IMG/VR virus record: IMGVR_UViG_3300028840_001395
Coordinates: 371,805-435,804 of that record
Origin: a virus
Reading direction: 5' to 3' (one strand)
Length of the DNA: 64,000 bases
The translations under genes were made by a program, and so were the position numbers. Below are positions 1-64,000 of the stretch, in pieces (positions within the stretch are counted from its first letter, which is position 1; the number at the start of each line of letters is the position of its first letter). The notes beneath the pieces are model-generated. The model was not told the DNA's origin. It did no database searches and saw nothing but the letters and a program-made list of their open reading frames with translations.

Positions 1-584
1 CGGTTCGCCAGGGTCACCCCCTCGTCCAGCACCATGTCAGAGCCCTGGGAGGACGATGCGACGATGTTGCCCGGCTGGATGTGCCGGAGCTTGAAACGTG
101 TCCGATCATGGACGCCCTTGACGAACTCCTGGTCGGTCGGGGAGTCGAGGTCGTATTCGTCCACCTCGAAGTCCGCACCTGTGACCCACTCACGACCCAT
201 CCAGGGGCCAGGGACGGCCCAGGCCAGGATGACCGGAACCTTGGTTCCTCCGTGGGGGGAGGCGGTCTCCTGGGGCATCCAGCCGACGATGCAGTAGTCC
301 CCGACCTCGGGCATGGCTCCGAAGAAGTGGCGCTTTCCGGCTCCGGGCACCGTGAGTGGAATCGGAACGCGGTCATGGGTCTCCGCAACACCCGTGAGGG
401 TACGGAGGGTCACCATGAAGTCCTCGTAGTCGATGACCATGACCTTGGCGACACCCAGACCGTAGTTACGATCTGGCCCCATCTGACTCAAGTCCATCTC
501 GGCCTTGAGTGTGGACTGACGGATCTGTCCCCGATTTACTTGTCTGAGCGCCGAAAACGGAGGGAGTCCGCCCCTTTTAGCCAT
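1..584 (-). CDS. Partial baseplate protein, OB-fold-like (C-terminus beyond window)
   Basis: The reading frame starts at ATG 584 and stays open to the window edge, so only the first ~194 residues are visible. The start overlaps the stop of the upstream hub gene (TGATG), which suggests translational coupling. The product opens MAKRGGLPPFSALRQ and has short beta-rich stretches around VAKVMVIDYEDFMVTLR and PEVGDYCIVGWMPQE. That pattern and the position right after the hub resemble the N-terminal OB-fold of gpV/gp5-type baseplate spike proteins. The family call is inference from context; without the C-terminus a spike or lysozyme domain cannot be judged. Confidence 0.5.
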   Translation of the reverse strand, partial: MAKRGGLPPFSALRQVNRGQIRQSTLKAEMDLSQMGPDRNYGLGVAKVMVIDYEDFMVTLRTLTGVAETHDRVPIPLTVPGAGKRHFFGAMPEVGDYCIVGWMPQETASPHGGTKVPVILAWAVPGPWMGREWVTGADFEVDEYDLDSPTDQEFVKGVHDRTRFKLRHIQPGNIVASSSQGSDMVLDEGVTLAN

Positions 585-3500
585 CAGAGTTCTCCGTCAT
601 CTACGACTTCCACGTCGTTCCTGATTCGCCGGGCCTCCTCCTCAATGGACTCAGCCTGGGCGGTCAATGCCCTTGTCTGTTCCGAGATTCTGTCCACCTG
701 GTCACGGAAAGCCTCTCCCGTCGAGAGGATGGTCGAGACAATCGTGCTCTTTCTCGTGTCAGGCACCGTCCCCCGCAGCGCATCCTGGCTGACCTTCCAG
801 GCCCCAGACTGTCGCGCCACCTCGGCCATGAGCCACTGAGTCGGACGATCTTCCTCACCCGTCCCCGCCGTGTCCGCCGTCTGGTTGGCCGGAGCGGCGA
901 AGTCAAGGAAGTTGTCCTGCCCAGCGGCGTCTAGCATCACCTCGGCCTCGGCCATCTTGCAGGAGCAGATGCGCTTGCTCGTGTGCAAGGTCATGTCGGC
1001 CAGCGAATAGGCCGCGTTGTTGATGGGCAGCTTCTGGACACCCTCCTTGCCCTTCTCCGAGAACCAGTTCATGAAGTTGATCTCAAGCATGTTCGGGTCA
1101 CTGGTCTTCTCCGCCAGGCCCAGGTCGAGAAGCTGCTTGTCTGTGTATTCCCTCCGGAGAGCTGCGATGACCTGACGGGACGCCTCATCGTAGGCATCCT
1201 GGCCTTCCAGCAACTCCTTGCGAGTCACCGGGTTGCCGTTCTTGTCCGTCTTGACGCTGCCGTCTGGATTCTCGACAGGGACATCGGCGTAGAGGCCCTC
1301 CTTCTTCACGATGACTCGCAGGATGAGATCCATCTGGTGTTTGTCGAGGATATCCAGCGGGGACTGGTTGTGCAGGGCATCGAACACCCCGTTGGGATCG
1401 ATGTCCACGTCACGCCCGTAGCGATACGACCCGAAGACTTCGTATCCACGGGCATCCGACACGGGGAACACAGGCGTCTGGAGCCTGAACGGACGCTTGG
1501 CCTCCGTGCTCTGTTTCGCCTTCTCCACGGTAGGCATCGAAGCATCGTAGTGCCCACCGAGGGATTGCTCGAACAAGCCGAGCCGATACTTGGCCTCTGT
1601 GAACGGAAGACCCATGCTCCGCATCGAGTCGAACCACTCATACTTGGCTGCCGCGATCATCACCCGATATGCCTGAGTCCCCAGTTCCACCGCCATCCTC
1701 TCCCAGAACGCTCGGAGGGTGGTGTTCTTTGATGACCCAGGCCACGCCTCGGGGAGACCTGTGGTGGCCGAGTTCACGTCCGAGAATCTGTAGCTGGAGC
1801 CGATGGGGGTCTCGAAGTCGAATACCGTCCCGCCAACGGTCAGGCTCAATATCACCGGGAGTTGGGGGAAAACGGGAATCGAGGAGGGGTCTATCCCAGG
1901 GGTGTTCTTGGTGGCTTCTGCGGACTGGTTTACGTTGGTGTTGAAGTTCACCAGCCACGACCCGAAGATATCTTCGAGGGTCTGGCTTGTGTTCCCCTGC
2001 TGGTACTGCTGAACCTCGGTCAGTGCCGACTTCTGAAGGGCCTCTCGAAGCTGGGCCTCTCCGTCAGAAACCTCCCGGCGGCGTTGCGTACTGATGATCC
2101 TCCGGCTGATGTCCGCCGAGTGGGTGGCGAACATCAACTCCCGGATCTCACTTGTCGGAAGGATCTCTCCATCGGCCTGCTCTGGGTTGTTGGTGAGCAC
2201 CCTGATACCCCACTTGGGCGTCACGGGGGCCAGCCTCGCCTCGGGCCGGATGCTCCCCACGGGCTGCGTCACCTGGTCTGAGGGGACGAAGCCCTCAACG
2301 GTGGTGTTCTTCCAGAGCCCCTCCAGGTAGGGGCTCCGATACTTGGTCGTGCTCGTGGTCGCCGTATCCGTGGAGGGTGATTGATCGGCGGCGTCTGGGC
2401 TCTGGAAGCTGACTTCGAGCTGACCCTGGTGCTTCGGGTCGGGGTGTGACGCCGAGTAGTAGCGGAAGTCACCGGGGATGTTGCCGCCGATCATGGCAGC
2501 TTTCTTGTTCGAGAGGATGTCCAGCAGGTTGTTGGTGGTCTTGAGCTTGCTCGACCTCCCCTGACCACGGGACGTGTATCTCTCGCCGTATGCTTCCCCA
2601 AGGCGCTTGATCAGTTCGATGAGCCAGCGAATCCCCACGTTGTCCTCGTTCGACAGGTAGGTCTCGAAGTCCTGCTGGCTCTGGGTGTACTGGGCCATGA
2701 GTTCCCGGCGCTGTTTCTCCAGGTCAGAGATCTGCTGCTGCTTCTGAAGAATGTACTTCTTATAGTCCTCGTAGGAGTCATACTTCTGTGCCTGTGCGCG
2801 CTGGACATTCTGGGTGAGGAGGATGATCTGCTGATTGAGGCTGTTGACCTTTGCCTGCTGTGCCTTGAGCTTCTCGACCTGAGTATCCTGGGCAGCCACG
2901 AGGGTCTTGGCCGCAGCGAGAAGATTCACCGCGCCACTGGGGGTCTCTGGCGACCCCGCCTGCGGGTTGGATGCCTCATCAAAAGGATTCAGGAAGTAGA
3001 GGAGCTGTCTCTCCCGCTCCCCGATGTCCAAGACGTAGAGCCCTTCAGTGCCCTCCGAACGATCTGTCACGTCATCGATATTGGCCGGACGAATGACGTG
3101 GAGTTCATCCACGGCGATCCTGATCAGGTTGGCCAGTGTGTCCGGGTTGTCGATCATGTCCACGTCAGAACCGACGATCAGGAACAGCGGGTTGAGCTTC
3201 TTCATGTCGAGAGCCATCACGACATTCGGGAAGCCAGCCAACCGAGGACGCCCGGCGTTATCCAGAACCTGCAAGGGTCGCGGAGGCAGAATGGAATCCC
3301 CCAGGTCAATAGCGTCAATACCCCGGCGGGAAGGGTCACCGGGGGCGTAGAACTTCGCCCGCTTCGCCTGAAGGGTCAGAGAGGTCGTCGCCTGGCCCCC
3401 CACCCCATAGCTGTGGGCGAAGGAGGGGCAGTAGTAGAAGCAGTCGAGATACTGGATGTAGAACGGGTATCCGGGTCGAATCTCCGGACGCATCGGGATA

Positions 3501-5935
3501 CTCAACTGAGCCCCGTTCATCGGGGCGTTCATCACATCCATCCGGTTGATGGAAGCGAAGAACATGCTCTTGGGGTCGTTGAAGTAGTTGGCCTCGAAGT
3601 CTCCAGGTCGCCAACCGAACTGGGCCACCAGGCGGTAGTCGATGTACTGACCCTGGACGCCCCACTCATTCTCCAGACCCGAGCCAAGGAAGTTCTTGAA
3701 CCCCGGCCCCTTGCCGGTCATGTAGGTGACCTGGGGCTCCTGTTCGTTGAAGTTGATGTTGATAATGTCGATGTCCTCGATGCGATAGACCCGTGCGCTC
3801 GACGTGTCGAGGTTGTACATGGGTGGCTTGAACACGAAGTCGCCATCCACGTCCTGGAAGAACTCGAAGCCCGTCACCTCACACACCCGCTGGGCGATGT
3901 CCATCTTGGACTCGTAGGTGGACTCGAAATCGTTGAAATTACCCCAGTTTCCAAGGTTGGTCACGAAAGCCTGCATCTCGATCATGTTCAACTCGAACTG
4001 GGGAGTGCTGGATGCCCCGGCCTCGGTATCCCGAGTCTGCCGCTGTTGGATGAGAGCTTCCAGGCGTCGGTTCCGAGTCAGCCCGAGTGCGATGGACTGC
4101 TGGAGGATCTCCGGCCTCACGCTCTGCTTCAGGTTGAACCGACCCCGGACGAGACTCGTGAGTTCCGTGCTGCTGGTCGAGCCCAGAAAAGCTGCCTGGG
4201 CGGCACTGTATAGCTCACCCGTGACCCCGTGCATCCGGAGCTTGGTCTCCTTGGTCTTGAATCGCTGCTCCCAGTACTTGATGTTCAAGGAGAACAGCGA
4301 ATCCGAGTTGACTGGCGAGCGGGCATCCTGGTTGGTCTTCTGTGAGAGCGCCCAGGAGACACCCGCCGCCGATCCCGCCACGTCATTGTGGAGGGTGTAG
4401 AGGATCTCGTAAGGGTGCATCCCCGTGTAGTTGTGGCCCACCACCGACGCCTTGAGCTTTGAGTTCAAGGGTCGAGCACCGAACAGCGAGGCATTGGTCG
4501 ATACCCGGTGATACTGCCAGAAGTGCAGCATCGAAGAACATGACACGGAGATGCTCTGAACACCTGTGCTGTAGGAGTGACCCACCTGGGTCACCACGCC
4601 TCTGAAAACGTGGTAGTAGGGGTAGGCCAGCACATCTTCAAGCCCGAAGCCCGCCAGACCCACCTCGTCCAGCAAGGACTGGTTGAAGGCCGGATCCACG
4701 ACATCCTCGTTCGGCTTCTGCTCGATGGGATCTCCGGGCAACGACTCGTTCACCACGGCCATCGGCTCCTGGCCGAGCTGCTGCTGGAGGTTCGGGATGC
4801 CCTCACCCACCGAGGGAATGAATCCGTCTCCGGCCCCTCTGTTCTCGAAGTAGCTGGCCACATCGCCGCGACCATTGTTCCGGAGCCATGCCAGAGCGGC
4901 CTTCGTGCCCGAAGTCCCCGGAGGCCCTATCTCATGCCCACCCCTGCCATCCGTGTTGACCCACAGCCAGGAAGCCGTGCTGCCCGGCTTTGTCCCTCGG
5001 GCATCGAACCCATAGGAGCCCCGGAAGTCGTAGTGCGTCCCGGAAGACCCGCCGGGAGGAGCGCCCTTCTTGCCCGTGGGAGCCCCCTGGTCAGAAGGAC
5101 TCGTGCCGTTGCAGGTAGCCCCATTGACATAGAGGCCCTGTCCGCCCTTGGGGAGACGACCCTGACGGGCCAACTCCTGCGTTCCGGCCCACGCCTGAAG
5201 GGCCGGCACCGTGCGACGGTTACCTGACGCATCGGTGTAATTGATGGTGTAGTCGATGGCCGCCCCGTCCGGATGTGACGAGCCCCCGCCCGGCCCGCGA
5301 TGGTGATCCGCGATGGACACCTCGGCGTTGGGGTATTGCTGCTGCCAGTACTTCTCGATGATTTCTGCCACTCCGGCAGCGATGACGGAGTTCTCCGCCT
5401 CGGGACCAGCCCCCAACTCGTCCATCCCACGACCGAGCCACTTGTTGAGGAGCCCCTCGGGCACATTGTTGAAGTTGACCCCAGACTTCGAGGCCGGGAA
5501 GCTGTCCTTCTTCTCCCCAATCTGTCGCTGGGCGATGATCTCCGGGGGCACCTCGCCTGCCGGGTTGATGCCTCCCTCGACGTTACGGGGGTCATCGAGG
5601 TTCGAGAAGAGACCCTTCACCGGGAAGTAACCCCGGAAGTAGATGTGGACTTCAAGCCCTGGGCGAAGGATGAAGCGAGCGTCACGGGCGAACGCCTCGT
5701 TGTGATGGACTGGCACTGACAGGGTGAAACTGGCCGACATCGCACCGGGGTCGGTGCCTGCATCAACGGAGACCTCGGTGATGAACTGCTGGATGTCGAT
5801 CTTGCCGTTGCACTTGGGGCAGCCGGGGATGGACACGTCCCCGTTGATGTACACCAGGGCATCAGGGGTGTGCTGCACCAACTCGTGCTGGCCGAGCCGC
5901 CAGCTTCCCACGTATGGTCTGTTCGTGATGCCCAT
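584..5935 (-). CDS. Baseplate hub protein with embedded M15-type peptidase domain
   Basis: 1783 residues. Residues 1-110 and about 430-900 look like a gp27/gpD-type tail hub: beta-rich, with a 'MSASFTLSVP' strand and a later 'MDIAQRVCEVTGFEFF' segment. Between them, about residues 180-310, is a peptidase M15-like module. It has the zinc signature SxHxxGxAxD (H221, D228) and a third ligand in GTHYDF (H301), as in D-Ala-D-Ala carboxypeptidase/VanY-type enzymes that cut peptidoglycan cross-links. Residues ~1000-1110 form a Gln/Lys-rich coiled coil. CPKC near residue 39 may bind metal. The gene sits between a tail protein and an OB-fold baseplate gene, fitting a hub that digests cell wall during injection. 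The hub assignment is inference; the zinc motif is directly visible. Confidence 0.7.
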   Translation of the reverse strand: MGITNRPYVGSWRLGQHELVQHTPDALVYINGDVSIPGCPKCNGKIDIQQFITEVSVDAGTDPGAMSASFTLSVPVHHNEAFARDARFILRPGLEVHIYFRGYFPVKGLFSNLDDPRNVEGGINPAGEVPPEIIAQRQIGEKKDSFPASKSGVNFNNVPEGLLNKWLGRGMDELGAGPEAENSVIAAGVAEIIEKYWQQQYPNAEVSIADHHRGPGGGSSHPDGAAIDYTINYTDASGNRRTVPALQAWAGTQELARQGRLPKGGQGLYVNGATCNGTSPSDQGAPTGKKGAPPGGSSGTHYDFRGSYGFDARGTKPGSTASWLWVNTDGRGGHEIGPPGTSGTKAALAWLRNNGRGDVASYFENRGAGDGFIPSVGEGIPNLQQQLGQEPMAVVNESLPGDPIEQKPNEDVVDPAFNQSLLDEVGLAGFGLEDVLAYPYYHVFRGVVTQVGHSYSTGVQSISVSCSSMLHFWQYHRVSTNASLFGARPLNSKLKASVVGHNYTGMHPYEILYTLHNDVAGSAAGVSWALSQKTNQDARSPVNSDSLFSLNIKYWEQRFKTKETKLRMHGVTGELYSAAQAAFLGSTSSTELTSLVRGRFNLKQSVRPEILQQSIALGLTRNRRLEALIQQRQTRDTEAGASSTPQFELNMIEMQAFVTNLGNWGNFNDFESTYESKMDIAQRVCEVTGFEFFQDVDGDFVFKPPMYNLDTSSARVYRIEDIDIININFNEQEPQVTYMTGKGPGFKNFLGSGLENEWGVQGQYIDYRLVAQFGWRPGDFEANYFNDPKSMFFASINRMDVMNAPMNGAQLSIPMRPEIRPGYPFYIQYLDCFYYCPSFAHSYGVGGQATTSLTLQAKRAKFYAPGDPSRRGIDAIDLGDSILPPRPLQVLDNAGRPRLAGFPNVVMALDMKKLNPLFLIVGSDVDMIDNPDTLANLIRIAVDELHVIRPANIDDVTDRSEGTEGLYVLDIGERERQLLYFLNPFDEASNPQAGSPETPSGAVNLLAAAKTLVAAQDTQVEKLKAQQAKVNSLNQQIILLTQNVQRAQAQKYDSYEDYKKYILQKQQQISDLEKQRRELMAQYTQSQQDFETYLSNEDNVGIRWLIELIKRLGEAYGERYTSRGQGRSSKLKTTNNLLDILSNKKAAMIGGNIPGDFRYYSASHPDPKHQGQLEVSFQSPDAADQSPSTDTATTSTTKYRSPYLEGLWKNTTVEGFVPSDQVTQPVGSIRPEARLAPVTPKWGIRVLTNNPEQADGEILPTSEIRELMFATHSADISRRIISTQRRREVSDGEAQLREALQKSALTEVQQYQQGNTSQTLEDIFGSWLVNFNTNVNQSAEATKNTPGIDPSSIPVFPQLPVILSLTVGGTVFDFETPIGSSYRFSDVNSATTGLPEAWPGSSKNTTLRAFWERMAVELGTQAYRVMIAAAKYEWFDSMRSMGLPFTEAKYRLGLFEQSLGGHYDASMPTVEKAKQSTEAKRPFRLQTPVFPVSDARGYEVFGSYRYGRDVDIDPNGVFDALHNQSPLDILDKHQMDLILRVIVKKEGLYADVPVENPDGSVKTDKNGNPVTRKELLEGQDAYDEASRQVIAALRREYTDKQLLDLGLAEKTSDPNMLEINFMNWFSEKGKEGVQKLPINNAAYSLADMTLHTSKRICSCKMAEAEVMLDAAGQDNFLDFAAPANQTADTAGTGEEDRPTQWLMAEVARQSGAWKVSQDALRGTVPDTRKSTIVSTILSTGEAFRDQVDRISEQTRALTAQAESIEEEARRIRNDVEVVDDGEL

Positions 5936-5938
5936 GCC

Positions 5939-7534
5939 CTATCCCGAGAACGTCTGCGCGATCTTGAACTTGTCCACCCGCACATTCTCTGCTTCATCTA
6001 CCGGACGGCTCCCCGGTGCGGGTGCTGTCACGGGAGCCTGGAACCCACCCGGCGTCGGAGGCTGGCTCGGAGTGCCCGTCTGCTGTCCCTGCGACCCCGG
6101 CGGAGCCGGAGGGGGTGGGTTGAAATCGGGATCCCCGAAGAACATATCGCTGGCCTCCTGGGGGAGCAGAGAGGAGAAGGCATCGTTGGCGCTGACCTGC
6201 TGGCCCTGTGTCGAAAGCTGCAAGCTCCCGTCATCGTTGAACCCGACCGAGAAGTTCCCCGGCTGGTTCTGGGCCTGGTTGACGAGCCCCCGGTAGCGAG
6301 GGTCACTCAAGCTCGGGATGGGTGACCGCATCGGGGTGACAACGAACGGCTGCTGGGCGGTGTCCTGCATCGCGGAGACCACAAAATCCATCGAGAACGC
6401 GATGCCGCCGCCCGGCAGGGACTCATCGTAGGTGTAGTTGAAGCTCTCCAGGTGACCGTAGTACACCCACTGATCGTAGTGGATGGACAGGGCTCCAACG
6501 AAGTGGTGGGCGTTCGACTTGTCCACCGTGTTGTAGATGTAGCCGTTGTTCCGGTAGAGGTGGAACAGGTTCATGAGATTCTGCCAGGAAGCCGAATCCC
6601 GCTTCGACGCGAACTGGACGCCCTTGCCCCCAGCCAGGAACGCACCGCACTTGGCCTCGATAGACAGACGGGGCTGATCCTCCCCCCACGCCTGAAAGAT
6701 GTAGCCGAAGCGGCTGCGATCCTGGTACTGCTGGATCTTGGTGATGGCCAGGTTCAATGACTGGGGGTTGATCAGCAACACCAGCGGCGGTGTGTTGATC
6801 GCCACCGAGAGCTGCCAGGCGATGTCCAGCGCCGCCATCACGTCCGCAATCGCGGGCTGCCCCAGTCGAGATGAGTCCTTCCCCGTGTCGTCCGCCCGGT
6901 CGCCCTTGGGGGTGGGATTCTGACGGGGGCTGTTGGCGTTCTTGACCACCATCTCTTGGCCAGAGGCCGCGTTGGTGGAGATGCTGTTGAAGGCCGACTG
7001 GGCGAGCTGCGAACGGGCCGCGTCGTAGCCCGAGTTGCTCCCTTGGGCTGCCGAGTAGATACCGACGTTGGTGCCAGTCTTCTTCGTCGGGGCCGTGAAG
7101 CTCCCGTCGCTGGCGAACACCAGCGGGGGCTCGACCTGGATCATGAACGGCGAGAGTGTCCGTAGCAGCGACTGGGCCTGCGAGAGTGGCATCGCCTGGG
7201 GTGGCTCGTAGCCAATCTCTAGTTCCGGCCCAGTCCGAAGTCCCTGGAAGGCCAACGGGGGTGGAGGAGACTTCACCGACTGGGCTGTCGTGAAAGCCCG
7301 CTCCTGCTCGTAGTTCTTGTTCCCCGCCTGACTGGTGGGGACGTTCACAGGGACGTTGCCCTCATTCTCTCGATTCGCCTGGGCCTGCTGTAGAAGCTGG
7401 TCAGCCCCCTCCCGACCACCGGGAGCATTCGGCCCCGAACTCTGCGGGGGAATAGGCACCAGCGGGATATCGAATCCCTCCGTCTGGGTGATGGTCGGCT
7501 CGCCCACAGTGATCACTACATCGTCAGCCATCAT
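5939..7534 (-). CDS. Baseplate/tail protein, paralogue of the next upstream gene
   Basis: 531 residues, starting with two adjacent ATGs behind a GAGGG Shine-Dalgarno. The first ~230 residues are Pro/Gln/Ser-rich and probably extended. A folded core (about 235-400) contains 'LVLLINPQSLNL', 'FQAWGEDQPRLSIEAK' and 'YYGHLESFNYTYDESLPGGG'. The C-terminus is again Pro/Gly-rich and ends FKIAQTFSG. The core matches the layout of the 238-residue protein encoded just upstream (7541-8257): NP-x-S/T-[LM] start, WGE in the middle, then a front-face strand pair. The two are probably paralogous structural proteins near the tape-measure distal end. No enzymatic motif is seen. Role inferred from position only. 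Confidence 0.55.
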   Translation of the reverse strand: MMADDVVITVGEPTITQTEGFDIPLVPIPPQSSGPNAPGGREGADQLLQQAQANRENEGNVPVNVPTSQAGNKNYEQERAFTTAQSVKSPPPPLAFQGLRTGPELEIGYEPPQAMPLSQAQSLLRTLSPFMIQVEPPLVFASDGSFTAPTKKTGTNVGIYSAAQGSNSGYDAARSQLAQSAFNSISTNAASGQEMVVKNANSPRQNPTPKGDRADDTGKDSSRLGQPAIADVMAALDIAWQLSVAINTPPLVLLINPQSLNLAITKIQQYQDRSRFGYIFQAWGEDQPRLSIEAKCGAFLAGGKGVQFASKRDSASWQNLMNLFHLYRNNGYIYNTVDKSNAHHFVGALSIHYDQWVYYGHLESFNYTYDESLPGGGIAFSMDFVVSAMQDTAQQPFVVTPMRSPIPSLSDPRYRGLVNQAQNQPGNFSVGFNDDGSLQLSTQGQQVSANDAFSSLLPQEASDMFFGDPDFNPPPPAPPGSQGQQTGTPSQPPTPGGFQAPVTAPAPGSRPVDEAENVRVDKFKIAQTFSG

Positions 7535-7540
7535 CTACCC

Positions 7541-8257
7541 TCATAGCCCAGAAGGGAGACCAATCCCGAACGAAGGCGTCTGGCTAGTCTCAGGCTGCGG
7601 GACACCCGCCCCGAAGGACTGGGAACCCAGGTTGCTGTAGGGCATCGAACGGAACCGCTGAACCTCACTGTCCACCATGAAGTTGGCTGACAGGTTGAAC
7701 TGGTAGGGGCTCTCCACAGATTCGGTCACGGTGAAGCTGGTGAACCAGCCCAGGTAGACGCCTCCATCGAAGGTGACCTTGATGATCCCCTGGAACACCA
7801 CCTTGCCCGTCGCGTCGTAGACCGAGCCGTTGTTGTGGAACAGGGCCAGGAGGTCGAGATACTTGTCGTAGGCGATGGTCTCTCGACGGTTGCCCTGTGT
7901 CTCATAGGCTCCGGGGCCACCCGTGACATTGGACAGGCCGGAGTAGAGGCGCATGAAACCACCCGTGGCGATGTCGAAGTCCATCGACCGGATGCCTTCC
8001 CCCCAGTGCTGTTCTACGAAGCCGCCCTTGGTGTTGATGCGCTCGATGACCTTGGTGTAGCTGAACGACATCGTTTTCGGGTTGACGTGCAAGACCATCT
8101 TCAGGTCGCTGGGCAGGATGCTGGTCTCCTGATCGGGAGCCAGAATATCGAACACCACCGGACGAACCCCTCGATTCGGGTTGTACTCGTCCTCCCACGA
8201 CCGGAACGCCGACCGGAAGAGAGGGATCGCAGGGGTTCGCTTGAACCGGGGCATCAA
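7541..8257 (-). CDS. Small baseplate/tail protein
   Basis: 238 residues. The start codon overlaps the tape-measure stop by four bases (ATGA). The visible core runs from 'KMVLHVNPKTMSFSYTKV' through 'EQHWGEGIRSMDFD' to 'GWFTSFTVTESVESP', the same order of elements as in the 531-residue protein that follows. It lacks the long disordered arms of that protein. A protein of this size directly after the tape measure is often a distal-tail or baseplate wedge component, but no named family could be recognised. The gene is certainly real from the tight coupling and protein-like composition. Confidence 0.6.
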   Translation of the reverse strand: MMPRFKRTPAIPLFRSAFRSWEDEYNPNRGVRPVVFDILAPDQETSILPSDLKMVLHVNPKTMSFSYTKVIERINTKGGFVEQHWGEGIRSMDFDIATGGFMRLYSGLSNVTGGPGAYETQGNRRETIAYDKYLDLLALFHNNGSVYDATGKVVFQGIIKVTFDGGVYLGWFTSFTVTESVESPYQFNLSANFMVDSEVQRFRSMPYSNLGSQSFGAGVPQPETSQTPSFGIGLPSGL

Positions 8258-11200
8258 GACACCATCTGGGGTGCGACAGTCCTAATCGTCTCTTCCGCTG
8301 CCTTCTGCTGCGCGGGGGCAGCACCGTGAAATTCAAAGGACAGGTGGCCAATGGGAGGCTTGTCCTTCGACCCTGCTGGGGGAGTTTTCGCGGCCTCACT
8401 CCTCATAGAATCGATGAACTCCTTGGCTCGCTGACCTCTCTCGGACGAGGATGTCTCAAGAACACCCTCGGAAATCTTTTTCAACAGCTTCTTCTCTTCC
8501 TCCCCGAGCATCTTGGCCAGTCTCTTGGCCTCCTCGCGCCTCCGATCAGCCTCATTCTGGCGACGAATTCGAGCGTCCTCGGCCTCGGCCTGTTCCTTCG
8601 TTGCGCCTCGTGCTTGCAATCTATCGGCTGCCCTCTCCAGATCCTGCTCCAGCTTCTTCTTGAACTCGGCCTCGACCTCGCCAGATATCTTTGCCACGGA
8701 CTTCTTGTCGAACATGCCAGAGAGGATCATCTTGATTTGTCCCAATTTTGCGGGGGAGACAGCTTCCTCGTATTCACGAGGTATGCCGTGTGCCCGCCCC
8801 CTCGGGCCGATACCTGGAACACGAACAGTCCTGGGAGCGGCCACTACATCCAGCACCGTTTCTGCGGCACGTTTGATGTAATCATCCGTTTTGTAATCGG
8901 AGATCGTCCCTCCGGCTTCATCCTTCCGGGCAATCTTGGCGAGGGTTTTGCTCATCTTCTCCTGGCGCTCGATAGCGGCCCTCTCCTCCGGAGTCTTGGC
9001 TGCAGCTTTCCTCGCAGCCAGCTTCTTCGCATTCCGGTCGAATTGTTTCGCCGCCTCATTTCGCGCCTGACGCTCATCTGTGTTCGCCCCTCCGGTCAGC
9101 CAGACCTTGATGTCCACCACCGCATCCCGGATGTCCCGCAGGAACTCCTCGACGTGCTGCTGGATACGCTTGCCAATCGTGAGGGTGTTCTCCGCAATCT
9201 TCTTCGCAAACTCCTCCTGCTTCGTCAGCTTCTCAGGCATGTTGGCGAGGGCCGACCCCTGGGCCATGATAGCATCCGTCACATCCTTGATCTCTCCACC
9301 AAGACGGACATTGCCCTTGTCCATAGTGGCATGGAAGATCTTGTCACCCTTGATGGCCATCCCGAATGCCTTGGCAAAGACCTTGTTCTGTTCCTTGGTA
9401 ACCTTCTTCCCTGACGCTTGGAGCGCCGCAAGCTCCTTCTGCATGTCACCGAAGGAGGACTGACGCTCTCGGGCGATACGAATGTACTGCCGGGTCTGCT
9501 CGTTGTTCCAACCCATCTGATCTTGGAGGATCTTCCAGTCGATCTTCTGGCTCTTGGCCAGCTCCTTTCCTGTCCACCTAGCGGCCACGGCAAAGTCGGC
9601 GGCGAGCTTCCCTCCAGGCCCCATCACCGCCAAAGCAGCGGCCTGCTCGTTGATGTCCCCGGACATCCCCCGAGTCAGGTCGATGAGATCCTCCAACTCA
9701 CGAATGAGCTTCGGGTCGGCACCGGCTTTTCGCATGTCTGCGATGGCAGTCGCAATCTGGCCGGGGTTCATCTGCTGGAGCTGATCCGCGACCTGCTTCG
9801 CCAATGACTCACGGGCCTTCTGAGCCGCCGGACCCCCTCTACCGATGGTTCGCAGCAGATCCTGGCTCACTCCCATGTCGATTCCGAGAGCAGCGAGGGC
9901 CTCCGAGCCCTTCTTGAAATCCTTGCCGAAGATGTCCGACGCCTTCTGCGCCCACTCACGGGAGGTCGCGGCGATCTGCTTGGTCAGAATCTTCCCGAAC
10001 TCCTCTGGCCCCAGGAGCATGACCTTCTTGATACGGTCCTCCTGAGACAGATCAGAGAAACCCTTGGTCAAGCTCTGGAAGAACTGATCGCCTACACGCG
10101 ATCCCAGAACCTTAGACAGATTGAGCATCATGCCCGCAGCTTCTTCCAGCCGGACGTTGTACATGCTCAAGCCCGAGGTGGCCTGAAGAACCATGTTGAA
10201 GAACCGCTTGGTGCCGAAACCACTCATCTGAGCAGCCTCGTAGATGTTGGCGAAGCCCTCGCGGACACCTCGGAGAGACAGACCCATGTCCTCCATTCGG
10301 TCGGCCATGTCGGTCGCCGGCTTATCGGCGGACTCACCGAGGAGCTTCGAGTAGGTCAGCGCTGCCGAGGTTGCCTGCTGGTAGGCCTGCATCTCGGTCT
10401 TGGCACCCTTGATCTGCGTCCGCATCTCCTTGAGGGTGAACCCTGCCCCGGAGAAAGCACCCAGAATCTTCACCTGATCTTCGGCCAGGGTATCCCAGAC
10501 CTTGTTGAACTCGCTCTGCTGGGCCATCTTGGAGATCCTGTCAAATGCCCCTTCCAAAGCGTGTACGTTACTGGTGATGTCCCCCGCCATTGCACCACTG
10601 TCGATGAGAGTCCGATTCAATTCCTTCGTCTTGGTGTCCGCGTCAATCATCACCTTGACGACACCAGCAAAGGCCATCGCAATCGCACCCACAGCGGCGA
10701 TGATCCCACCGAGCTGTCCGATGATGCCACCCAGCTTGCCCTTGATGCTACCAGCGGTCTTGTCGGTCTGCTTGGCCTGAAGGGCGAGACCACCCTTTTT
10801 CGTCATGTCGCCCCAGCGCTTGAACATCCCACCGACGCCACCAAGTTCACCTGATAGAACATCGTTGAGGGACTGCCCCATCTCCTCCCCGACCTTGGCT
10901 GCAAGGGCAGCAGGCTTCTCTGCCCCTATCAAGGCCCCCTTGTCGAGATCCCTGCTAGCTTGCTTGCGACGGGATACGATGTCCTCTAGGTTCTTCTTCT
11001 CCTTATCAAATTTCTCCTGGATTGCGGCCTCTTGCTCCTTGTTCCCTTCGGCACGGGCCTTGGCGATTTCATTACGGATATCACGCATCTTCTTGGTGAT
11101 GCGTTCCAGATCCTTGTCGGAGTAGCCGACTTTGGCCAACTTGCCCACCACACCGGAGATCTGCTTGGACACCTGATCGATGAACTTCTTCACCGACCGG

Positions 11201-11280
11201 ACAGTCTCGGGGCCAGCCTTGATGGAGGGAAGGAACTCCCACTCCGTCAGCATCTTGGCCATATCATTCGTTCGGCCCAC
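8254..11280 (-). CDS. Tail tape measure protein
   Basis: 1008 residues from a GTG start preceded by GAGGAG. The product is mostly alpha-helical and Lys/Ala/Glu-rich. It has a hydrophobic Gly/Ala/Ile segment around residues 185-215 (IIGQLGGIIAAVGAIAMAFA) and long coiled-coil flanks (residues 45-110 and 880-970). This is the usual tape-measure pattern: a rod that sets tail length and is ejected into the envelope. At roughly 1.5 Angstrom per residue it would suit a tail near 150 nm (inference). It sits downstream of two chaperone-like genes and upstream of baseplate genes, the classical order. No peptidase motif is visible. Confidence 0.85.
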   Translation of the reverse strand: MGRTNDMAKMLTEWEFLPSIKAGPETVRSVKKFIDQVSKQISGVVGKLAKVGYSDKDLERITKKMRDIRNEIAKARAEGNKEQEAAIQEKFDKEKKNLEDIVSRRKQASRDLDKGALIGAEKPAALAAKVGEEMGQSLNDVLSGELGGVGGMFKRWGDMTKKGGLALQAKQTDKTAGSIKGKLGGIIGQLGGIIAAVGAIAMAFAGVVKVMIDADTKTKELNRTLIDSGAMAGDITSNVHALEGAFDRISKMAQQSEFNKVWDTLAEDQVKILGAFSGAGFTLKEMRTQIKGAKTEMQAYQQATSAALTYSKLLGESADKPATDMADRMEDMGLSLRGVREGFANIYEAAQMSGFGTKRFFNMVLQATSGLSMYNVRLEEAAGMMLNLSKVLGSRVGDQFFQSLTKGFSDLSQEDRIKKVMLLGPEEFGKILTKQIAATSREWAQKASDIFGKDFKKGSEALAALGIDMGVSQDLLRTIGRGGPAAQKARESLAKQVADQLQQMNPGQIATAIADMRKAGADPKLIRELEDLIDLTRGMSGDINEQAAALAVMGPGGKLAADFAVAARWTGKELAKSQKIDWKILQDQMGWNNEQTRQYIRIARERQSSFGDMQKELAALQASGKKVTKEQNKVFAKAFGMAIKGDKIFHATMDKGNVRLGGEIKDVTDAIMAQGSALANMPEKLTKQEEFAKKIAENTLTIGKRIQQHVEEFLRDIRDAVVDIKVWLTGGANTDERQARNEAAKQFDRNAKKLAARKAAAKTPEERAAIERQEKMSKTLAKIARKDEAGGTISDYKTDDYIKRAAETVLDVVAAPRTVRVPGIGPRGRAHGIPREYEEAVSPAKLGQIKMILSGMFDKKSVAKISGEVEAEFKKKLEQDLERAADRLQARGATKEQAEAEDARIRRQNEADRRREEAKRLAKMLGEEEKKLLKKISEGVLETSSSERGQRAKEFIDSMRSEAAKTPPAGSKDKPPIGHLSFEFHGAAPAQQKAAEETIRTVAPQMVS

Positions 11281-11282
11281 GA

Positions 11283-12488
11283 CTACTCCTCACCAGGTCC
11301 ACGTCGGAACGTCAGATCCCTGTCTTGCAAGGCTTCCGTGAAATCCCGCCCGCCCGGCTTCATCTCTACGCGACCATCGCTCCCTTCGAGCATCCCCGCA
11401 TCGGGGACACTCTCTAGGTACTTCTCATAGAGATAATCGCGGTCGTCACGGTCACTCTCGAACACCCGCTTCACACCCGGCGCTCCAGGCTTGCGGTTCT
11501 TCAAGATCTCCTGCAACTGGGCTGCCGTATAACCCACCAGCGGGCGCTCCATATCTCCGAACGTATCCGACTGCTCATCCAGGCGCTTGCGGAGCATCGC
11601 CTGGCGCTCCTCCCGAGCTGCCTTCTCGGCCCGGTAGTTGGCGATCACGCGCTGCTTGTAGTCGCTGACCACCTTGTCGTGGTGATCCTCCTTCCCCGTG
11701 ACCCAGTTGTGCATCTCCTCGGCCAGTTCGTCCGGAGTCTTGGAGAATGTGATGTAAGGCGAGAAGTCCTCCTTGGCCTTCCCGTCCGGCATCAGGACAC
11801 CCATCTGGATGTAGTAGAAGCGGTCGCGGACGGCCTGACGGCGTTCGTCTTCCGCACTCCGCATCTGCTGTTCCTTCTGCTCCATCTTCTGGACGCCCTT
11901 GGGGGCTGCCGCCGATGCCACGAGCTTGAACCCGTCCCAGAGATTCTGATCTTGGACGCGCTTGTCCTCCATGTCGTTGAAGGCCGTCCACATCTGCTGG
12001 ACGTAGTTCAACCCCAGGTGTTCGGCCCCAGGGACACCCGCATACCTCCCCGGTGCGTGCCCGTTGTAGCCCTTCCACTTGAAGCGGGAGGTGGCTTCGT
12101 AACAGTAGGGCTCGACCGCGTTGATGGCCTGGTTCTGTCTCGTATAGAGACCCATCGACAGACTGAACAGAATCTCCCTCAACGGACGGGGAAACCGCTG
12201 GACAGCCTCGAACATCCGAACAGGAGCGTGAGGCTCCGTCAAGAGGTTGACTCCGTTGACCATCCAGATAGAAGTGGCCAGCATCCAAAGCTGCCAAGAA
12301 GAACCAAACACCTCATTCCCGGCTCTCATCTGGAGAAGAAAGAGATCACCTGGCCCCAACGACCGAAGAACGAAGGTGACGCCATGAGCCCGAAACGTGT
12401 GGGTGAGAAACCCGACCTGGATCAGGGTCTCCACATCCTCGTAGAAAGGACTACGTTGCTCGAACGTCGTCTGAGGAAGGGAAGCCAT
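11283..12488 (-). CDS. Tail assembly chaperone-like protein
   Basis: 401 residues with its own GGAGG close to the ATG, nine bases after the stop of the preceding gene. The N-terminal half contains 'GVTFVLRSLGPGDLFLLQ' and a mostly helical, aromatic-rich middle. The C-terminal half is charged and helical (residues ~215-330). Two genes between tail tube and tape measure normally encode tail assembly chaperones, in many phages joined by a programmed frameshift. Here each gene has its own start and stop, and I saw no slippery heptamer near the junction. Function is inferred from position. Confidence 0.5.
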   Translation of the reverse strand: MASLPQTTFEQRSPFYEDVETLIQVGFLTHTFRAHGVTFVLRSLGPGDLFLLQMRAGNEVFGSSWQLWMLATSIWMVNGVNLLTEPHAPVRMFEAVQRFPRPLREILFSLSMGLYTRQNQAINAVEPYCYEATSRFKWKGYNGHAPGRYAGVPGAEHLGLNYVQQMWTAFNDMEDKRVQDQNLWDGFKLVASAAAPKGVQKMEQKEQQMRSAEDERRQAVRDRFYYIQMGVLMPDGKAKEDFSPYITFSKTPDELAEEMHNWVTGKEDHHDKVVSDYKQRVIANYRAEKAAREERQAMLRKRLDEQSDTFGDMERPLVGYTAAQLQEILKNRKPGAPGVKRVFESDRDDRDYLYEKYLESVPDAGMLEGSDGRVEMKPGGRDFTEALQDRDLTFRRGPGEE

Positions 12489-12497
12489 CGTCCTCCA

Positions 12498-13736
12498 TCA
12501 CTTCTGGCCGGGGCTGCGGAAGCGGGGGTTCCGTGACCCCTGGGGCTTCACCTGGTTGATTCCCGCGCTCGACGGCGGAGGGGCCGTCTGGGAAGCACTC
12601 CGGGTCAAGGGCTCCGGCGGCAACCGGAACGCCTGGACACCGTTCACCTCACCCGCGTCGGTGAAGCTCCCCACAGCGGCGTCGATCTCCGCCGCATCCG
12701 CATGGGGGGGCCGCCGAACAGACGCAGGGTCCGCCGGACCTTCGAGAGATGCCTCGGCCTCGACCTGGGCTCTTGCCTCGGCTTCGGCCTGTTCCATCTC
12801 CTGCTGTTGACGGCGGCGAGCGATGATGCGGGCCTCTTCCTCGGCCACAGCCGACCGCAGGTTGTCGGGGTCGGAGGTGTCCACCAGGGAGCCCTCCATC
12901 TCGGGCGGTACATGCGTTCCTGCCGCCTGTGGCGGCAGAACGTCCTCCGGGATGGGTGTTGGCCCCTCTGGGGGCTTCGGAGGCTCCTGGGGGCGCTGAG
13001 GCGGCGGAACGGCTGCGGCCTGGGTCGGGACAATGGGCTCCCGAGCGGGGGGAGGCGGCGTGGGGGCTTTGGGGGTGGTCGTTTCTTCTTCGGGGGGCGC
13101 TACGTCCTCATCGTCGCCGTGGAGGGGCTTCTCCATCTCGTTGATGGCCTCGATCTGGGACTTCATGCTGCCCTGGATAGAAGACCTACCCTTTTCCTTC
13201 TTCTCCCGGAGCTTCTCCAGGCGCTTCTCCAGGCGCTCAATCTCCGTGTCGATATCGGAAGGCTCGAACTCGATGGCCTCCTCTGCCTTCTTCTCCATGA
13301 TGTCCAGAAGCTCGGCATACTTCTGGAATAGCAGGGTGCGGAGAGCCCCCGACCACTTGTGGAGGATGCGACGCATGGCGACATGCTTCTCGATCTTGAT
13401 CTTCTGGCCGTTGTCCAGTTCCTCGCCGGTCTCAACGAACTTCAGGTCACGGAAGTCTGCCTCACCTACGGCCACCAGGGCATGGGACAACACGGCAACC
13501 TTGAACCGCTCGATGTAGTCAAGCTGATCAGTGCTGGTAGCTTCCCCACCGCCCTCATCATCCCCCAAGGGAGCCGGAAGGGCCTTGGTGGCGTATCTCT
13601 GAACCTCGTTCTCCTCCTCGGGGATCATGACCCGAAGAGAAACCTTGACCCCATCGGCCTCGAAGGTCGTTTCTTCACGCCCAATGTGCTCGATGGGAGC
13701 TAGGGCCTTCTCAAGAGCATCCAGTGTCGTCTGCAT
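12498..13736 (-). CDS. Tail assembly chaperone-like protein with Pro-rich C-terminus
   Basis: 412 residues. Residues 1-180 form a compact domain beginning 'EETTFEADGVKVSLRVMIPEE'. Residues ~155-210 are a Glu/Lys coiled coil. The rest, about 215-412, is Pro/Glu/Ala-rich and probably disordered. The opening 'DGVKVSLR' strand resembles 'GVTFVLRS' in the next gene, so the two may be distant relatives. The Shine-Dalgarno (AGGGAAG) is buried in a perfect 8-bp hairpin just before the ATG, so initiation may be structure-controlled. The call rests on location directly upstream of the tape measure. Confidence 0.45.
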   Translation of the reverse strand: MQTTLDALEKALAPIEHIGREETTFEADGVKVSLRVMIPEEENEVQRYATKALPAPLGDDEGGGEATSTDQLDYIERFKVAVLSHALVAVGEADFRDLKFVETGEELDNGQKIKIEKHVAMRRILHKWSGALRTLLFQKYAELLDIMEKKAEEAIEFEPSDIDTEIERLEKRLEKLREKKEKGRSSIQGSMKSQIEAINEMEKPLHGDDEDVAPPEEETTTPKAPTPPPPAREPIVPTQAAAVPPPQRPQEPPKPPEGPTPIPEDVLPPQAAGTHVPPEMEGSLVDTSDPDNLRSAVAEEEARIIARRRQQQEMEQAEAEARAQVEAEASLEGPADPASVRRPPHADAAEIDAAVGSFTDAGEVNGVQAFRLPPEPLTRSASQTAPPPSSAGINQVKPQGSRNPRFRSPGQK

Positions 13737-13953
13737 CGTCCGCTTCCCTCTCCGTAGGGAAGCAGCACCCGAGTAGCCCTAGACAGCGCAAGAGATTCTA
13801 TCTGTCCGTTTCCATTCGACCACATCTGACCATCCCACCCATTCGGGGGGAGGAGCACCAGCTCAAGCTCTAATCTCTCTGTCCGTTCGTCTGTCTGTCT
13901 TCAGGGCCACCGAGAACTGCTCCCGGTTGCATCTATCCTATCTAGCTATACCG
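13737..13953 (-). promoter_or_regulatory. Leader region of the chaperone/tape-measure operon with RBS hairpin
   Basis: No gene fits in this 217-base gap. At 13742-13763 is a perfect inverted repeat, GCTTCCCT / AGGGAAGC with a 6-base loop. On the minus strand its 3' arm carries the Shine-Dalgarno of the 412-residue gene, four bases before the ATG. Further upstream the minus strand contains GCTAGATAG and GGATAGATG, both also present in the leader of the sheath gene (25166-25368). These may be transcription or processing signals. No convincing -10/-35 pair was found. Confidence 0.45.
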
Positions 13954-14811
13954 CTAGACGGGCACGTTCACCGCTTCCTGGGCGAACAACGAAATCGCAC
14001 CGCCGCCGCCAGCACCCCGACCCGCCTGGGCGATGTCGAAGCCCTGCTCCGCGAACCGGATGGAACCGAGCTGACCGACCGTGGGGTCGTTGCCCGTGGC
14101 GAGGAACTCGCCGTAGACCGAGGCGAAGTCGTGAACGTCGGAGATGTTCACGTCGCCGGACTCCATGACCACTCCCGCGTCCTTGGCGAAGGAGGTGCTC
14201 CAGGAGATGAACCAGCACGCCTCGTTCATCGTGATGATGGCGCTGTGGCCCCGGTTGTCGCCCGGCTGACCGCCAGGGTAGTCGCCCTTCTTCGAGTCCG
14301 GGGTGACCTGGGAGAAGCTCACCCGCTTCACGCCACCATCGAAGGCCCCGCTCACGCCCGCCAAGCCCTGGTTCGGGACACCCAGATCCACGTCAGCCAA
14401 CGTCGAGAACACGAGCTGCTGCTCGATGTCGAACGGCCAGCGGTGGTGCTTCAGGGAGCGCACCGGCCCATCCACGCCCGCTGCGTAGCCCGTGGCCTGC
14501 CACAGGTTGCAGAGGTAGAGCAGCGCCCGCTCGAAGGAGCCGCTCATGGGCTCCGTGACGCCAGGCACCAGCTCGGCCACCTGGTCACCGAAGCCGATGC
14601 CACGGACGGGCTCGACGGCACGGGACTCGGACGGGTTGAAGGTCGAGATGACACCCATCTGATGGAGGGCCTTGACCTCTCCGTAGTGGGGCGTCAGCAG
14701 ACGCACCTTCTGGGACACCGCAGTACGGGTGTTCGGGGTCGTCCCGAAGTCGTACATGTAGGAGGTGCCACCGACACCCGACTGGGGGTTGAGGTCGAGA
14801 TTCTTCGCCAT
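13954..14811 (-). CDS. Virion structural protein, tail tube candidate
   Basis: 285 residues. The sequence starts MAKNLDLNPQSGVGG and mixes beta-rich stretches ('HSAIITMNEACWFISWSTSF') with 'GFGDQVAELVPGVTEP'. It ends in a Gly-rich loop and VNVPV. It precedes the chaperone and tape-measure genes, where the tail tube gene normally lies. An accessory island of about 4.7 kb now separates it from the sheath gene. A TATAAT element lies ~50 bases upstream of the start, and the Shine-Dalgarno (CGGAGGAGG) overlaps a small CTCCG/CGGAG hairpin. The 119-residue gene at 19479-19838 is the competing tube candidate. Confidence 0.45.
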   Translation of the reverse strand: MAKNLDLNPQSGVGGTSYMYDFGTTPNTRTAVSQKVRLLTPHYGEVKALHQMGVISTFNPSESRAVEPVRGIGFGDQVAELVPGVTEPMSGSFERALLYLCNLWQATGYAAGVDGPVRSLKHHRWPFDIEQQLVFSTLADVDLGVPNQGLAGVSGAFDGGVKRVSFSQVTPDSKKGDYPGGQPGDNRGHSAIITMNEACWFISWSTSFAKDAGVVMESGDVNISDVHDFASVYGEFLATGNDPTVGQLGSIRFAEQGFDIAQAGRGAGGGGAISLFAQEAVNVPV

Positions 14812-14861
14812 CGTAGTCCTCCTCCGCTCGCGGAGAGTAGTCCTCTATCACCTACTGTCGG

Positions 14862-14876
14862 ATTATAGGCTCATTA
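14862..14876 (-). promoter_or_regulatory. Late-type promoter element (CCTATAATCC)
   Basis: The minus strand reads TAATGAGCCTATAATCC, with TATAAT at 14867-14862, about 50 bases upstream of the structural gene at 14811. It matches the YCTATAMT element found before seven other minus-strand transcription units. No conserved -35 is present. It overlaps the stop of the nuclease gene remnant. Confidence 0.6.
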
Positions 14877-14978
14877 TTCGGGAGCGTTCTTCTCCCATAG
14901 GTCGTTGAACTCACTCTGGAACTCCTCAACGATGTATTTGAGTCGGAGAACAACGAAGTTCTCGGCGTCCTTCTTGAC
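14874..14978 (-). pseudogene. Remnant 3' end of a PLD-type nuclease gene
   Basis: About 105 bases in an open minus-strand frame encode AENFVVLRLKYIVEEF followed by a short tail ending NAPE and TAA. The final ~29 residues match the C-terminus of the intact nuclease at 15660-16103 (AENFVVIRLKYVIQEF, ending LWELNAP) at about 20 of 29 positions. Many codons differ at the third base, so this is a diverged homologue rather than a fresh copy. There is no start or upstream part. The HNH gene lies exactly between the remnant and the intact gene, so this is probably the recipient's old 3' end left after HNH acquisition. Confidence 0.75.
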
Positions 14979-15003
14979 ACCCAACACGAATTTAGTGTAG
15001 GAT
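14974..15003 (+). promoter_or_regulatory. Sigma70-like promoter of the HNH gene
   Basis: TTGACA (14974-14979), an 18-base spacer and TAGGAT (14998-15003). The expected start of transcription falls at or next to the ATG at 15010, so the mRNA may be leaderless. The -35 box lies in the last codons homologous to the nuclease gene, so insertion may have built the promoter from target sequence. Confidence 0.6.
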
Positions 15004-15009
15004 AGAGGC

Positions 15010-15702
15010 ATGGATGAAGCAACCTTCTGGGATACGACCATCAGGGAACCCAATGGCTGTTGGTTGTGGGCCGGAGCTGTGGCCAGGGATTATGGGGTGG
15101 TGCAGTTCAAGAAAAAGGCGTGGCGTGCCCATCGCCTGGCCTGGACTCTCGCCAACAAAAGACCTATCCCAGAAGGTCTTTATATCCTCCATACCTGCGA
15201 TGAACCCCTGTGCATCCGGCCCGATCATCTCTACGCCGGAACACAGTCTGACAATATGAAGGACGCCTATGCCAGAGGCCGGTGGGTTCGGAAAGGACAG
15301 CCTGGTGGGGAAGCCCATGCGATGGCCAAGCTCACAGAGAATGATGTAGAAGTAATCAGAAAGAGGCTCCTTGCAGGCGAGTCTCAGGCTCGGCTGGCCC
15401 TTGAATATGGGGTCACCCAGTCCAACATTTCCTGTATCGCAAGGGGGGTGTCCTGGCAGCATCTAAAATTGGAGCCCCTCCCCACCCGATGTGGAAGTGC
15501 GAAACCCGGAGCCAAGCTCACAGAAAAAGACATCCCTCTCATCCTCAAACGGATTCAAGACGGGGACTCGATTTCCCGTGTGGCCCACGACTTCAAAGTG
15601 GGGCGGACTCTCATATCTGATATCTGGCATGGGAAAAAGTGGAAACACATCCCACGTCCTCAAGGAGCATTCAACTCCCAGAGTGCCTCAAACTCCTCCT
15701 GA
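15010..15702 (+). CDS. HNH homing-type endonuclease with tandem HTH repeats
   Basis: 230 residues. Residues ~7-100 are an HNH_3-type domain: W-x-W-x-G, YG, AHRLAW, IPEGLYILHTCDEPLC, then H-L-x-x-GT-x-DN and RGR. Two ~45-residue repeats follow, AKLTENDVEVI...SNISCI and AKLTEKDIPLI...TLISDI. Each looks like a helix-turn-helix specificity unit. The last dozen codons run antisense into the 3' end of the PLD nuclease gene. The gene opposes its neighbours, is visibly more AT-rich, and is flanked by two homologous copies of the nuclease 3' end, all signs of a mobile gene. Host-gene cleavage specificity is not known. Confidence 0.85.
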   Translation: MDEATFWDTTIREPNGCWLWAGAVARDYGVVQFKKKAWRAHRLAWTLANKRPIPEGLYILHTCDEPLCIRPDHLYAGTQSDNMKDAYARGRWVRKGQPGGEAHAMAKLTENDVEVIRKRLLAGESQARLALEYGVTQSNISCIARGVSWQHLKLEPLPTRCGSAKPGAKLTEKDIPLILKRIQDGDSISRVAHDFKVGRTLISDIWHGKKWKHIPRPQGAFNSQSASNSS

Positions 15703-16103
15703 AACTCCTGGATCACGTACTTCAATCGGATGACCACGAAGTTTTCTGCATTCCTCTGATCCGCGTTCTTCGTCCAGTTGAATGACCCCGTAGCTACTGC
15801 ACTTGCATCACCAATAACAAACTTATGATGGAGCGAACCGGACTGGTTATCCCGGCGGACAGGGATGCCCACCGCCTCCATCTTCTCGTCGTCCGCCCAC
15901 TTCATCCCGGCCTGGGACTTGTCCATCAAGACCCTGACACGGACCCCTCTCTGGTGGGCCTCGATGAGAGCCTGGGCGATGTCGTCGTGGGTGATGGAGT
16001 AGACGGCGGCGTCAATGAAAGTGTCACACCGCTTGATGAAGCCGATGACCTGTTCTGCCGCACCGCGTCGAGGAGAGAAGTAGACGCTGGCGTATCTTCC
16101 CAT
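15660..16103 (-). CDS. Phospholipase D-like (HKD) nuclease
   Basis: 147 residues with one HKD motif: H-H-K-F-V-I-G-D followed by GSFNWT at about residues 93-111. Single-motif proteins of this type (Nuc, PLDc_2) act as homodimeric phosphodiesterases, often nucleases. 'FIDAAVYSITHDDIAQAL' and 'RVLMDKSQAG' match the typical flanking strands. No signal peptide is seen. Its last 43 bases overlap the convergent HNH gene. Its AGGGAGG Shine-Dalgarno lies inside a perfect 7-bp hairpin four bases before the start. It could belong to the upstream vWA operon or have arrived with the HNH gene from another phage. Confidence 0.85.
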   Translation of the reverse strand: MGRYASVYFSPRRGAAEQVIGFIKRCDTFIDAAVYSITHDDIAQALIEAHQRGVRVRVLMDKSQAGMKWADDEKMEAVGIPVRRDNQSGSLHHKFVIGDASAVATGSFNWTKNADQRNAENFVVIRLKYVIQEFQEEFEALWELNAP

Positions 16104-16107
16104 GTGA

Positions 16108-16127
16108 CCTCCCTACAGAGAGGGAGG
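16108..16127 (-). promoter_or_regulatory. Hairpin sequestering the nuclease ribosome binding site
   Basis: CCTCCCT (16108-16114), loop ACAGAG, AGGGAGG (16121-16127). On the minus strand the 3' arm is the Shine-Dalgarno, so translation would require opening the stem. The same arrangement occurs before the 412-residue gene at 13742-13763. Confidence 0.5.
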
Positions 16128-16138
16128 CCAAAGGAGAA

Positions 16139-18805
16139 CTACCGGGAGGTGCCCACCGAGATGACCATCTGCCAGCCCTCGTCCGCCGGGGTGTTGCCCG
16201 CGACGATGGACGTGGCCTTGACCAGGTAGTCGTGGGTCATCATGTAGGGCTTGATCTGCCGGTTCTCGATGAGGGTGATGACCCCAGCCAGGATGTCCTC
16301 GTTCTCGGCGTCCTTGTGGGCCTCCAGGAAGGCCACCATCCGGGTCAGGTGCATGTCGTAGGCCGACGTGTCCTTCTCGATGGACACCTTCAGCACCTCG
16401 ATGGCCAGGAGCGCCGTCAGGGTGATGCGGGTCTCGGTGTCGTCGGCGTCCAGGCCACCGTCGTCCCGCAGGTTGGCCAGGACGGTCACGAGGTCCGCGC
16501 CCGGCGGGATGGTGAGGTTGCACATCTCCTCGCTCAAGGAGTCCACGATCTCGCCGCAGGGGTTGTTGGAGTCGAGGAAGAAGCAGGCGTCCTGCACCAT
16601 GTCCGAACCATCGCTGGCGCTGGGGCCGCTGTCGTTGCAGCAGAGGGTCACGTTCTCGGAGATGGGCGTGATGCCCTTGGTGGTGCTGCCACCGCTGCTG
16701 GAGCCGAACACCGGGCTGTCCAGGCTGTCGTGCATCAGCGCCCGGCGCACGCGGGCACCCTTCTTCCGCTTGGCCGACCGGCGACCGCTCATGGACGCCC
16801 CGACCACCTGGTTCGTGTACACGCCCGGCATGGACGTGAATCCACCCCCGCCTGCGCTGGCGCAGATGTTCAGGCTCCGCATCCCGAGCGTCGGCTGACC
16901 GAACACGCCCGCCGCCTGCATGTTCTCAGGCGTCCCCACAGCGACGATCTTCTGCTCGGGCTGCTCACCCGCCTGGTCACCCAGACGCTTCACGACCGCA
17001 CAGAGGCTCATCACCCGGCTGGCCAGGCTGTAGGCCGTCGAAATCTCCTTGAGGTCACGCTCGATGGCCGACTTGGCAGGCCCATCCTGCCCGCACATGT
17101 CCAGGGAGGACTCCAGATCCTCGATCTGCCGCCCAGCCCACAGGAGAGCCACCAGGCCGTTGGGGGTCTCGTGACCCAGCGCGGGCTTGATGACCTTCTT
17201 GCCGCCGTCCCACTTGAGCGTGACCTGGACGGGCAGGAGCTTGCCCTTGCTGCCGTCGTCCGTGATGAGGATGGTCCGACCGTCCCAGATGGTGCCCACG
17301 GTGTGCTCCTGCTTCTTCTTGCCGCCCTTGAGCTTGACCGTGGCCTCCACGTCCGTCTGGACGGGCTGACGCACCGCGTTGAACATGTCGAGAGCGGTGG
17401 TGGCCACGTCCTCGTTGACGCCGACCATCTTGGAGACACCACCCGACCGGCGACCCAGCGCCTCCAGGAAGCGGTCCTGGCTGGCAGCCCCGATGCCCAT
17501 GACGTGGACGCGGGTGCCCGCAGCGGCGACCTGCTCGACAATGGGGCCGGTCTGATACACGGCCCCGTCCGTGATGAGGAAGATGTCCCCACCCGGACCG
17601 CCCAGCACATCCACGCCCGCCCCGAGACCCTCGGCCAGATGGGTGCCGCCACGGGCATCGATCCCAGCGAGCCACTTGCGGGCCTGCTTGCGGTTGGCGT
17701 CCGTGGCCTTGCCCATCTTCTTGTCGAACTTCTCGATGCTGGAGTCGAAGGCCACCAGGCCGAAGTAGTCCTGGGGCTGGAGCGCGGAGATGCACGCCTC
17801 ACAGGCGAGCTTAGCCCGCTCCATCGTGACGCCACCCATCGAACCGGAACGGTCCACCACGAAGCACACCCGGCGCGGCTCGTCCTTGGCCTTGGGAACC
17901 AGGGAGGAGGGCAGCGCGAGGGTCCAGCGGGGGGCCTTCTCGGGGATGGCCGGGTCGTCCTTGTCGGTGGTCTTGGAGACAAGCTCCTCGTCCGCGAACA
18001 TCGTCGGAGTGGCCTCCTGGGTCTTCACATCCACCACGAGGTCGCGGTTCGGCACGTCGGCGCTCCCCGCCAACTCGATCTCCGCCGCCCCATCCTTGAG
18101 GGGGCGCACCAGAACCCGATGCGAAGGCGAGGCCACGGAATCCAGGACTCCGCCGGTCTCGACCCGGATCTTGAAGCTGACCTGGTGCAACCCGTCCGGC
18201 ACGTTCTTCCACTCGGGCAGGATGAGATCCCCGAAGATGTCGGAGGGAAGCTCCATCTTGCCGCCCGCCTCGGTCGCGGTGGCGTTGCCCTTGGCGTGGT
18301 AGCTCGGGGCCAGCGTGAAGGGGAAGCGGAGCCGGAACTTCTCGTCCTCGACATCCACGCCCTGCACGATGTCCAGCATGACCGTGACCATCTCACCGGG
18401 GCGCACCTGACCCACAGAGAGCGTCACCATGCCGTCGTTGTAGGTCTCCGCGAGCACGGAGAGGTGTCCTTCGCTGACGCCCTCCTCGTACTCCTCACGG
18501 GCCTCCTGGCGGGGCGAGAGGGTGGACTCCATCTCGAAGTCCTCGCCCTTGACGATGAAACGCCGGAGCGTGCCCGCGCGCGGGAGCATGAAGGTGTACA
18601 GGGCCTCCATCGGGTTCTCGCCCTCGGCCTTGAAGGCATGGGTCACCCGCAGCAAGGCCCCGGCGGGACTGGCCCTCCCGGACAGGTGAAGCCGCTGCAT
18701 GGCCAGGGCAATCTCTTCCCCTGTGGCGGCGTTGGTCAGGACATTCCCCTGGGGGGTTGTGTCCAGGGCTGTCGCCCCATCGAATCGAGTCGTCCAGCTA
18801 GGCAT
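16139..18805 (-). CDS. VIT domain - vWA domain protein
   Basis: 888 residues from ATG 18805. The start has a GGAGG and overlaps the MerR stop by eight bases; an earlier in-frame ATG lies inside the MerR gene and is rejected. Residues ~20-165 fit a VIT (vault/inter-alpha-trypsin) domain: 'HAFKAEGENPMEALYTFMLP', then RxEAxxEYEEG. Residues ~305-480 are a von Willebrand A domain with an intact MIDAS (DRSGSMGG, then GGTHLAEG and ITDGAVY). The C-terminal ~300 residues contain a basic patch (SGRRSAKRKKGARVRR) and a Cys-containing helical region. There is no signal peptide or anchor, so it is probably cytoplasmic. VIT-vWA proteins mediate Mg2+-dependent protein binding; the phage role is unknown. Confidence 0.85.
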   Translation of the reverse strand: MPSWTTRFDGATALDTTPQGNVLTNAATGEEIALAMQRLHLSGRASPAGALLRVTHAFKAEGENPMEALYTFMLPRAGTLRRFIVKGEDFEMESTLSPRQEAREEYEEGVSEGHLSVLAETYNDGMVTLSVGQVRPGEMVTVMLDIVQGVDVEDEKFRLRFPFTLAPSYHAKGNATATEAGGKMELPSDIFGDLILPEWKNVPDGLHQVSFKIRVETGGVLDSVASPSHRVLVRPLKDGAAEIELAGSADVPNRDLVVDVKTQEATPTMFADEELVSKTTDKDDPAIPEKAPRWTLALPSSLVPKAKDEPRRVCFVVDRSGSMGGVTMERAKLACEACISALQPQDYFGLVAFDSSIEKFDKKMGKATDANRKQARKWLAGIDARGGTHLAEGLGAGVDVLGGPGGDIFLITDGAVYQTGPIVEQVAAAGTRVHVMGIGAASQDRFLEALGRRSGGVSKMVGVNEDVATTALDMFNAVRQPVQTDVEATVKLKGGKKKQEHTVGTIWDGRTILITDDGSKGKLLPVQVTLKWDGGKKVIKPALGHETPNGLVALLWAGRQIEDLESSLDMCGQDGPAKSAIERDLKEISTAYSLASRVMSLCAVVKRLGDQAGEQPEQKIVAVGTPENMQAAGVFGQPTLGMRSLNICASAGGGGFTSMPGVYTNQVVGASMSGRRSAKRKKGARVRRALMHDSLDSPVFGSSSGGSTTKGITPISENVTLCCNDSGPSASDGSDMVQDACFFLDSNNPCGEIVDSLSEEMCNLTIPPGADLVTVLANLRDDGGLDADDTETRITLTALLAIEVLKVSIEKDTSAYDMHLTRMVAFLEAHKDAENEDILAGVITLIENRQIKPYMMTHDYLVKATSIVAGNTPADEGWQMVISVGTSR

Positions 18806-19193
18806 CTTCGTCCTCCCTCTCCTCCACATCTGTCGTGGTCTGTACGGCCCTGGCGAACGTCTCCAGGGCGCGAAAAACGATGCGCTTCCGATGGGGCGGG
18901 AGTGAGTTGTCCACACGAACCTCCACTCCCTTGGTTACCCCGAACACCTGATGGATGGATCCCTTGAGCGTCAGGGGGCGCTCCATCAGGTCGTTCTTGA
19001 TCTGGTCGAGGGTCATTCCCTCCGCCTGAAGCTCCTTGATGCGCTTGATGATGGTGAGGTGGTCTTCGGTGTAGGGGGCACCTGGCCCCTGACGAACCGG
19101 GCCGGGCAGGAGCTTGCTGGTCACATAGTAGCGAATCGTGCGAGCCGGAACCCCCGACTGCTCCGCGAGTTCCTTCATCGTGAGTGTCTTCAT
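18798..19193 (-). CDS. MerR-family transcriptional regulator
   Basis: 131 residues. The N-terminal winged HTH is typical: 'MKELAEQSGVPARTIRYYVTS', then LLPGP...G-APYTEDHL and IKRIKELQAEGMTLDQIK. No effector cysteines or known ligand pocket are visible. The C-terminal ~60 residues are unlike classic metal sensors. It heads a two-gene operon with the VIT-vWA protein (8-base overlap) and is preceded by a consensus TTGACA-17-TATAGT promoter with repeated CGACAGT/TGACAGT words. This suggests autoregulation. Confidence 0.9.
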   Translation of the reverse strand: MKTLTMKELAEQSGVPARTIRYYVTSKLLPGPVRQGPGAPYTEDHLTIIKRIKELQAEGMTLDQIKNDLMERPLTLKGSIHQVFGVTKGVEVRVDNSLPPHRKRIVFRALETFARAVQTTTDVEEREDEDA

Positions 19194-19222
19194 CTTGGGC
19201 TCCTCATCTTGAACGCACGGAC

Positions 19223-19251
19223 ACTATACCCAACTGTCGAGTTACTGTCAA
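19223..19251 (-). promoter_or_regulatory. MerR-vWA operon promoter with repeated operator words
   Basis: On the minus strand TTGACA (19251-19246) is followed by a 17-base spacer and TATAGT (19228-19223). The words TGACAGT and CGACAGT sit in direct repeat across the -35 and spacer. A third copy, ATCGACAGTGG, lies ~60 bases further upstream near 19302-19312. These are candidate operator sites for the adjacent MerR protein. Confidence 0.65.
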
Positions 19252-19321
19252 CATATCCTGGATAAAAGTTATTACAGTTTGTTTTTATTAGGGAATGGGG
19301 CCACTGTCGATTTAATAAAAG

Positions 19322-19351
19322 GGCTTACTTCGGGGGCTGACAGAGTAGTCT
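19322..19351 (+). promoter_or_regulatory. Phage promoter motif, copy 1 (GGCTTA-N15-GAGTAG)
   Basis: GGCTTA at 19322-19327, 15 bases, then GAGTAGTCTAGG from 19343. It is one of six plus-strand copies with identical spacing. No ORF of useful length follows; the downstream transcript would be a small RNA ending at the 19430-19467 hairpin. Confidence 0.7.
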
Positions 19352-19356
19352 AGGTG

Positions 19357-19467
19357 AGGGCGGTTACCGGGTTGACGCCAGCGGTTTTAGTGGATTTCTA
19401 ACTCGGCGGCCTGCGCGACACAGCAGGACGGCTCACCCGGCGGTCGGGGGACTTTGCCGGGTGAGCC
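19357..19467 (+). ncRNA. Candidate structured small RNA
   Basis: The stretch between the promoter at 19322 and the terminator hairpin at 19430-19467 is about 110 bases and has no plausible plus-strand gene. It contains a CCTGC/GCAGG hairpin (19410-19414 with 19423-19427), a TTAG/CTAA hairpin near 19389-19403 and a CGCC...GGCG pairing around it. Exact ends are inferred. It could act as an antisense or regulatory RNA; the minus strand here is the 3' flank of the 119-residue gene. Confidence 0.5.
19430..19467. terminator. Strong hairpin, probably a bidirectional terminator
   Basis: GGCTCACCCGGC (19430-19441) pairs perfectly with GCCGGGTGAGCC (19456-19467) around a 14-base loop. It lies 12 bases past the stop of the minus-strand gene at 19479 and at the end of the plus-strand small RNA. 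No clear T-run follows on either strand, so termination efficiency is uncertain. Confidence 0.6.
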
Positions 19468-19478
19468 ACCCCACATCT

Positions 19479-19838
19479 CTAGTACATCGCCTTGTTCAGA
19501 TCGGAGAAGGAGAGTCCCACCCCATGAAGGGTGAGCTTGTCATTCTCCACCACGATCTTGTCGATCTGGGAGGTCGCTTCGTTGCTGCGGATCTTGAACT
19601 GCATGTCCAGCAGGACTTCAGCTTCACCGTCACTCTCGATGTCATAGCTGGCAGAGAGGATTTTCACCTTGGTCGGGCGACCGTTGAAGCCGGGGAACAT
19701 CCGGGCCAGGTCATATCCCTGATCCCAGTCCATGATCTCGCCAGCGTTGATCCTCTGCTCCACGACCTTCTTGAAAGGCCCGAGGGATCCCGCTGCTTCC
19801 CTGATGATCGGCCCCCACTGATCTGTCAGTTTCGACAT
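19479..19838 (-). CDS. Small tail protein after the sheath; alternative tube candidate
   Basis: 119 residues, 20 bases downstream of the sheath gene and likely co-transcribed. It begins MSKLTDQWGPIIREAAG. The C-terminal half is beta-rich ('KVKILSASYDIESDG', 'LTLHGVGLSFSDL'). The tube gene normally follows the sheath gene, so a small tube role is possible, though 119 residues is short for that family. Its first residues closely match the start of the 230-residue protein at 45558-46250 (SKQWGPTIREARG), so they share a domain or sorting signal. Confidence 0.45.
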   Translation of the reverse strand: MSKLTDQWGPIIREAAGSLGPFKKVVEQRINAGEIMDWDQGYDLARMFPGFNGRPTKVKILSASYDIESDGEAEVLLDMQFKIRSNEATSQIDKIVVENDKLTLHGVGLSFSDLNKAMY

Positions 19839-19858
19839 CGTTCTCTCCTTTCAAAGCC

Positions 19859-22800
19859 CTAGAGGCTGCTCCGCAGGTGGAAGGTCAGGACGATGTACAG
19901 CAGCGGGAAGACCGGGCTGTAGTACGCCTCGACCTCGGCCACGGTCGGGTCGTCGGGAGCCACGTTGGCCTCGATGCCCGTGTAGGCCGTGATGATGTTC
20001 GCCGCCACCAGCGCCTTGAGCATCATGGACAGGTTGCCCTCGATCTGCGAGAGGACACCCGGCAGGAACTTGATGCCGATGAAGCGGTCGAGGGTGACCC
20101 GAGCCTGGCGCTGCACCTCGTCCGCGATGAGCACGATGGTCGGAACCTTGGTCAGGATGTTCGAGACATCCGTGGTCAGGCCGTGCCGCACCTTGAGGAA
20201 CGGAGGCTGATCCTCGACCACCGTGACGCCGTTGACCGCGAGCTGGTTCTGCTCCACCGCGTCGAGCACCCGAGCAAGCTGGGTGAACCCGACCAGACGC
20301 CGACCCGTCCACGGGGTCGCCACGTCGAAGTTCGGGGACACGACCGAACCCGTGAGCGCCGAGGCGATCATGGGGCCGTCCACCAGGTACTCCTTGGTGT
20401 TGTTCAGGGCGTCCGTCAGAGAGATGGTGGCGATGTCCGGGTACACGAGACGCATCCGGGGGTGCCCCAGAACCTGGGCCAGCGTGACCGCGTTCTCCAC
20501 CAGCGACCCCGCGTTCATGCCGATGATCGAGGTTCGCTCCGACTTGTAGCGGATGCTCGACATGATCTCGTTCGACTTCTTGAGGTACTGGTCAAGCTCG
20601 GTCGAATCGCCCCGCAGCGGCGTGATCATGTCGGGCTTGGCCTGGCCGGGCAGCGTGCCCTCCAGTTCATCGATGGCGTCCCGGTAGCTGGCCAGGGAGG
20701 CGTAGTTGCTCCCCTCCGCCCGCTGAACCTGGGTGATGCCCACCAGAATCGCACCGTTGAGGATGCTCAGGTAGGACGCGAGCGAGACCGGGTTGTCCGG
20801 GCTCACGACACCGTAGGCTTCCTCGATGGCTGCCATCTTGGTGAAGAAGGCCGTCCCGAAGTTCTGCTTCGTGTACGTGTAGGACACGTAGTAGAGGTCA
20901 CCGACGCTGGGCTCCAGACCACCGCGCTCGAAGGTCGAGACGATGGCCGTGTCACCCACGCCCACGTTCGCCGTGTTGGACACCCGCATGTCCAGCCCGT
21001 TGATGGCGTTGTGCGGGATGTTCGCGTCCGTCACGAAGGTCTTGCTCACGTTGATGCGGAACGTGGCGTTGCTACCCGTGGGGTAGGAAGTCCACGGCCC
21101 GGTCTGGTTGTCCGCCCAGTTGCGCGGGAGGATGGTGAAGGTCAGGCCCGTCACCGCATCCCGGTAGGTCTGTCCGACCACGCCGTCCTGGCCCACACCG
21201 TCGTTGAGGATCGAGGTGTTGGCCGACCCGGAGCCGTTGGCCACGTTGGAGACCACGAAGAAGCCGTCCAGGGCGTTCTCTCCCGTGGCTCCGTCACCAC
21301 TCTGGGCGTTGAGCCCGGTGAACGGGACGAGGGCGCTGTCGATGCTCTGGAAGGTGTCCCGCACCTCGATGCTGGAACCCTGGCCCAAGTCCCCGACCAG
21401 CGTGGGGGCATCCTGGAGATAGAGGAACTCCTTGCCAGTCTCGTCCTCCTCGACCGAGGCGATACCGACCGCAGCGAACAGGGCAGGCTGCGAGGCCGTG
21501 AAGTCGAGCAGCCAGGTGGCGAAGATGGCGGTACGGGAGGCCATGAGCGCCCCTGCCGTGGTCGCCGCCGGGACGGTGTTGCGAAGCGAAGTCGAGCCCG
21601 AGATGAACCCGAGGACGCCGTTGGCGCTCTCCTCACCGATGACGATGCGAGCCGACTCGTTGAACTGCCGTCCCGTGATCCGAATACCGGCACCTTCCTG
21701 CCGGACCATGCCCTCCGCGAACACAGAACCAGGCCCGCTCCAAGGCTGACCCGGAACCGTTCCCATCGCGTCGATGATCTGATCCATGACGGAGCCGTTG
21801 CCCGTCCCCGTCGCCGGGCCGAGGTCGGTCGCGTTGCCCGTGCCCGAGGCGGTGAATGTGACGTTCACGGGAACGCCGTCCACCTCGAAGGAGAACTTGT
21901 TGTTGGCTGCCCGCGTCCCGGAGCCATCGTAGAAGGTGACCTGGGGCTGTCCGTTGACCGCATTCTGGCCACCGGAGAAGCCCACAGAGCCCTTCGCCGT
22001 CGCCGCCTGCACGGTTGCCGCCCCCGCAGCGTAGGCCACGTCACCCGTCGAGAGAGCGGCCTTGGTGTTGCCCGCCTTGACCTCGACGTTGCCGAAGCTC
22101 TCGATGAAGTGGTGGGTCATCGTGCTGTTGGCCCCACCGCCCGGCAGGAGCCGGTTCCGCATGATGAGCCGGTCGAAGTTCTTGTTCGGCGGACCCAGAG
22201 CGGGAACCTCGTAGGTCTTGGCGACCGGCCCCTGGAGCAGAGCCGCCTGGCCCCCACCCACGGAAGCCGCACCATCGAAGCCCGCCAGAACCGCGAAGTC
22301 CGTGGCGAGACCACCGGCAGCGTTGACCACCTGGATGAAGCCCGAGGAGTCCACGCCCGGAAGCTGGAGGCGAAGCTCCAACTGGGCCGAGGAGTTGGCC
22401 ACGCACTCGACGCGCAGCCCAGCGTGGTTCGGGCTGCCCGGAACCGCAGCGGCGATGGCCGCGTCGATCTGGGTCTGAACCTCAGCGGCCAGCAGGATGC
22501 TGGTGCCGTAGGTGCCCGGAGTCAGCGTGATGTTCAGCGGAAGCACGCCGGACGTGTCACCCGTGTAGGTGATGGTCATGTCATCGAAGGCCCCACCCAC
22601 GACGGTCACGGGGGCATCGAAGGTCGTCGCACCCGGCATGGCACTCCGGGCGTCCGGCTTGAAGATGTAGTAGGGGTCGCCCGCCTGGATCGCGCCACCG
22701 GCCCAGTTGCCGGACACGGTGGCCTGGCCCGTGGTGCCGTCGTAGCTGGTCACGTCGAGGTACTGGCCCGCCGTGGCTGCCGCCGCCCCGTTGCCGACCA

Positions 22801-25165
22801 CGACCCGCCAGTTGAGGTAGGCATCGTCCACGTTCGAGCGCACCGTCGCGTCGAGGGTGATGGTGTTCACCGCTCCACCGTCCGCCGTGCTCTGGTGGCC
22901 CGACGCGGCCTCGTTGATGGCCGCTGCGAAGAAGGCGATGGTCTGGTTGGTCTGGTTCGCGGAGGTCTTCACATCCACGTCCGAACCGTCGATCCCGAGG
23001 TAGACCTGCTCCGAAGCGGTGATGTCGTAGGCCTGACCCGACACGGCGACGGTGCCGCCTGTGTAGACCACCTCGTCACCGACCAGCGAGCCAAAGAAGC
23101 CGCCGTCATGGGCCGGGGAGGGGTTGTCCAGGTCGAGGCCCACGCTCGTGGTCACGTCGATCCCGTGAACCAGGACGCGGAGCCGGTCGGAGTGATCCTT
23201 GATGAACTCGTAGGGTCCGCCGCCGGGCACCGAGTACTTGGCCGGAGTGGCTACGCGGCTGGCGAACTGGACGGTGACGATCTCCTCGATGGGGCCGTCG
23301 AAGGAGGTGCCACTGACGGACTCGAAGCGGAGGTCAGGCGACAGCTCGGAACCGCTCGGGAACTCGATGGTGACGCCGTTGAGGGCCGTGCCCTTGGTGC
23401 CCGTGCTGAAGAAGGCCCCGTAGACATCGTTGTTGCCCTTGTCCTGGATCGTGTAGGTGCCCGTGCCCGACACGCCCGCGATCTGGCACGTCAGGGTGAA
23501 CTCGTTGTCCGTCAGCAGGTTGTAGTACTGCGTGGCGTAGACGGTTGCACCCGGATCGATGGGCGCGGCCAGGGAGATCACGTTGCCCTCGACCTTGAGC
23601 ACCTCGACCCGGCCCCGCTCCAGAGCATCCTGGACGCTGAAGCCCCAGTAGGCCCAGACGACATCGGGCCGGTTGGTCGGCAGGTCGATGCGGCTGTTGC
23701 TCACCGTCTGGAAGAGGCTCTGACCCAGCGGGGTGTCGCGCCCGTTGCCCAGCGTCGGCTGGAAGGCAAGCTGGAACTCGGTCCGGCTGTCCGTGGCCAC
23801 GCCGCCGCTGCTGGTGACGACCGGGGTGCATTCCGAGAGGAAGGTCCGGTTGTCGATGAGCGTCCCCGACACCTGGGTCTCATCGAAGAACTCGGAGCCC
23901 TGGGTGTTGGTGCCGGACTCGACCGTCCAGGCCGTGCCCCACATGATCTTGTCGTTCTGGAGGATGAAGTCCGCCTCCTCCGTGTAGGAGGTGGAACCGG
24001 GGGCATCGCCGCACCGCTCGACGCTGGTGACGTTGATGTGCGCCAGGTAGTCGAACGTGTCCTGCCAGGTGTTGAAGTAGTACTGGATGGTGACGGTCGC
24101 TCCCGCTTCGGGGGCCACGGGCAGGGTGACCGCCCGTGTCGTGCCGTCCACCGCCACGGGGATGACCTGGGTGCCGTCCACCTTGACGGTGACGTGGGAC
24201 GGGTCGGTGGTGGTCACACCACCGTTGGAGCCGTCCACGATGGGACCCTGGAAGGTGTAGAAGGTCGCCACGCGGTTGTCGGCCTGGCCCGACACGAGCC
24301 CCAGCGGCCCGTTGGCCGTCCCGTTCTTGATGACGATGCTGTGGTCGGCGTTGAGTTGCAGAGCGGACTGACCGTAGTGGTTGCCGAAGGTCGAACCCGT
24401 GAGGGTCTCGGCCTGGGCTGCCGTGATCGCCGCTGCCACCTGGGCCATCGTGTAGTTCGTGCGGGGCGGGATGGTGATGGTGGTCTCGGTGCCGTCCACG
24501 ATCAGTTCGAGCGTGTTGTTGTTCTCCACGATCACGACACCCTCGTCGTTGAGGATGTCACCGTGGAGGTCGAGCACCTGGGAACCACCCACGCTGCCGG
24601 GCGAGTCGGCGTCGTAGATGCCGGTCTGGCCCCGAACCACGGCGGGGTCGGGGTCCACCTGGTCACTCAGATCGTCGGTGATCAGGGTGTCCGTCCGGTT
24701 GAAGAAGTACGTGCAGCGCACCTCATCGCCGGTCTTGGGCGGCTGGGCGAGCTGAACGATGCCTGTCGCCCCGGTCACTCCCAGAACCACGATGGGGTCA
24801 CCGTTGATGGTGACCGTCACGTCCGTCCGGTTGTTGGTCGTGGTACCGGTGCCGTCGCCGGAGACGATGGGGAAGTTCCGGACCTGGAACTTGTCCAGCT
24901 TGCCGTTGAAGTCACCCCGAGTCACGACCCCCGTGGCCGAGATGCTGACCACGGCCCGACCTGTTTCGTCCTCGCTGGGGACTCGCTGATCCACCGAGGA
25001 CGAGGAGCCACGAACGACCTCCAAGTCCTGCTGGAACAGCTCCTCGTTGCCCTCACCAATGAAGACCGGGATCTTCAGGGCATCGATGGCACCAGCCAGG
25101 GGGTTCTCGAACAGGGTCTTGGTGTAGGCACCGGGGGGTGCATACTGTGCGCCCGGAAAAGCCAT
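19859..25165 (-). CDS. Tail sheath protein, unusually large
   Basis: 1768 residues, versus about 400-700 for common sheath proteins. The N-terminus (PGAQYAPPGAYTKTLFENP) and the C-terminus ('GIKFLPGVLSQIEGNLS', 'YYSPVFPLLYIVLTFHLRS') match the conserved sheath core, whose C-terminal arm links subunits. 'PTIVLIADEVQRQARVTLD' is also typical. Between them lie over 1000 residues of beta-rich insertions. At least two have a repeated pattern (T-V-x-V-x-G-x-P/Q-V-I-P/V...G-x-V-x-x-Y-Y/F-F-N), likely decoration domains on the tail surface. The ATG follows GAGAGGTGG. Confidence 0.9.
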   Translation of the reverse strand: MAFPGAQYAPPGAYTKTLFENPLAGAIDALKIPVFIGEGNEELFQQDLEVVRGSSSSVDQRVPSEDETGRAVVSISATGVVTRGDFNGKLDKFQVRNFPIVSGDGTGTTTNNRTDVTVTINGDPIVVLGVTGATGIVQLAQPPKTGDEVRCTYFFNRTDTLITDDLSDQVDPDPAVVRGQTGIYDADSPGSVGGSQVLDLHGDILNDEGVVIVENNNTLELIVDGTETTITIPPRTNYTMAQVAAAITAAQAETLTGSTFGNHYGQSALQLNADHSIVIKNGTANGPLGLVSGQADNRVATFYTFQGPIVDGSNGGVTTTDPSHVTVKVDGTQVIPVAVDGTTRAVTLPVAPEAGATVTIQYYFNTWQDTFDYLAHINVTSVERCGDAPGSTSYTEEADFILQNDKIMWGTAWTVESGTNTQGSEFFDETQVSGTLIDNRTFLSECTPVVTSSGGVATDSRTEFQLAFQPTLGNGRDTPLGQSLFQTVSNSRIDLPTNRPDVVWAYWGFSVQDALERGRVEVLKVEGNVISLAAPIDPGATVYATQYYNLLTDNEFTLTCQIAGVSGTGTYTIQDKGNNDVYGAFFSTGTKGTALNGVTIEFPSGSELSPDLRFESVSGTSFDGPIEEIVTVQFASRVATPAKYSVPGGGPYEFIKDHSDRLRVLVHGIDVTTSVGLDLDNPSPAHDGGFFGSLVGDEVVYTGGTVAVSGQAYDITASEQVYLGIDGSDVDVKTSANQTNQTIAFFAAAINEAASGHQSTADGGAVNTITLDATVRSNVDDAYLNWRVVVGNGAAAATAGQYLDVTSYDGTTGQATVSGNWAGGAIQAGDPYYIFKPDARSAMPGATTFDAPVTVVGGAFDDMTITYTGDTSGVLPLNITLTPGTYGTSILLAAEVQTQIDAAIAAAVPGSPNHAGLRVECVANSSAQLELRLQLPGVDSSGFIQVVNAAGGLATDFAVLAGFDGAASVGGGQAALLQGPVAKTYEVPALGPPNKNFDRLIMRNRLLPGGGANSTMTHHFIESFGNVEVKAGNTKAALSTGDVAYAAGAATVQAATAKGSVGFSGGQNAVNGQPQVTFYDGSGTRAANNKFSFEVDGVPVNVTFTASGTGNATDLGPATGTGNGSVMDQIIDAMGTVPGQPWSGPGSVFAEGMVRQEGAGIRITGRQFNESARIVIGEESANGVLGFISGSTSLRNTVPAATTAGALMASRTAIFATWLLDFTASQPALFAAVGIASVEEDETGKEFLYLQDAPTLVGDLGQGSSIEVRDTFQSIDSALVPFTGLNAQSGDGATGENALDGFFVVSNVANGSGSANTSILNDGVGQDGVVGQTYRDAVTGLTFTILPRNWADNQTGPWTSYPTGSNATFRINVSKTFVTDANIPHNAINGLDMRVSNTANVGVGDTAIVSTFERGGLEPSVGDLYYVSYTYTKQNFGTAFFTKMAAIEEAYGVVSPDNPVSLASYLSILNGAILVGITQVQRAEGSNYASLASYRDAIDELEGTLPGQAKPDMITPLRGDSTELDQYLKKSNEIMSSIRYKSERTSIIGMNAGSLVENAVTLAQVLGHPRMRLVYPDIATISLTDALNNTKEYLVDGPMIASALTGSVVSPNFDVATPWTGRRLVGFTQLARVLDAVEQNQLAVNGVTVVEDQPPFLKVRHGLTTDVSNILTKVPTIVLIADEVQRQARVTLDRFIGIKFLPGVLSQIEGNLSMMLKALVAANIITAYTGIEANVAPDDPTVAEVEAYYSPVFPLLYIVLTFHLRSSL

Positions 25166-25368
25166 TTTTCCACCTCTCAGGTCGGTTGCAGCTCAACTTC
25201 CCGTGTGTCGGTCCGTCTTTCTGTCCCCATTTGACCTTCCGCCCCGAAGGGAGGAGGAAGCGAGCAGCCCAAGAGGTGTGTCGTACTATCTAGCCGTCCA
25301 CATCTATCCAGCCCGGAGGCTCGGTTTCTCTGATACAGGGAACTTATCAACTCATTATCGAGGGAGGG
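25166..25368 (-). promoter_or_regulatory. Leader of the sheath operon
   Basis: No gene in this 203-base gap. The minus strand has TTGATA ... TATCAG and the words GGATAGATG and GCTAGATAG, shared with the 13737-13953 leader. It also has a pyrimidine/purine run (CTTCCTCCTCCCTTCGGGGCGGAAGG) able to form an imperfect hairpin ~60 bases before the start. No confident promoter was assigned. Confidence 0.3.
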
Positions 25369-25833
25369 TCAGGAAGATTCGGTTGAGGCTTTCTCCCTAA
25401 CCCGTTCCCGGAAGGTCTTCATCGCCAGGCTGTTGATGTTGTTCGCCCGGTCGTGAACTCCCCGTTCTTCCTTGGAAAGAACCCGATAGTCGCCGTCCGG
25501 CAGACGGGACAGATCCTCGGGATCCACTTCGGGATTGTCCCGCAAGATCCCCCGCTTCCGGGCTACCCGCTCCCTGACAGCAGCCCAGCCCTTCTTGGCC
25601 GAAGCCCCGATGGCCCGGTCTGCCACCACGTCAATCGAGGACACGCCGGTATTCTGGGGTTGGGGGAGCCCGTCAGTCTCCTGGTTGAACACCCCACCGA
25701 CCCCTTGTGGGAGGTGGCGAGGGGCATCTTCACCGCAGCTTCGGCACTTGACGGGCTCCATGTGGGCCTTCATCGAACCCGTGGCCTCGAAGCGCAGACC
25801 GCAGTTCTGGCACTGGTATTCGTAGGTTGGCAT
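25369..25833 (-). CDS. FmdB-type zinc-ribbon protein
   Basis: 154 residues. The N-terminus MPTYEYQCQNCGLRFE with a second CRSCG near residue 32 forms a CxxC...CxxC zinc ribbon of the FmdB/Zn_ribbon_8 type. The rest is charged and helical, ending in a Lys/Arg/Glu-rich tail. The protein at 59626-60003 carries the same type of ribbon (MPNYEFECPKCG). The FmdB name is by similarity only; in phage the function is unknown. It lies 8 bases downstream of the tail-terminator candidate. Confidence 0.75.
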   Translation of the reverse strand: MPTYEYQCQNCGLRFEATGSMKAHMEPVKCRSCGEDAPRHLPQGVGGVFNQETDGLPQPQNTGVSSIDVVADRAIGASAKKGWAAVRERVARKRGILRDNPEVDPEDLSRLPDGDYRVLSKEERGVHDRANNINSLAMKTFRERVREKASTESS

Positions 25834-25841
25834 CTAGACCC

Positions 25842-27041
25842 TCACCGGATGGTCTCGTAGGAATAGCCCCTCCCGCCGAAGAACGGGTCGCTGATGACTT
25901 CGAGCCCAAGGTTCTCCAACATCTTGATATTGGACTGTACCTGGGCGACAGCCTCGTCCGGGAGCCCGGACAGTCGCTGGGCCTCTTGCAGAGTGAGGGG
26001 ATTGGCCTGGCGTAGGAATACGCTGACAGGAAGATGAATCGACCAATCCGCCTGCAAGGTCAACGCGAGCGACGACGTGTAGAAGTAGTCATCCCCGTTC
26101 TCGTCGTACACCTCCTCGGCCTCCCCGCCCAGAGAGAGATCCAGCATCTCGATGCCCTCACTGGACAGATAAGACCGCAGGATACCGTAGAGGTAGATGA
26201 TGGTCTGGTCGGTGATCTCTTCCTGGGCGTCCACGTCCCGGCTCAGAATCTCGATGTCGAAACTCACATCCCAGCGACCACCGTATTCGAGAGCGGCGGG
26301 CTGGCGGAGTTGCTCGACCACCACGGCCATCCGGTCACCCTTCTTGTTCCGGTTCCCGAAGGCCAGGACGACACCGGGGATGGCCGTGTTGTTGGCGTAG
26401 GTCGGATAGAGCCGATGCGGCCCCGTCGAGGGCAGGACATGCCGGTAGTCTGCTGCCAGGTAGCGCCCACCGGACAGGGAGGACTTGAGAATGATCTCCC
26501 CTGTGGGCTTCCCCTGCGCGTCGCGCGTGAGCGTGTACGCGTCCGGTTCGTATAGCTGATACCCAGCAGGCATCTCGAACAGCCGGAGAGTGCCCTCCAA
26601 TGGGGCATTCTGAAGCTGGTAGGTGAGCGCATCCACCTGGGTCGCGTGCTCATTCATGACATCGAGGAGGGGATCCACGTAGAACTCCTCATCCTCGGTC
26701 AGTTCGATGAAGTACACGCCCGGAGCTGACGGAAATGTCCCGTCATTATCCTGGATGGCGACCGCATCTTCCCTAACCCACTCGATAGCTACACCAGGGT
26801 AATTCTTGAACTTTGCCAGGTGGGTGTAGCTCACAACGACGCCGATGTAGTTGTCTGGCGAGAGGGTGAACTGGCTTCCTCCGCCGACCCGGACGATCAT
26901 GCCGTGCTGGGGTCGTTCCTCGAAGGAATACTTGCCCTGGATGTTATGGACGAGATCCTCGTACTTGGGGTGATACTCCCAGTAGCGCCGAAGCTCCATG
27001 ATGAGGCGTCGTTTGAGGGCGGCGGAAAGCTGGAAGTACAC
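25842..27041 (-). CDS. Tail terminator/completion protein candidate
   Basis: 399 residues. The N-terminus MYFQLSAALKRRLIMELRRYW is helical. The middle holds beta strands. The segment 'RWDVSFDIEILSRDVDAQEE' followed by a helix and 'YTSSLALTLQADWSIHLP' resembles the strand-helix-strand layout of tail terminator proteins that cap tube or sheath. Being encoded just upstream of the sheath supports that. No sequence signature is decisive. The start overlaps no gene; a 34-base gap separates it from the small protein upstream. Confidence 0.4.
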   Translation of the reverse strand: MYFQLSAALKRRLIMELRRYWEYHPKYEDLVHNIQGKYSFEERPQHGMIVRVGGGSQFTLSPDNYIGVVVSYTHLAKFKNYPGVAIEWVREDAVAIQDNDGTFPSAPGVYFIELTEDEEFYVDPLLDVMNEHATQVDALTYQLQNAPLEGTLRLFEMPAGYQLYEPDAYTLTRDAQGKPTGEIILKSSLSGGRYLAADYRHVLPSTGPHRLYPTYANNTAIPGVVLAFGNRNKKGDRMAVVVEQLRQPAALEYGGRWDVSFDIEILSRDVDAQEEITDQTIIYLYGILRSYLSSEGIEMLDLSLGGEAEEVYDENGDDYFYTSSLALTLQADWSIHLPVSVFLRQANPLTLQEAQRLSGLPDEAVAQVQSNIKMLENLGLEVISDPFFGGRGYSYETIR

Positions 27042-27075
27042 GGTGTCCTCCTACCAGTCGATCCTGATAGGCGGA

Positions 27076-27312
27076 TTAGTCCCGAAGGAGCTTGGTTGCC
27101 CCGTGGATGACCAGGTACCCCTGACCGCCAAGCAGCATCCCATCCTGACCGTGGAACACGGGACGATGCTGACAGAAATGGACATTGGAGGGATCCATCT
27201 GGAATGCCTCGGATGATGCGTTCCCATCCCCGTCCACGATGTTGAGTACCACCTCTACCTTGCGAAGGGGCTTCTTCAGAGTGGGGAGACCCAGCGCTTC
27301 TTCGATGGACAT
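27076..27312 (-). CDS. Small protein, member 3 of a tandem paralogue triplet
   Basis: 78 residues. It shares with the next two upstream genes the core PLRKVEVVLNIVD...F-x-MDPSNVHF...HRPV. No known domain was recognised. It could be a small structural or accessory protein made with the neck genes. The start directly abuts the stop of the upstream gene. Confidence 0.7.
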   Translation of the reverse strand: MSIEEALGLPTLKKPLRKVEVVLNIVDGDGNASSEAFQMDPSNVHFCQHRPVFHGQDGMLLGGQGYLVIHGATKLLRD

Positions 27313-27492
27313 CTATTCCTCCAGGAGCCGCCTGCCGGAGACGGTCAGGAAGGCGTGATCAGCACCGACCGGGCGAGATTCCTCCAGATGAACCTCCGCC
27401 GGATCCATGTTGAAGACATCCTCCTCGGTCTTGTCGTCCTGGTCGGTCGTGCGGATGATCACTTCGATCTTCTTGTAGGGGGTATCGCTCAT
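27313..27492 (-). CDS. Small protein, member 2 of a tandem paralogue triplet
   Basis: 59 residues from ATG 27492, which shares one base with the upstream stop (TGATG); an upstream in-frame start inside the previous gene is rejected. Core: PYKKIEVIIRTTD...VFNMDPAEVHL...SRPV. It lacks the 10-residue insertion present in the 79-residue paralogue. Function unknown. Confidence 0.7.
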   Translation of the reverse strand: MSDTPYKKIEVIIRTTDQDDKTEEDVFNMDPAEVHLEESRPVGADHAFLTVSGRRLLEE

Positions 27493-27731
27493 CACTCCTC
27501 CTCCACAGCCCTGCAACCCGTGATGACCACGAAGGATCGCTTGGCCGGGATCAGTTCCTCGACATTCCCGTCAAGGCCATATCGCTTGTCCACGGGCCGG
27601 TGCTCGTAGAAGCGGACATCCGAAGGATCCATGTTGAACACCGAGTCCTGCACCGTGCCCTCGGCATCCGTGGTACGGATGATGATCTCGATCTTCTGGA
27701 GCGGGGTCTTGATGGGCTTGGGGGTTTCCAT
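27492..27731 (-). CDS. Small protein, member 1 of a tandem paralogue triplet
   Basis: 79 residues. Core: PLQKIEIIIRTTDAEG...VFNMDPSDVRF...HRPV, followed by 'RSFVVITGCRAVEEE'. Closest to member 2 in the core (KIE-[IV]-IIRTTD identical). Starts directly after the TAG of the upstream gene. No recognised family. Confidence 0.7.
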   Translation of the reverse strand: METPKPIKTPLQKIEIIIRTTDAEGTVQDSVFNMDPSDVRFYEHRPVDKRYGLDGNVEELIPAKRSFVVITGCRAVEEE

Positions 27732-28016
27732 CTAGTCCTCCTTCAAGGCCTTGATCTGCTCCCGCTTCTCACGCCACTCCTCGGGAGTCCACTCCAGCAT
27801 AGAATTGAGAGCCGAGATCTCCGCTGGCAGGGAAGGCTTCCCCTTGAGTATCCGGGCGTCAATCCCGTACCACTTCCAGTCCGCCACGAATCCCAGGTAT
27901 CCGTCGAAGGCGGAGAAAGGCTCCGTGTGGATGCCCTTCTCCTTGAAGTCCGCGATGAGGCGGATGTAGTCCTTGACCGTCTCGACTACCTTGAAGCGGT
28001 CACGAGTGATCTTCAC
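27732..28016 (-). CDS. Small hypothetical protein, paralogue of the next upstream gene
   Basis: 94 residues. 'VVETVKDYIRLIADFKEKG' aligns with 'VSTIEDYLTTLADYKDKG' of the 92-residue protein at 28020-28298, followed in both by an aromatic/Gly-containing strand and a basic patch. This suggests duplication. The C-terminus is Glu/Lys helical. No known domain. Confidence 0.65.
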   Translation of the reverse strand: MKITRDRFKVVETVKDYIRLIADFKEKGIHTEPFSAFDGYLGFVADWKWYGIDARILKGKPSLPAEISALNSMLEWTPEEWREKREQIKALKED

Positions 28017-28019
28017 CCG

Positions 28020-28298
28020 TTACCTCCCGGCGACCAGCTTGTGCCGCCCCGACTGGGTAGTCAAGAGTTGCCTCGCGGCCTCGGGAGTCTCTCCGAATCG
28101 CTGGGCGACCTCGGGAGAGGGCATCCTCTTCAGCTTGCGAACCGAGAGCCAGTACTCCCGGTCACCCACATGGAATCCGATGCGGAGCCGGAGGGCGTCA
28201 TCGAAGGCCACCACATCCTCACCCTTGTCCTTGTAGTCGGCCAGGGTGGTGAGGTAGTCCTCGATGGTGCTCACCTCGATACTGTGAGTTGTTTCCAT
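28020..28298 (-). CDS. Small hypothetical protein
   Basis: 92 residues with the DYLTTLADYKDKGED start and 'RIGFHVGDREYWLSVRKL' strand. Paralogous to the downstream 94-residue protein. Starts directly after the TAG of the actin-like gene, so it is very likely translated from the same mRNA. Function unknown. Confidence 0.65.
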   Translation of the reverse strand: METTHSIEVSTIEDYLTTLADYKDKGEDVVAFDDALRLRIGFHVGDREYWLSVRKLKRMPSPEVAQRFGETPEAARQLLTTQSGRHKLVAGR

Positions 28299-29321
28299 CT
28301 AGTCCTCCTCGTGCTCCTGCATGGCCTGGACGAGCAGGCCGTAGGCGACCGCGTTCAGCGGCTCCTTGGCGTGGCGGATCTCCGAGACCTCGATGGGGAA
28401 CTTCTTCCGGCGCTGCTCGAAGACCTTGGTGAAGAACTCCATGAATCCTCCGGCCTTGGAAGTCCCGCCGGACACGATCAGGGGGATGGGCTTGGACAGG
28501 GAGAACTCTCCCTCGATCTGCTTGAACCGGGCCGCGATCTGGTCGAGCACCGAGTCGATGAGCGCCTGGTAGTAGAAGGCGATGGCCTGGTGCATCCGGT
28601 CTTGGGGGTTGTTCAGATCCACCCCCTGCTCCTTGGCAGCACAGACACGGGCCTGCTTCGCCCCGATGGACTTGGCAGCCCCCGAGTCGATCCAGTCGCC
28701 GCCCTTGGCCACCGAGAAGGTCAGACCCTCGATGGTGTTGATGGACAGCGCCACGTTGGTCATGCCCGAGCCGAAGCTCATGGCGATACCGGAGAAGCCA
28801 TCCTTGGCGGTCTCGGAGTAGATGATGCCCATGCCCTCGTTGGAGGGGTAGGGCGTGTAGCCGCACTCCTTGACGATCTTCTCGAATACCATCCGGTGAT
28901 AGATGATGTCCTTGTCCGGCTGGTCGATGGGGTCGGCGGGCACCGAGAAGTAGCACGCCTCACCCTCGACCTGTGGAGGCCCGAGAACCTCCTTGATGAG
29001 CAGGCCCAGCACATCGAGGCTCTCCGCCTCGTCCGGGGACACGATGCCCGCCTTGAGGGGCCTCCGGGGGTCACGCCCGAACACGTTGGCGGTCTCCAGG
29101 GCTGCGTCACCCAGAATCAGGATGTCGTCCTCGCGGGCCACGAAGGAAGTGCCCGAGAGCTTGAGCATCTTCTTGGCGTTGGGCGGGAGATCGATGAACA
29201 GATCCCGCATCCGCTTGGTCTCGACACCCTTCGGCCCCCGCCGGGCTGAAACCAGGTTCATCGTGCCGATGTCGAGTCCGATACCGAGGGGAACCGCCAC
29301 CCCGTTTGTCTCTTCGCTCAT
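28299..29321 (-). CDS. Actin-like ATPase family protein
   Basis: 340 residues with the three signatures of the actin/Hsp70/ParM fold. These are phosphate-1 'GIGLDIGTMNLVSA' (residues ~13-26), a phosphate-2-like 'GIAMSFGSGMTNVALS' (~178-193) and an adenosine motif 'LIVSGGTSKAGGF' near 282. In phosphate-2 the usual acidic residue before the G-x-G is Ser (MSFG), which may weaken or alter ATP hydrolysis. Phage actin-like proteins known elsewhere move or position DNA; here the gene lies among neck/tail genes, overlapping the upstream gene by four bases. Whether it polymerises is unknown. Confidence 0.75.
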   Translation of the reverse strand: MSEETNGVAVPLGIGLDIGTMNLVSARRGPKGVETKRMRDLFIDLPPNAKKMLKLSGTSFVAREDDILILGDAALETANVFGRDPRRPLKAGIVSPDEAESLDVLGLLIKEVLGPPQVEGEACYFSVPADPIDQPDKDIIYHRMVFEKIVKECGYTPYPSNEGMGIIYSETAKDGFSGIAMSFGSGMTNVALSINTIEGLTFSVAKGGDWIDSGAAKSIGAKQARVCAAKEQGVDLNNPQDRMHQAIAFYYQALIDSVLDQIAARFKQIEGEFSLSKPIPLIVSGGTSKAGGFMEFFTKVFEQRRKKFPIEVSEIRHAKEPLNAVAYGLLVQAMQEHEED

Positions 29322-29908
29322 GGCTTCCTCTTTTTCCTCATGCGGCGGAGAAGCGCGGTCGCTTCATCCACTGAACTTCCTTCGTCTTCACCCTCTTGCA
29401 CAGCGATATCGGCCCTTTCTTCTCCCACGAGGCCATCGGGGATGAACATGGGCATCGGCTCATCCGCGTGGCCTGGTGCTACTCTACCCGAGTTCCCGGT
29501 CTGAGTTCCACCACCAGAGGCCAGCGTCAGGCCCGAGAGTGTTTCAAGGAGAAGTTCCCGCATATCCCCCTTGAGCATCTTCCGAATGGCGTTCACGTCC
29601 CGGCCCATCTTGGCAGCCACCTTCTCGGCCAGAGCATCCAGGTCAATCTCCTCCTTCGTCGGGGGCTTTTCGGGCTCGGGGCGTGGGGGAGGCGGAGGCA
29701 GAGGGACGTTCTTCGGGCCGGGCCGCTGAGCCCGGCATCTGCCGATGTACTCGACCTTGACCCCGAAGGCAGCCTTGGCGATGGCCAGATCCTTGGAGGC
29801 GTCGGCCTTGTCGGCGTCCAGATGAATGACATTGCCCTTGCTCAGCGTGAGTTGCAGGTCAGGGATCCTGATAGAGGGGCACGTACAGGTGATGATGGCC
29901 TCCCTCAT
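29318..29908 (-). CDS. Hypothetical protein with Pro-rich linker
   Basis: 196 residues from ATG 29908, overlapping the upstream stop (ATGA); a longer frame reaching 29968 runs through that gene and is not used. The N-terminus 'MREAIITCTCPSIRIPDL' and 'GNVIHLDADKADASKDL' form a small domain. A PLPPPPPRPEPEKPP linker leads to a helix and an acidic, then basic tail (LRRMRKKRKP). Coupled by ATGA to the actin-like gene. No family recognised; a partner of the ATPase is possible. Confidence 0.65.
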   Translation of the reverse strand: MREAIITCTCPSIRIPDLQLTLSKGNVIHLDADKADASKDLAIAKAAFGVKVEYIGRCRAQRPGPKNVPLPPPPPRPEPEKPPTKEEIDLDALAEKVAAKMGRDVNAIRKMLKGDMRELLLETLSGLTLASGGGTQTGNSGRVAPGHADEPMPMFIPDGLVGEERADIAVQEGEDEGSSVDEATALLRRMRKKRKP

Positions 29909-30519
29909 CTGGTTGGATCTCCTGCCTTTAGCAATTCGAGGGCCTGTTCTGCGATGGCGTCCAGGCATTGCTTCTTACCCTTCTCCACCGCCCGGCGGGC
30001 AAAGGTGAACTTGGCGATGCCGGGATGAATCCAGGCATTCTGCATCTTCAGAGGAGCCGTGCGGAACACCACCTCCCCGCTCTTGGCCCTCATAGGGACA
30101 ACCAGAGGCAGCCTAGTCCCCTTGGACACCCTACCGGCGGCGGACATTCCTCGTCTCTTCTCACCCTCGGTGCGTGCATACTTGTGCGGAGCCTGATCCT
30201 TGGCCTCCTGGGTCAGCCAGGTCATCCGACGTTGGGGGATGTCTCCTGAAACCAACTCGGCCATGCCCCAGAATGAGGACAGCAGTTCGACGGTGCTCTT
30301 GCCCTTGATGCGGTAGGAGAACGACTTGTGGATGTCCGGCCCACCCATCGGGTCACGGGTTGACCACCCTCGCTTGTGGAAGTCCTTGAGGGCCTCTTCG
30401 GAGAAGGCCTTGACCAGACACTCTCCAATGGCCTTGAGCGTAGCTGGGGTGAGATCGAACTTGCCGAGTTGAGACCACGGCTTCCCGTAGGTGCCCTTGA
30501 TGCGGTAATTCTTCGGCAT
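29905..30519 (-). CDS. Neck/tail-completion protein candidate (HK97 gp10-like)
   Basis: 204 residues. The layout of an N-terminal helix, a long basic stretch and the C-terminal 'VFRTAPLKMQNAWIHPGI' with a final helix is reminiscent of HK97 gp10-type tail-completion proteins, whose C-terminus often carries a W-x-HPG motif. It directly abuts the 476-residue protein stop and lies upstream of the tail genes. The family assignment is tentative. Confidence 0.4.
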   Translation of the reverse strand: MPKNYRIKGTYGKPWSQLGKFDLTPATLKAIGECLVKAFSEEALKDFHKRGWSTRDPMGGPDIHKSFSYRIKGKSTVELLSSFWGMAELVSGDIPQRRMTWLTQEAKDQAPHKYARTEGEKRRGMSAAGRVSKGTRLPLVVPMRAKSGEVVFRTAPLKMQNAWIHPGIAKFTFARRAVEKGKKQCLDAIAEQALELLKAGDPTR

Positions 30520-31950
30520 CTAGTAGTTCTGGTTATCCCAGACCGGAGTGCGCCCCCGCTGCTCCACCTCGTCCGGGGTGTTGGCGTTCTCCGTCTGCAT
30601 CTGAAGCTGGCCCCACGTCCCCGGCCCAGTCCACGGACCCTGCGGATAGGCGGGCTTGTCGGGCGCAGTCGAGGGCGGCAACGCAAGCTCGCCGTCCACG
30701 GGCATCGAGGGGGCATGACGGAAGCCGTAGCGGGTCTGGGGCCATGCCAGACGATCCGTACCGTCGATGGGCACCTGGTAGCGGATATCGCCCTCATCGA
30801 AGTAGGCGATGTTGAAGTGCTGCTGCAGGAGATTGCCCCTGTTCGTCGGACGGCGGGAAGCCCCGATGCTGTATCGCTCGTTGGTCTGCTTGACCACGAA
30901 ATCCCGCTGGGTCACCACGGGAGATGGCCCCATCCAGACCTCGTAGGAGTGCTCCTTGCGACGACCCTGGGGCGTCTGGGCGATGCGACGCTCGGCATCG
31001 TCCGGGGCGATGATCACGTCGTAGGGGCCTTCGTATCCCCCGACGAACCCAGTCCCGAAACAGGTCAGACAGCGGTTCGAGGGCTGCTTGTTGTATTCCC
31101 GTGTCCGGGGGTCCATCTTGCAGGTGCAGGGGACTCCGGCCTGACGGCGGATGAAGATCTTGACCCGCTCGCCGCCCTGCTGGAGAATCCACTGGTTGCG
31201 TCGAATGGACTCCCGCCAGATGTAGTCGAGCCGCTCTGTCTCCATCAACGACTGGGGCTTGCACCAGTCGAGACTGGTCTCCCGGTATCCGCTGGGGCTA
31301 GTCGGGTCGAGGACGACGGTGGTGAGCCGATACCAGATATTCGCTTCGAGCCCCGACCGGATGTGATTCCGGTTGGCGTAGTAGATGACCTTGACCACCG
31401 AGTTGGCTGTGGGGAGCTTCGGGGGTTCGGCCTTCTCTGTAGCGACATTGAACGTGCTCTGGTTGATGAGCGTGACCTCGCCCGACATGCCGAACACGTC
31501 CTCTACGAACACGACTTCGCCGTCGATGATCACGGTCACGTCGGTCGGGTTGTCGGCCATCGTCTGTTTCTGGAAAGGGGCCAAGTCCCGCTGCTTGGAT
31601 ATCGGGTGCTTGGTTCTGAACACCCAGCGGCGGTCGTTGGGGGCGTCGCCCTTGAACACCCAGTCCTTGTCCCAGTTGACGGTCTCGCGGACCTGGATGT
31701 TGTCCGTGCGGTCACGGAAGAATGATCCCCCGACCGGGAACTCGTTGATGCGGAAGAAGGGGCCTCGGTCGGAGACATCCGACCGATAGATGTTCACGCC
31801 GACGACGTTGTAGACAGCATTCCGGGCAAGGATCGAGGGATCATCCCACTTGATGTCGAGGACACCCACCTGAAATGGCGTGGTGACCTCCACATTCTGC
31901 GGAGGAATGGGCTGGTCTCCCTGTCCTGGTGTCCAGATGCAATTCGCCAC
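30520..31950 (-). CDS. Neck/head-tail protein candidate with zinc-binding insert
   Basis: 476 residues from GTG 31950 with GGAG upstream. The first ~220 residues are beta-rich with fibronectin-like strands ('GVNIYRSDVSDRGPFFRI'). The middle has a four-cysteine cluster, VPCTCKMD...RCLTCFGTGFVGG (residues ~272-302), likely a zinc knuckle. The C-terminus is Pro/Gly/Gln-rich. Location between neck-type genes suggests a virion neck or collar component. No enzyme motif seen. Confidence 0.5.
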   Translation of the reverse strand: MANCIWTPGQGDQPIPPQNVEVTTPFQVGVLDIKWDDPSILARNAVYNVVGVNIYRSDVSDRGPFFRINEFPVGGSFFRDRTDNIQVRETVNWDKDWVFKGDAPNDRRWVFRTKHPISKQRDLAPFQKQTMADNPTDVTVIIDGEVVFVEDVFGMSGEVTLINQSTFNVATEKAEPPKLPTANSVVKVIYYANRNHIRSGLEANIWYRLTTVVLDPTSPSGYRETSLDWCKPQSLMETERLDYIWRESIRRNQWILQQGGERVKIFIRRQAGVPCTCKMDPRTREYNKQPSNRCLTCFGTGFVGGYEGPYDVIIAPDDAERRIAQTPQGRRKEHSYEVWMGPSPVVTQRDFVVKQTNERYSIGASRRPTNRGNLLQQHFNIAYFDEGDIRYQVPIDGTDRLAWPQTRYGFRHAPSMPVDGELALPPSTAPDKPAYPQGPWTGPGTWGQLQMQTENANTPDEVEQRGRTPVWDNQNY

Positions 31951-32490
31951 TCACTTCTCCTCGGGGTCTCCCTCCGGCCCGGCCCCCTCGTCGGGAGAGG
32001 GCTGCGTCACCGTAGCCGCCGCCGGGGGCTGAGATGCCGGACGCGGAGGGGGTGCCCCCATGCCGGGCATCCCACCCTGCATCGCCTGCATGAAGTTCGG
32101 AGGCAGCGCACGGGCGTTCCCGTCACCACCGACCGTCCAGCTCACATCCTCGGGGATGCCGAGGCGCTGGCCGATCTGCCGCAGGACTGACTGGGACTGC
32201 TCATCGTTGGACCGGATGCGTTCCAGAATCTGCCCCTTCTGGAGTTCGAGCTTGCCGACTTCCAGGGTGAGTTGCTGGGACTGCCGCCGGAGCGTGGTCA
32301 GCATCGCGTTCTCCTGGGGCGTCAGGGCTCCCAGGATGGTCGGATCCTGTGGAGGCGGGGCCTCCTGCTCACCGGCCACCGAAGGGGGTGTGTCAGGTGT
32401 CGGGGTTCCCTCGGGAGGCGCACCCTCCGGCACAGGTGCCTGGCCGTCACTCTGATCATCGCGGGGCTGGGGGGTCTTCTCGTCTGTCAT
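31951..32490 (-). CDS. Pro-rich protein with central coiled coil
   Basis: 179 residues from ATG 32490 (GGAG six bases upstream), preferred over ATG 32502, which has none. The N-terminal ~55 residues and C-terminal ~60 residues are Pro/Gly/Glu-rich and probably disordered. The middle (about 55-110) is a Gln/Leu/Arg coiled coil, 'LRRQSQQLTLEVGKLELQK'. Possibly a scaffold or linker in the neck region; function unknown. Stop overlaps the next gene's GTG region. Confidence 0.6.
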   Translation of the reverse strand: MTDEKTPQPRDDQSDGQAPVPEGAPPEGTPTPDTPPSVAGEQEAPPPQDPTILGALTPQENAMLTTLRRQSQQLTLEVGKLELQKGQILERIRSNDEQSQSVLRQIGQRLGIPEDVSWTVGGDGNARALPPNFMQAMQGGMPGMGAPPPRPASQPPAAATVTQPSPDEGAGPEGDPEEK

Positions 32491-32522
32491 CTCAGTCTCC
32501 ATGTGAAGGTTGACCCCTTACT

Positions 32523-32720
32523 CTACCCCTCGTCCTCATCTTCGGCCATCATGGTGAAAGTTGCAACCTCCCGCAGATAGTTGATGAAGCGGATGTAGAG
32601 CATCCCCACCCGATCCTGGAGAATCAGCCGGGTCGGTGGCGATAGCGTTTTCCTCTGTTTCTTGAAGGACCAGTAGGTGTTCCCGTCCGAGTCCTTGTAT
32701 TCGTACACCCTCGGCAGCAT
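32523..32720 (-). CDS. Small hypothetical protein
   Basis: 65 residues; GGAG five bases before ATG. 'MLPRVYEYKDSDGNTYWSF' begins as a small beta hairpin and the rest is helical with an acidic end (MAEDEDEG). It is two bases from the upstream stop, so operonic. No family recognised. Confidence 0.6.
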   Translation of the reverse strand: MLPRVYEYKDSDGNTYWSFKKQRKTLSPPTRLILQDRVGMLYIRFINYLREVATFTMMAEDEDEG

Positions 32721-32722
32721 CT

Positions 32723-33292
32723 CTACTCCATGAGCCAGTCAGGCCTGTACTGCTTCTTGGACACCTGGATGGGCTTCGCAGCGGACTTGGGGCGCTTCTT
32801 GAGCTTCGGCTTGAACGGATTCTTCACATCCTCCAGGTTCTCCTTGAGGAACAGCCACTCCCGATACTCGTCCCAGTAGCGACGCCCTTCCTTTGGGATG
32901 CGTCGGTTCCGAGTCCAACCCCGCCTTCGGGCCAGCTTGTCGAGGCTCTGGAACCTCTTCTCGATGAGGGCTCCTCGGAGGGCATTGACCTCATCCAGCA
33001 GGTCATCAGTCAACTGTTTCTGCTCCTGGATCTGCTGATGCTGCACCTGGGCCTGCTTCATCAGGGGAGCCAATTCACTCACCCCATCAGAATCAGCATC
33101 CGCATCCGCGTTGTCTGCGGGCGGAGGAGCCACCATCGCTACCCCATCGGAGGGCTCGGAATCAGACATCAAAGCCATCACGGGCTCAGATTTCTCCATA
33201 GACCCCACAGATAAGTTCAGAAAAAATACCACCCCAGCCGTCATACCCAGGATCAGAGAAGTCATTGAACCTATGATGATTTTCCGGCTCAT
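32723..33292 (-). CDS. Membrane-anchored protein with coiled coil
   Basis: 189 residues from ATG 33292; an earlier ATG in the same frame lies inside the upstream gene. Residues 4-27 (IIIGSMTSLILGMTAGVVFF) form one transmembrane segment or signal anchor. Then come an acidic linker (ADNADADADSDG), a coiled coil (~78-110) and a Lys/Arg-rich C-terminal domain (KPKLKKRPKS). No lipobox. Together with the next upstream membrane protein it could be part of a lysis or envelope-interaction pair, but spanin or holin identity is not shown. Confidence 0.6.
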   Translation of the reverse strand: MSRKIIIGSMTSLILGMTAGVVFFLNLSVGSMEKSEPVMALMSDSEPSDGVAMVAPPPADNADADADSDGVSELAPLMKQAQVQHQQIQEQKQLTDDLLDEVNALRGALIEKRFQSLDKLARRRGWTRNRRIPKEGRRYWDEYREWLFLKENLEDVKNPFKPKLKKRPKSAAKPIQVSKKQYRPDWLME

Positions 33293-33293
33293 G

Positions 33294-33548
33294 CTACTTA
33301 TTGAGGAGATCCTTGATTTCTCCGAGTCGGACATTGGCTGCCCCAAGTTTCTCTTCTAGGCGTCCCAGGGCCATCGTATTCTGATTGACAGCTTCCTGAA
33401 TGGATTGAGCCTTCTCGATGTCCTGCTGTGCTCTGTTCAGTTCGCTCCTCATCACGGCCAGGTTCACTTCGAGCTTGATGCCCCAGGCGATCAGCGGGAT
33501 GACCAGGATGGCCAGAATCTTGAGTCCCACGTCCACGAACTTCTGCAT
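33294..33548 (-). CDS. Small membrane protein with coiled coil
   Basis: 84 residues from ATG 33548 with GGAGG five bases upstream, preferred over the GTG 18 bases earlier. One transmembrane helix (residues ~7-27, ILAILVIPLIAWGIKLEV) is followed by a coiled coil rich in Gln/Glu (QQDIEKAQSIQEAVNQ). First gene of a minus-strand operon behind a TCTATAATCC promoter. Size and layout resemble holin/XhlA-like or tail-associated membrane proteins, but the helix order is reversed relative to XhlA. Confidence 0.6.
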   Translation of the reverse strand: MQKFVDVGLKILAILVIPLIAWGIKLEVNLAVMRSELNRAQQDIEKAQSIQEAVNQNTMALGRLEEKLGAANVRLGEIKDLLNK

Positions 33549-33585
33549 GACGGCCTCCGAAGACACCCTTCCTCGTAGAACGGGG

Positions 33586-33600
33586 ATTATAGACGTTCTA
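33586..33600 (-). promoter_or_regulatory. Late-type promoter element (TCTATAATCC)
   Basis: Minus strand TAGAACGTCTATAATCC, TATAAT at 33591-33586, 38 bases before the start at 33548. It lies back-to-back with the plus-strand promoter at 33612; the palindrome TAAGGCTTA at 33609-33617 sits between the two. Confidence 0.65.
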
Positions 33601-33611
33601 CCCGATTGTAA

Positions 33612-33641
33612 GGCTTATTTGGGGCCGGAGTAGAGTAGTCT
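33612..33641 (+). promoter_or_regulatory. Phage promoter motif, copy 2
   Basis: GGCTTA at 33612-33617, 15 bases, GAGTAGTCTGG from 33633. Drives the membrane gene at 33662; the predicted leader is about 15-20 bases and includes GGAGG. Confidence 0.75.
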
Positions 33642-33661
33642 GGTGGGTAGGAGGTGCGGAA

Positions 33662-34750
33662 ATGCTCGCACTCTTGGGACTTCTGATCATCCCACTCCTG
33701 GTGGGTGGGGCGATGTTCCTGATCTTCAAGGCCACGATCACCTGGAAGGAGTTCCTCCTGATGGAGGCGGCTGCCATCGGCATCCTCGTGGGGGGCTTCT
33801 TCCTGGCCAGGTGGGGTGCGCTGCAGGACGTCGAGCACTGGAACGGGCGCATCACGGCGAAGAATCACGGCACGATGAAGTGCTGCCACTGCCGCGAGGA
33901 GTGTGACACCTGCAAGGACTCGGAGGGCAAGTCCTATTCCTGTCGGTGCCGCGAGGTCTGCGACCACTTCCACGACTACTACTGGTCGCTGAGCGTATCC
34001 ACGGGCGACCGGGTGATGGTGCGGGACTGTGAGCCGAGCAGCCGCCGGGTGCCCGCTGCGTGGACGAACGCCTACAAGGGGGAGCCAGCCTCGGTCGCCC
34101 ACCGCTACACGAACTACCTGCTGGCCGACCCCGACAGCCTCATGCACGAGGGCGCACACGAGGAGTTCCTCAACCAGGTGCCTCGCTTCCCCCGTGTCCA
34201 CGGCTTCTACAAGGTCAACAAGGTCGTCCAGCACGGGGTCAAGGTGCCCGCCGCCTGGGAGAAGGCCTTGCGGGAGCTGAACGCCGACCTGGGCGGCTCC
34301 AAGCAGATCGACGTGACCCTGGTGGTGACCAAGGTGGCCGATCCCGCCTTCGCGGAAGCCGTCGAGGTCAAGTGGATGTATGGCCCGAAGAACGCGGTCA
34401 TCATCGTGGCCGGAGCGCCGGACGGCCAGAAGTTCAACTGGGTGCGAGCCGTGAGCTTGTCCCGGGTCGAGCGGCTGAAGATCGAGCTGCGGGACAAGCT
34501 GGCGGGATGGGAACTGGCCAAGGCGGACGAGGGCGTGACCCTCATCAGGAAGCTGATCTCAGCACACTACGAGCGGACACCGATGGCCGAGTGGGAGTAC
34601 TTGGCGTCGTCCGCAAAGCCCAAGACCTGGATGATCGTCTTGCTCTACATCCTGGCCCTGGTCGGGACAGGCATCTTGGGCGTCGTCATGCACCACAACG
34701 ACGTGTTCGGAGACGAACGCACCGCGCGTTGGCGCGGAAGGAGGTTCTAG
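33662..34750 (+). CDS. Phage membrane protein with Cys/His cluster
   Basis: 362 residues. Two N-terminal transmembrane helices (~2-24 and 33-52) and one near the C-terminus (~325-345). After the second helix is a cysteine/histidine-rich loop: CCHCREECDTC, then SCRCREVCDHFH (residues ~79-105), a likely metal site. The soluble central part (~180-300) has an alpha/beta pattern ('KQIDVTLVVTKVADPAFAE', 'NAVIIVAGAPDG'). The stop is one base from the next ATG, so it is paired with the LemA-like protein. Such pairs probably act in the host envelope; exact role unknown. Confidence 0.65.
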   Translation: MLALLGLLIIPLLVGGAMFLIFKATITWKEFLLMEAAAIGILVGGFFLARWGALQDVEHWNGRITAKNHGTMKCCHCREECDTCKDSEGKSYSCRCREVCDHFHDYYWSLSVSTGDRVMVRDCEPSSRRVPAAWTNAYKGEPASVAHRYTNYLLADPDSLMHEGAHEEFLNQVPRFPRVHGFYKVNKVVQHGVKVPAAWEKALRELNADLGGSKQIDVTLVVTKVADPAFAEAVEVKWMYGPKNAVIIVAGAPDGQKFNWVRAVSLSRVERLKIELRDKLAGWELAKADEGVTLIRKLISAHYERTPMAEWEYLASSAKPKTWMIVLLYILALVGTGILGVVMHHNDVFGDERTARWRGRRF

Positions 34751-34751
34751 A

Positions 34752-35357
34752 ATGAAGGGCGCACTGATCGCACTCGTAGCCGTCGTGGTCATCGGCCTCG
34801 GCATCGTGTTCGGGGTCATGGGCTGGTACGACACGGGCGTCGGCTTGCAGGAGTCCACGCTCGCCCAGTACCGGGACAACCAGAACAAGTACGACGCCTT
34901 CTGGAAGTCCGTGCAGGAGATGGCGCAGATCCCGGCGAAGTACAAGGAGGACTTCAAGGAGATCCTGGTCGCGGAGACCGGGGCCAAGTTCGGCCCGCAG
35001 GGCTCGCAGGCCATGTTCCAGTGGTTCAAGGAGCGTGAGCTGAAGCTGCCGCCGGAGATCTACACCAAGGTTCAGACGGCCATCGAGGCGGGCCGGGCCG
35101 ACTTCAAGCGCGGACAGAAGATGCTGATCGACAAGCAGCGGGCTGCCCGACAGCACCGGAAGAATGTCTGGGGCAAGTTCTGCCTGATGTTCACGGACTT
35201 CTTGGAGGAGATCAAGGGTGAGCTACAGCCGCCCAAGGATCTCGACGGGGACGGCAAGTACACCATCCTCGACTACGACATCGTGACCAGCAAGCAGACC
35301 AAGGAAGCCTTCAAGACCGGCGAAGCCGAGGCCACCAACGTGTTCGGCCCCCGCTAG
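34752..35357 (+). CDS. LemA-like membrane protein
   Basis: 201 residues. N-terminal transmembrane helix (residues 3-26), then a helical bundle: 'QYRDNQNKYDAFWKSVQEM', IPAKYKEDFKEI, 'EIYTKVQTAIEAGRADFKRG'. This is the helix pattern of LemA-type proteins found in bacteria and large phages. Residues ~163-174 read DLDGDGKYTILD, a DxDxDGxxxxxD EF-hand/dockerin-like calcium loop. It is co-transcribed with the 362-residue membrane protein. Likely faces the periplasm or outside; function not established. Confidence 0.65.
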   Translation: MKGALIALVAVVVIGLGIVFGVMGWYDTGVGLQESTLAQYRDNQNKYDAFWKSVQEMAQIPAKYKEDFKEILVAETGAKFGPQGSQAMFQWFKERELKLPPEIYTKVQTAIEAGRADFKRGQKMLIDKQRAARQHRKNVWGKFCLMFTDFLEEIKGELQPPKDLDGDGKYTILDYDIVTSKQTKEAFKTGEAEATNVFGPR

Positions 35358-35360
35358 CCC

Positions 35361-35390
35361 GGCTTACCCCTGTCATCCCCAGAGTAGGAT
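35361..35390 (+). promoter_or_regulatory. Phage promoter motif, copy 3
   Basis: GGCTTA at 35361-35366, 15 bases, GAGTAGGATGG from 35382. Sits three bases after the LemA-like stop and serves the gene at 35408. Confidence 0.7.
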
Positions 35391-35407
35391 GGTCAAGGAG
35401 GTCGAAG

Positions 35408-42612: not shown

Positions 42613-42720
42613 ATGGGGAGCCGTAAAAGGAATCGGAAGCGCCGCTTGAAGCGGAAAGCCCGTCAGGCAGAGAAGAAATCCCAGAAGAAGGAGAAGCCCG
42701 CCAAGGAAGGCAGCAACTAG
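42613..42720 (+). CDS. 35-residue highly basic peptide
   Basis: MGSRKRNRKRRLKRKARQ, then AEKKSQKKEKPAKEG-SN. Over half the residues are Lys or Arg. It has a dedicated promoter motif and a strong GGAGAGGAGAGG upstream of ATG, so it is likely expressed despite its size. Probably binds nucleic acid. Its TAG and the opposite-strand gene's TAG share a palindromic CTAG at 42717-42720. Confidence 0.6.
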   Translation: MGSRKRNRKRRLKRKARQAEKKSQKKEKPAKEGSN

Positions 42721-44942
42721 CTGCGAGGACGGCCTCCGGGCCAGCGCTTCTCCTCGTAGTCCTTGTCGCCTCGGGTCTTGGGCTTGGTCTGACCGCCAGG
42801 GCCACCCTTCGTGGTGACGTAGCAGCGGTCGGCCTCATCGCCGGTCTCGTAGTAGCACTTGCCTTTGGCCTCGGGAGTCCAGTTGCCCGGCCCTCGAACG
42901 TCGGGGCCGGTCATCCCGTAACCCTTGCCGGGCTCGCCCTTCCACAGACGGCCAGCCATCTGCTCGTCACCACATCCTGCTGCCGTGCGGCGCAAGATGG
43001 GGATGAGGTGCTTCCGCATCTCGGGGACATCGTGAGCGAGCTTCATCACAGCGTTCCGCAGTGGCGTCGGCTGAGCCGTGGCCGTCTTGCCTCCCTCTCC
43101 GCCTTCTTCCTCATCCATGATCGACTTGAACATGATCATGAAGTCCGCGACGCTCATGCCCTTCATCCGTTCCTTGGTCTCGGGCTTCGCCTCACGCATG
43201 AACTTCTGCATGAGCTGAGCATCGGTCATCTTCTTGTAGTTCTTGAGCTTCTTCTTGAACTTGCCGACCTCCTTCTCATCATCGTCGGTGAGGTCGAGTT
43301 CCTTCTTCACGTCGGCCACGGAACGCTTGGGCTTCTCACCCTCGTCCTTCTTGCCCTTGGTCTTGTCCTCACGCTTCTGCTTCTTGCGCTCAGCAGTCTG
43401 CTCGGGAGTCTCCTTATCGGCTCGGGTCTGGGCCTTGGCCCACTCCATCTTCGTCTCGGTGGGGTTGATGGAACCACCCTCCTCGAAGTAGAGCTTGGAC
43501 TGAGAGCCGAAGTTCCAGCCGTCCTTGACCTTCTTGGTGACCTTCTTGCCACTCTTGGGATCCTTGAAGGTGACGACATCACCAATGCCGACATCCTCCC
43601 AGTTCTTGATGGGAGAACCCGGATTCCGCTTCTGCTTCTTCTGCCTACCGAGCGGACGCTTCTCCCCCGACTCGTACTCCTCCTTCTCCTCCCGATGCTT
43701 CTTCTGCTTCTTCTGCTTCCTCCGAAGCCGCTTCTGCATGTCCTCGGGGAGGCTCTTGAAGTTCACCTTGTTCCCGGTGTCCGGGTGGGTGAACTTCTGC
43801 TCCTCAAGCTCGAATGCCCGCTTGAGCAGAGGAACGAGATACTTCCGAAGCTCGGGCATGTCATGGGCGAGCTTGATTGTGGCCCGCCGAAGAGAGGCCA
43901 GGCGACCGTCCTCGTAGTCATTCTCGTGCTGCTGACCAGCCGCGAGCCAGAAGGTGTACTCGTTGAGGTCGTCCTCATCCATCTCCTCGACGCGCTCCTC
44001 CTCGATACCCGCTTCCGTGAGGTACTGCCGGGCCTCGTCCGCCGGGACGTTCCAGCCAAGCTCCTTGACCCAGTGCTTCACGGCCTCGTCGGCACTGCCG
44101 GGCTGGGACACGTCCTCTGCGGCTTCGTTCGGGAACCGCACCCCGACCCAGCCGTCGAAGCCGTTGAAGTCCTTGGGGTCGAAGTCCTTCTTGAACGACT
44201 CGGTGGACACGTCGTACTCGTCGTCATCGTCTCCGCCGCCGTCGTCCTTCTTCTCGTCGTCGGAGTCGTCTGGCTTCTTCTCGTCCTCGGGCTTCTTGCC
44301 CTCGTCCTTGGGCTTCTCGTCGTCCTTGGGGGCCTCGTAGAAGTCCTTGGGGGTCTTCTCGGTGTTGGGGTGCTTCTCCTTGTACTCCTTGTAGAGCTTC
44401 TCCGCACCCTCCTCGGTCTTGGCCTTGTCGCCCGCCCACCGGGCGGCGAAACCCTCCGGGAGCGGCTTCTTGACACCGTAGTCCTCGGGGGTGAGTTCAC
44501 CATCCCGGACCTGCTGCTCGAATTCTCGGGCGAAGTGCGCCGCCACGGCTTCACGATGCTTCTTCGGGAACATGAGCGGCCACTTCGAGTAGTGGAACGG
44601 CTCCCCGTCCCGGCTGGAGTTGCCGTTCATGTCCCAGTTCATGTAGCCATCAGTACTCTTGTAGAGCGCCTTGGCCCCGGTCTCGACGGCATACATCCAG
44701 AGCTTGACGGCCAGACGAGGGTCGTATTTGCCGTTGACGATCTTCCGCATGAGGTTCTTGCGGATGGACTCCATCTGTCGATAGACGAAGGAATCGTTGT
44801 CCATCCACATGACGAGATCATCCCCGTACCCCGGCAGGTTGAGGCGAGATGCTTGCCGGGTCCGACGCAGGATGGGGATGAGATGCTTCCGAAGCTCAGG
44901 GTTCTCTTGAGCCAGCTTGATCGTGGCTTCACGCAGGGTCAT
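42717..44942 (-). CDS. Virion-type protein with three LRKATIKLA repeats
   Basis: 741 residues, strongly charged. A ~25-residue amphipathic motif occurs three times: residues 3-28 (LREATIKLAQENPELRKHL), 351-375 (LRRATIKLAHDMPELRKYL) and 628-653 (LRNAVMKLAHDVPEMRKHL), each followed by IPILRR or PLLKR. Between them lie Asp/Glu/Lys-rich low-complexity regions (205-245) and a basic, probably unstructured stretch (400-445, 500-545). A small beta domain, 'VGIGDVVTFKDPKSGKKV', sits at ~450-490. No enzyme motif. The repeated motif may be a docking or targeting peptide. Preceded by a late-type promoter. Confidence 0.65.
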   Translation of the reverse strand: MTLREATIKLAQENPELRKHLIPILRRTRQASRLNLPGYGDDLVMWMDNDSFVYRQMESIRKNLMRKIVNGKYDPRLAVKLWMYAVETGAKALYKSTDGYMNWDMNGNSSRDGEPFHYSKWPLMFPKKHREAVAAHFAREFEQQVRDGELTPEDYGVKKPLPEGFAARWAGDKAKTEEGAEKLYKEYKEKHPNTEKTPKDFYEAPKDDEKPKDEGKKPEDEKKPDDSDDEKKDDGGGDDDDEYDVSTESFKKDFDPKDFNGFDGWVGVRFPNEAAEDVSQPGSADEAVKHWVKELGWNVPADEARQYLTEAGIEEERVEEMDEDDLNEYTFWLAAGQQHENDYEDGRLASLRRATIKLAHDMPELRKYLVPLLKRAFELEEQKFTHPDTGNKVNFKSLPEDMQKRLRRKQKKQKKHREEKEEYESGEKRPLGRQKKQKRNPGSPIKNWEDVGIGDVVTFKDPKSGKKVTKKVKDGWNFGSQSKLYFEEGGSINPTETKMEWAKAQTRADKETPEQTAERKKQKREDKTKGKKDEGEKPKRSVADVKKELDLTDDDEKEVGKFKKKLKNYKKMTDAQLMQKFMREAKPETKERMKGMSVADFMIMFKSIMDEEEGGEGGKTATAQPTPLRNAVMKLAHDVPEMRKHLIPILRRTAAGCGDEQMAGRLWKGEPGKGYGMTGPDVRGPGNWTPEAKGKCYYETGDEADRCYVTTKGGPGGQTKPKTRGDKDYEEKRWPGGRPRS

Positions 44943-44979
44943 GAGATCCTCCCACCACTCAGGGTTCTACCAGGGCGGG

Positions 44980-44994
44980 AGTATAGAGGCTCTA
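44980..44994 (-). promoter_or_regulatory. Late-type promoter element (TCTATACTCC)
   Basis: Minus strand TAGAGCCTCTATACTCCCGCCCTGGTAG, TATACT at 44985-44980, about 38 bases before the start at 44942. Closely similar to the element at 46278. Confidence 0.65.
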
Positions 44995-45165
44995 CCGACC
45001 GGCGAACTTCTCCCCGATGGTCGGCACCTTGGGGGCCTTGACCACCTCGCTCACACTGGCCTTGGGCTTGGGACGCCCACCGCTAGCCTGACGGACTTTC
45101 TCACGATACTCCTCGACCGAGCCGACTTCCTGGTGTGTCTCGGCCTCGACGCTGAATCTCTTCAT
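44992..45165 (-). CDS. Small hypothetical protein
   Basis: 57 residues from ATG 45165 (GAGGAGG upstream); the frame extends further but no RBS supports that. MKRFSVEAETHQEVGSVEEY, then a basic, Pro-containing tail (GGRPKPKASVSEVVKAPK). It lies divergent from the T5orf172-type gene. No family recognised. Confidence 0.6.
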   Translation of the reverse strand: MKRFSVEAETHQEVGSVEEYREKVRQASGGRPKPKASVSEVVKAPKVPTIGEKFAGR

Positions 45166-45202
45166 CACAGCCTCCTCGGTGGGTCTTCTATCCCACGACA
45201 GA

Positions 45203-45222
45203 GGGTAGTATAGCTGGAAAAG
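45203..45222. promoter_or_regulatory. Divergent promoter region
   Basis: GGGTAGTATAGC on the plus strand resembles the -10 side of the plus-strand phage motif, with a degenerate GGTCTT about 15 bases before it. Read on the minus strand it is GCTATACTACCC, similar to the late-type box (TATACT at 45213-45208). It can serve both the 45230 gene and the 45165 gene. Confidence 0.45.
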
Positions 45223-45229
45223 GGTAGAA

Positions 45230-45574
45230 ATGTCCAGAACTAGCACCGACCACCTCTACATCATCCAGTCCGGCAAGACCGGGGCTATCAAGATAGGGCG
45301 CTCCCACAACGTCAAGCGACGGCTCCGAGAACTTCAGACGGCAAGCCCCTACCCCCTCAAGATAATCCTCGTCCTCCAGAATCAGGGGTGGCGGGAAAGA
45401 CGAATCCATGAGCGGCTGAAGAGAGAGCGGTCAAGGGTCAAGGGGGAGTGGTTCAACTACGAGGCGCTGCCCTTGCTGCCGGATGAGATCTACGAGAAGC
45501 TGGATATCGAGCTTGTGGACTGGTGGTGGACGAAGACGGGGAGACCGCCCAAAGGCCCTAGTCCAGGGACTTGA
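45230..45574 (+). CDS. T5orf172/MUG113-type (GIY-YIG clan) protein
   Basis: 114 residues. 'HLYIIQSGKTGAIKIGRSHN' followed by KRRLRELQTASPYPLKI and R-R-IHERLKRERSRVKGEWF is the T5orf172/MUG113 pattern, a short relative of GIY-YIG nucleases often found as a free-standing phage gene. Catalytic competence is not certain. It is plus strand and overlaps the next minus-strand gene by 17 bases. It is likely a mobile or DNA-binding accessory gene. Confidence 0.75.
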   Translation: MSRTSTDHLYIIQSGKTGAIKIGRSHNVKRRLRELQTASPYPLKIILVLQNQGWRERRIHERLKRERSRVKGEWFNYEALPLLPDEIYEKLDIELVDWWWTKTGRPPKGPSPGT

Positions 45575-46250
45575 CCGCCGCCTTCAGGGCCTTGATCAGC
45601 TTGACCTTGAGGTCACGGAGATCCTTGAAAGCGAAGGTGGTCTCGAAGGTCGTGATGAGGCGACCAGGCAGGAAGTGGCCGTCGAAATCGACCAGGGCGA
45701 ACACGTACATGTTCTCCTCGCCCTTGCGACCCTCCCGCGAGTTGTCGGGGCCGTAGTAGAAGGCCCCCAGACGGAACGTGATGGTCTCGTCGTTCTGGGC
45801 CTCCATCTCGTACTCGGACAGATCCTCGGCCTCACTGCTGAAACCCAGTTCGTGCAGGTCGTGGTAGTTCACCTTGTCCTGGGGGATGCCGTTTTCCGCG
45901 AGGAACGCCTTGTTGGCCCGCATCCACTCATCCTTGGCGTAGTCGTAGGCATCCGATTCGGCCTTGAGGAGGGGGCCATTGAGCTTGCTGTTGTTGGGCC
46001 AGCCACCGCTTCCCGACATGTGACCCAAGGTGGTGATCGCCTCCCCGCCGACTCCGCCGTCCGAACCCGACCCGAATCGGAAGCCTCGTCCACCGGGCTC
46101 TAGCGTGTTGGTGGTGTAAGCCTCGTAGCTGCTCTCGACATCCTCGACGGCATCTTCCACCGCACTTGATACGATGCGATACATGTCGAAAGGAAGCTGC
46201 GGGCCACGGGCCTCACGGATGGTCGGCCCCCACTGCTTGGACAGGCTCAT
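45558..46250 (-). CDS. Virion-type protein sharing an N-terminal signal with the sheath-adjacent protein
   Basis: 230 residues; CAGGAGG before ATG. The start MSLSKQWGPTIREARG nearly repeats the start of the 119-residue protein at 19479-19838 (TDQWGPIIREAAG), while the rest differs. The middle has a Gly-rich loop (GFRFGSGSDGGVGG). The C-terminal half is beta-rich ('MYVFALVDFDGHFLPGRL') ending in a basic helix. Function unknown; probably a virion component. Confidence 0.55.
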   Translation of the reverse strand: MSLSKQWGPTIREARGPQLPFDMYRIVSSAVEDAVEDVESSYEAYTTNTLEPGGRGFRFGSGSDGGVGGEAITTLGHMSGSGGWPNNSKLNGPLLKAESDAYDYAKDEWMRANKAFLAENGIPQDKVNYHDLHELGFSSEAEDLSEYEMEAQNDETITFRLGAFYYGPDNSREGRKGEENMYVFALVDFDGHFLPGRLITTFETTFAFKDLRDLKVKLIKALKAAVKSLD

Positions 46251-46264
46251 GGCATCCTCCTGTG

Positions 46265-46573
46265 CTACCCAGGGCGAAGTATAGAGAAGCTAACGGGAGG
46301 CCCGAGGAATCGGGTGGGGCTGGCATGGCTAGACCTCTGCGCTTGGAGAGCCTCCCGAACCTGGCGCTCCTCCGGGATGGTCAGACCCCCGTGCTCAAGG
46401 AGAAGCATCAACTCCGAGAACGAGAGCGTCAGATAGGGGTTCTTCCCTGTGTAGAGGGGGTGATCATCGAGGCCATCTCCGGGCATCCGAGCCCCGATAC
46501 GATCCTCAGCCTCTGTTCGTGGACTCTCCACCGGGGCTTCTTGCCCCACCAGGTCTCGAAGTGTTCGGGACAT
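46265..46573 (-). CDS. Hypothetical protein
   Basis: 102 residues from ATG 46573, four bases after the endonuclease stop; a TTG one codon earlier is less likely. 'LTLSFSELMLLLEHGGLTIPE' and a helical end. The last codons run over the late-type promoter of the next gene. No family recognised; it may be a small accessory protein. Confidence 0.5.
   Translation of the reverse strand: MSRTLRDLVGQEAPVESPRTEAEDRIGARMPGDGLDDHPLYTGKNPYLTLSFSELMLLLEHGGLTIPEERQVREALQAQRSSHASPTRFLGPPVSFSILRPG
46278..46292 (-). promoter_or_regulatory. Late-type promoter element (TCTATACTTC)
   Basis: Minus strand TAGCTTCTCTATACTTCGCCCTGGGTAG, 28 bases before the start at 46250. It shares the trailing CGCCCTGG-TAG words with the 44980 element. 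It lies at the 3' end of the neighbouring 102-residue gene. Confidence 0.6.
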
Positions 46574-46576
46574 CAA

Positions 46577-47896
46577 CTACCCCACGAAACTCAAGATACG
46601 TCTCTCAACCTCTTGTGGATCAGATTTCACTTCTGACTCCCACACCACAAGACACTCTATCCCAATCTCCTTGAAAGCTGCAACAAGCTCCGACTCGTGA
46701 TCGAAAGGGGCCTTCCCAGTGAACATCCGGGAGTGCCAGAAGTTCCCGAAGACCTCCACGACCCTAGTGACACCCTTGAAAGGCTTCTTCGGGTCGAGGC
46801 CAGGGACGATGAAGTCCGGATTCTTGTACTGGCCCAACAAGGAGAGCCACTTCCAGAATTGACCGTCTCCCGTGAACATCATGCGGTCGCACATCGCAGC
46901 TACCCGACCTTCGAGAAGGTTTGGGCCTCTGGTGCAAAGGCCTGGGAATGGAGTGCCGTATCTCTGGATATTCGTCTGCCGTTGCTTCTCCCTGAACCCC
47001 TCAAGTTGAAGTGGGTGGTCAACCCCATACCGCTCCCGGAACACCTCCACGAGCCTGTCCCAGTGACCTTCAATAGCCCCAGGAAACTCCACCCCGAACC
47101 GCTCCTTGAGGGCCTCCCTGACGATCCTCTTTCCCTCCTCTGACGCGAAGAAATGACTCCCCCAGTTGGCCTCCATCGTCTCCAACTGTTTGCGCCTGAT
47201 CTCCGGGTCCAGGCACGTCCAGGGGACCCCATACCGCTCTTGGTTGGTCTTCTGCGCCTTGCCCCTTACTTCAGGAGAGCAGGAAGGAGACGGACCACCA
47301 TACCGATCCTCACAGGTGGCCCTGATCTGTTCTCTGCGCTCGGGCAGTGATAGGAGTTCCTCAGCCCCGTAGACCTCCAGATTCGTGGCCCTCGTAGATG
47401 CTCGTATCTCGGGCACCTGCTGAGGGTTGCCCACGCCATGTTCTCGCCGCCAATGCTCTCGTATCTTCTCCTTGACCTCGGGCTTGGCGAAAGGATTGTC
47501 CTGACCCCTCAAGACAGGGCGCTTCCCTTCCAAAGACGCCTGCACCTTCGCAAACGTCGAGGCTCCCCGACTGAATGGATTCTCGGCCCCGTATCTCTCC
47601 CGATTCGTAGCCGCCCTCTTGGCATCCGCCTCCGGTGTCCTCCGAGCATCCTCTACCCCGTATCTCGCCAGACTCGTGGACTTCCTCCGAGCATTGGCCA
47701 CAGCCTTCCTGTCCCGACTCTGCCAGACTTCACACGTCCGGCGGTGGCGCTTCATCTGGGTCAGACTCGTGGCCTCATGGCCACAGAGGCACGGGGGAAC
47801 CTTGGGAGAGGATTGCGGATGACACTTGGAAAGATGACGGGCGTTGAGCTTGTCGCCCTTGAACTCTCGATTACAGTAGGGGCAGGTTACTGACAT
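46577..47896 (-). CDS. Homing-type endonuclease (EDxHD/Vsr-like) with RYGV repeats
   Basis: 439 residues from ATG 47896. The N-terminus has two zinc-finger-like units: CPYCNREFKGDKLNARHLSKCH and C-L-C...HRRTC. The central region has at least eight 'RYG-x-x-x-P' repeats (ARYGVEDAR, ERYGAENPF, ERYGVDHPL, QRYGTPFPG), spaced 25-40 residues, probably DNA-reading units. The C-terminal nuclease has NPDFIV, 'VVEVFGNFWHSRMF' and IECLVVWESEV, the pattern of the EDxHD/very-short-patch-repair fold seen in phage homing enzymes. Its start overlaps the 3' end of the upstream gene, consistent with insertion after that gene. The exact specificity is unknown. Confidence 0.8.
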   Translation of the reverse strand: MSVTCPYCNREFKGDKLNARHLSKCHPQSSPKVPPCLCGHEATSLTQMKRHRRTCEVWQSRDRKAVANARRKSTSLARYGVEDARRTPEADAKRAATNRERYGAENPFSRGASTFAKVQASLEGKRPVLRGQDNPFAKPEVKEKIREHWRREHGVGNPQQVPEIRASTRATNLEVYGAEELLSLPERREQIRATCEDRYGGPSPSCSPEVRGKAQKTNQERYGVPWTCLDPEIRRKQLETMEANWGSHFFASEEGKRIVREALKERFGVEFPGAIEGHWDRLVEVFRERYGVDHPLQLEGFREKQRQTNIQRYGTPFPGLCTRGPNLLEGRVAAMCDRMMFTGDGQFWKWLSLLGQYKNPDFIVPGLDPKKPFKGVTRVVEVFGNFWHSRMFTGKAPFDHESELVAAFKEIGIECLVVWESEVKSDPQEVERRILSFVG

Positions 47897-48848
47897 GCTC
47901 CATAACATAGCTCAGAAGATTGCCAAATGTCAAGAGGATGGGAATGACCACAAAATTCCTCGGGCTCAAGACACCCCGGCCCACGTAAGGGCCAAAGGCC
48001 GACCGGACTCCGCGACCGAAGCGTGGCTGCTGCAGGCCCTTGATGTACTTGACCGTCCGGGCCTTGGCCTCGGTCGCCTTGTCGAACTGGCTCTCGGCGT
48101 TCTGCTTGAGGCTCTCGTACTTGCTGGACTTCTCCAGGTTGAGGCTCACGCCACCGATGCTGTAGTCAAACTCGTCTGCGACCCAGTTGGCCGACAGGGC
48201 GAAGGTGGCGTGGGTGATGGCGTCCCAGAGGATTGCGGTGCGCCAGCAGGAGTACTCGTTGCAGAGCTTGTTGATGTTGTTCAGCGTCCCGCAGGTGTTC
48301 GGCGGGAACATGTTCCACCAGTCCATCGCCCGCTCGATGTACTCCAGCAGCTCCTCGTCCTCCCAGATCTGGCCGAAGATGCGGTTGTACTGGCCGATGT
48401 CCCCCTCATACTCCGGGGGCCGGAAGTGGTAGAACTTGTCGGGATTCTGGTCACGTAGCAGCATCCGCAGGCTGTGGATGAGTTCCTGCTCGCACTGGGT
48501 GTACGGCGAAGACCCGGTGCTCTGACAGGCGGACACGATGGCGAACTCCTGCACAACCATCTGGAGCGGCGAGTTGGCGTTCTCTCTGAAGTACCACCGG
48601 ATGCGATAGGTGCCCGCACAGGCTGTGCCTGGCACCATCAGAGAGGCGTAGTACTCGCCCACCTGGGGGTTGACCGGAGTGCGATGGTCGGAGCCGATGA
48701 GGACTTCCTGCTCCGGAGGGCCGGGATCCACGTAGTAGAGGGCGTAGTAGATCTCGGCGGCGTTCGAGGGGTGTCCGTGGCAGTTCTGGAGGAAGATATC
48801 CAGGTCGCCCCGCCCCAACGTCTGTCCTGGTGTGAAGGCGATGCCCAT
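47871..48848 (-). CDS. Virion structural protein candidate
   Basis: 325 residues. The N-terminal ~110 residues look like an Ig-like beta sandwich ('GTYRIRWYFRENANSPLQM'). The middle is Trp/Cys-rich ('YIERAMDWWNMFPPNTCG'). The C-terminus contains 'FDKATEAKARTVKYIKGLQ' and a hydrophobic terminal segment. The last 26 bases overlap the start of the homing endonuclease gene. Possible neck or baseplate-type protein; no named family. Confidence 0.55.
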   Translation of the reverse strand: MGIAFTPGQTLGRGDLDIFLQNCHGHPSNAAEIYYALYYVDPGPPEQEVLIGSDHRTPVNPQVGEYYASLMVPGTACAGTYRIRWYFRENANSPLQMVVQEFAIVSACQSTGSSPYTQCEQELIHSLRMLLRDQNPDKFYHFRPPEYEGDIGQYNRIFGQIWEDEELLEYIERAMDWWNMFPPNTCGTLNNINKLCNEYSCWRTAILWDAITHATFALSANWVADEFDYSIGGVSLNLEKSSKYESLKQNAESQFDKATEAKARTVKYIKGLQQPRFGRGVRSAFGPYVGRGVLSPRNFVVIPILLTFGNLLSYVMEHVSNLPLL

Positions 48849-48849
48849 G

Positions 48850-49341
48850 TCAGCCTCCGGGATAGTGGAAGTGGGCGTCCGTGGTCAAGATGATCTCCGT
48901 ATCGCTGACGGCGAACCCCACTCTCAAGCTCACCAGGTCAAGCGGCGACACACCCGCTTCGGGAGGAATCGGGCTCACTTCACCCTCCACAGAGGACAAG
49001 AATACATCACTTCCGGCCCCAAGGGGAATTGCACCCGTGACAATGGGCGTGACCTTCGACCCCCGACCCGTGATGATTCGAGGTGACACCCCCACGGCGG
49101 CATCCGTCGCACAGAATCCAGCCCAGTTGGTTGGCCTCCCTGTGGGGAGTGCCCCGCAACGGACGAACACGAGGTCGGGAGACCCGATGGACACGGGACT
49201 CGGGTTCGGGATGATGGCAACGGATTCACCGGCTTGGAGGCCGCCCGTGGAGATGTCCACCTCGATACCCGGATACTGGATGAGGATGGCGTTGATGTTC
49301 TCGGCAACGCCGCCCTGTTCTGGTAGCCGGGCAATGGGCAT
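48850..49341 (-). CDS. Virion protein candidate
   Basis: 163 residues, beta-rich and Gly/Pro-containing, with 'NINAILIQYPGIEVDISTG' and 'VGFAVSDTEIILTTDAHFH'. Starts adjacent to the stop of the upstream 101-residue gene and ends two bases from the next ATG, so operonic. No domain recognised. Confidence 0.5.
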   Translation of the reverse strand: MPIARLPEQGGVAENINAILIQYPGIEVDISTGGLQAGESVAIIPNPSPVSIGSPDLVFVRCGALPTGRPTNWAGFCATDAAVGVSPRIITGRGSKVTPIVTGAIPLGAGSDVFLSSVEGEVSPIPPEAGVSPLDLVSLRVGFAVSDTEIILTTDAHFHYPGG

Positions 49342-49647
49342 CTAGTGGGTCTCCTTGGACACGTTCTCGGGCATGAACTGGACAAGATTCTGTCCAGCCT
49401 GCTTGCGCCGGGCCGTCACAACCTCCTTGAGCGTGTTGGTCAGGCGATCCCGAATGGAGGGGAGGAACGCCTCCTGTACCCGGATACGGGCTACGACGGT
49501 CGCCGCCCCCTCCGTGGGCGAGTGAACCAGGAAGTCGAGGAACCACTCGTTTCCCGAGTCGTGAAGCAGCCGGAAGGCGTTGGCGAACATCCCGACCTGA
49601 TGCTCCGCCGGAACCCTGACTTCGGGATTCGCTTGCTTCGTCGTCAT
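49342..49647 (-). CDS. DUF3467-like protein
   Basis: 101 residues from ATG 49647, overlapping the upstream stop (ATGA); a longer frame upstream is an artefact across the membrane gene. Motif EVRVPAEHQVGMFANAFRLL, then EWFLDFLVHSP, and a helix 'RDRLTNTLKEVVTARR' match the DUF3467 layout (E-x-A-x-G-[MV]-x-x-N ... F-x-[LI]-DF). Function of the family is unknown. Composition suggests a small soluble protein. Confidence 0.6.
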   Translation of the reverse strand: MTTKQANPEVRVPAEHQVGMFANAFRLLHDSGNEWFLDFLVHSPTEGAATVVARIRVQEAFLPSIRDRLTNTLKEVVTARRKQAGQNLVQFMPENVSKETH

Positions 49648-49955
49648 GATCCCCGACTCTCTTCCAGCCAGACCGTGAGTACGTCCATGAAGTAGCAGAA
49701 CACCGTCGAGGCAAAGGCCCAGACGAACCCAGACGCCACCAGGGCGACGATCTCCCCGGACGGGTCGCCCAGGACGGGTTGCCCCTGTGCGAGCCAGGAG
49801 AGGCCCCAGGAGGCCCACCCCATCCAGAACCCCAGGCAGTAGGAGCAGGCCAGGAGCTTGTCCAGCAGGTTGAGCTTCCCGTGAAGGAAGGGAACCTTGT
49901 GCTGGACTCCGAACACGAGTCCGTAGGCGCACAGGAGGAAGAGCAGGATGTTCAT
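49644..49955 (-). CDS. DUF1360-like small membrane protein
   Basis: 103 residues with three probable transmembrane segments (residues 2-17, 35-56, ~68-92) and the CSYCLGFWMGW motif (near residue 37), typical of DUF1360-type membrane proteins. Probably located in the host inner membrane. It overlaps the next gene by four bases and the 126-frame upstream gene by four. Role unknown. Confidence 0.65.
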   Translation of the reverse strand: MNILLFLLCAYGLVFGVQHKVPFLHGKLNLLDKLLACSYCLGFWMGWASWGLSWLAQGQPVLGDPSGEIVALVASGFVWAFASTVFCYFMDVLTVWLEESRGS

Positions 49956-50293
49956 GCCTTCTTCGTCTTTCTCCGGCTGGAAGTCTTCTTCTTGGGCTTC
50001 TGGGGCTTCCGCCGATCAGTGTCGAAGGGGAGGATGCGGCAGCAGGAGGTGGCGGCGGACTGCTCGAAGATCTCCACGGTGTCGGGGATTCCGTCCGTGT
50101 TGCAATCGAAGGAGAGATCGAGCTGGAACTGGTTGAGGGCTGCGACGATCATCTCCCGCTCTGCCCGGATGTCCTCGGGAACCTGGGCGACACCAGCGGC
50201 GGCCATCGTATTGATCCGCATGAGGCGGTTGATAGCCTCCCCAAGACCCATCTTCATGATCTTCTGGTGCGGGGGGTTCTTCTTTTTCGCCAT
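49952..50293 (-). CDS. Basic protein with EF-hand-like loop
   Basis: 113 residues from ATG 50293 (CGGAG upstream); ATG 50314 is an alternative. The loop DCNTDGIPDTVE fits the D-x-N-x-D-G-x-x-D-x-x-E calcium-binding loop. The ends are strongly basic (MAKKKNPP; KKKTSSRRKTKKA). The middle is helical. Possibly a virion or nucleic-acid-associated calcium protein. Encoded just after the strong hairpin at 50335-50375. Confidence 0.6.
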   Translation of the reverse strand: MAKKKNPPHQKIMKMGLGEAINRLMRINTMAAAGVAQVPEDIRAEREMIVAALNQFQLDLSFDCNTDGIPDTVEIFEQSAATSCCRILPFDTDRRKPQKPKKKTSSRRKTKKA

Positions 50294-50334
50294 CGTTGCT
50301 CCGCGTGCTGTCATCGCTACTTTACCCCTCAAGG

Positions 50335-50375
50335 CGAAGGCCCCGCTAGGTTTTCCAGGCCTAGCGGGGCCTTCG
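50335..50375. terminator. 16-bp perfect inverted repeat after the fibre gene
   Basis: CGAAGGCCCCGCTAGG (50335-50350) pairs with CCTAGCGGGGCCTTCG (50360-50375) around a 9-base loop. It lies 28 bases past the minus-strand fibre stop. No T-run follows on the minus strand, so it may be a terminator, an mRNA 3'-end stabiliser or a processing site. Confidence 0.65.
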
Positions 50376-50402
50376 TTGCTAGGCCCGAAGTGTCAGTCCC
50401 GG

Positions 50403-53400
50403 CTAGGCGTTGCTGTACCGGAACTGAGGCATCCAGATGACGTTCGGGGTCTGGGTCGCGCCATCAGCGCCCACCAGAATCCCGAGCTGCCAGACATCCG
50501 TTTCCGGGGCGGACGGCGGGGACAGCGTGGCCTCACCCGGGTCAGTGGCCAGGTAGACCACCTGGCCGTTGTCCGCAGTGCCCGGAGCGGCGGCGAAGTA
50601 GACCGGCACCGGCATCCCGTGGATGGTGTTGATCTGGCACTCGGTTCCATCCTTGGCGACCACGACACCGAACACGTTGGCCTGGTCGGGAGCACCGATG
50701 CTGTGAGGGGCACCCGCGTCAGCCCGGAGGGCCTTGGTCTCACCACCCGAGTACTGGGCGTAGGCGATGTATCCGACCGCCAGGGCTCCGCCGTCACCGT
50801 CCGCCATCACCACACCGCCGCCAGCAGCGCCCGTGGTGGTGTTGACATCATCGCCCCTCGGAGTCCGAAGGAACTGCTCCAGCTCGACCTGCTTGGAGTT
50901 GGTCAGGGTGTTCAGGACGAGGTAGTCGTTCGTCCCGTCATCGAGCGTCAGAGCATCGGCATCGTTCGCGTCGAAGCTCCAGGTCGAGGAAGCCTCGATG
51001 TCCAGCGTGAGAGCCCCGCCCGTCAGCGTGATGGTAGAGGTGCCATCACCCAACGTGATCTCGGTGCCCGCGATGGCCACGTCCACGCCACCCGTGTCAC
51101 CGATGTCCACCGTGTCGTTCTCGGCGTCCGTCGAGAGGTAGTTCCCGGTGGTGCTGGTGACGGTGAAGTCCGCGAAGGTGCCGGTCTCGTCCAGGGTGAT
51201 GGCCAGGTCACCCTGCCCGTCGTCCAGGTCGATGGTGTTGCCCGCCTCGTAGGCCGCCTGAAGCGTCGTCCCGACCGCCGATGCAAGCTGCACCCAGGTG
51301 CCGGTGTCGTCGTAGTACCAGACCGACCCGTCACCCGTGGTGTCGTAGCGGATGTTGCCCGCCGTGGCGTTGTTGGTGCCACGGGGGAGGTTGAGGGCCG
51401 TGTTCACATACACGACACCGTTGGTGCCGGGGCTCAGGGTGATGTCGTCATCCTCGACCGTGAGGTTGAGGTCAGTCTTGGCGTAGATGTTGACGGTGCA
51501 ATCGCCCGTCCCGGTGCCACCCACCGAGGCAGAGGGGTTGACCGCACCGAGGTTCAGCTCATGGGCATCGTCGGTGTCGTTGGACATCGTGATGGTCATG
51601 TCCAGGCCGCTGAACACATTCAGGGCGTTGACCGCCGTGACCTCGGCCTGGGCAGCCGACATCAGGATGTCGTAGTCGAACCCGGCCCCGATGTTCAGTG
51701 CCGTCTTGTTGGCCGCCCCGACTCCACCTGCGACTGCCGAGAAGGCGTTGAGGTTGGCCGTCGCAGAGGTATCCCCCGCCACTCCGATCACGCTTCCGAC
51801 CACGGCGTCGATGCTCTGCGACCCGGTGAGGCCACCCGAGGTCAGCGTGGAGTTGATCCCGTGGGCTCCCGTGGCATCCGCAGCCGTGGTGCTGTTGGAG
51901 TAGATGGCCCTTTCACCCGTCTGGATCGTCCCGTAGGTGACGGTGAACGGGTAGATTGCCTCGATGTCGTCCGTGTTGGTGTCCACCCAGAGGATGTCCT
52001 CGGAACCGTCGTTGATCTTCCAGGCAGTTCCGCGACCGTCCTGTACAACCTCCCAGATGTCCGAGTCCGTGCCCGCCGAGAGCTTGAGGAAGTTGTCCGA
52101 GTTGATCTCCAGGTCGTTGCCCGGAGCGCCGCCCGAAGAGATCGTCAGCGCACCATCTGCGGTTACCGCCGTCCCGGTGAGGGCCAAGGCACCTGCGATA
52201 TCGACCTGGGTGGAGACATAGACGTTTCCGGGCCGGTAGTCGGCAGCCTGGCCGATGTCGTGTCCGCCATCGGCATCGAAGTAGAGGTGCGACCCGTTGA
52301 GGTAGGTCTCCTCGTTGTCCGGGGCGAGGTAGATGGCACCATCCATCGCGCTCAGGAGCATGTTGGTGCCAGCCGCAATCGTCTGAGCATCTTCGCCACC
52401 GCTGTTGCCGTCCAGCAGGATGTGGGTGAAGTACTGGGCATCGTTGGTGGGATTGGCCAGCATCAAACCAGCGCCAAAAGCGCCTCCACCGTTCGCCCCC
52501 ATGAACACCGAACCGAGGCCGATTACCGCCGCCCCTGCCACGTCAGAGGCATCCCCCTCGAACGAAGCCGCCACCGCGATGGCTGTCGCACCATCATCTC
52601 CGACACCATCACCAGCAAGACCACCCGAGGTCATGCTGGTGAGGGAAACAAACTGCCTCTCACCGATGGCGACGTTCCGGCCCACCTCACCAGTGGCGGT
52701 GAGAGCGGCGTCATTGGCTCCGTCAAGGGAGTCGGTGACCATCAAGCCACCGCGAACCTGAGTGCCGATCAGCGTGGCCGTGGCCGAAGCCTCGCCCAGC
52801 CGGAGGTAGGATGCCTCCCCATCGGTGACGATGTACTCGTTGGACGAACCGAGAGAAGCGCCCTCACCGCGAACGATGAAGTCGGCTCCCGGGTTGGTCT
52901 CGTCAATGATGAACTCCAGGTCACCCGTCGAGTCCGCGAGGGTGATGGTGTTCCCGACCTCGTAGGCCGTCTGGAGGCCACCCGATGTTCCAGGGGTGAG
53001 CTGGGTGACGTTCCCCGACTCATCCATGTAGTACAGCTCGGTGTTGCCGGAGCCGTCATCCTTGGTGTAGAGGACGCCCGTGTTGGCCACGTTCGTCGGG
53101 TCGGCACCTTCCCGCAGGAAGCTGTGGACGCCGTGGATCTCGCCCCAGTAGTTCGTGGAGTTACCGAAGGAGTAGGTGCCCACGCCGTCCGGGAGGACTT
53201 CAAGGTCACCACCACCGCAGGTCAGGAGGATGTCCGTGGTCGCCTGAAGCTCCAGGCGACCGTCCGTGTTGATGACACCCTTGGTGGTCTCATGCGACAT
53301 GCCGATGGCGACCGAGTGCGTGGAGTCGAGGGCACTCACGGTGCCCGCCGTCCCGCTCGGCCCCCGAACCTGGACGTAGCCGTTGTTCGACAGGAGCTTG

Positions 53401-55388
53401 GCGTAGTCGCCCGCGAACTCGATCTCGACATCGTAGCCGCTGTCGAAGTAGATGCCCCGGCTCTCGGCGGTGCCGCCGTTGTCCGTGAAGTCGAGGTGCA
53501 GGCCCGCGATGGTGCCGTCCGAGTCCCCGGCGTTGGTCACAGTGTCCAGCTTCGCCGCCGAAAGAACAGCGCTGCCCACCGACAGCCCCGGGGAAGTCAT
53601 GCGACCCCGCAGAGCAGAACCCTGGGTGTCGGCCCCTGTGGTGTTGATCCAGAGGGAGGATGTGTCGAACCCAGCAACGAGGGTCTGGGTGAGGGACACC
53701 TGGCCGCCCGTACCGGGGCTGAGGACGATGGCCTCGGAGCCCGTCGCCACATCGATGGTCAGTGTGCCTCCGGTGCAGGTCACAGCATCCGTCGTGATGG
53801 AGACAGAATCGCCAGCCTTGAGTTCGGTCTTGGCGTACACATGGTCGGGCCGATTGTCCGCCGAACCGCCGATGTCTCCGCCGCCGTCCGTCACCCAGAG
53901 AAGGTCGCTGTCCTGCATGTAGACATCGACCGCCCCGGACTCACCCAGAAGGAGCCGGGTGTTCTCGGCATCCGTCTGGAGGTACTGGTTGGAACCACCG
54001 AGGGAAGCACCCTCACCCCGGACAACGAAGTTCGTGTAGTCCGCCGCAGTCTCGTCAAGGATGATCTCCATGTCACCCTTGTTCTCGTCCAGTCCGATGG
54101 TCTGGCCTGCGTCGTAGGCTGCCTGGAGGGTGACGCTGCCTGTCGCGGCAGCCAGGACGATCCAGTCGGTGCCGTTGAAGTACTGCACGTCCTTGTCGCC
54201 CGAGTGGTAACGGATGTTACCCTCGGCGGCGATGGAGTCCTGGAACGGCAGGTTGAGCGCGGTCAGGATATCCACCTGACCGCTACCGAATACCGTGAGC
54301 AGGCCGTTGCCGGTGTTGTCCCTGACCTGGAACGCCGTGTCACCGTCATCCGTCCCGAGGCTGAAGTAGGTGCGTGTCCCGGCAGTTGTCTCCTGGTTGT
54401 CGAATTCCCAGCTACCAGTGGTGTTGACGAAACTGGCGGCGGCTCCCGTGTGGACGAGGGTGAGTTCCTTGGAAGATCCGAGTTCCAGGTTGATGTTGTC
54501 GTTGAGGTGGACATCGCCGCCCGAGAACAGCCAGTCAGTGCTGCCCGAGAATGTGCCCCCCGCGTTGGCCGTGAGTTGCCCACCGGACACATCGAGGCCC
54601 AATTCGGCGTCCACGTTACCGGCAAACTGGCTTGTCAAACCGGCATCGGACGCATAGACACTGCCGACACGGAGCGGCATGTAGTCGATGGGGGTGATGT
54701 CCAGTCCCGGTGTCGAGGCGTCGTCGTTCGTCGTCACCATTGCGAACGTGTTGTTGGTGTGATCCCAGAACACGGCGATATTGGAGTCCCCACCACCACC
54801 GATGGAATCCGCACCTCGGTCACCGATCCAGCCGATGTCGAGGCTGTCTCCGATGTTGCCCTTGGCCAGCTCGATGACGTTATCCTCGACCGTCAACGTC
54901 TCGGTGTTGATGGTCGTGGTCGTTCCATCGACCGTCAGATCCTGGGAGATGATCAGGCTGCCCGTGATGTTGATGGTGTCCGAACTTGCCGGGTCGGCCA
55001 CCAACGTCCGCAACCCGTAGATGTCCACCGGAGTCTCATCCGTGGCGTTGCCGATAGTCATCAAGGAGGTGTCGAGATTCAGGACATCCTTCGACGCCGC
55101 CGTCAGGTTGTCGTTGGTCAGCCGAAGAGAGCCGGAATCATCGAAAAGCTCCCACGGGCCATCCTGAGAACCACCAGTTCCGCCGAACTGGAGCTTGGGG
55201 ATGTTGCCCCCGGTGGCTCCCAACTGGAGGACGCCCGCTGTTCCGCTGCCGTCCCAGGAGAACTGGGGATCACCCGAGAGGTTGTTGAGCCCAAACTCGG
55301 CCACCGTGAAGGAGATGGTGTCCGCAGGCAGAAGCGTGATTGCCTTGCCCTGGTGTGCCTGGAGACTCTTGTTGATGTAATCAGTCAT
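50403..55388 (-). CDS. Very long tail fibre/appendage protein with repeats
   Basis: 1661 residues from ATG 55388 (GGAG seven bases upstream); a frame reaching 55475 has no RBS. Almost all beta-rich, Asp/Thr/Gly-rich and without Cys clusters. A ~45-residue module occurs at least three times: LQAAY-D/E-x-G-x-T-I-x-L, then G-D-[LM]-x-I-x-L-D-E-T and V-R-G-E-G-A-S-L-G. The C-terminus contains 'NGQVVYLATDPGEATLS' and ends QFRYSNA, a possible receptor-binding or trimerisation head. No S74 chaperone or endosialidase motif. Fibre role inferred from length and composition. Confidence 0.7.
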   Translation of the reverse strand: MTDYINKSLQAHQGKAITLLPADTISFTVAEFGLNNLSGDPQFSWDGSGTAGVLQLGATGGNIPKLQFGGTGGSQDGPWELFDDSGSLRLTNDNLTAASKDVLNLDTSLMTIGNATDETPVDIYGLRTLVADPASSDTINITGSLIISQDLTVDGTTTTINTETLTVEDNVIELAKGNIGDSLDIGWIGDRGADSIGGGGDSNIAVFWDHTNNTFAMVTTNDDASTPGLDITPIDYMPLRVGSVYASDAGLTSQFAGNVDAELGLDVSGGQLTANAGGTFSGSTDWLFSGGDVHLNDNINLELGSSKELTLVHTGAAASFVNTTGSWEFDNQETTAGTRTYFSLGTDDGDTAFQVRDNTGNGLLTVFGSGQVDILTALNLPFQDSIAAEGNIRYHSGDKDVQYFNGTDWIVLAAATGSVTLQAAYDAGQTIGLDENKGDMEIILDETAADYTNFVVRGEGASLGGSNQYLQTDAENTRLLLGESGAVDVYMQDSDLLWVTDGGGDIGGSADNRPDHVYAKTELKAGDSVSITTDAVTCTGGTLTIDVATGSEAIVLSPGTGGQVSLTQTLVAGFDTSSLWINTTGADTQGSALRGRMTSPGLSVGSAVLSAAKLDTVTNAGDSDGTIAGLHLDFTDNGGTAESRGIYFDSGYDVEIEFAGDYAKLLSNNGYVQVRGPSGTAGTVSALDSTHSVAIGMSHETTKGVINTDGRLELQATTDILLTCGGGDLEVLPDGVGTYSFGNSTNYWGEIHGVHSFLREGADPTNVANTGVLYTKDDGSGNTELYYMDESGNVTQLTPGTSGGLQTAYEVGNTITLADSTGDLEFIIDETNPGADFIVRGEGASLGSSNEYIVTDGEASYLRLGEASATATLIGTQVRGGLMVTDSLDGANDAALTATGEVGRNVAIGERQFVSLTSMTSGGLAGDGVGDDGATAIAVAASFEGDASDVAGAAVIGLGSVFMGANGGGAFGAGLMLANPTNDAQYFTHILLDGNSGGEDAQTIAAGTNMLLSAMDGAIYLAPDNEETYLNGSHLYFDADGGHDIGQAADYRPGNVYVSTQVDIAGALALTGTAVTADGALTISSGGAPGNDLEINSDNFLKLSAGTDSDIWEVVQDGRGTAWKINDGSEDILWVDTNTDDIEAIYPFTVTYGTIQTGERAIYSNSTTAADATGAHGINSTLTSGGLTGSQSIDAVVGSVIGVAGDTSATANLNAFSAVAGGVGAANKTALNIGAGFDYDILMSAAQAEVTAVNALNVFSGLDMTITMSNDTDDAHELNLGAVNPSASVGGTGTGDCTVNIYAKTDLNLTVEDDDITLSPGTNGVVYVNTALNLPRGTNNATAGNIRYDTTGDGSVWYYDDTGTWVQLASAVGTTLQAAYEAGNTIDLDDGQGDLAITLDETGTFADFTVTSTTGNYLSTDAENDTVDIGDTGGVDVAIAGTEITLGDGTSTITLTGGALTLDIEASSTWSFDANDADALTLDDGTNDYLVLNTLTNSKQVELEQFLRTPRGDDVNTTTGAAGGGVVMADGDGGALAVGYIAYAQYSGGETKALRADAGAPHSIGAPDQANVFGVVVAKDGTECQINTIHGMPVPVYFAAAPGTADNGQVVYLATDPGEATLSPPSAPETDVWQLGILVGADGATQTPNVIWMPQFRYSNA

Positions 55389-55507
55389 CCCTCGACTCCT
55401 GCATCCTGACCCCAACACGGGGGGATCGCCAACGTGACAGCGAAGCTCAAGATGTAATCGAATCGAGGGAGGCACACGCGCACGCGCGCCTCTATCTATT
55501 ATGGGGG

Positions 55508-55522
55508 ATTATAGAGGGACTA
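55508..55522 (-). promoter_or_regulatory. Late-type promoter element (TCTATAATCC)
   Basis: Minus strand TAGTCCCTCTATAATCCCCC, TATAAT at 55513-55508, ~120 bases before the fibre start. The leader contains an alternating CACACGCGCACGCGCGCC tract on the plus strand near 55470. Confidence 0.65.
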
Positions 55523-55539
55523 GCGGGCCGGGAAAACGG

Positions 55540-56004
55540 CTAGAGTTCCGGAGGCTCCGGCTTCTTGGTCTTGTCATCCGACTTCTCGGTGGGGATGTCC
55601 ACGACCTTGCCCTCACCCTCTGCGAGCTTCGGAGCCTCGGGCTCCTTGTCGAGATCGGAGGGCTCATCCTCGAAGGACGGCGGCTCGGGGGTCTCCTCCA
55701 TCGGAGGGGGGTCGGTGCCCTTCTCCATGTTGTCCCGGCCCAGGAGGTAGTTGCGGATCTTGATCTTGTCCTGCAGCTCGGCCTGGGTCTCATTGAGCTT
55801 CTGCTGGGCCTTCTGCTTGGTCTCGCCCTTCTCGACCTCCATGTCACGAACCTTGTCCCAGACCCCGGCCTCGGTCAGAATCGCCTTGACCGTGGCATCG
55901 ACCTCCTGGGCGTAGGTCTGCCACTTCTTCATGATGTCCTGGAGCTTGGCCTCCAGGGCACTGATCTCCTTGTTGAGGGCCTCGACATCCTTCTGACGGC
56001 TCAT
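55540..56004 (-). CDS. Coiled-coil hypothetical protein
   Basis: 154 residues from ATG 56004 (GGAGG six bases upstream); a Lys/Arg-rich N-terminal extension to 56097 lacks an RBS and overlaps another gene. A heptad coiled coil (residues ~5-30, ALNKEISALEAKLQDIMKKW) is followed by a second helix (70-100). An acidic Pro/Glu-rich C-terminus closes it. Possibly a virion accessory protein. Function unknown. Confidence 0.6.
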   Translation of the reverse strand: MSRQKDVEALNKEISALEAKLQDIMKKWQTYAQEVDATVKAILTEAGVWDKVRDMEVEKGETKQKAQQKLNETQAELQDKIKIRNYLLGRDNMEKGTDPPPMEETPEPPSFEDEPSDLDKEPEAPKLAEGEGKVVDIPTEKSDDKTKKPEPPEL

Positions 56005-56044
56005 CCGTAGCCTCCTCTGGTTCCTCTTGCGAGCTTCCCGTTGT

Positions 56045-56353
56045 TCAGCCCGAGTCTTCGTCTTGCGCTTCCTCGGCTGATTTTTCTTTTTCTTCATCGC
56101 CTACTCTACCCGAGTGCGCGGACTGCTTCGCCACTTTCACCAGACCGTGCATTGTCCGACACGCTGCGTCATACTTCTGTTCGGCGGAGCCGGGGTACAG
56201 GTTCACCACGTCCTTCGCCTTGGGGTTAGTGGCGTTTCCGAAGATGAATACGACTTCCCCGCGACCATTGATTTCCGTCCCAACGAAGGCGACTTCGCGG
56301 GATACCAGGAATCCGGCCATCCGGAAATCCGTCAGCTTGAGGTATTCGGACAT
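56045..56353 (-). CDS. DUF5659-like small protein
   Basis: 102 residues from ATG 56353, sharing a base with the upstream stop (TGATG). MSEYLKLTDFRMAGFLVSRE, then 'RGEVVFIFGNATNP', matches the DUF5659-type core (T-D-x-x-x-A-x-[FY]-L ... V-x-F-x-F). A long acidic tail follows. A second member lies at 56749-56988. Confidence 0.55.
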   Translation of the reverse strand: MSEYLKLTDFRMAGFLVSREVAFVGTEINGRGEVVFIFGNATNPKAKDVVNLYPGSAEQKYDAACRTMHGLVKVAKQSAHSGRVGDEEKEKSAEEAQDEDSG

Positions 56354-56745
56354 CAACCGCCCTTGACGAAGTTCGCCACCAGTCCGCAGCAGCAGGCCCC
56401 TCCGATAGATCCCCCTCCGCCCTGTCCCCTATTGGCGGAGATGGCGACCACTTGCTGTTCGGTGATCATGTTCAGGCTCGTGGTGGGATCCACTCCGCCC
56501 ATCTCACCGTAGATCGAATCACCATCGTTGAAGGTCGTCGGGATCATGTAAGTATAGACGTATCTTCCGGTTTCGGGGGGCACTACAGGCACCATCGGGG
56601 AGGACACCAACGTCTGCTTTCCACCCAGCGGGGTGAACGTGAAGATGTTGATGGTCGGGTTGTTCACGTTGATCGGGGTGTTCGTGTCGTCCACGAACAG
56701 CACCTCGAAGGTGAACGGCTGCCCGATGACTGCCTGCAAGGCCAT
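56353..56745 (-). CDS. Hypothetical beta-rich protein
   Basis: 130 residues. 'AVIGQPFTFEVLFVDDTNTP' and 'GRYVYTYMIPTTFNDGDSI' suggest an Ig-like domain. The C-terminus has GGGGSIGGACCCGL, a Gly/Cys run. It may be a small virion protein. Adjacent to DUF5659-like genes. Confidence 0.55.
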   Translation of the reverse strand: MALQAVIGQPFTFEVLFVDDTNTPINVNNPTINIFTFTPLGGKQTLVSSPMVPVVPPETGRYVYTYMIPTTFNDGDSIYGEMGGVDPTTSLNMITEQQVVAISANRGQGGGGSIGGACCCGLVANFVKGG

Positions 56746-56748
56746 CGG

Positions 56749-56988
56749 TTACCCCTCCATGTGCGTCAGCGCCTTCATGTTCTTGATCTCGTCGGCGTAG
56801 GTCAGCGCCGGAACCTTGGCCTGGCGGTTGAAGTACTGGTTCTTCAGGTCACGGAGGCCCTCGACCTTCTTGAAGACGAAGTGGACACGCTGGCCCTCTC
56901 GCTGTGTCTCCAAGAACGGAACCTGGGCGACCCGAAGGTAGGCTGCGAAGTAAAGGTCTGAAGTTCGGTAGGTCTCTTCGTCGGCCAT
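56749..56988 (-). CDS. DUF5659-like small protein
   Basis: 79 residues. 'RTSDLYFAAYLRVAQVPFLE' and RVHFVFKKVEGLRDLK fit the DUF5659 layout more closely than the 102-residue relative at 56045. First gene of a minus-strand group behind a CCTATAATGC element. Function of the family unknown. Confidence 0.6.
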   Translation of the reverse strand: MADEETYRTSDLYFAAYLRVAQVPFLETQREGQRVHFVFKKVEGLRDLKNQYFNRQAKVPALTYADEIKNMKALTHMEG

Positions 56989-57046
56989 CTCATCTCCTCC
57001 ATCTACATCAATCCACCCGCAAAGGGGGTTCTTCTACTACACTCGC

Positions 57047-57061
57047 ATTATAGGAGAGTTA
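57047..57061 (-). promoter_or_regulatory. Late-type promoter element (CCTATAATGC)
   Basis: Minus strand TAACTCTCCTATAATGCGAGTGTAG, TATAAT at 57052-57047, ~60 bases before the start at 56988. Confidence 0.6.
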
Positions 57062-57071
57062 TGGAGGCCGA

Positions 57072-57100
57072 AGCCCCTCGGCCCAGAGGACCGAGGGGCT
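57072..57100. terminator. Terminator-like hairpin after the 254-residue gene
   Basis: AGCCCCTCGG (57072-57081) pairs with CCGAGGGGCT (57091-57100) around a 9-base loop, ~45 bases past the minus-strand stop at 57145 and immediately before the next promoter. No T-run. Confidence 0.6.
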
Positions 57101-57144
57101 CGGTATCGGAAGGAGGGGGTCGGGGGTTACCCCCAGGGAGCACG

Positions 57145-57909
57145 TCAGGTGATGACGGTACCGACCGCGTCGTAGACCACGACCGCCGCTCCGGCCCCCG
57201 TCGTCGGGATGGCGGTGCCGTCCACGAAGAGAGCCGTGCCACCCGCCCCGTAGGTCAGGAGCGGGTCGAGGAACGTGTAGGTCGCCGCCGCCAGCTTCGA
57301 CAGGACGCCCTGGCTCCGCGAGATGTGCAGGGCTCCCGTCCTCTCGTACTCGCGGAGGTTGCGACCGCTCGCCCCGGTGGTCACGAAGGAGCCCTTGGCG
57401 GTGTGCGGAGCAGCGAAGGCACCGGCACCGTCATCGATCTGGGAGTTGGCCGGGAGCACGTAGGCGTAGCCCTGGAGCAGCTTGAGGACATCCGCCAGGG
57501 TGCCTGTCGAGTTGCCCACGCCGATGCCCGAGGCCGCAGCGCCCGCCGCCACGATGGCCGCGTTGACGTTGGCGACGGACATCGACTGGCCCGCCACGAC
57601 CCGCGCCAGCAGGAGCGGCCCGATGGCGTTGGCGATGGCCGGGGTCAGCGGGATGTTGCCGCCGCCGACGTTCTCGATGTTGTCCATCATCCATGCCGCG
57701 ATGCCCGAGTAGGCCGCGTTGGTGGTGATCGGACCCGCGCCCGTGGTGGCCACGGTGTCGTTCTGCGGGGTCATCGACATGTAGCCGGTCTGACCGAGAC
57801 CGGGCTCGTAGATGGCCGACTTCTGGGAAGTGTTCGGCCAGAGGTCGGTCACCTGGAGGCCGTTGTCCGCCAGATCGGCGCGTGCGAGGCAGATGAAAGC
57901 GGTTGCCAT
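57145..57909 (-). CDS. Virion structural protein, paralogue A
   Basis: 254 residues; AAGGAG before ATG. 'MATAFICLARADLADNG-LQ' then D-L-x-PN-x-SQ, IYEPGLGQTGY, and an Ala/Gly-rich helical middle, ending 'VVVYDAVGTVIT'. It aligns with the 269-residue protein encoded 22 bases upstream (57931-58740) through the whole N-terminal 60 residues and the last strand. High Ala/Gly suggests a capsid or tail decoration-type protein. Function inferred only. Confidence 0.6.
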   Translation of the reverse strand: MATAFICLARADLADNGLQVTDLWPNTSQKSAIYEPGLGQTGYMSMTPQNDTVATTGAGPITTNAAYSGIAAWMMDNIENVGGGNIPLTPAIANAIGPLLLARVVAGQSMSVANVNAAIVAAGAAASGIGVGNSTGTLADVLKLLQGYAYVLPANSQIDDGAGAFAAPHTAKGSFVTTGASGRNLREYERTGALHISRSQGVLSKLAAATYTFLDPLLTYGAGGTALFVDGTAIPTTGAGAAVVVYDAVGTVIT

Positions 57910-57930
57910 GATTCTTCTCCTTACCGGCGG

Positions 57931-58740
57931 TTACGCCAGAACCGTTCCGTCGTCGTTGTAGACCGTGACCACGCGGGCGTTCGTCACGGTGGGGTACGTC
58001 AGGCTCCCCTGGTAGTGCCACGGGAAGTGGGGCACGCGGTCACTGTCCGGCCAGAGGGTCACTCCGGAGGCGAAGTCCTTGATGTCACCAGCGCTGATGG
58101 AGAGCATGAGGGAACCGCTCAGCACCGTGTGGCGGATGCCCTTGTACTCGCGGGCCTGGGGGTCGCCGCCGATGTTGACCGGGACCAGCTCGCCCGCGAC
58201 CATCTGGGTGTCGTTGACCAGGACGTTGAAGGTGAAGGCACCGCGCTGGGTCGCGTCCCAGACACCGAGCGGACCCTTGGTCGCCCCGGCAGGAAGTCCG
58301 TAGCCCCGACCCGCGAGGACGGCGAGAAGCTCGGTGAGAACGCCCGTGGAGTTCGAGCCTGCACCGTCGAAGTCCGACAGCGGGAAGGTCGCCTGAATGG
58401 CGGCGTTCACGTCAGCCAGGGTCATCGTCTGGCCCGCATCCAGACGAGTCGTGATGGCGGTGGCCACCGCAGTCTGATGGGCAGCCGTCCACTCCGTCGC
58501 CCCGATGCTGTTCGGGAGAGGCTCCACGCGATCCACCAGGTAGGACTTGAGGCCCCTGGTCGTCTTCGTGGTGACGCCCGCCCCGGTGAAGGGAACCACC
58601 TCATCCTGCACCCGGTTGACGTACCGGGACTGGCCGTAGCCATCGTAGATGAGGTTCCGCTGGGAGTCGTTGGGCTTCAGGTCGAGGATCTGGACTGTTC
58701 CGTCCGGGAGATCCGCTCGTGCGAGACAGATGTAGGGCAT
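57931..58740 (-). CDS. Virion structural protein, paralogue B
   Basis: 269 residues; GAGAGG before ATG. 'MPYICLARADLPDGTVQIL' followed by DLKPNDSQRNLIYDGYGQSRY, a longer C-terminal half with HFPWHYQGSLTYP and 'VVTVYNDDGTVLA'. Paralogous to the 254-residue protein. The pair is a tandem duplication of a virion component. Preceded by a TTTATAGT late-type element 55 bases upstream. Confidence 0.6.
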   Translation of the reverse strand: MPYICLARADLPDGTVQILDLKPNDSQRNLIYDGYGQSRYVNRVQDEVVPFTGAGVTTKTTRGLKSYLVDRVEPLPNSIGATEWTAAHQTAVATAITTRLDAGQTMTLADVNAAIQATFPLSDFDGAGSNSTGVLTELLAVLAGRGYGLPAGATKGPLGVWDATQRGAFTFNVLVNDTQMVAGELVPVNIGGDPQAREYKGIRHTVLSGSLMLSISAGDIKDFASGVTLWPDSDRVPHFPWHYQGSLTYPTVTNARVVTVYNDDGTVLA

Positions 58741-58794
58741 GGTTACCTCTCAGTCTGGCGGGACTTCGCCCGCGTTTTCATCTACAAGGGGGAG

Positions 58795-58809
58795 ACTATA
58801 AAATGAGAG
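58795..58809 (-). promoter_or_regulatory. Late-type promoter element (TTTATAGTCT)
   Basis: Minus strand TATAGT at 58800-58795 followed by CTCCCCC. The most degenerate of the eight elements, but it lies in the expected position before the 269-residue gene. Confidence 0.5.
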
Positions 58810-58827
58810 GGAGGCCCGTTATTCTGC

Positions 58828-59622
58828 CTATTCGGCAGAGAGGTCGCTGCTCACATCCACCACGAAGTCACAGGCACCGGCTTCACCAGCCAGAACCAGC
58901 TCGTAAATGGCCGGAGTTCCGAAGGAACTTGTCTCCGTCAAGGGAGGCAAGGGCGACATCGGCATACCCAGACCGAAGGAGAACAGCAGTGTCTGGGCCG
59001 GGTCGATGTTCCGGATGCTCGCCAGATAGGAAGGCCGGGGGAAGGCGATGTGCATCGGGAGCGGGACAGTGACGGTCTCATCGATGTTGGGGGTATGGCC
59101 CGGAGTACAGAGCGTCCCCGCCGGAGCTGTGCCCGTGAGGGTCATCGCCATGCCACCCAATCCGAACTGGATGGCGGGTGGGATGGGCATGATCGGCCCC
59201 TGGATATCCCATCCTGCGTTGGGGCCTGCGGCCACCTGGAGCCAGGCGTTGGTCGTCTTCCGCATCTCCTGCACCCGGACGAAGAGATACTCATCATCCG
59301 AGCCGATGCTGCTGGGCGACCCGAAGTCACGGACATCGAACTGGAAGCTCGTCAGACCTCGACGGCTCTCCTCCACGCGCCACCGCTTGGTGACTTCGAG
59401 GGTCTGAGCGATCTGGCCTGCATCGACTTCCTGAAGGATACTGCCCCCGGCTCCACCGACACCGCTACCTACCAGATTACCGTAGGCGTCGTTGAGAGTC
59501 CGGGCACCCCAGAGACGCAGGCGCTTCATCTCGGGGGTGGATCTGACTGCGAGATCCACGAAGTCCGTGGACCGCTGAATGATGCCTGCCCTGGTTGCGA
59601 ACGGTCCGAAGTTGCCGCTCAT
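58828..59622 (-). CDS. Virion protein candidate
   Basis: 264 residues. 'GNLVGSGVGGAGGSILQEV', then 'SSIGSDDEYLFVRVQEM' and beta-rich loops with 'PIMPIPPAIQFGLGG'. Ends in an acidic DVSSDLSAE. Operonic with the zinc-ribbon protein (four-base spacing). The beta-rich composition fits a capsid decoration, head fibre or baseplate-type component. No named family. Confidence 0.5.
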   Translation of the reverse strand: MSGNFGPFATRAGIIQRSTDFVDLAVRSTPEMKRLRLWGARTLNDAYGNLVGSGVGGAGGSILQEVDAGQIAQTLEVTKRWRVEESRRGLTSFQFDVRDFGSPSSIGSDDEYLFVRVQEMRKTTNAWLQVAAGPNAGWDIQGPIMPIPPAIQFGLGGMAMTLTGTAPAGTLCTPGHTPNIDETVTVPLPMHIAFPRPSYLASIRNIDPAQTLLFSFGLGMPMSPLPPLTETSSFGTPAIYELVLAGEAGACDFVVDVSSDLSAE

Positions 59623-59625
59623 GTA

Positions 59626-64000: not shown

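Follow-up and report, generated by a model that had tools for sequence, protein, structure and literature searches.

A presumed homing HNH gene in a giant-phage PLD nuclease gene lies between a displaced native 3' end and an apparently foreign 3' end of that gene

The terminal 64 kb (hereafter the window) of a 435.8-kb virus record, a giant-phage genome, was analysed, and an HNH endonuclease gene was found between two diverged 3' ends of a PLD-family nuclease gene. We consider it likely that a free-standing homing HNH gene invaded the PLD gene and brought a foreign PLD 3' end with it. The replacement of the gene end is well supported by sequence comparison; the steps of homing we infer.

The genes at the locus are arranged in the order VWA, PLD (-), HNH (+), PLD stub (-) and TUBE (-) (Table 1), and the HNH stop and the PLD 3' end overlap by 43 nt in antisense. 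The limits of the incoming segment were drawn from the stub, the imported end and the GC profile. TUBE is used as a label only; the protein matched nothing in Pfam or PHROG, and its homologue in phage Tunturi_5 is annotated as a virion structural protein. The VIT/VWA gene adjoins the PLD nuclease gene in many relatives, in which the arrangement is syntenic. Upstream of the VWA gene, a small DNA-binding protein with a weak PADLOC match to mad1 (MADS) is encoded at 18798-19193 (-). Elsewhere in the window, ARAGORN reported three odd tRNA-like genes with unassignable anticodons (37924-37997, 40983-41059 and 41072-41146, all +), which are probably spurious.

Table 1. Features of the PLD/HNH locus (positions in the window unless another locus is named)
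Feature	Position	Strand	Remarks
TUBE, conserved 285-aa gene	13954..14811	-	downstream synteny anchor
PLD stub, displaced native 3' end	14874..14996	-	TKFVLG HKD-side fragment, 18-codon deletion, KKDAENFVVLRLKYIVEEFQSEFNDLWEKNAPE, stop
Probable incoming segment, PLD 3' end + HNH gene	14997..15839		~0.84 kb; boundaries approximate
HNH endonuclease gene	15010..15702	+	230 aa, antisense to PLD; presumed homing endonuclease
HNH_3 nuclease domain	15127..15258	+	residues 40-83 of HNH protein
Two helix-turn-helix (HTH) DNA-binding repeats of HNH gene	15322..15660	+	residues about 105-217
PLD-family nuclease gene, chimeric	15660..16103	-	147 aa, single HKD motif, Nuc/Zucchini-like
PLD imported 3' end	15660..15839	-	~codon 89 to stop; placed by GC3 drop, breakpoint approximate
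VIT + von Willebrand A (VWA) domain protein	16139..18916	-	upstream synteny anchor
L016 PLD gene	L016 3322-3792

The product of the invaded gene matched PLDc_2 in Pfam (5.3e-28) and, by phmmer, Nuc (1byr, 1.7e-17). The structure predicted for it was confident, with a mean pLDDT of 80, and resembled Nuc and Zucchini most closely; Foldseek gave a TM of 0.85 against 1byr. Salmonella Nuc (PDB 1byr) and Zucchini/PLD6 (4ggk) resemble the product in fold and HKD motif, a likeness that concerns the target gene and not the insertion. PADLOC matches of the PLD protein (DrmC and others) were discounted as generic PLD similarity. The intact chimeric protein carries H92, K94, D99 and GSFNW, and the imported 3' end contributes the complete HKD and GSxxN catalytic region. 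The open frame, the intact HKD and GSxxN motifs and the confident Nuc-like predicted fold lend indirect support to the view, put forward in the first-pass annotation, that the invaded gene is still functional.

A tblastn search of the PLD protein against its own 435.8-kb record returned exactly two places, the PLD gene itself (100%) and a second place, located downstream of HNH, in which query residues 114-147 align with 62% identity (E 3.7e-10). An ungapped DNA match of 94 nt between the two ends scored 36, and the maximum among 300 shuffles was 14. Over the final 29 codons, the new and the old copy share 21 of 29 residues (72%); over 32 codons they share 21 of 32 residues and 67.7% of nucleotides, and silent codon differences occur at 11 of the 21 residues common to both. 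The two copies have the same order and strand. The first-pass annotation had described the last ~29 codons as occurring twice around the HNH gene, and this duplication is real, but the old copy does not start there: the in-frame sequence SYTKFVLG lies further upstream and matches HHKFVIG in the HKD-motif region of the intact gene. The old copy is therefore probably homologous as far upstream as the catalytic HKD codons; this HKD-side match comprises about five residues and is weak alone, and the stub of a second locus, described below, starts at the same codons.

After SYTKFVLG, a deletion of 18 codons removed the D of HKD and the GSFNW motif from the stub, indicating that the old end cannot serve as the catalytic end. 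The old frame stays open until the native stop codon, which lies 62 nt before the TUBE start. The sole PLD stop of two HNH-free relatives lies 53 nt (L039) and 58 nt (L086, to the aligned ATG) from TUBE; the stub is thus at the native distance and in the native place. The displaced end also forms an open 45-codon frame at 14874-15011 (-), the ATG of which overlaps the opposite-strand HNH start region, and judging from its sequence it could be translated.

We examined PLD loci of relatives without the HNH gene, a comparison that the first-pass annotation had proposed for detecting both 3' ends in the absence of HNH. All nine such loci (L001, L002, L023, L039, L086, L091, L093, L245 and L246) contain a single PLD 3' end, so that two ends were found in 2/2 HNH-bearing and 0/9 HNH-free loci (Fisher p 0.018, near-identical contigs counted once). 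A close HNH-free relative of the window phage was looked for and not found; the foreign nature of the window's new end is therefore argued from composition, position and analogy with the second locus. In the uncultured 485-kb phage LR745208.1, TUBE is present, and neither PLD nor HNH was found at the TUBE locus.

The second HNH-bearing locus, L016, lies on an independent phage contig and was found in a scan for TUBE relatives (80 loci); like the window, it comes from a metagenomic assembly. Its gene order is PLD, antisense HNH, stub, a small antisense HTH gene and TUBE. The L016 HNH is 52% identical to that of the window, has the same orientation and overlaps the PLD end by 47 nt. The similarity of the two junctions, with the HNH gene on the opposite strand and overlaps of 43 and 47 nt, suggests that the PLD end and the HNH gene travel as a unit. 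The L016 stub reads KFCIGDGN, followed by an out-of-frame deletion and QKEFERIWKLNAY-stop, and begins at the same HKD codons as the window stub. Its end and flank were identical at 51/53 nt to the sole PLD end and flank of the HNH-free locus L023, where the matched end adjoins the same HTH gene, whereas the functional PLD end of L016 showed only 67% nucleotide identity to L023. These results indicate that in L016 the stub is native, the closer of the two ends to the relative, and that the functional end is the newcomer. The 5' half of the L016 gene is 69% identical to L023, compared with 96% for the stub, so this region may have undergone further recombination. Sequence identity in L016 and position in both L016 and the window thus mark the stub as the native end. 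Together with the 2/2 versus 0/9 distribution, these 51/53 positions make the first-pass proposal, that a donor allele carried with the HNH gene replaced the gene end, the best-supported account. The new ends of the window and L016 did not resemble each other more than they did other phages, and segment-wise identities did not pinpoint their donor; the ends are too short to yield an informative tree.

A duplication made in place at insertion, by target-site duplication or repair slippage, with later divergence, would yield two copies in the same order and on the same strand, as observed. It would, however, require that in L016 the unselected copy stayed at 51/53 while the selected one diverged to about 67%, and it does not account for the foreign-looking composition of the new end; we regard it as very improbable. 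The first-pass statement that the arrangement is not a simple target duplication is borne out by the same figures, the unused copy of L016 being the one that resembles L023.

Composition changes inside the window PLD gene. GC3 is 0.82 up to codon 88 and 0.58 beyond it, a modest change with a permutation p of 0.03 for the change point. The breakpoint, placed approximately, precedes the first histidine of HHKF by four codons. The window HNH gene has a GC of 0.55 and a GC3 of 0.60, and GC3 is about 0.89 in the VWA and TUBE genes. In L016, GC3 of the PLD gene falls after codon 47 (p 0.015) and not at the HKD motif, so that the exchange there may reach further upstream; no such fall was found in the HNH-free PLD homologues. 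These compositional results support replacement of the end without being decisive.

The divergence between the two ends, at about a third of positions, is what would be expected had two tandem PLD paralogues been present, the older of which decayed to its 3' end, with the HNH gene landing between them by chance. This history is quite improbable: no HNH-free relative has a second PLD gene or a second end, both stubs start at about the same codons, the L016 stub is almost identical to a relative's sole end, and the GC3 change within the intact PLD gene would be left unexplained.

The HNH gene matched Pfam HNH_3 (4.5e-10) and PHROG 59 (3.7e-34) and therefore has the catalytic domain of an intron-less homing endonuclease gene. 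Its two C-terminal HTH repeats provide a DNA-binding module of predicted sequence specificity, and the gene is polymorphic at an allelic site within a conserved gene, being present in the window and L016 and absent from the nine other PLD loci. The HTH repeats of the window HNH have homologues in relatives, where HTH-only genes fill the same slot. Antisense double-HTH genes occupy the slot upstream of TUBE in L001, L016, L017, L019, L022, L023 and L026, and those of L017 (4438-4896) and L019 (4425-4871) retain the HNH linker (GQPPGEAHPSAKLTE). In a tree without outgroup, the L017 and L019 genes and the two HNHs formed one group (support 0.997). Both genes have the look of former HNH genes in which DNA binding was retained after loss of the nuclease domain, and the HTH-only genes may be domesticated regulators.

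The HNH gene might instead owe its presence not to its own activity but to ordinary illegitimate recombination between phages that by chance fell in the PLD gene; it would then be a passenger, or an HNH with a regulatory or packaging role. HTH-only relatives in the same antisense slot, possibly domesticated regulators, would fit such a history, as would the fact that HNH cleavage is a prediction from sequence. Set against this, the same event occurred at the same codons in two diverged phages with related HNHs, and the gap falls at the most conserved motif of PLD, as expected of a homing site. We therefore judge a passenger role unlikely.

Integrative elements that regenerate the end of their target gene, such as prophage e14 in icd, characteristically replace the gene's 3' end by one with silent differences. 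Site-specific integration of this kind is scarcely credible at the PLD locus, where the insert has no recombinase, HNH being its sole enzyme, and the junctions have no identical core or repeat. A group I intron or an intein was rejected, since the PLD frame is complete without splicing and no Rfam match was obtained up to E 1. Tandem paralogues, in-place duplication, integrase-type integration, intron and intein were thus each tested and disfavoured.

For the entry of a homing HNH gene together with a foreign PLD end, we propose the following steps. The HNH enzyme, or a relative, would have cut the HKD codons of a PLD allele without HNH, and the PLD sequence 5' of the break would have undergone recombination with the PLD gene of a donor. 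Repair synthesis would then have copied the 3' end of this donor gene and, next to it, the HNH gene on the opposite strand. The far side of the break, lacking homology, would have been resected and rejoined illegitimately, leaving a partly deleted stub. The PLD reading frame would be kept in this way without intron or intein, and the altered third positions of the HKD codons could prevent recutting. A break at HKD, 5' invasion, donor copying and illegitimate joining would together account for the orientation, the deleted stubs, the restored gene and the compositional step. Free-standing homing nucleases break alleles that lack the nuclease gene, and recombination then copies the gene into them as the flanks are co-converted. 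In T4, where one side lacks homology, repair is completed illegitimately at microhomology and sequence is lost (PMC2988022).

Other phage HNH loci were surveyed for similar duplications. A gene-end duplication hugging the HNH gene was detected in 3/81 other phage HNH loci and in 0/461 control ORFs (p 0.003, at a threshold of 26 bits chosen after seeing the data), leaving 78 of the 81 loci with no detectable duplication; the survey misses short stubs, including that of L016. No convincing gene-end duplication was found in eight named-phage regions with nine HNH genes (Mx9, ZH4, RN5i1, Pam5, CR44b, TH20, Belphegor and Vibrio 1.191.O) or at the second HNH of the window's phage genome, and no single repeated element family was found across HNH loci. 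All three survey cases are mirror images, with duplicated gene starts, and one is supported by synteny. In this case (L170 and L253, same contig; L253 1937-3118), an antisense HNH lies between a displaced start (MAINTFATLKTAVANWL) and a complete gene for a T7-like tail tubular protein A, which begins MAISNYSELKTAVATWV. Six HNH-free relatives (L254-L259) have one start each, and the upstream gene directly adjoins the start in L255, L258 and L259 and adjoins the stub in L253. The other two are weaker candidates: at L150 2956-3446, MARGDNSIKCP and VARGDNSIKCP flank the HNH gene, and at L136 1716-2561 it is flanked by MTQSAYKPMHKAEKYVSQ and MAQAPYQPMRKPQKDVSQ; a viral scan for relatives of the L136 gene returned only L136 itself.

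Tentatively, these loci may represent a class of splice-less homing elements of phage HNH type that carry a recoded 3' end (window, L016) or 5' end (L170, L150, L136) of the target gene as rescue and immunity, that is, natural recoded-rescue drives, although we think it somewhat doubtful that a class of this breadth exists. A Home-and-rescue (HomeR) drive is similarly a homing nuclease cassette within a gene, and the gene is preserved by a re-coded 3' end; the drive is engineered, with Cas9/gRNA in flies, whereas the window case is natural and its drive putative (PMC7968924).

The closest known arrangement is that of the gene hybrids formed by mobile ORFs in fungal mitochondria, in Allomyces macrogynus atp6 and in Glomus atp6, atp9, cox2 and nad3 (PMC3630166). 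As in the window, a gene core is followed by a foreign in-frame C-terminus, an endonuclease ORF and the displaced native C-terminus; the native end matches relatives and the inserted end does not, and the differences are mostly silent (PMC3630166). The order of the Allomyces atp6 case recurs in the window, in a 435.8-kb virus record and not in a mitochondrion. The fungal hybrids are mitochondrial, and their ORF, which for atp6 is of the LAGLIDADG type, often shares the phase of the gene (PMC3630166), whereas the window case is a phage locus with an opposite-strand HNH bearing HTH repeats and a partly deleted stub.

Among phages, the T4 seg/mob genes resemble the window HNH as intron-less nuclease genes beside a conserved target gene, and flank co-conversion, double-strand-break repair and one-sided illegitimate events are known for them (PMC2988022). 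The seg/mob genes on record either lie between two intact genes or interrupt one, as mobE does in Aeh1 nrdA. A literature search of open-access papers turned up no description, for phages, of a displaced native gene end next to its replacement. The nearest phage case is the ShiLan insertion with a hidden HNH in a mycobacteriophage methylase (PMC11855218). It is likewise a phage HNH insertion, the first 11 codons of which resemble the target just beyond the insertion site; unlike in the window, the methylase is read through the whole insertion, only 11 residues are repeated, and the end is not replaced (PMC11855218).

The arrangement indicates that splicing is not needed for an intron-less nuclease gene to persist inside a conserved gene, provided that it swaps in its own version of the gene end. 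It would extend a rare fungal-mitochondrial mechanism to phages and give it a searchable sequence signature, a nuclease gene flanked by two diverged copies of a gene end. It would also supply a natural counterpart of engineered recoded-rescue drives, for studying resistance and rescue, and is one route by which phage genes turn chimeric at conserved catalytic motifs.
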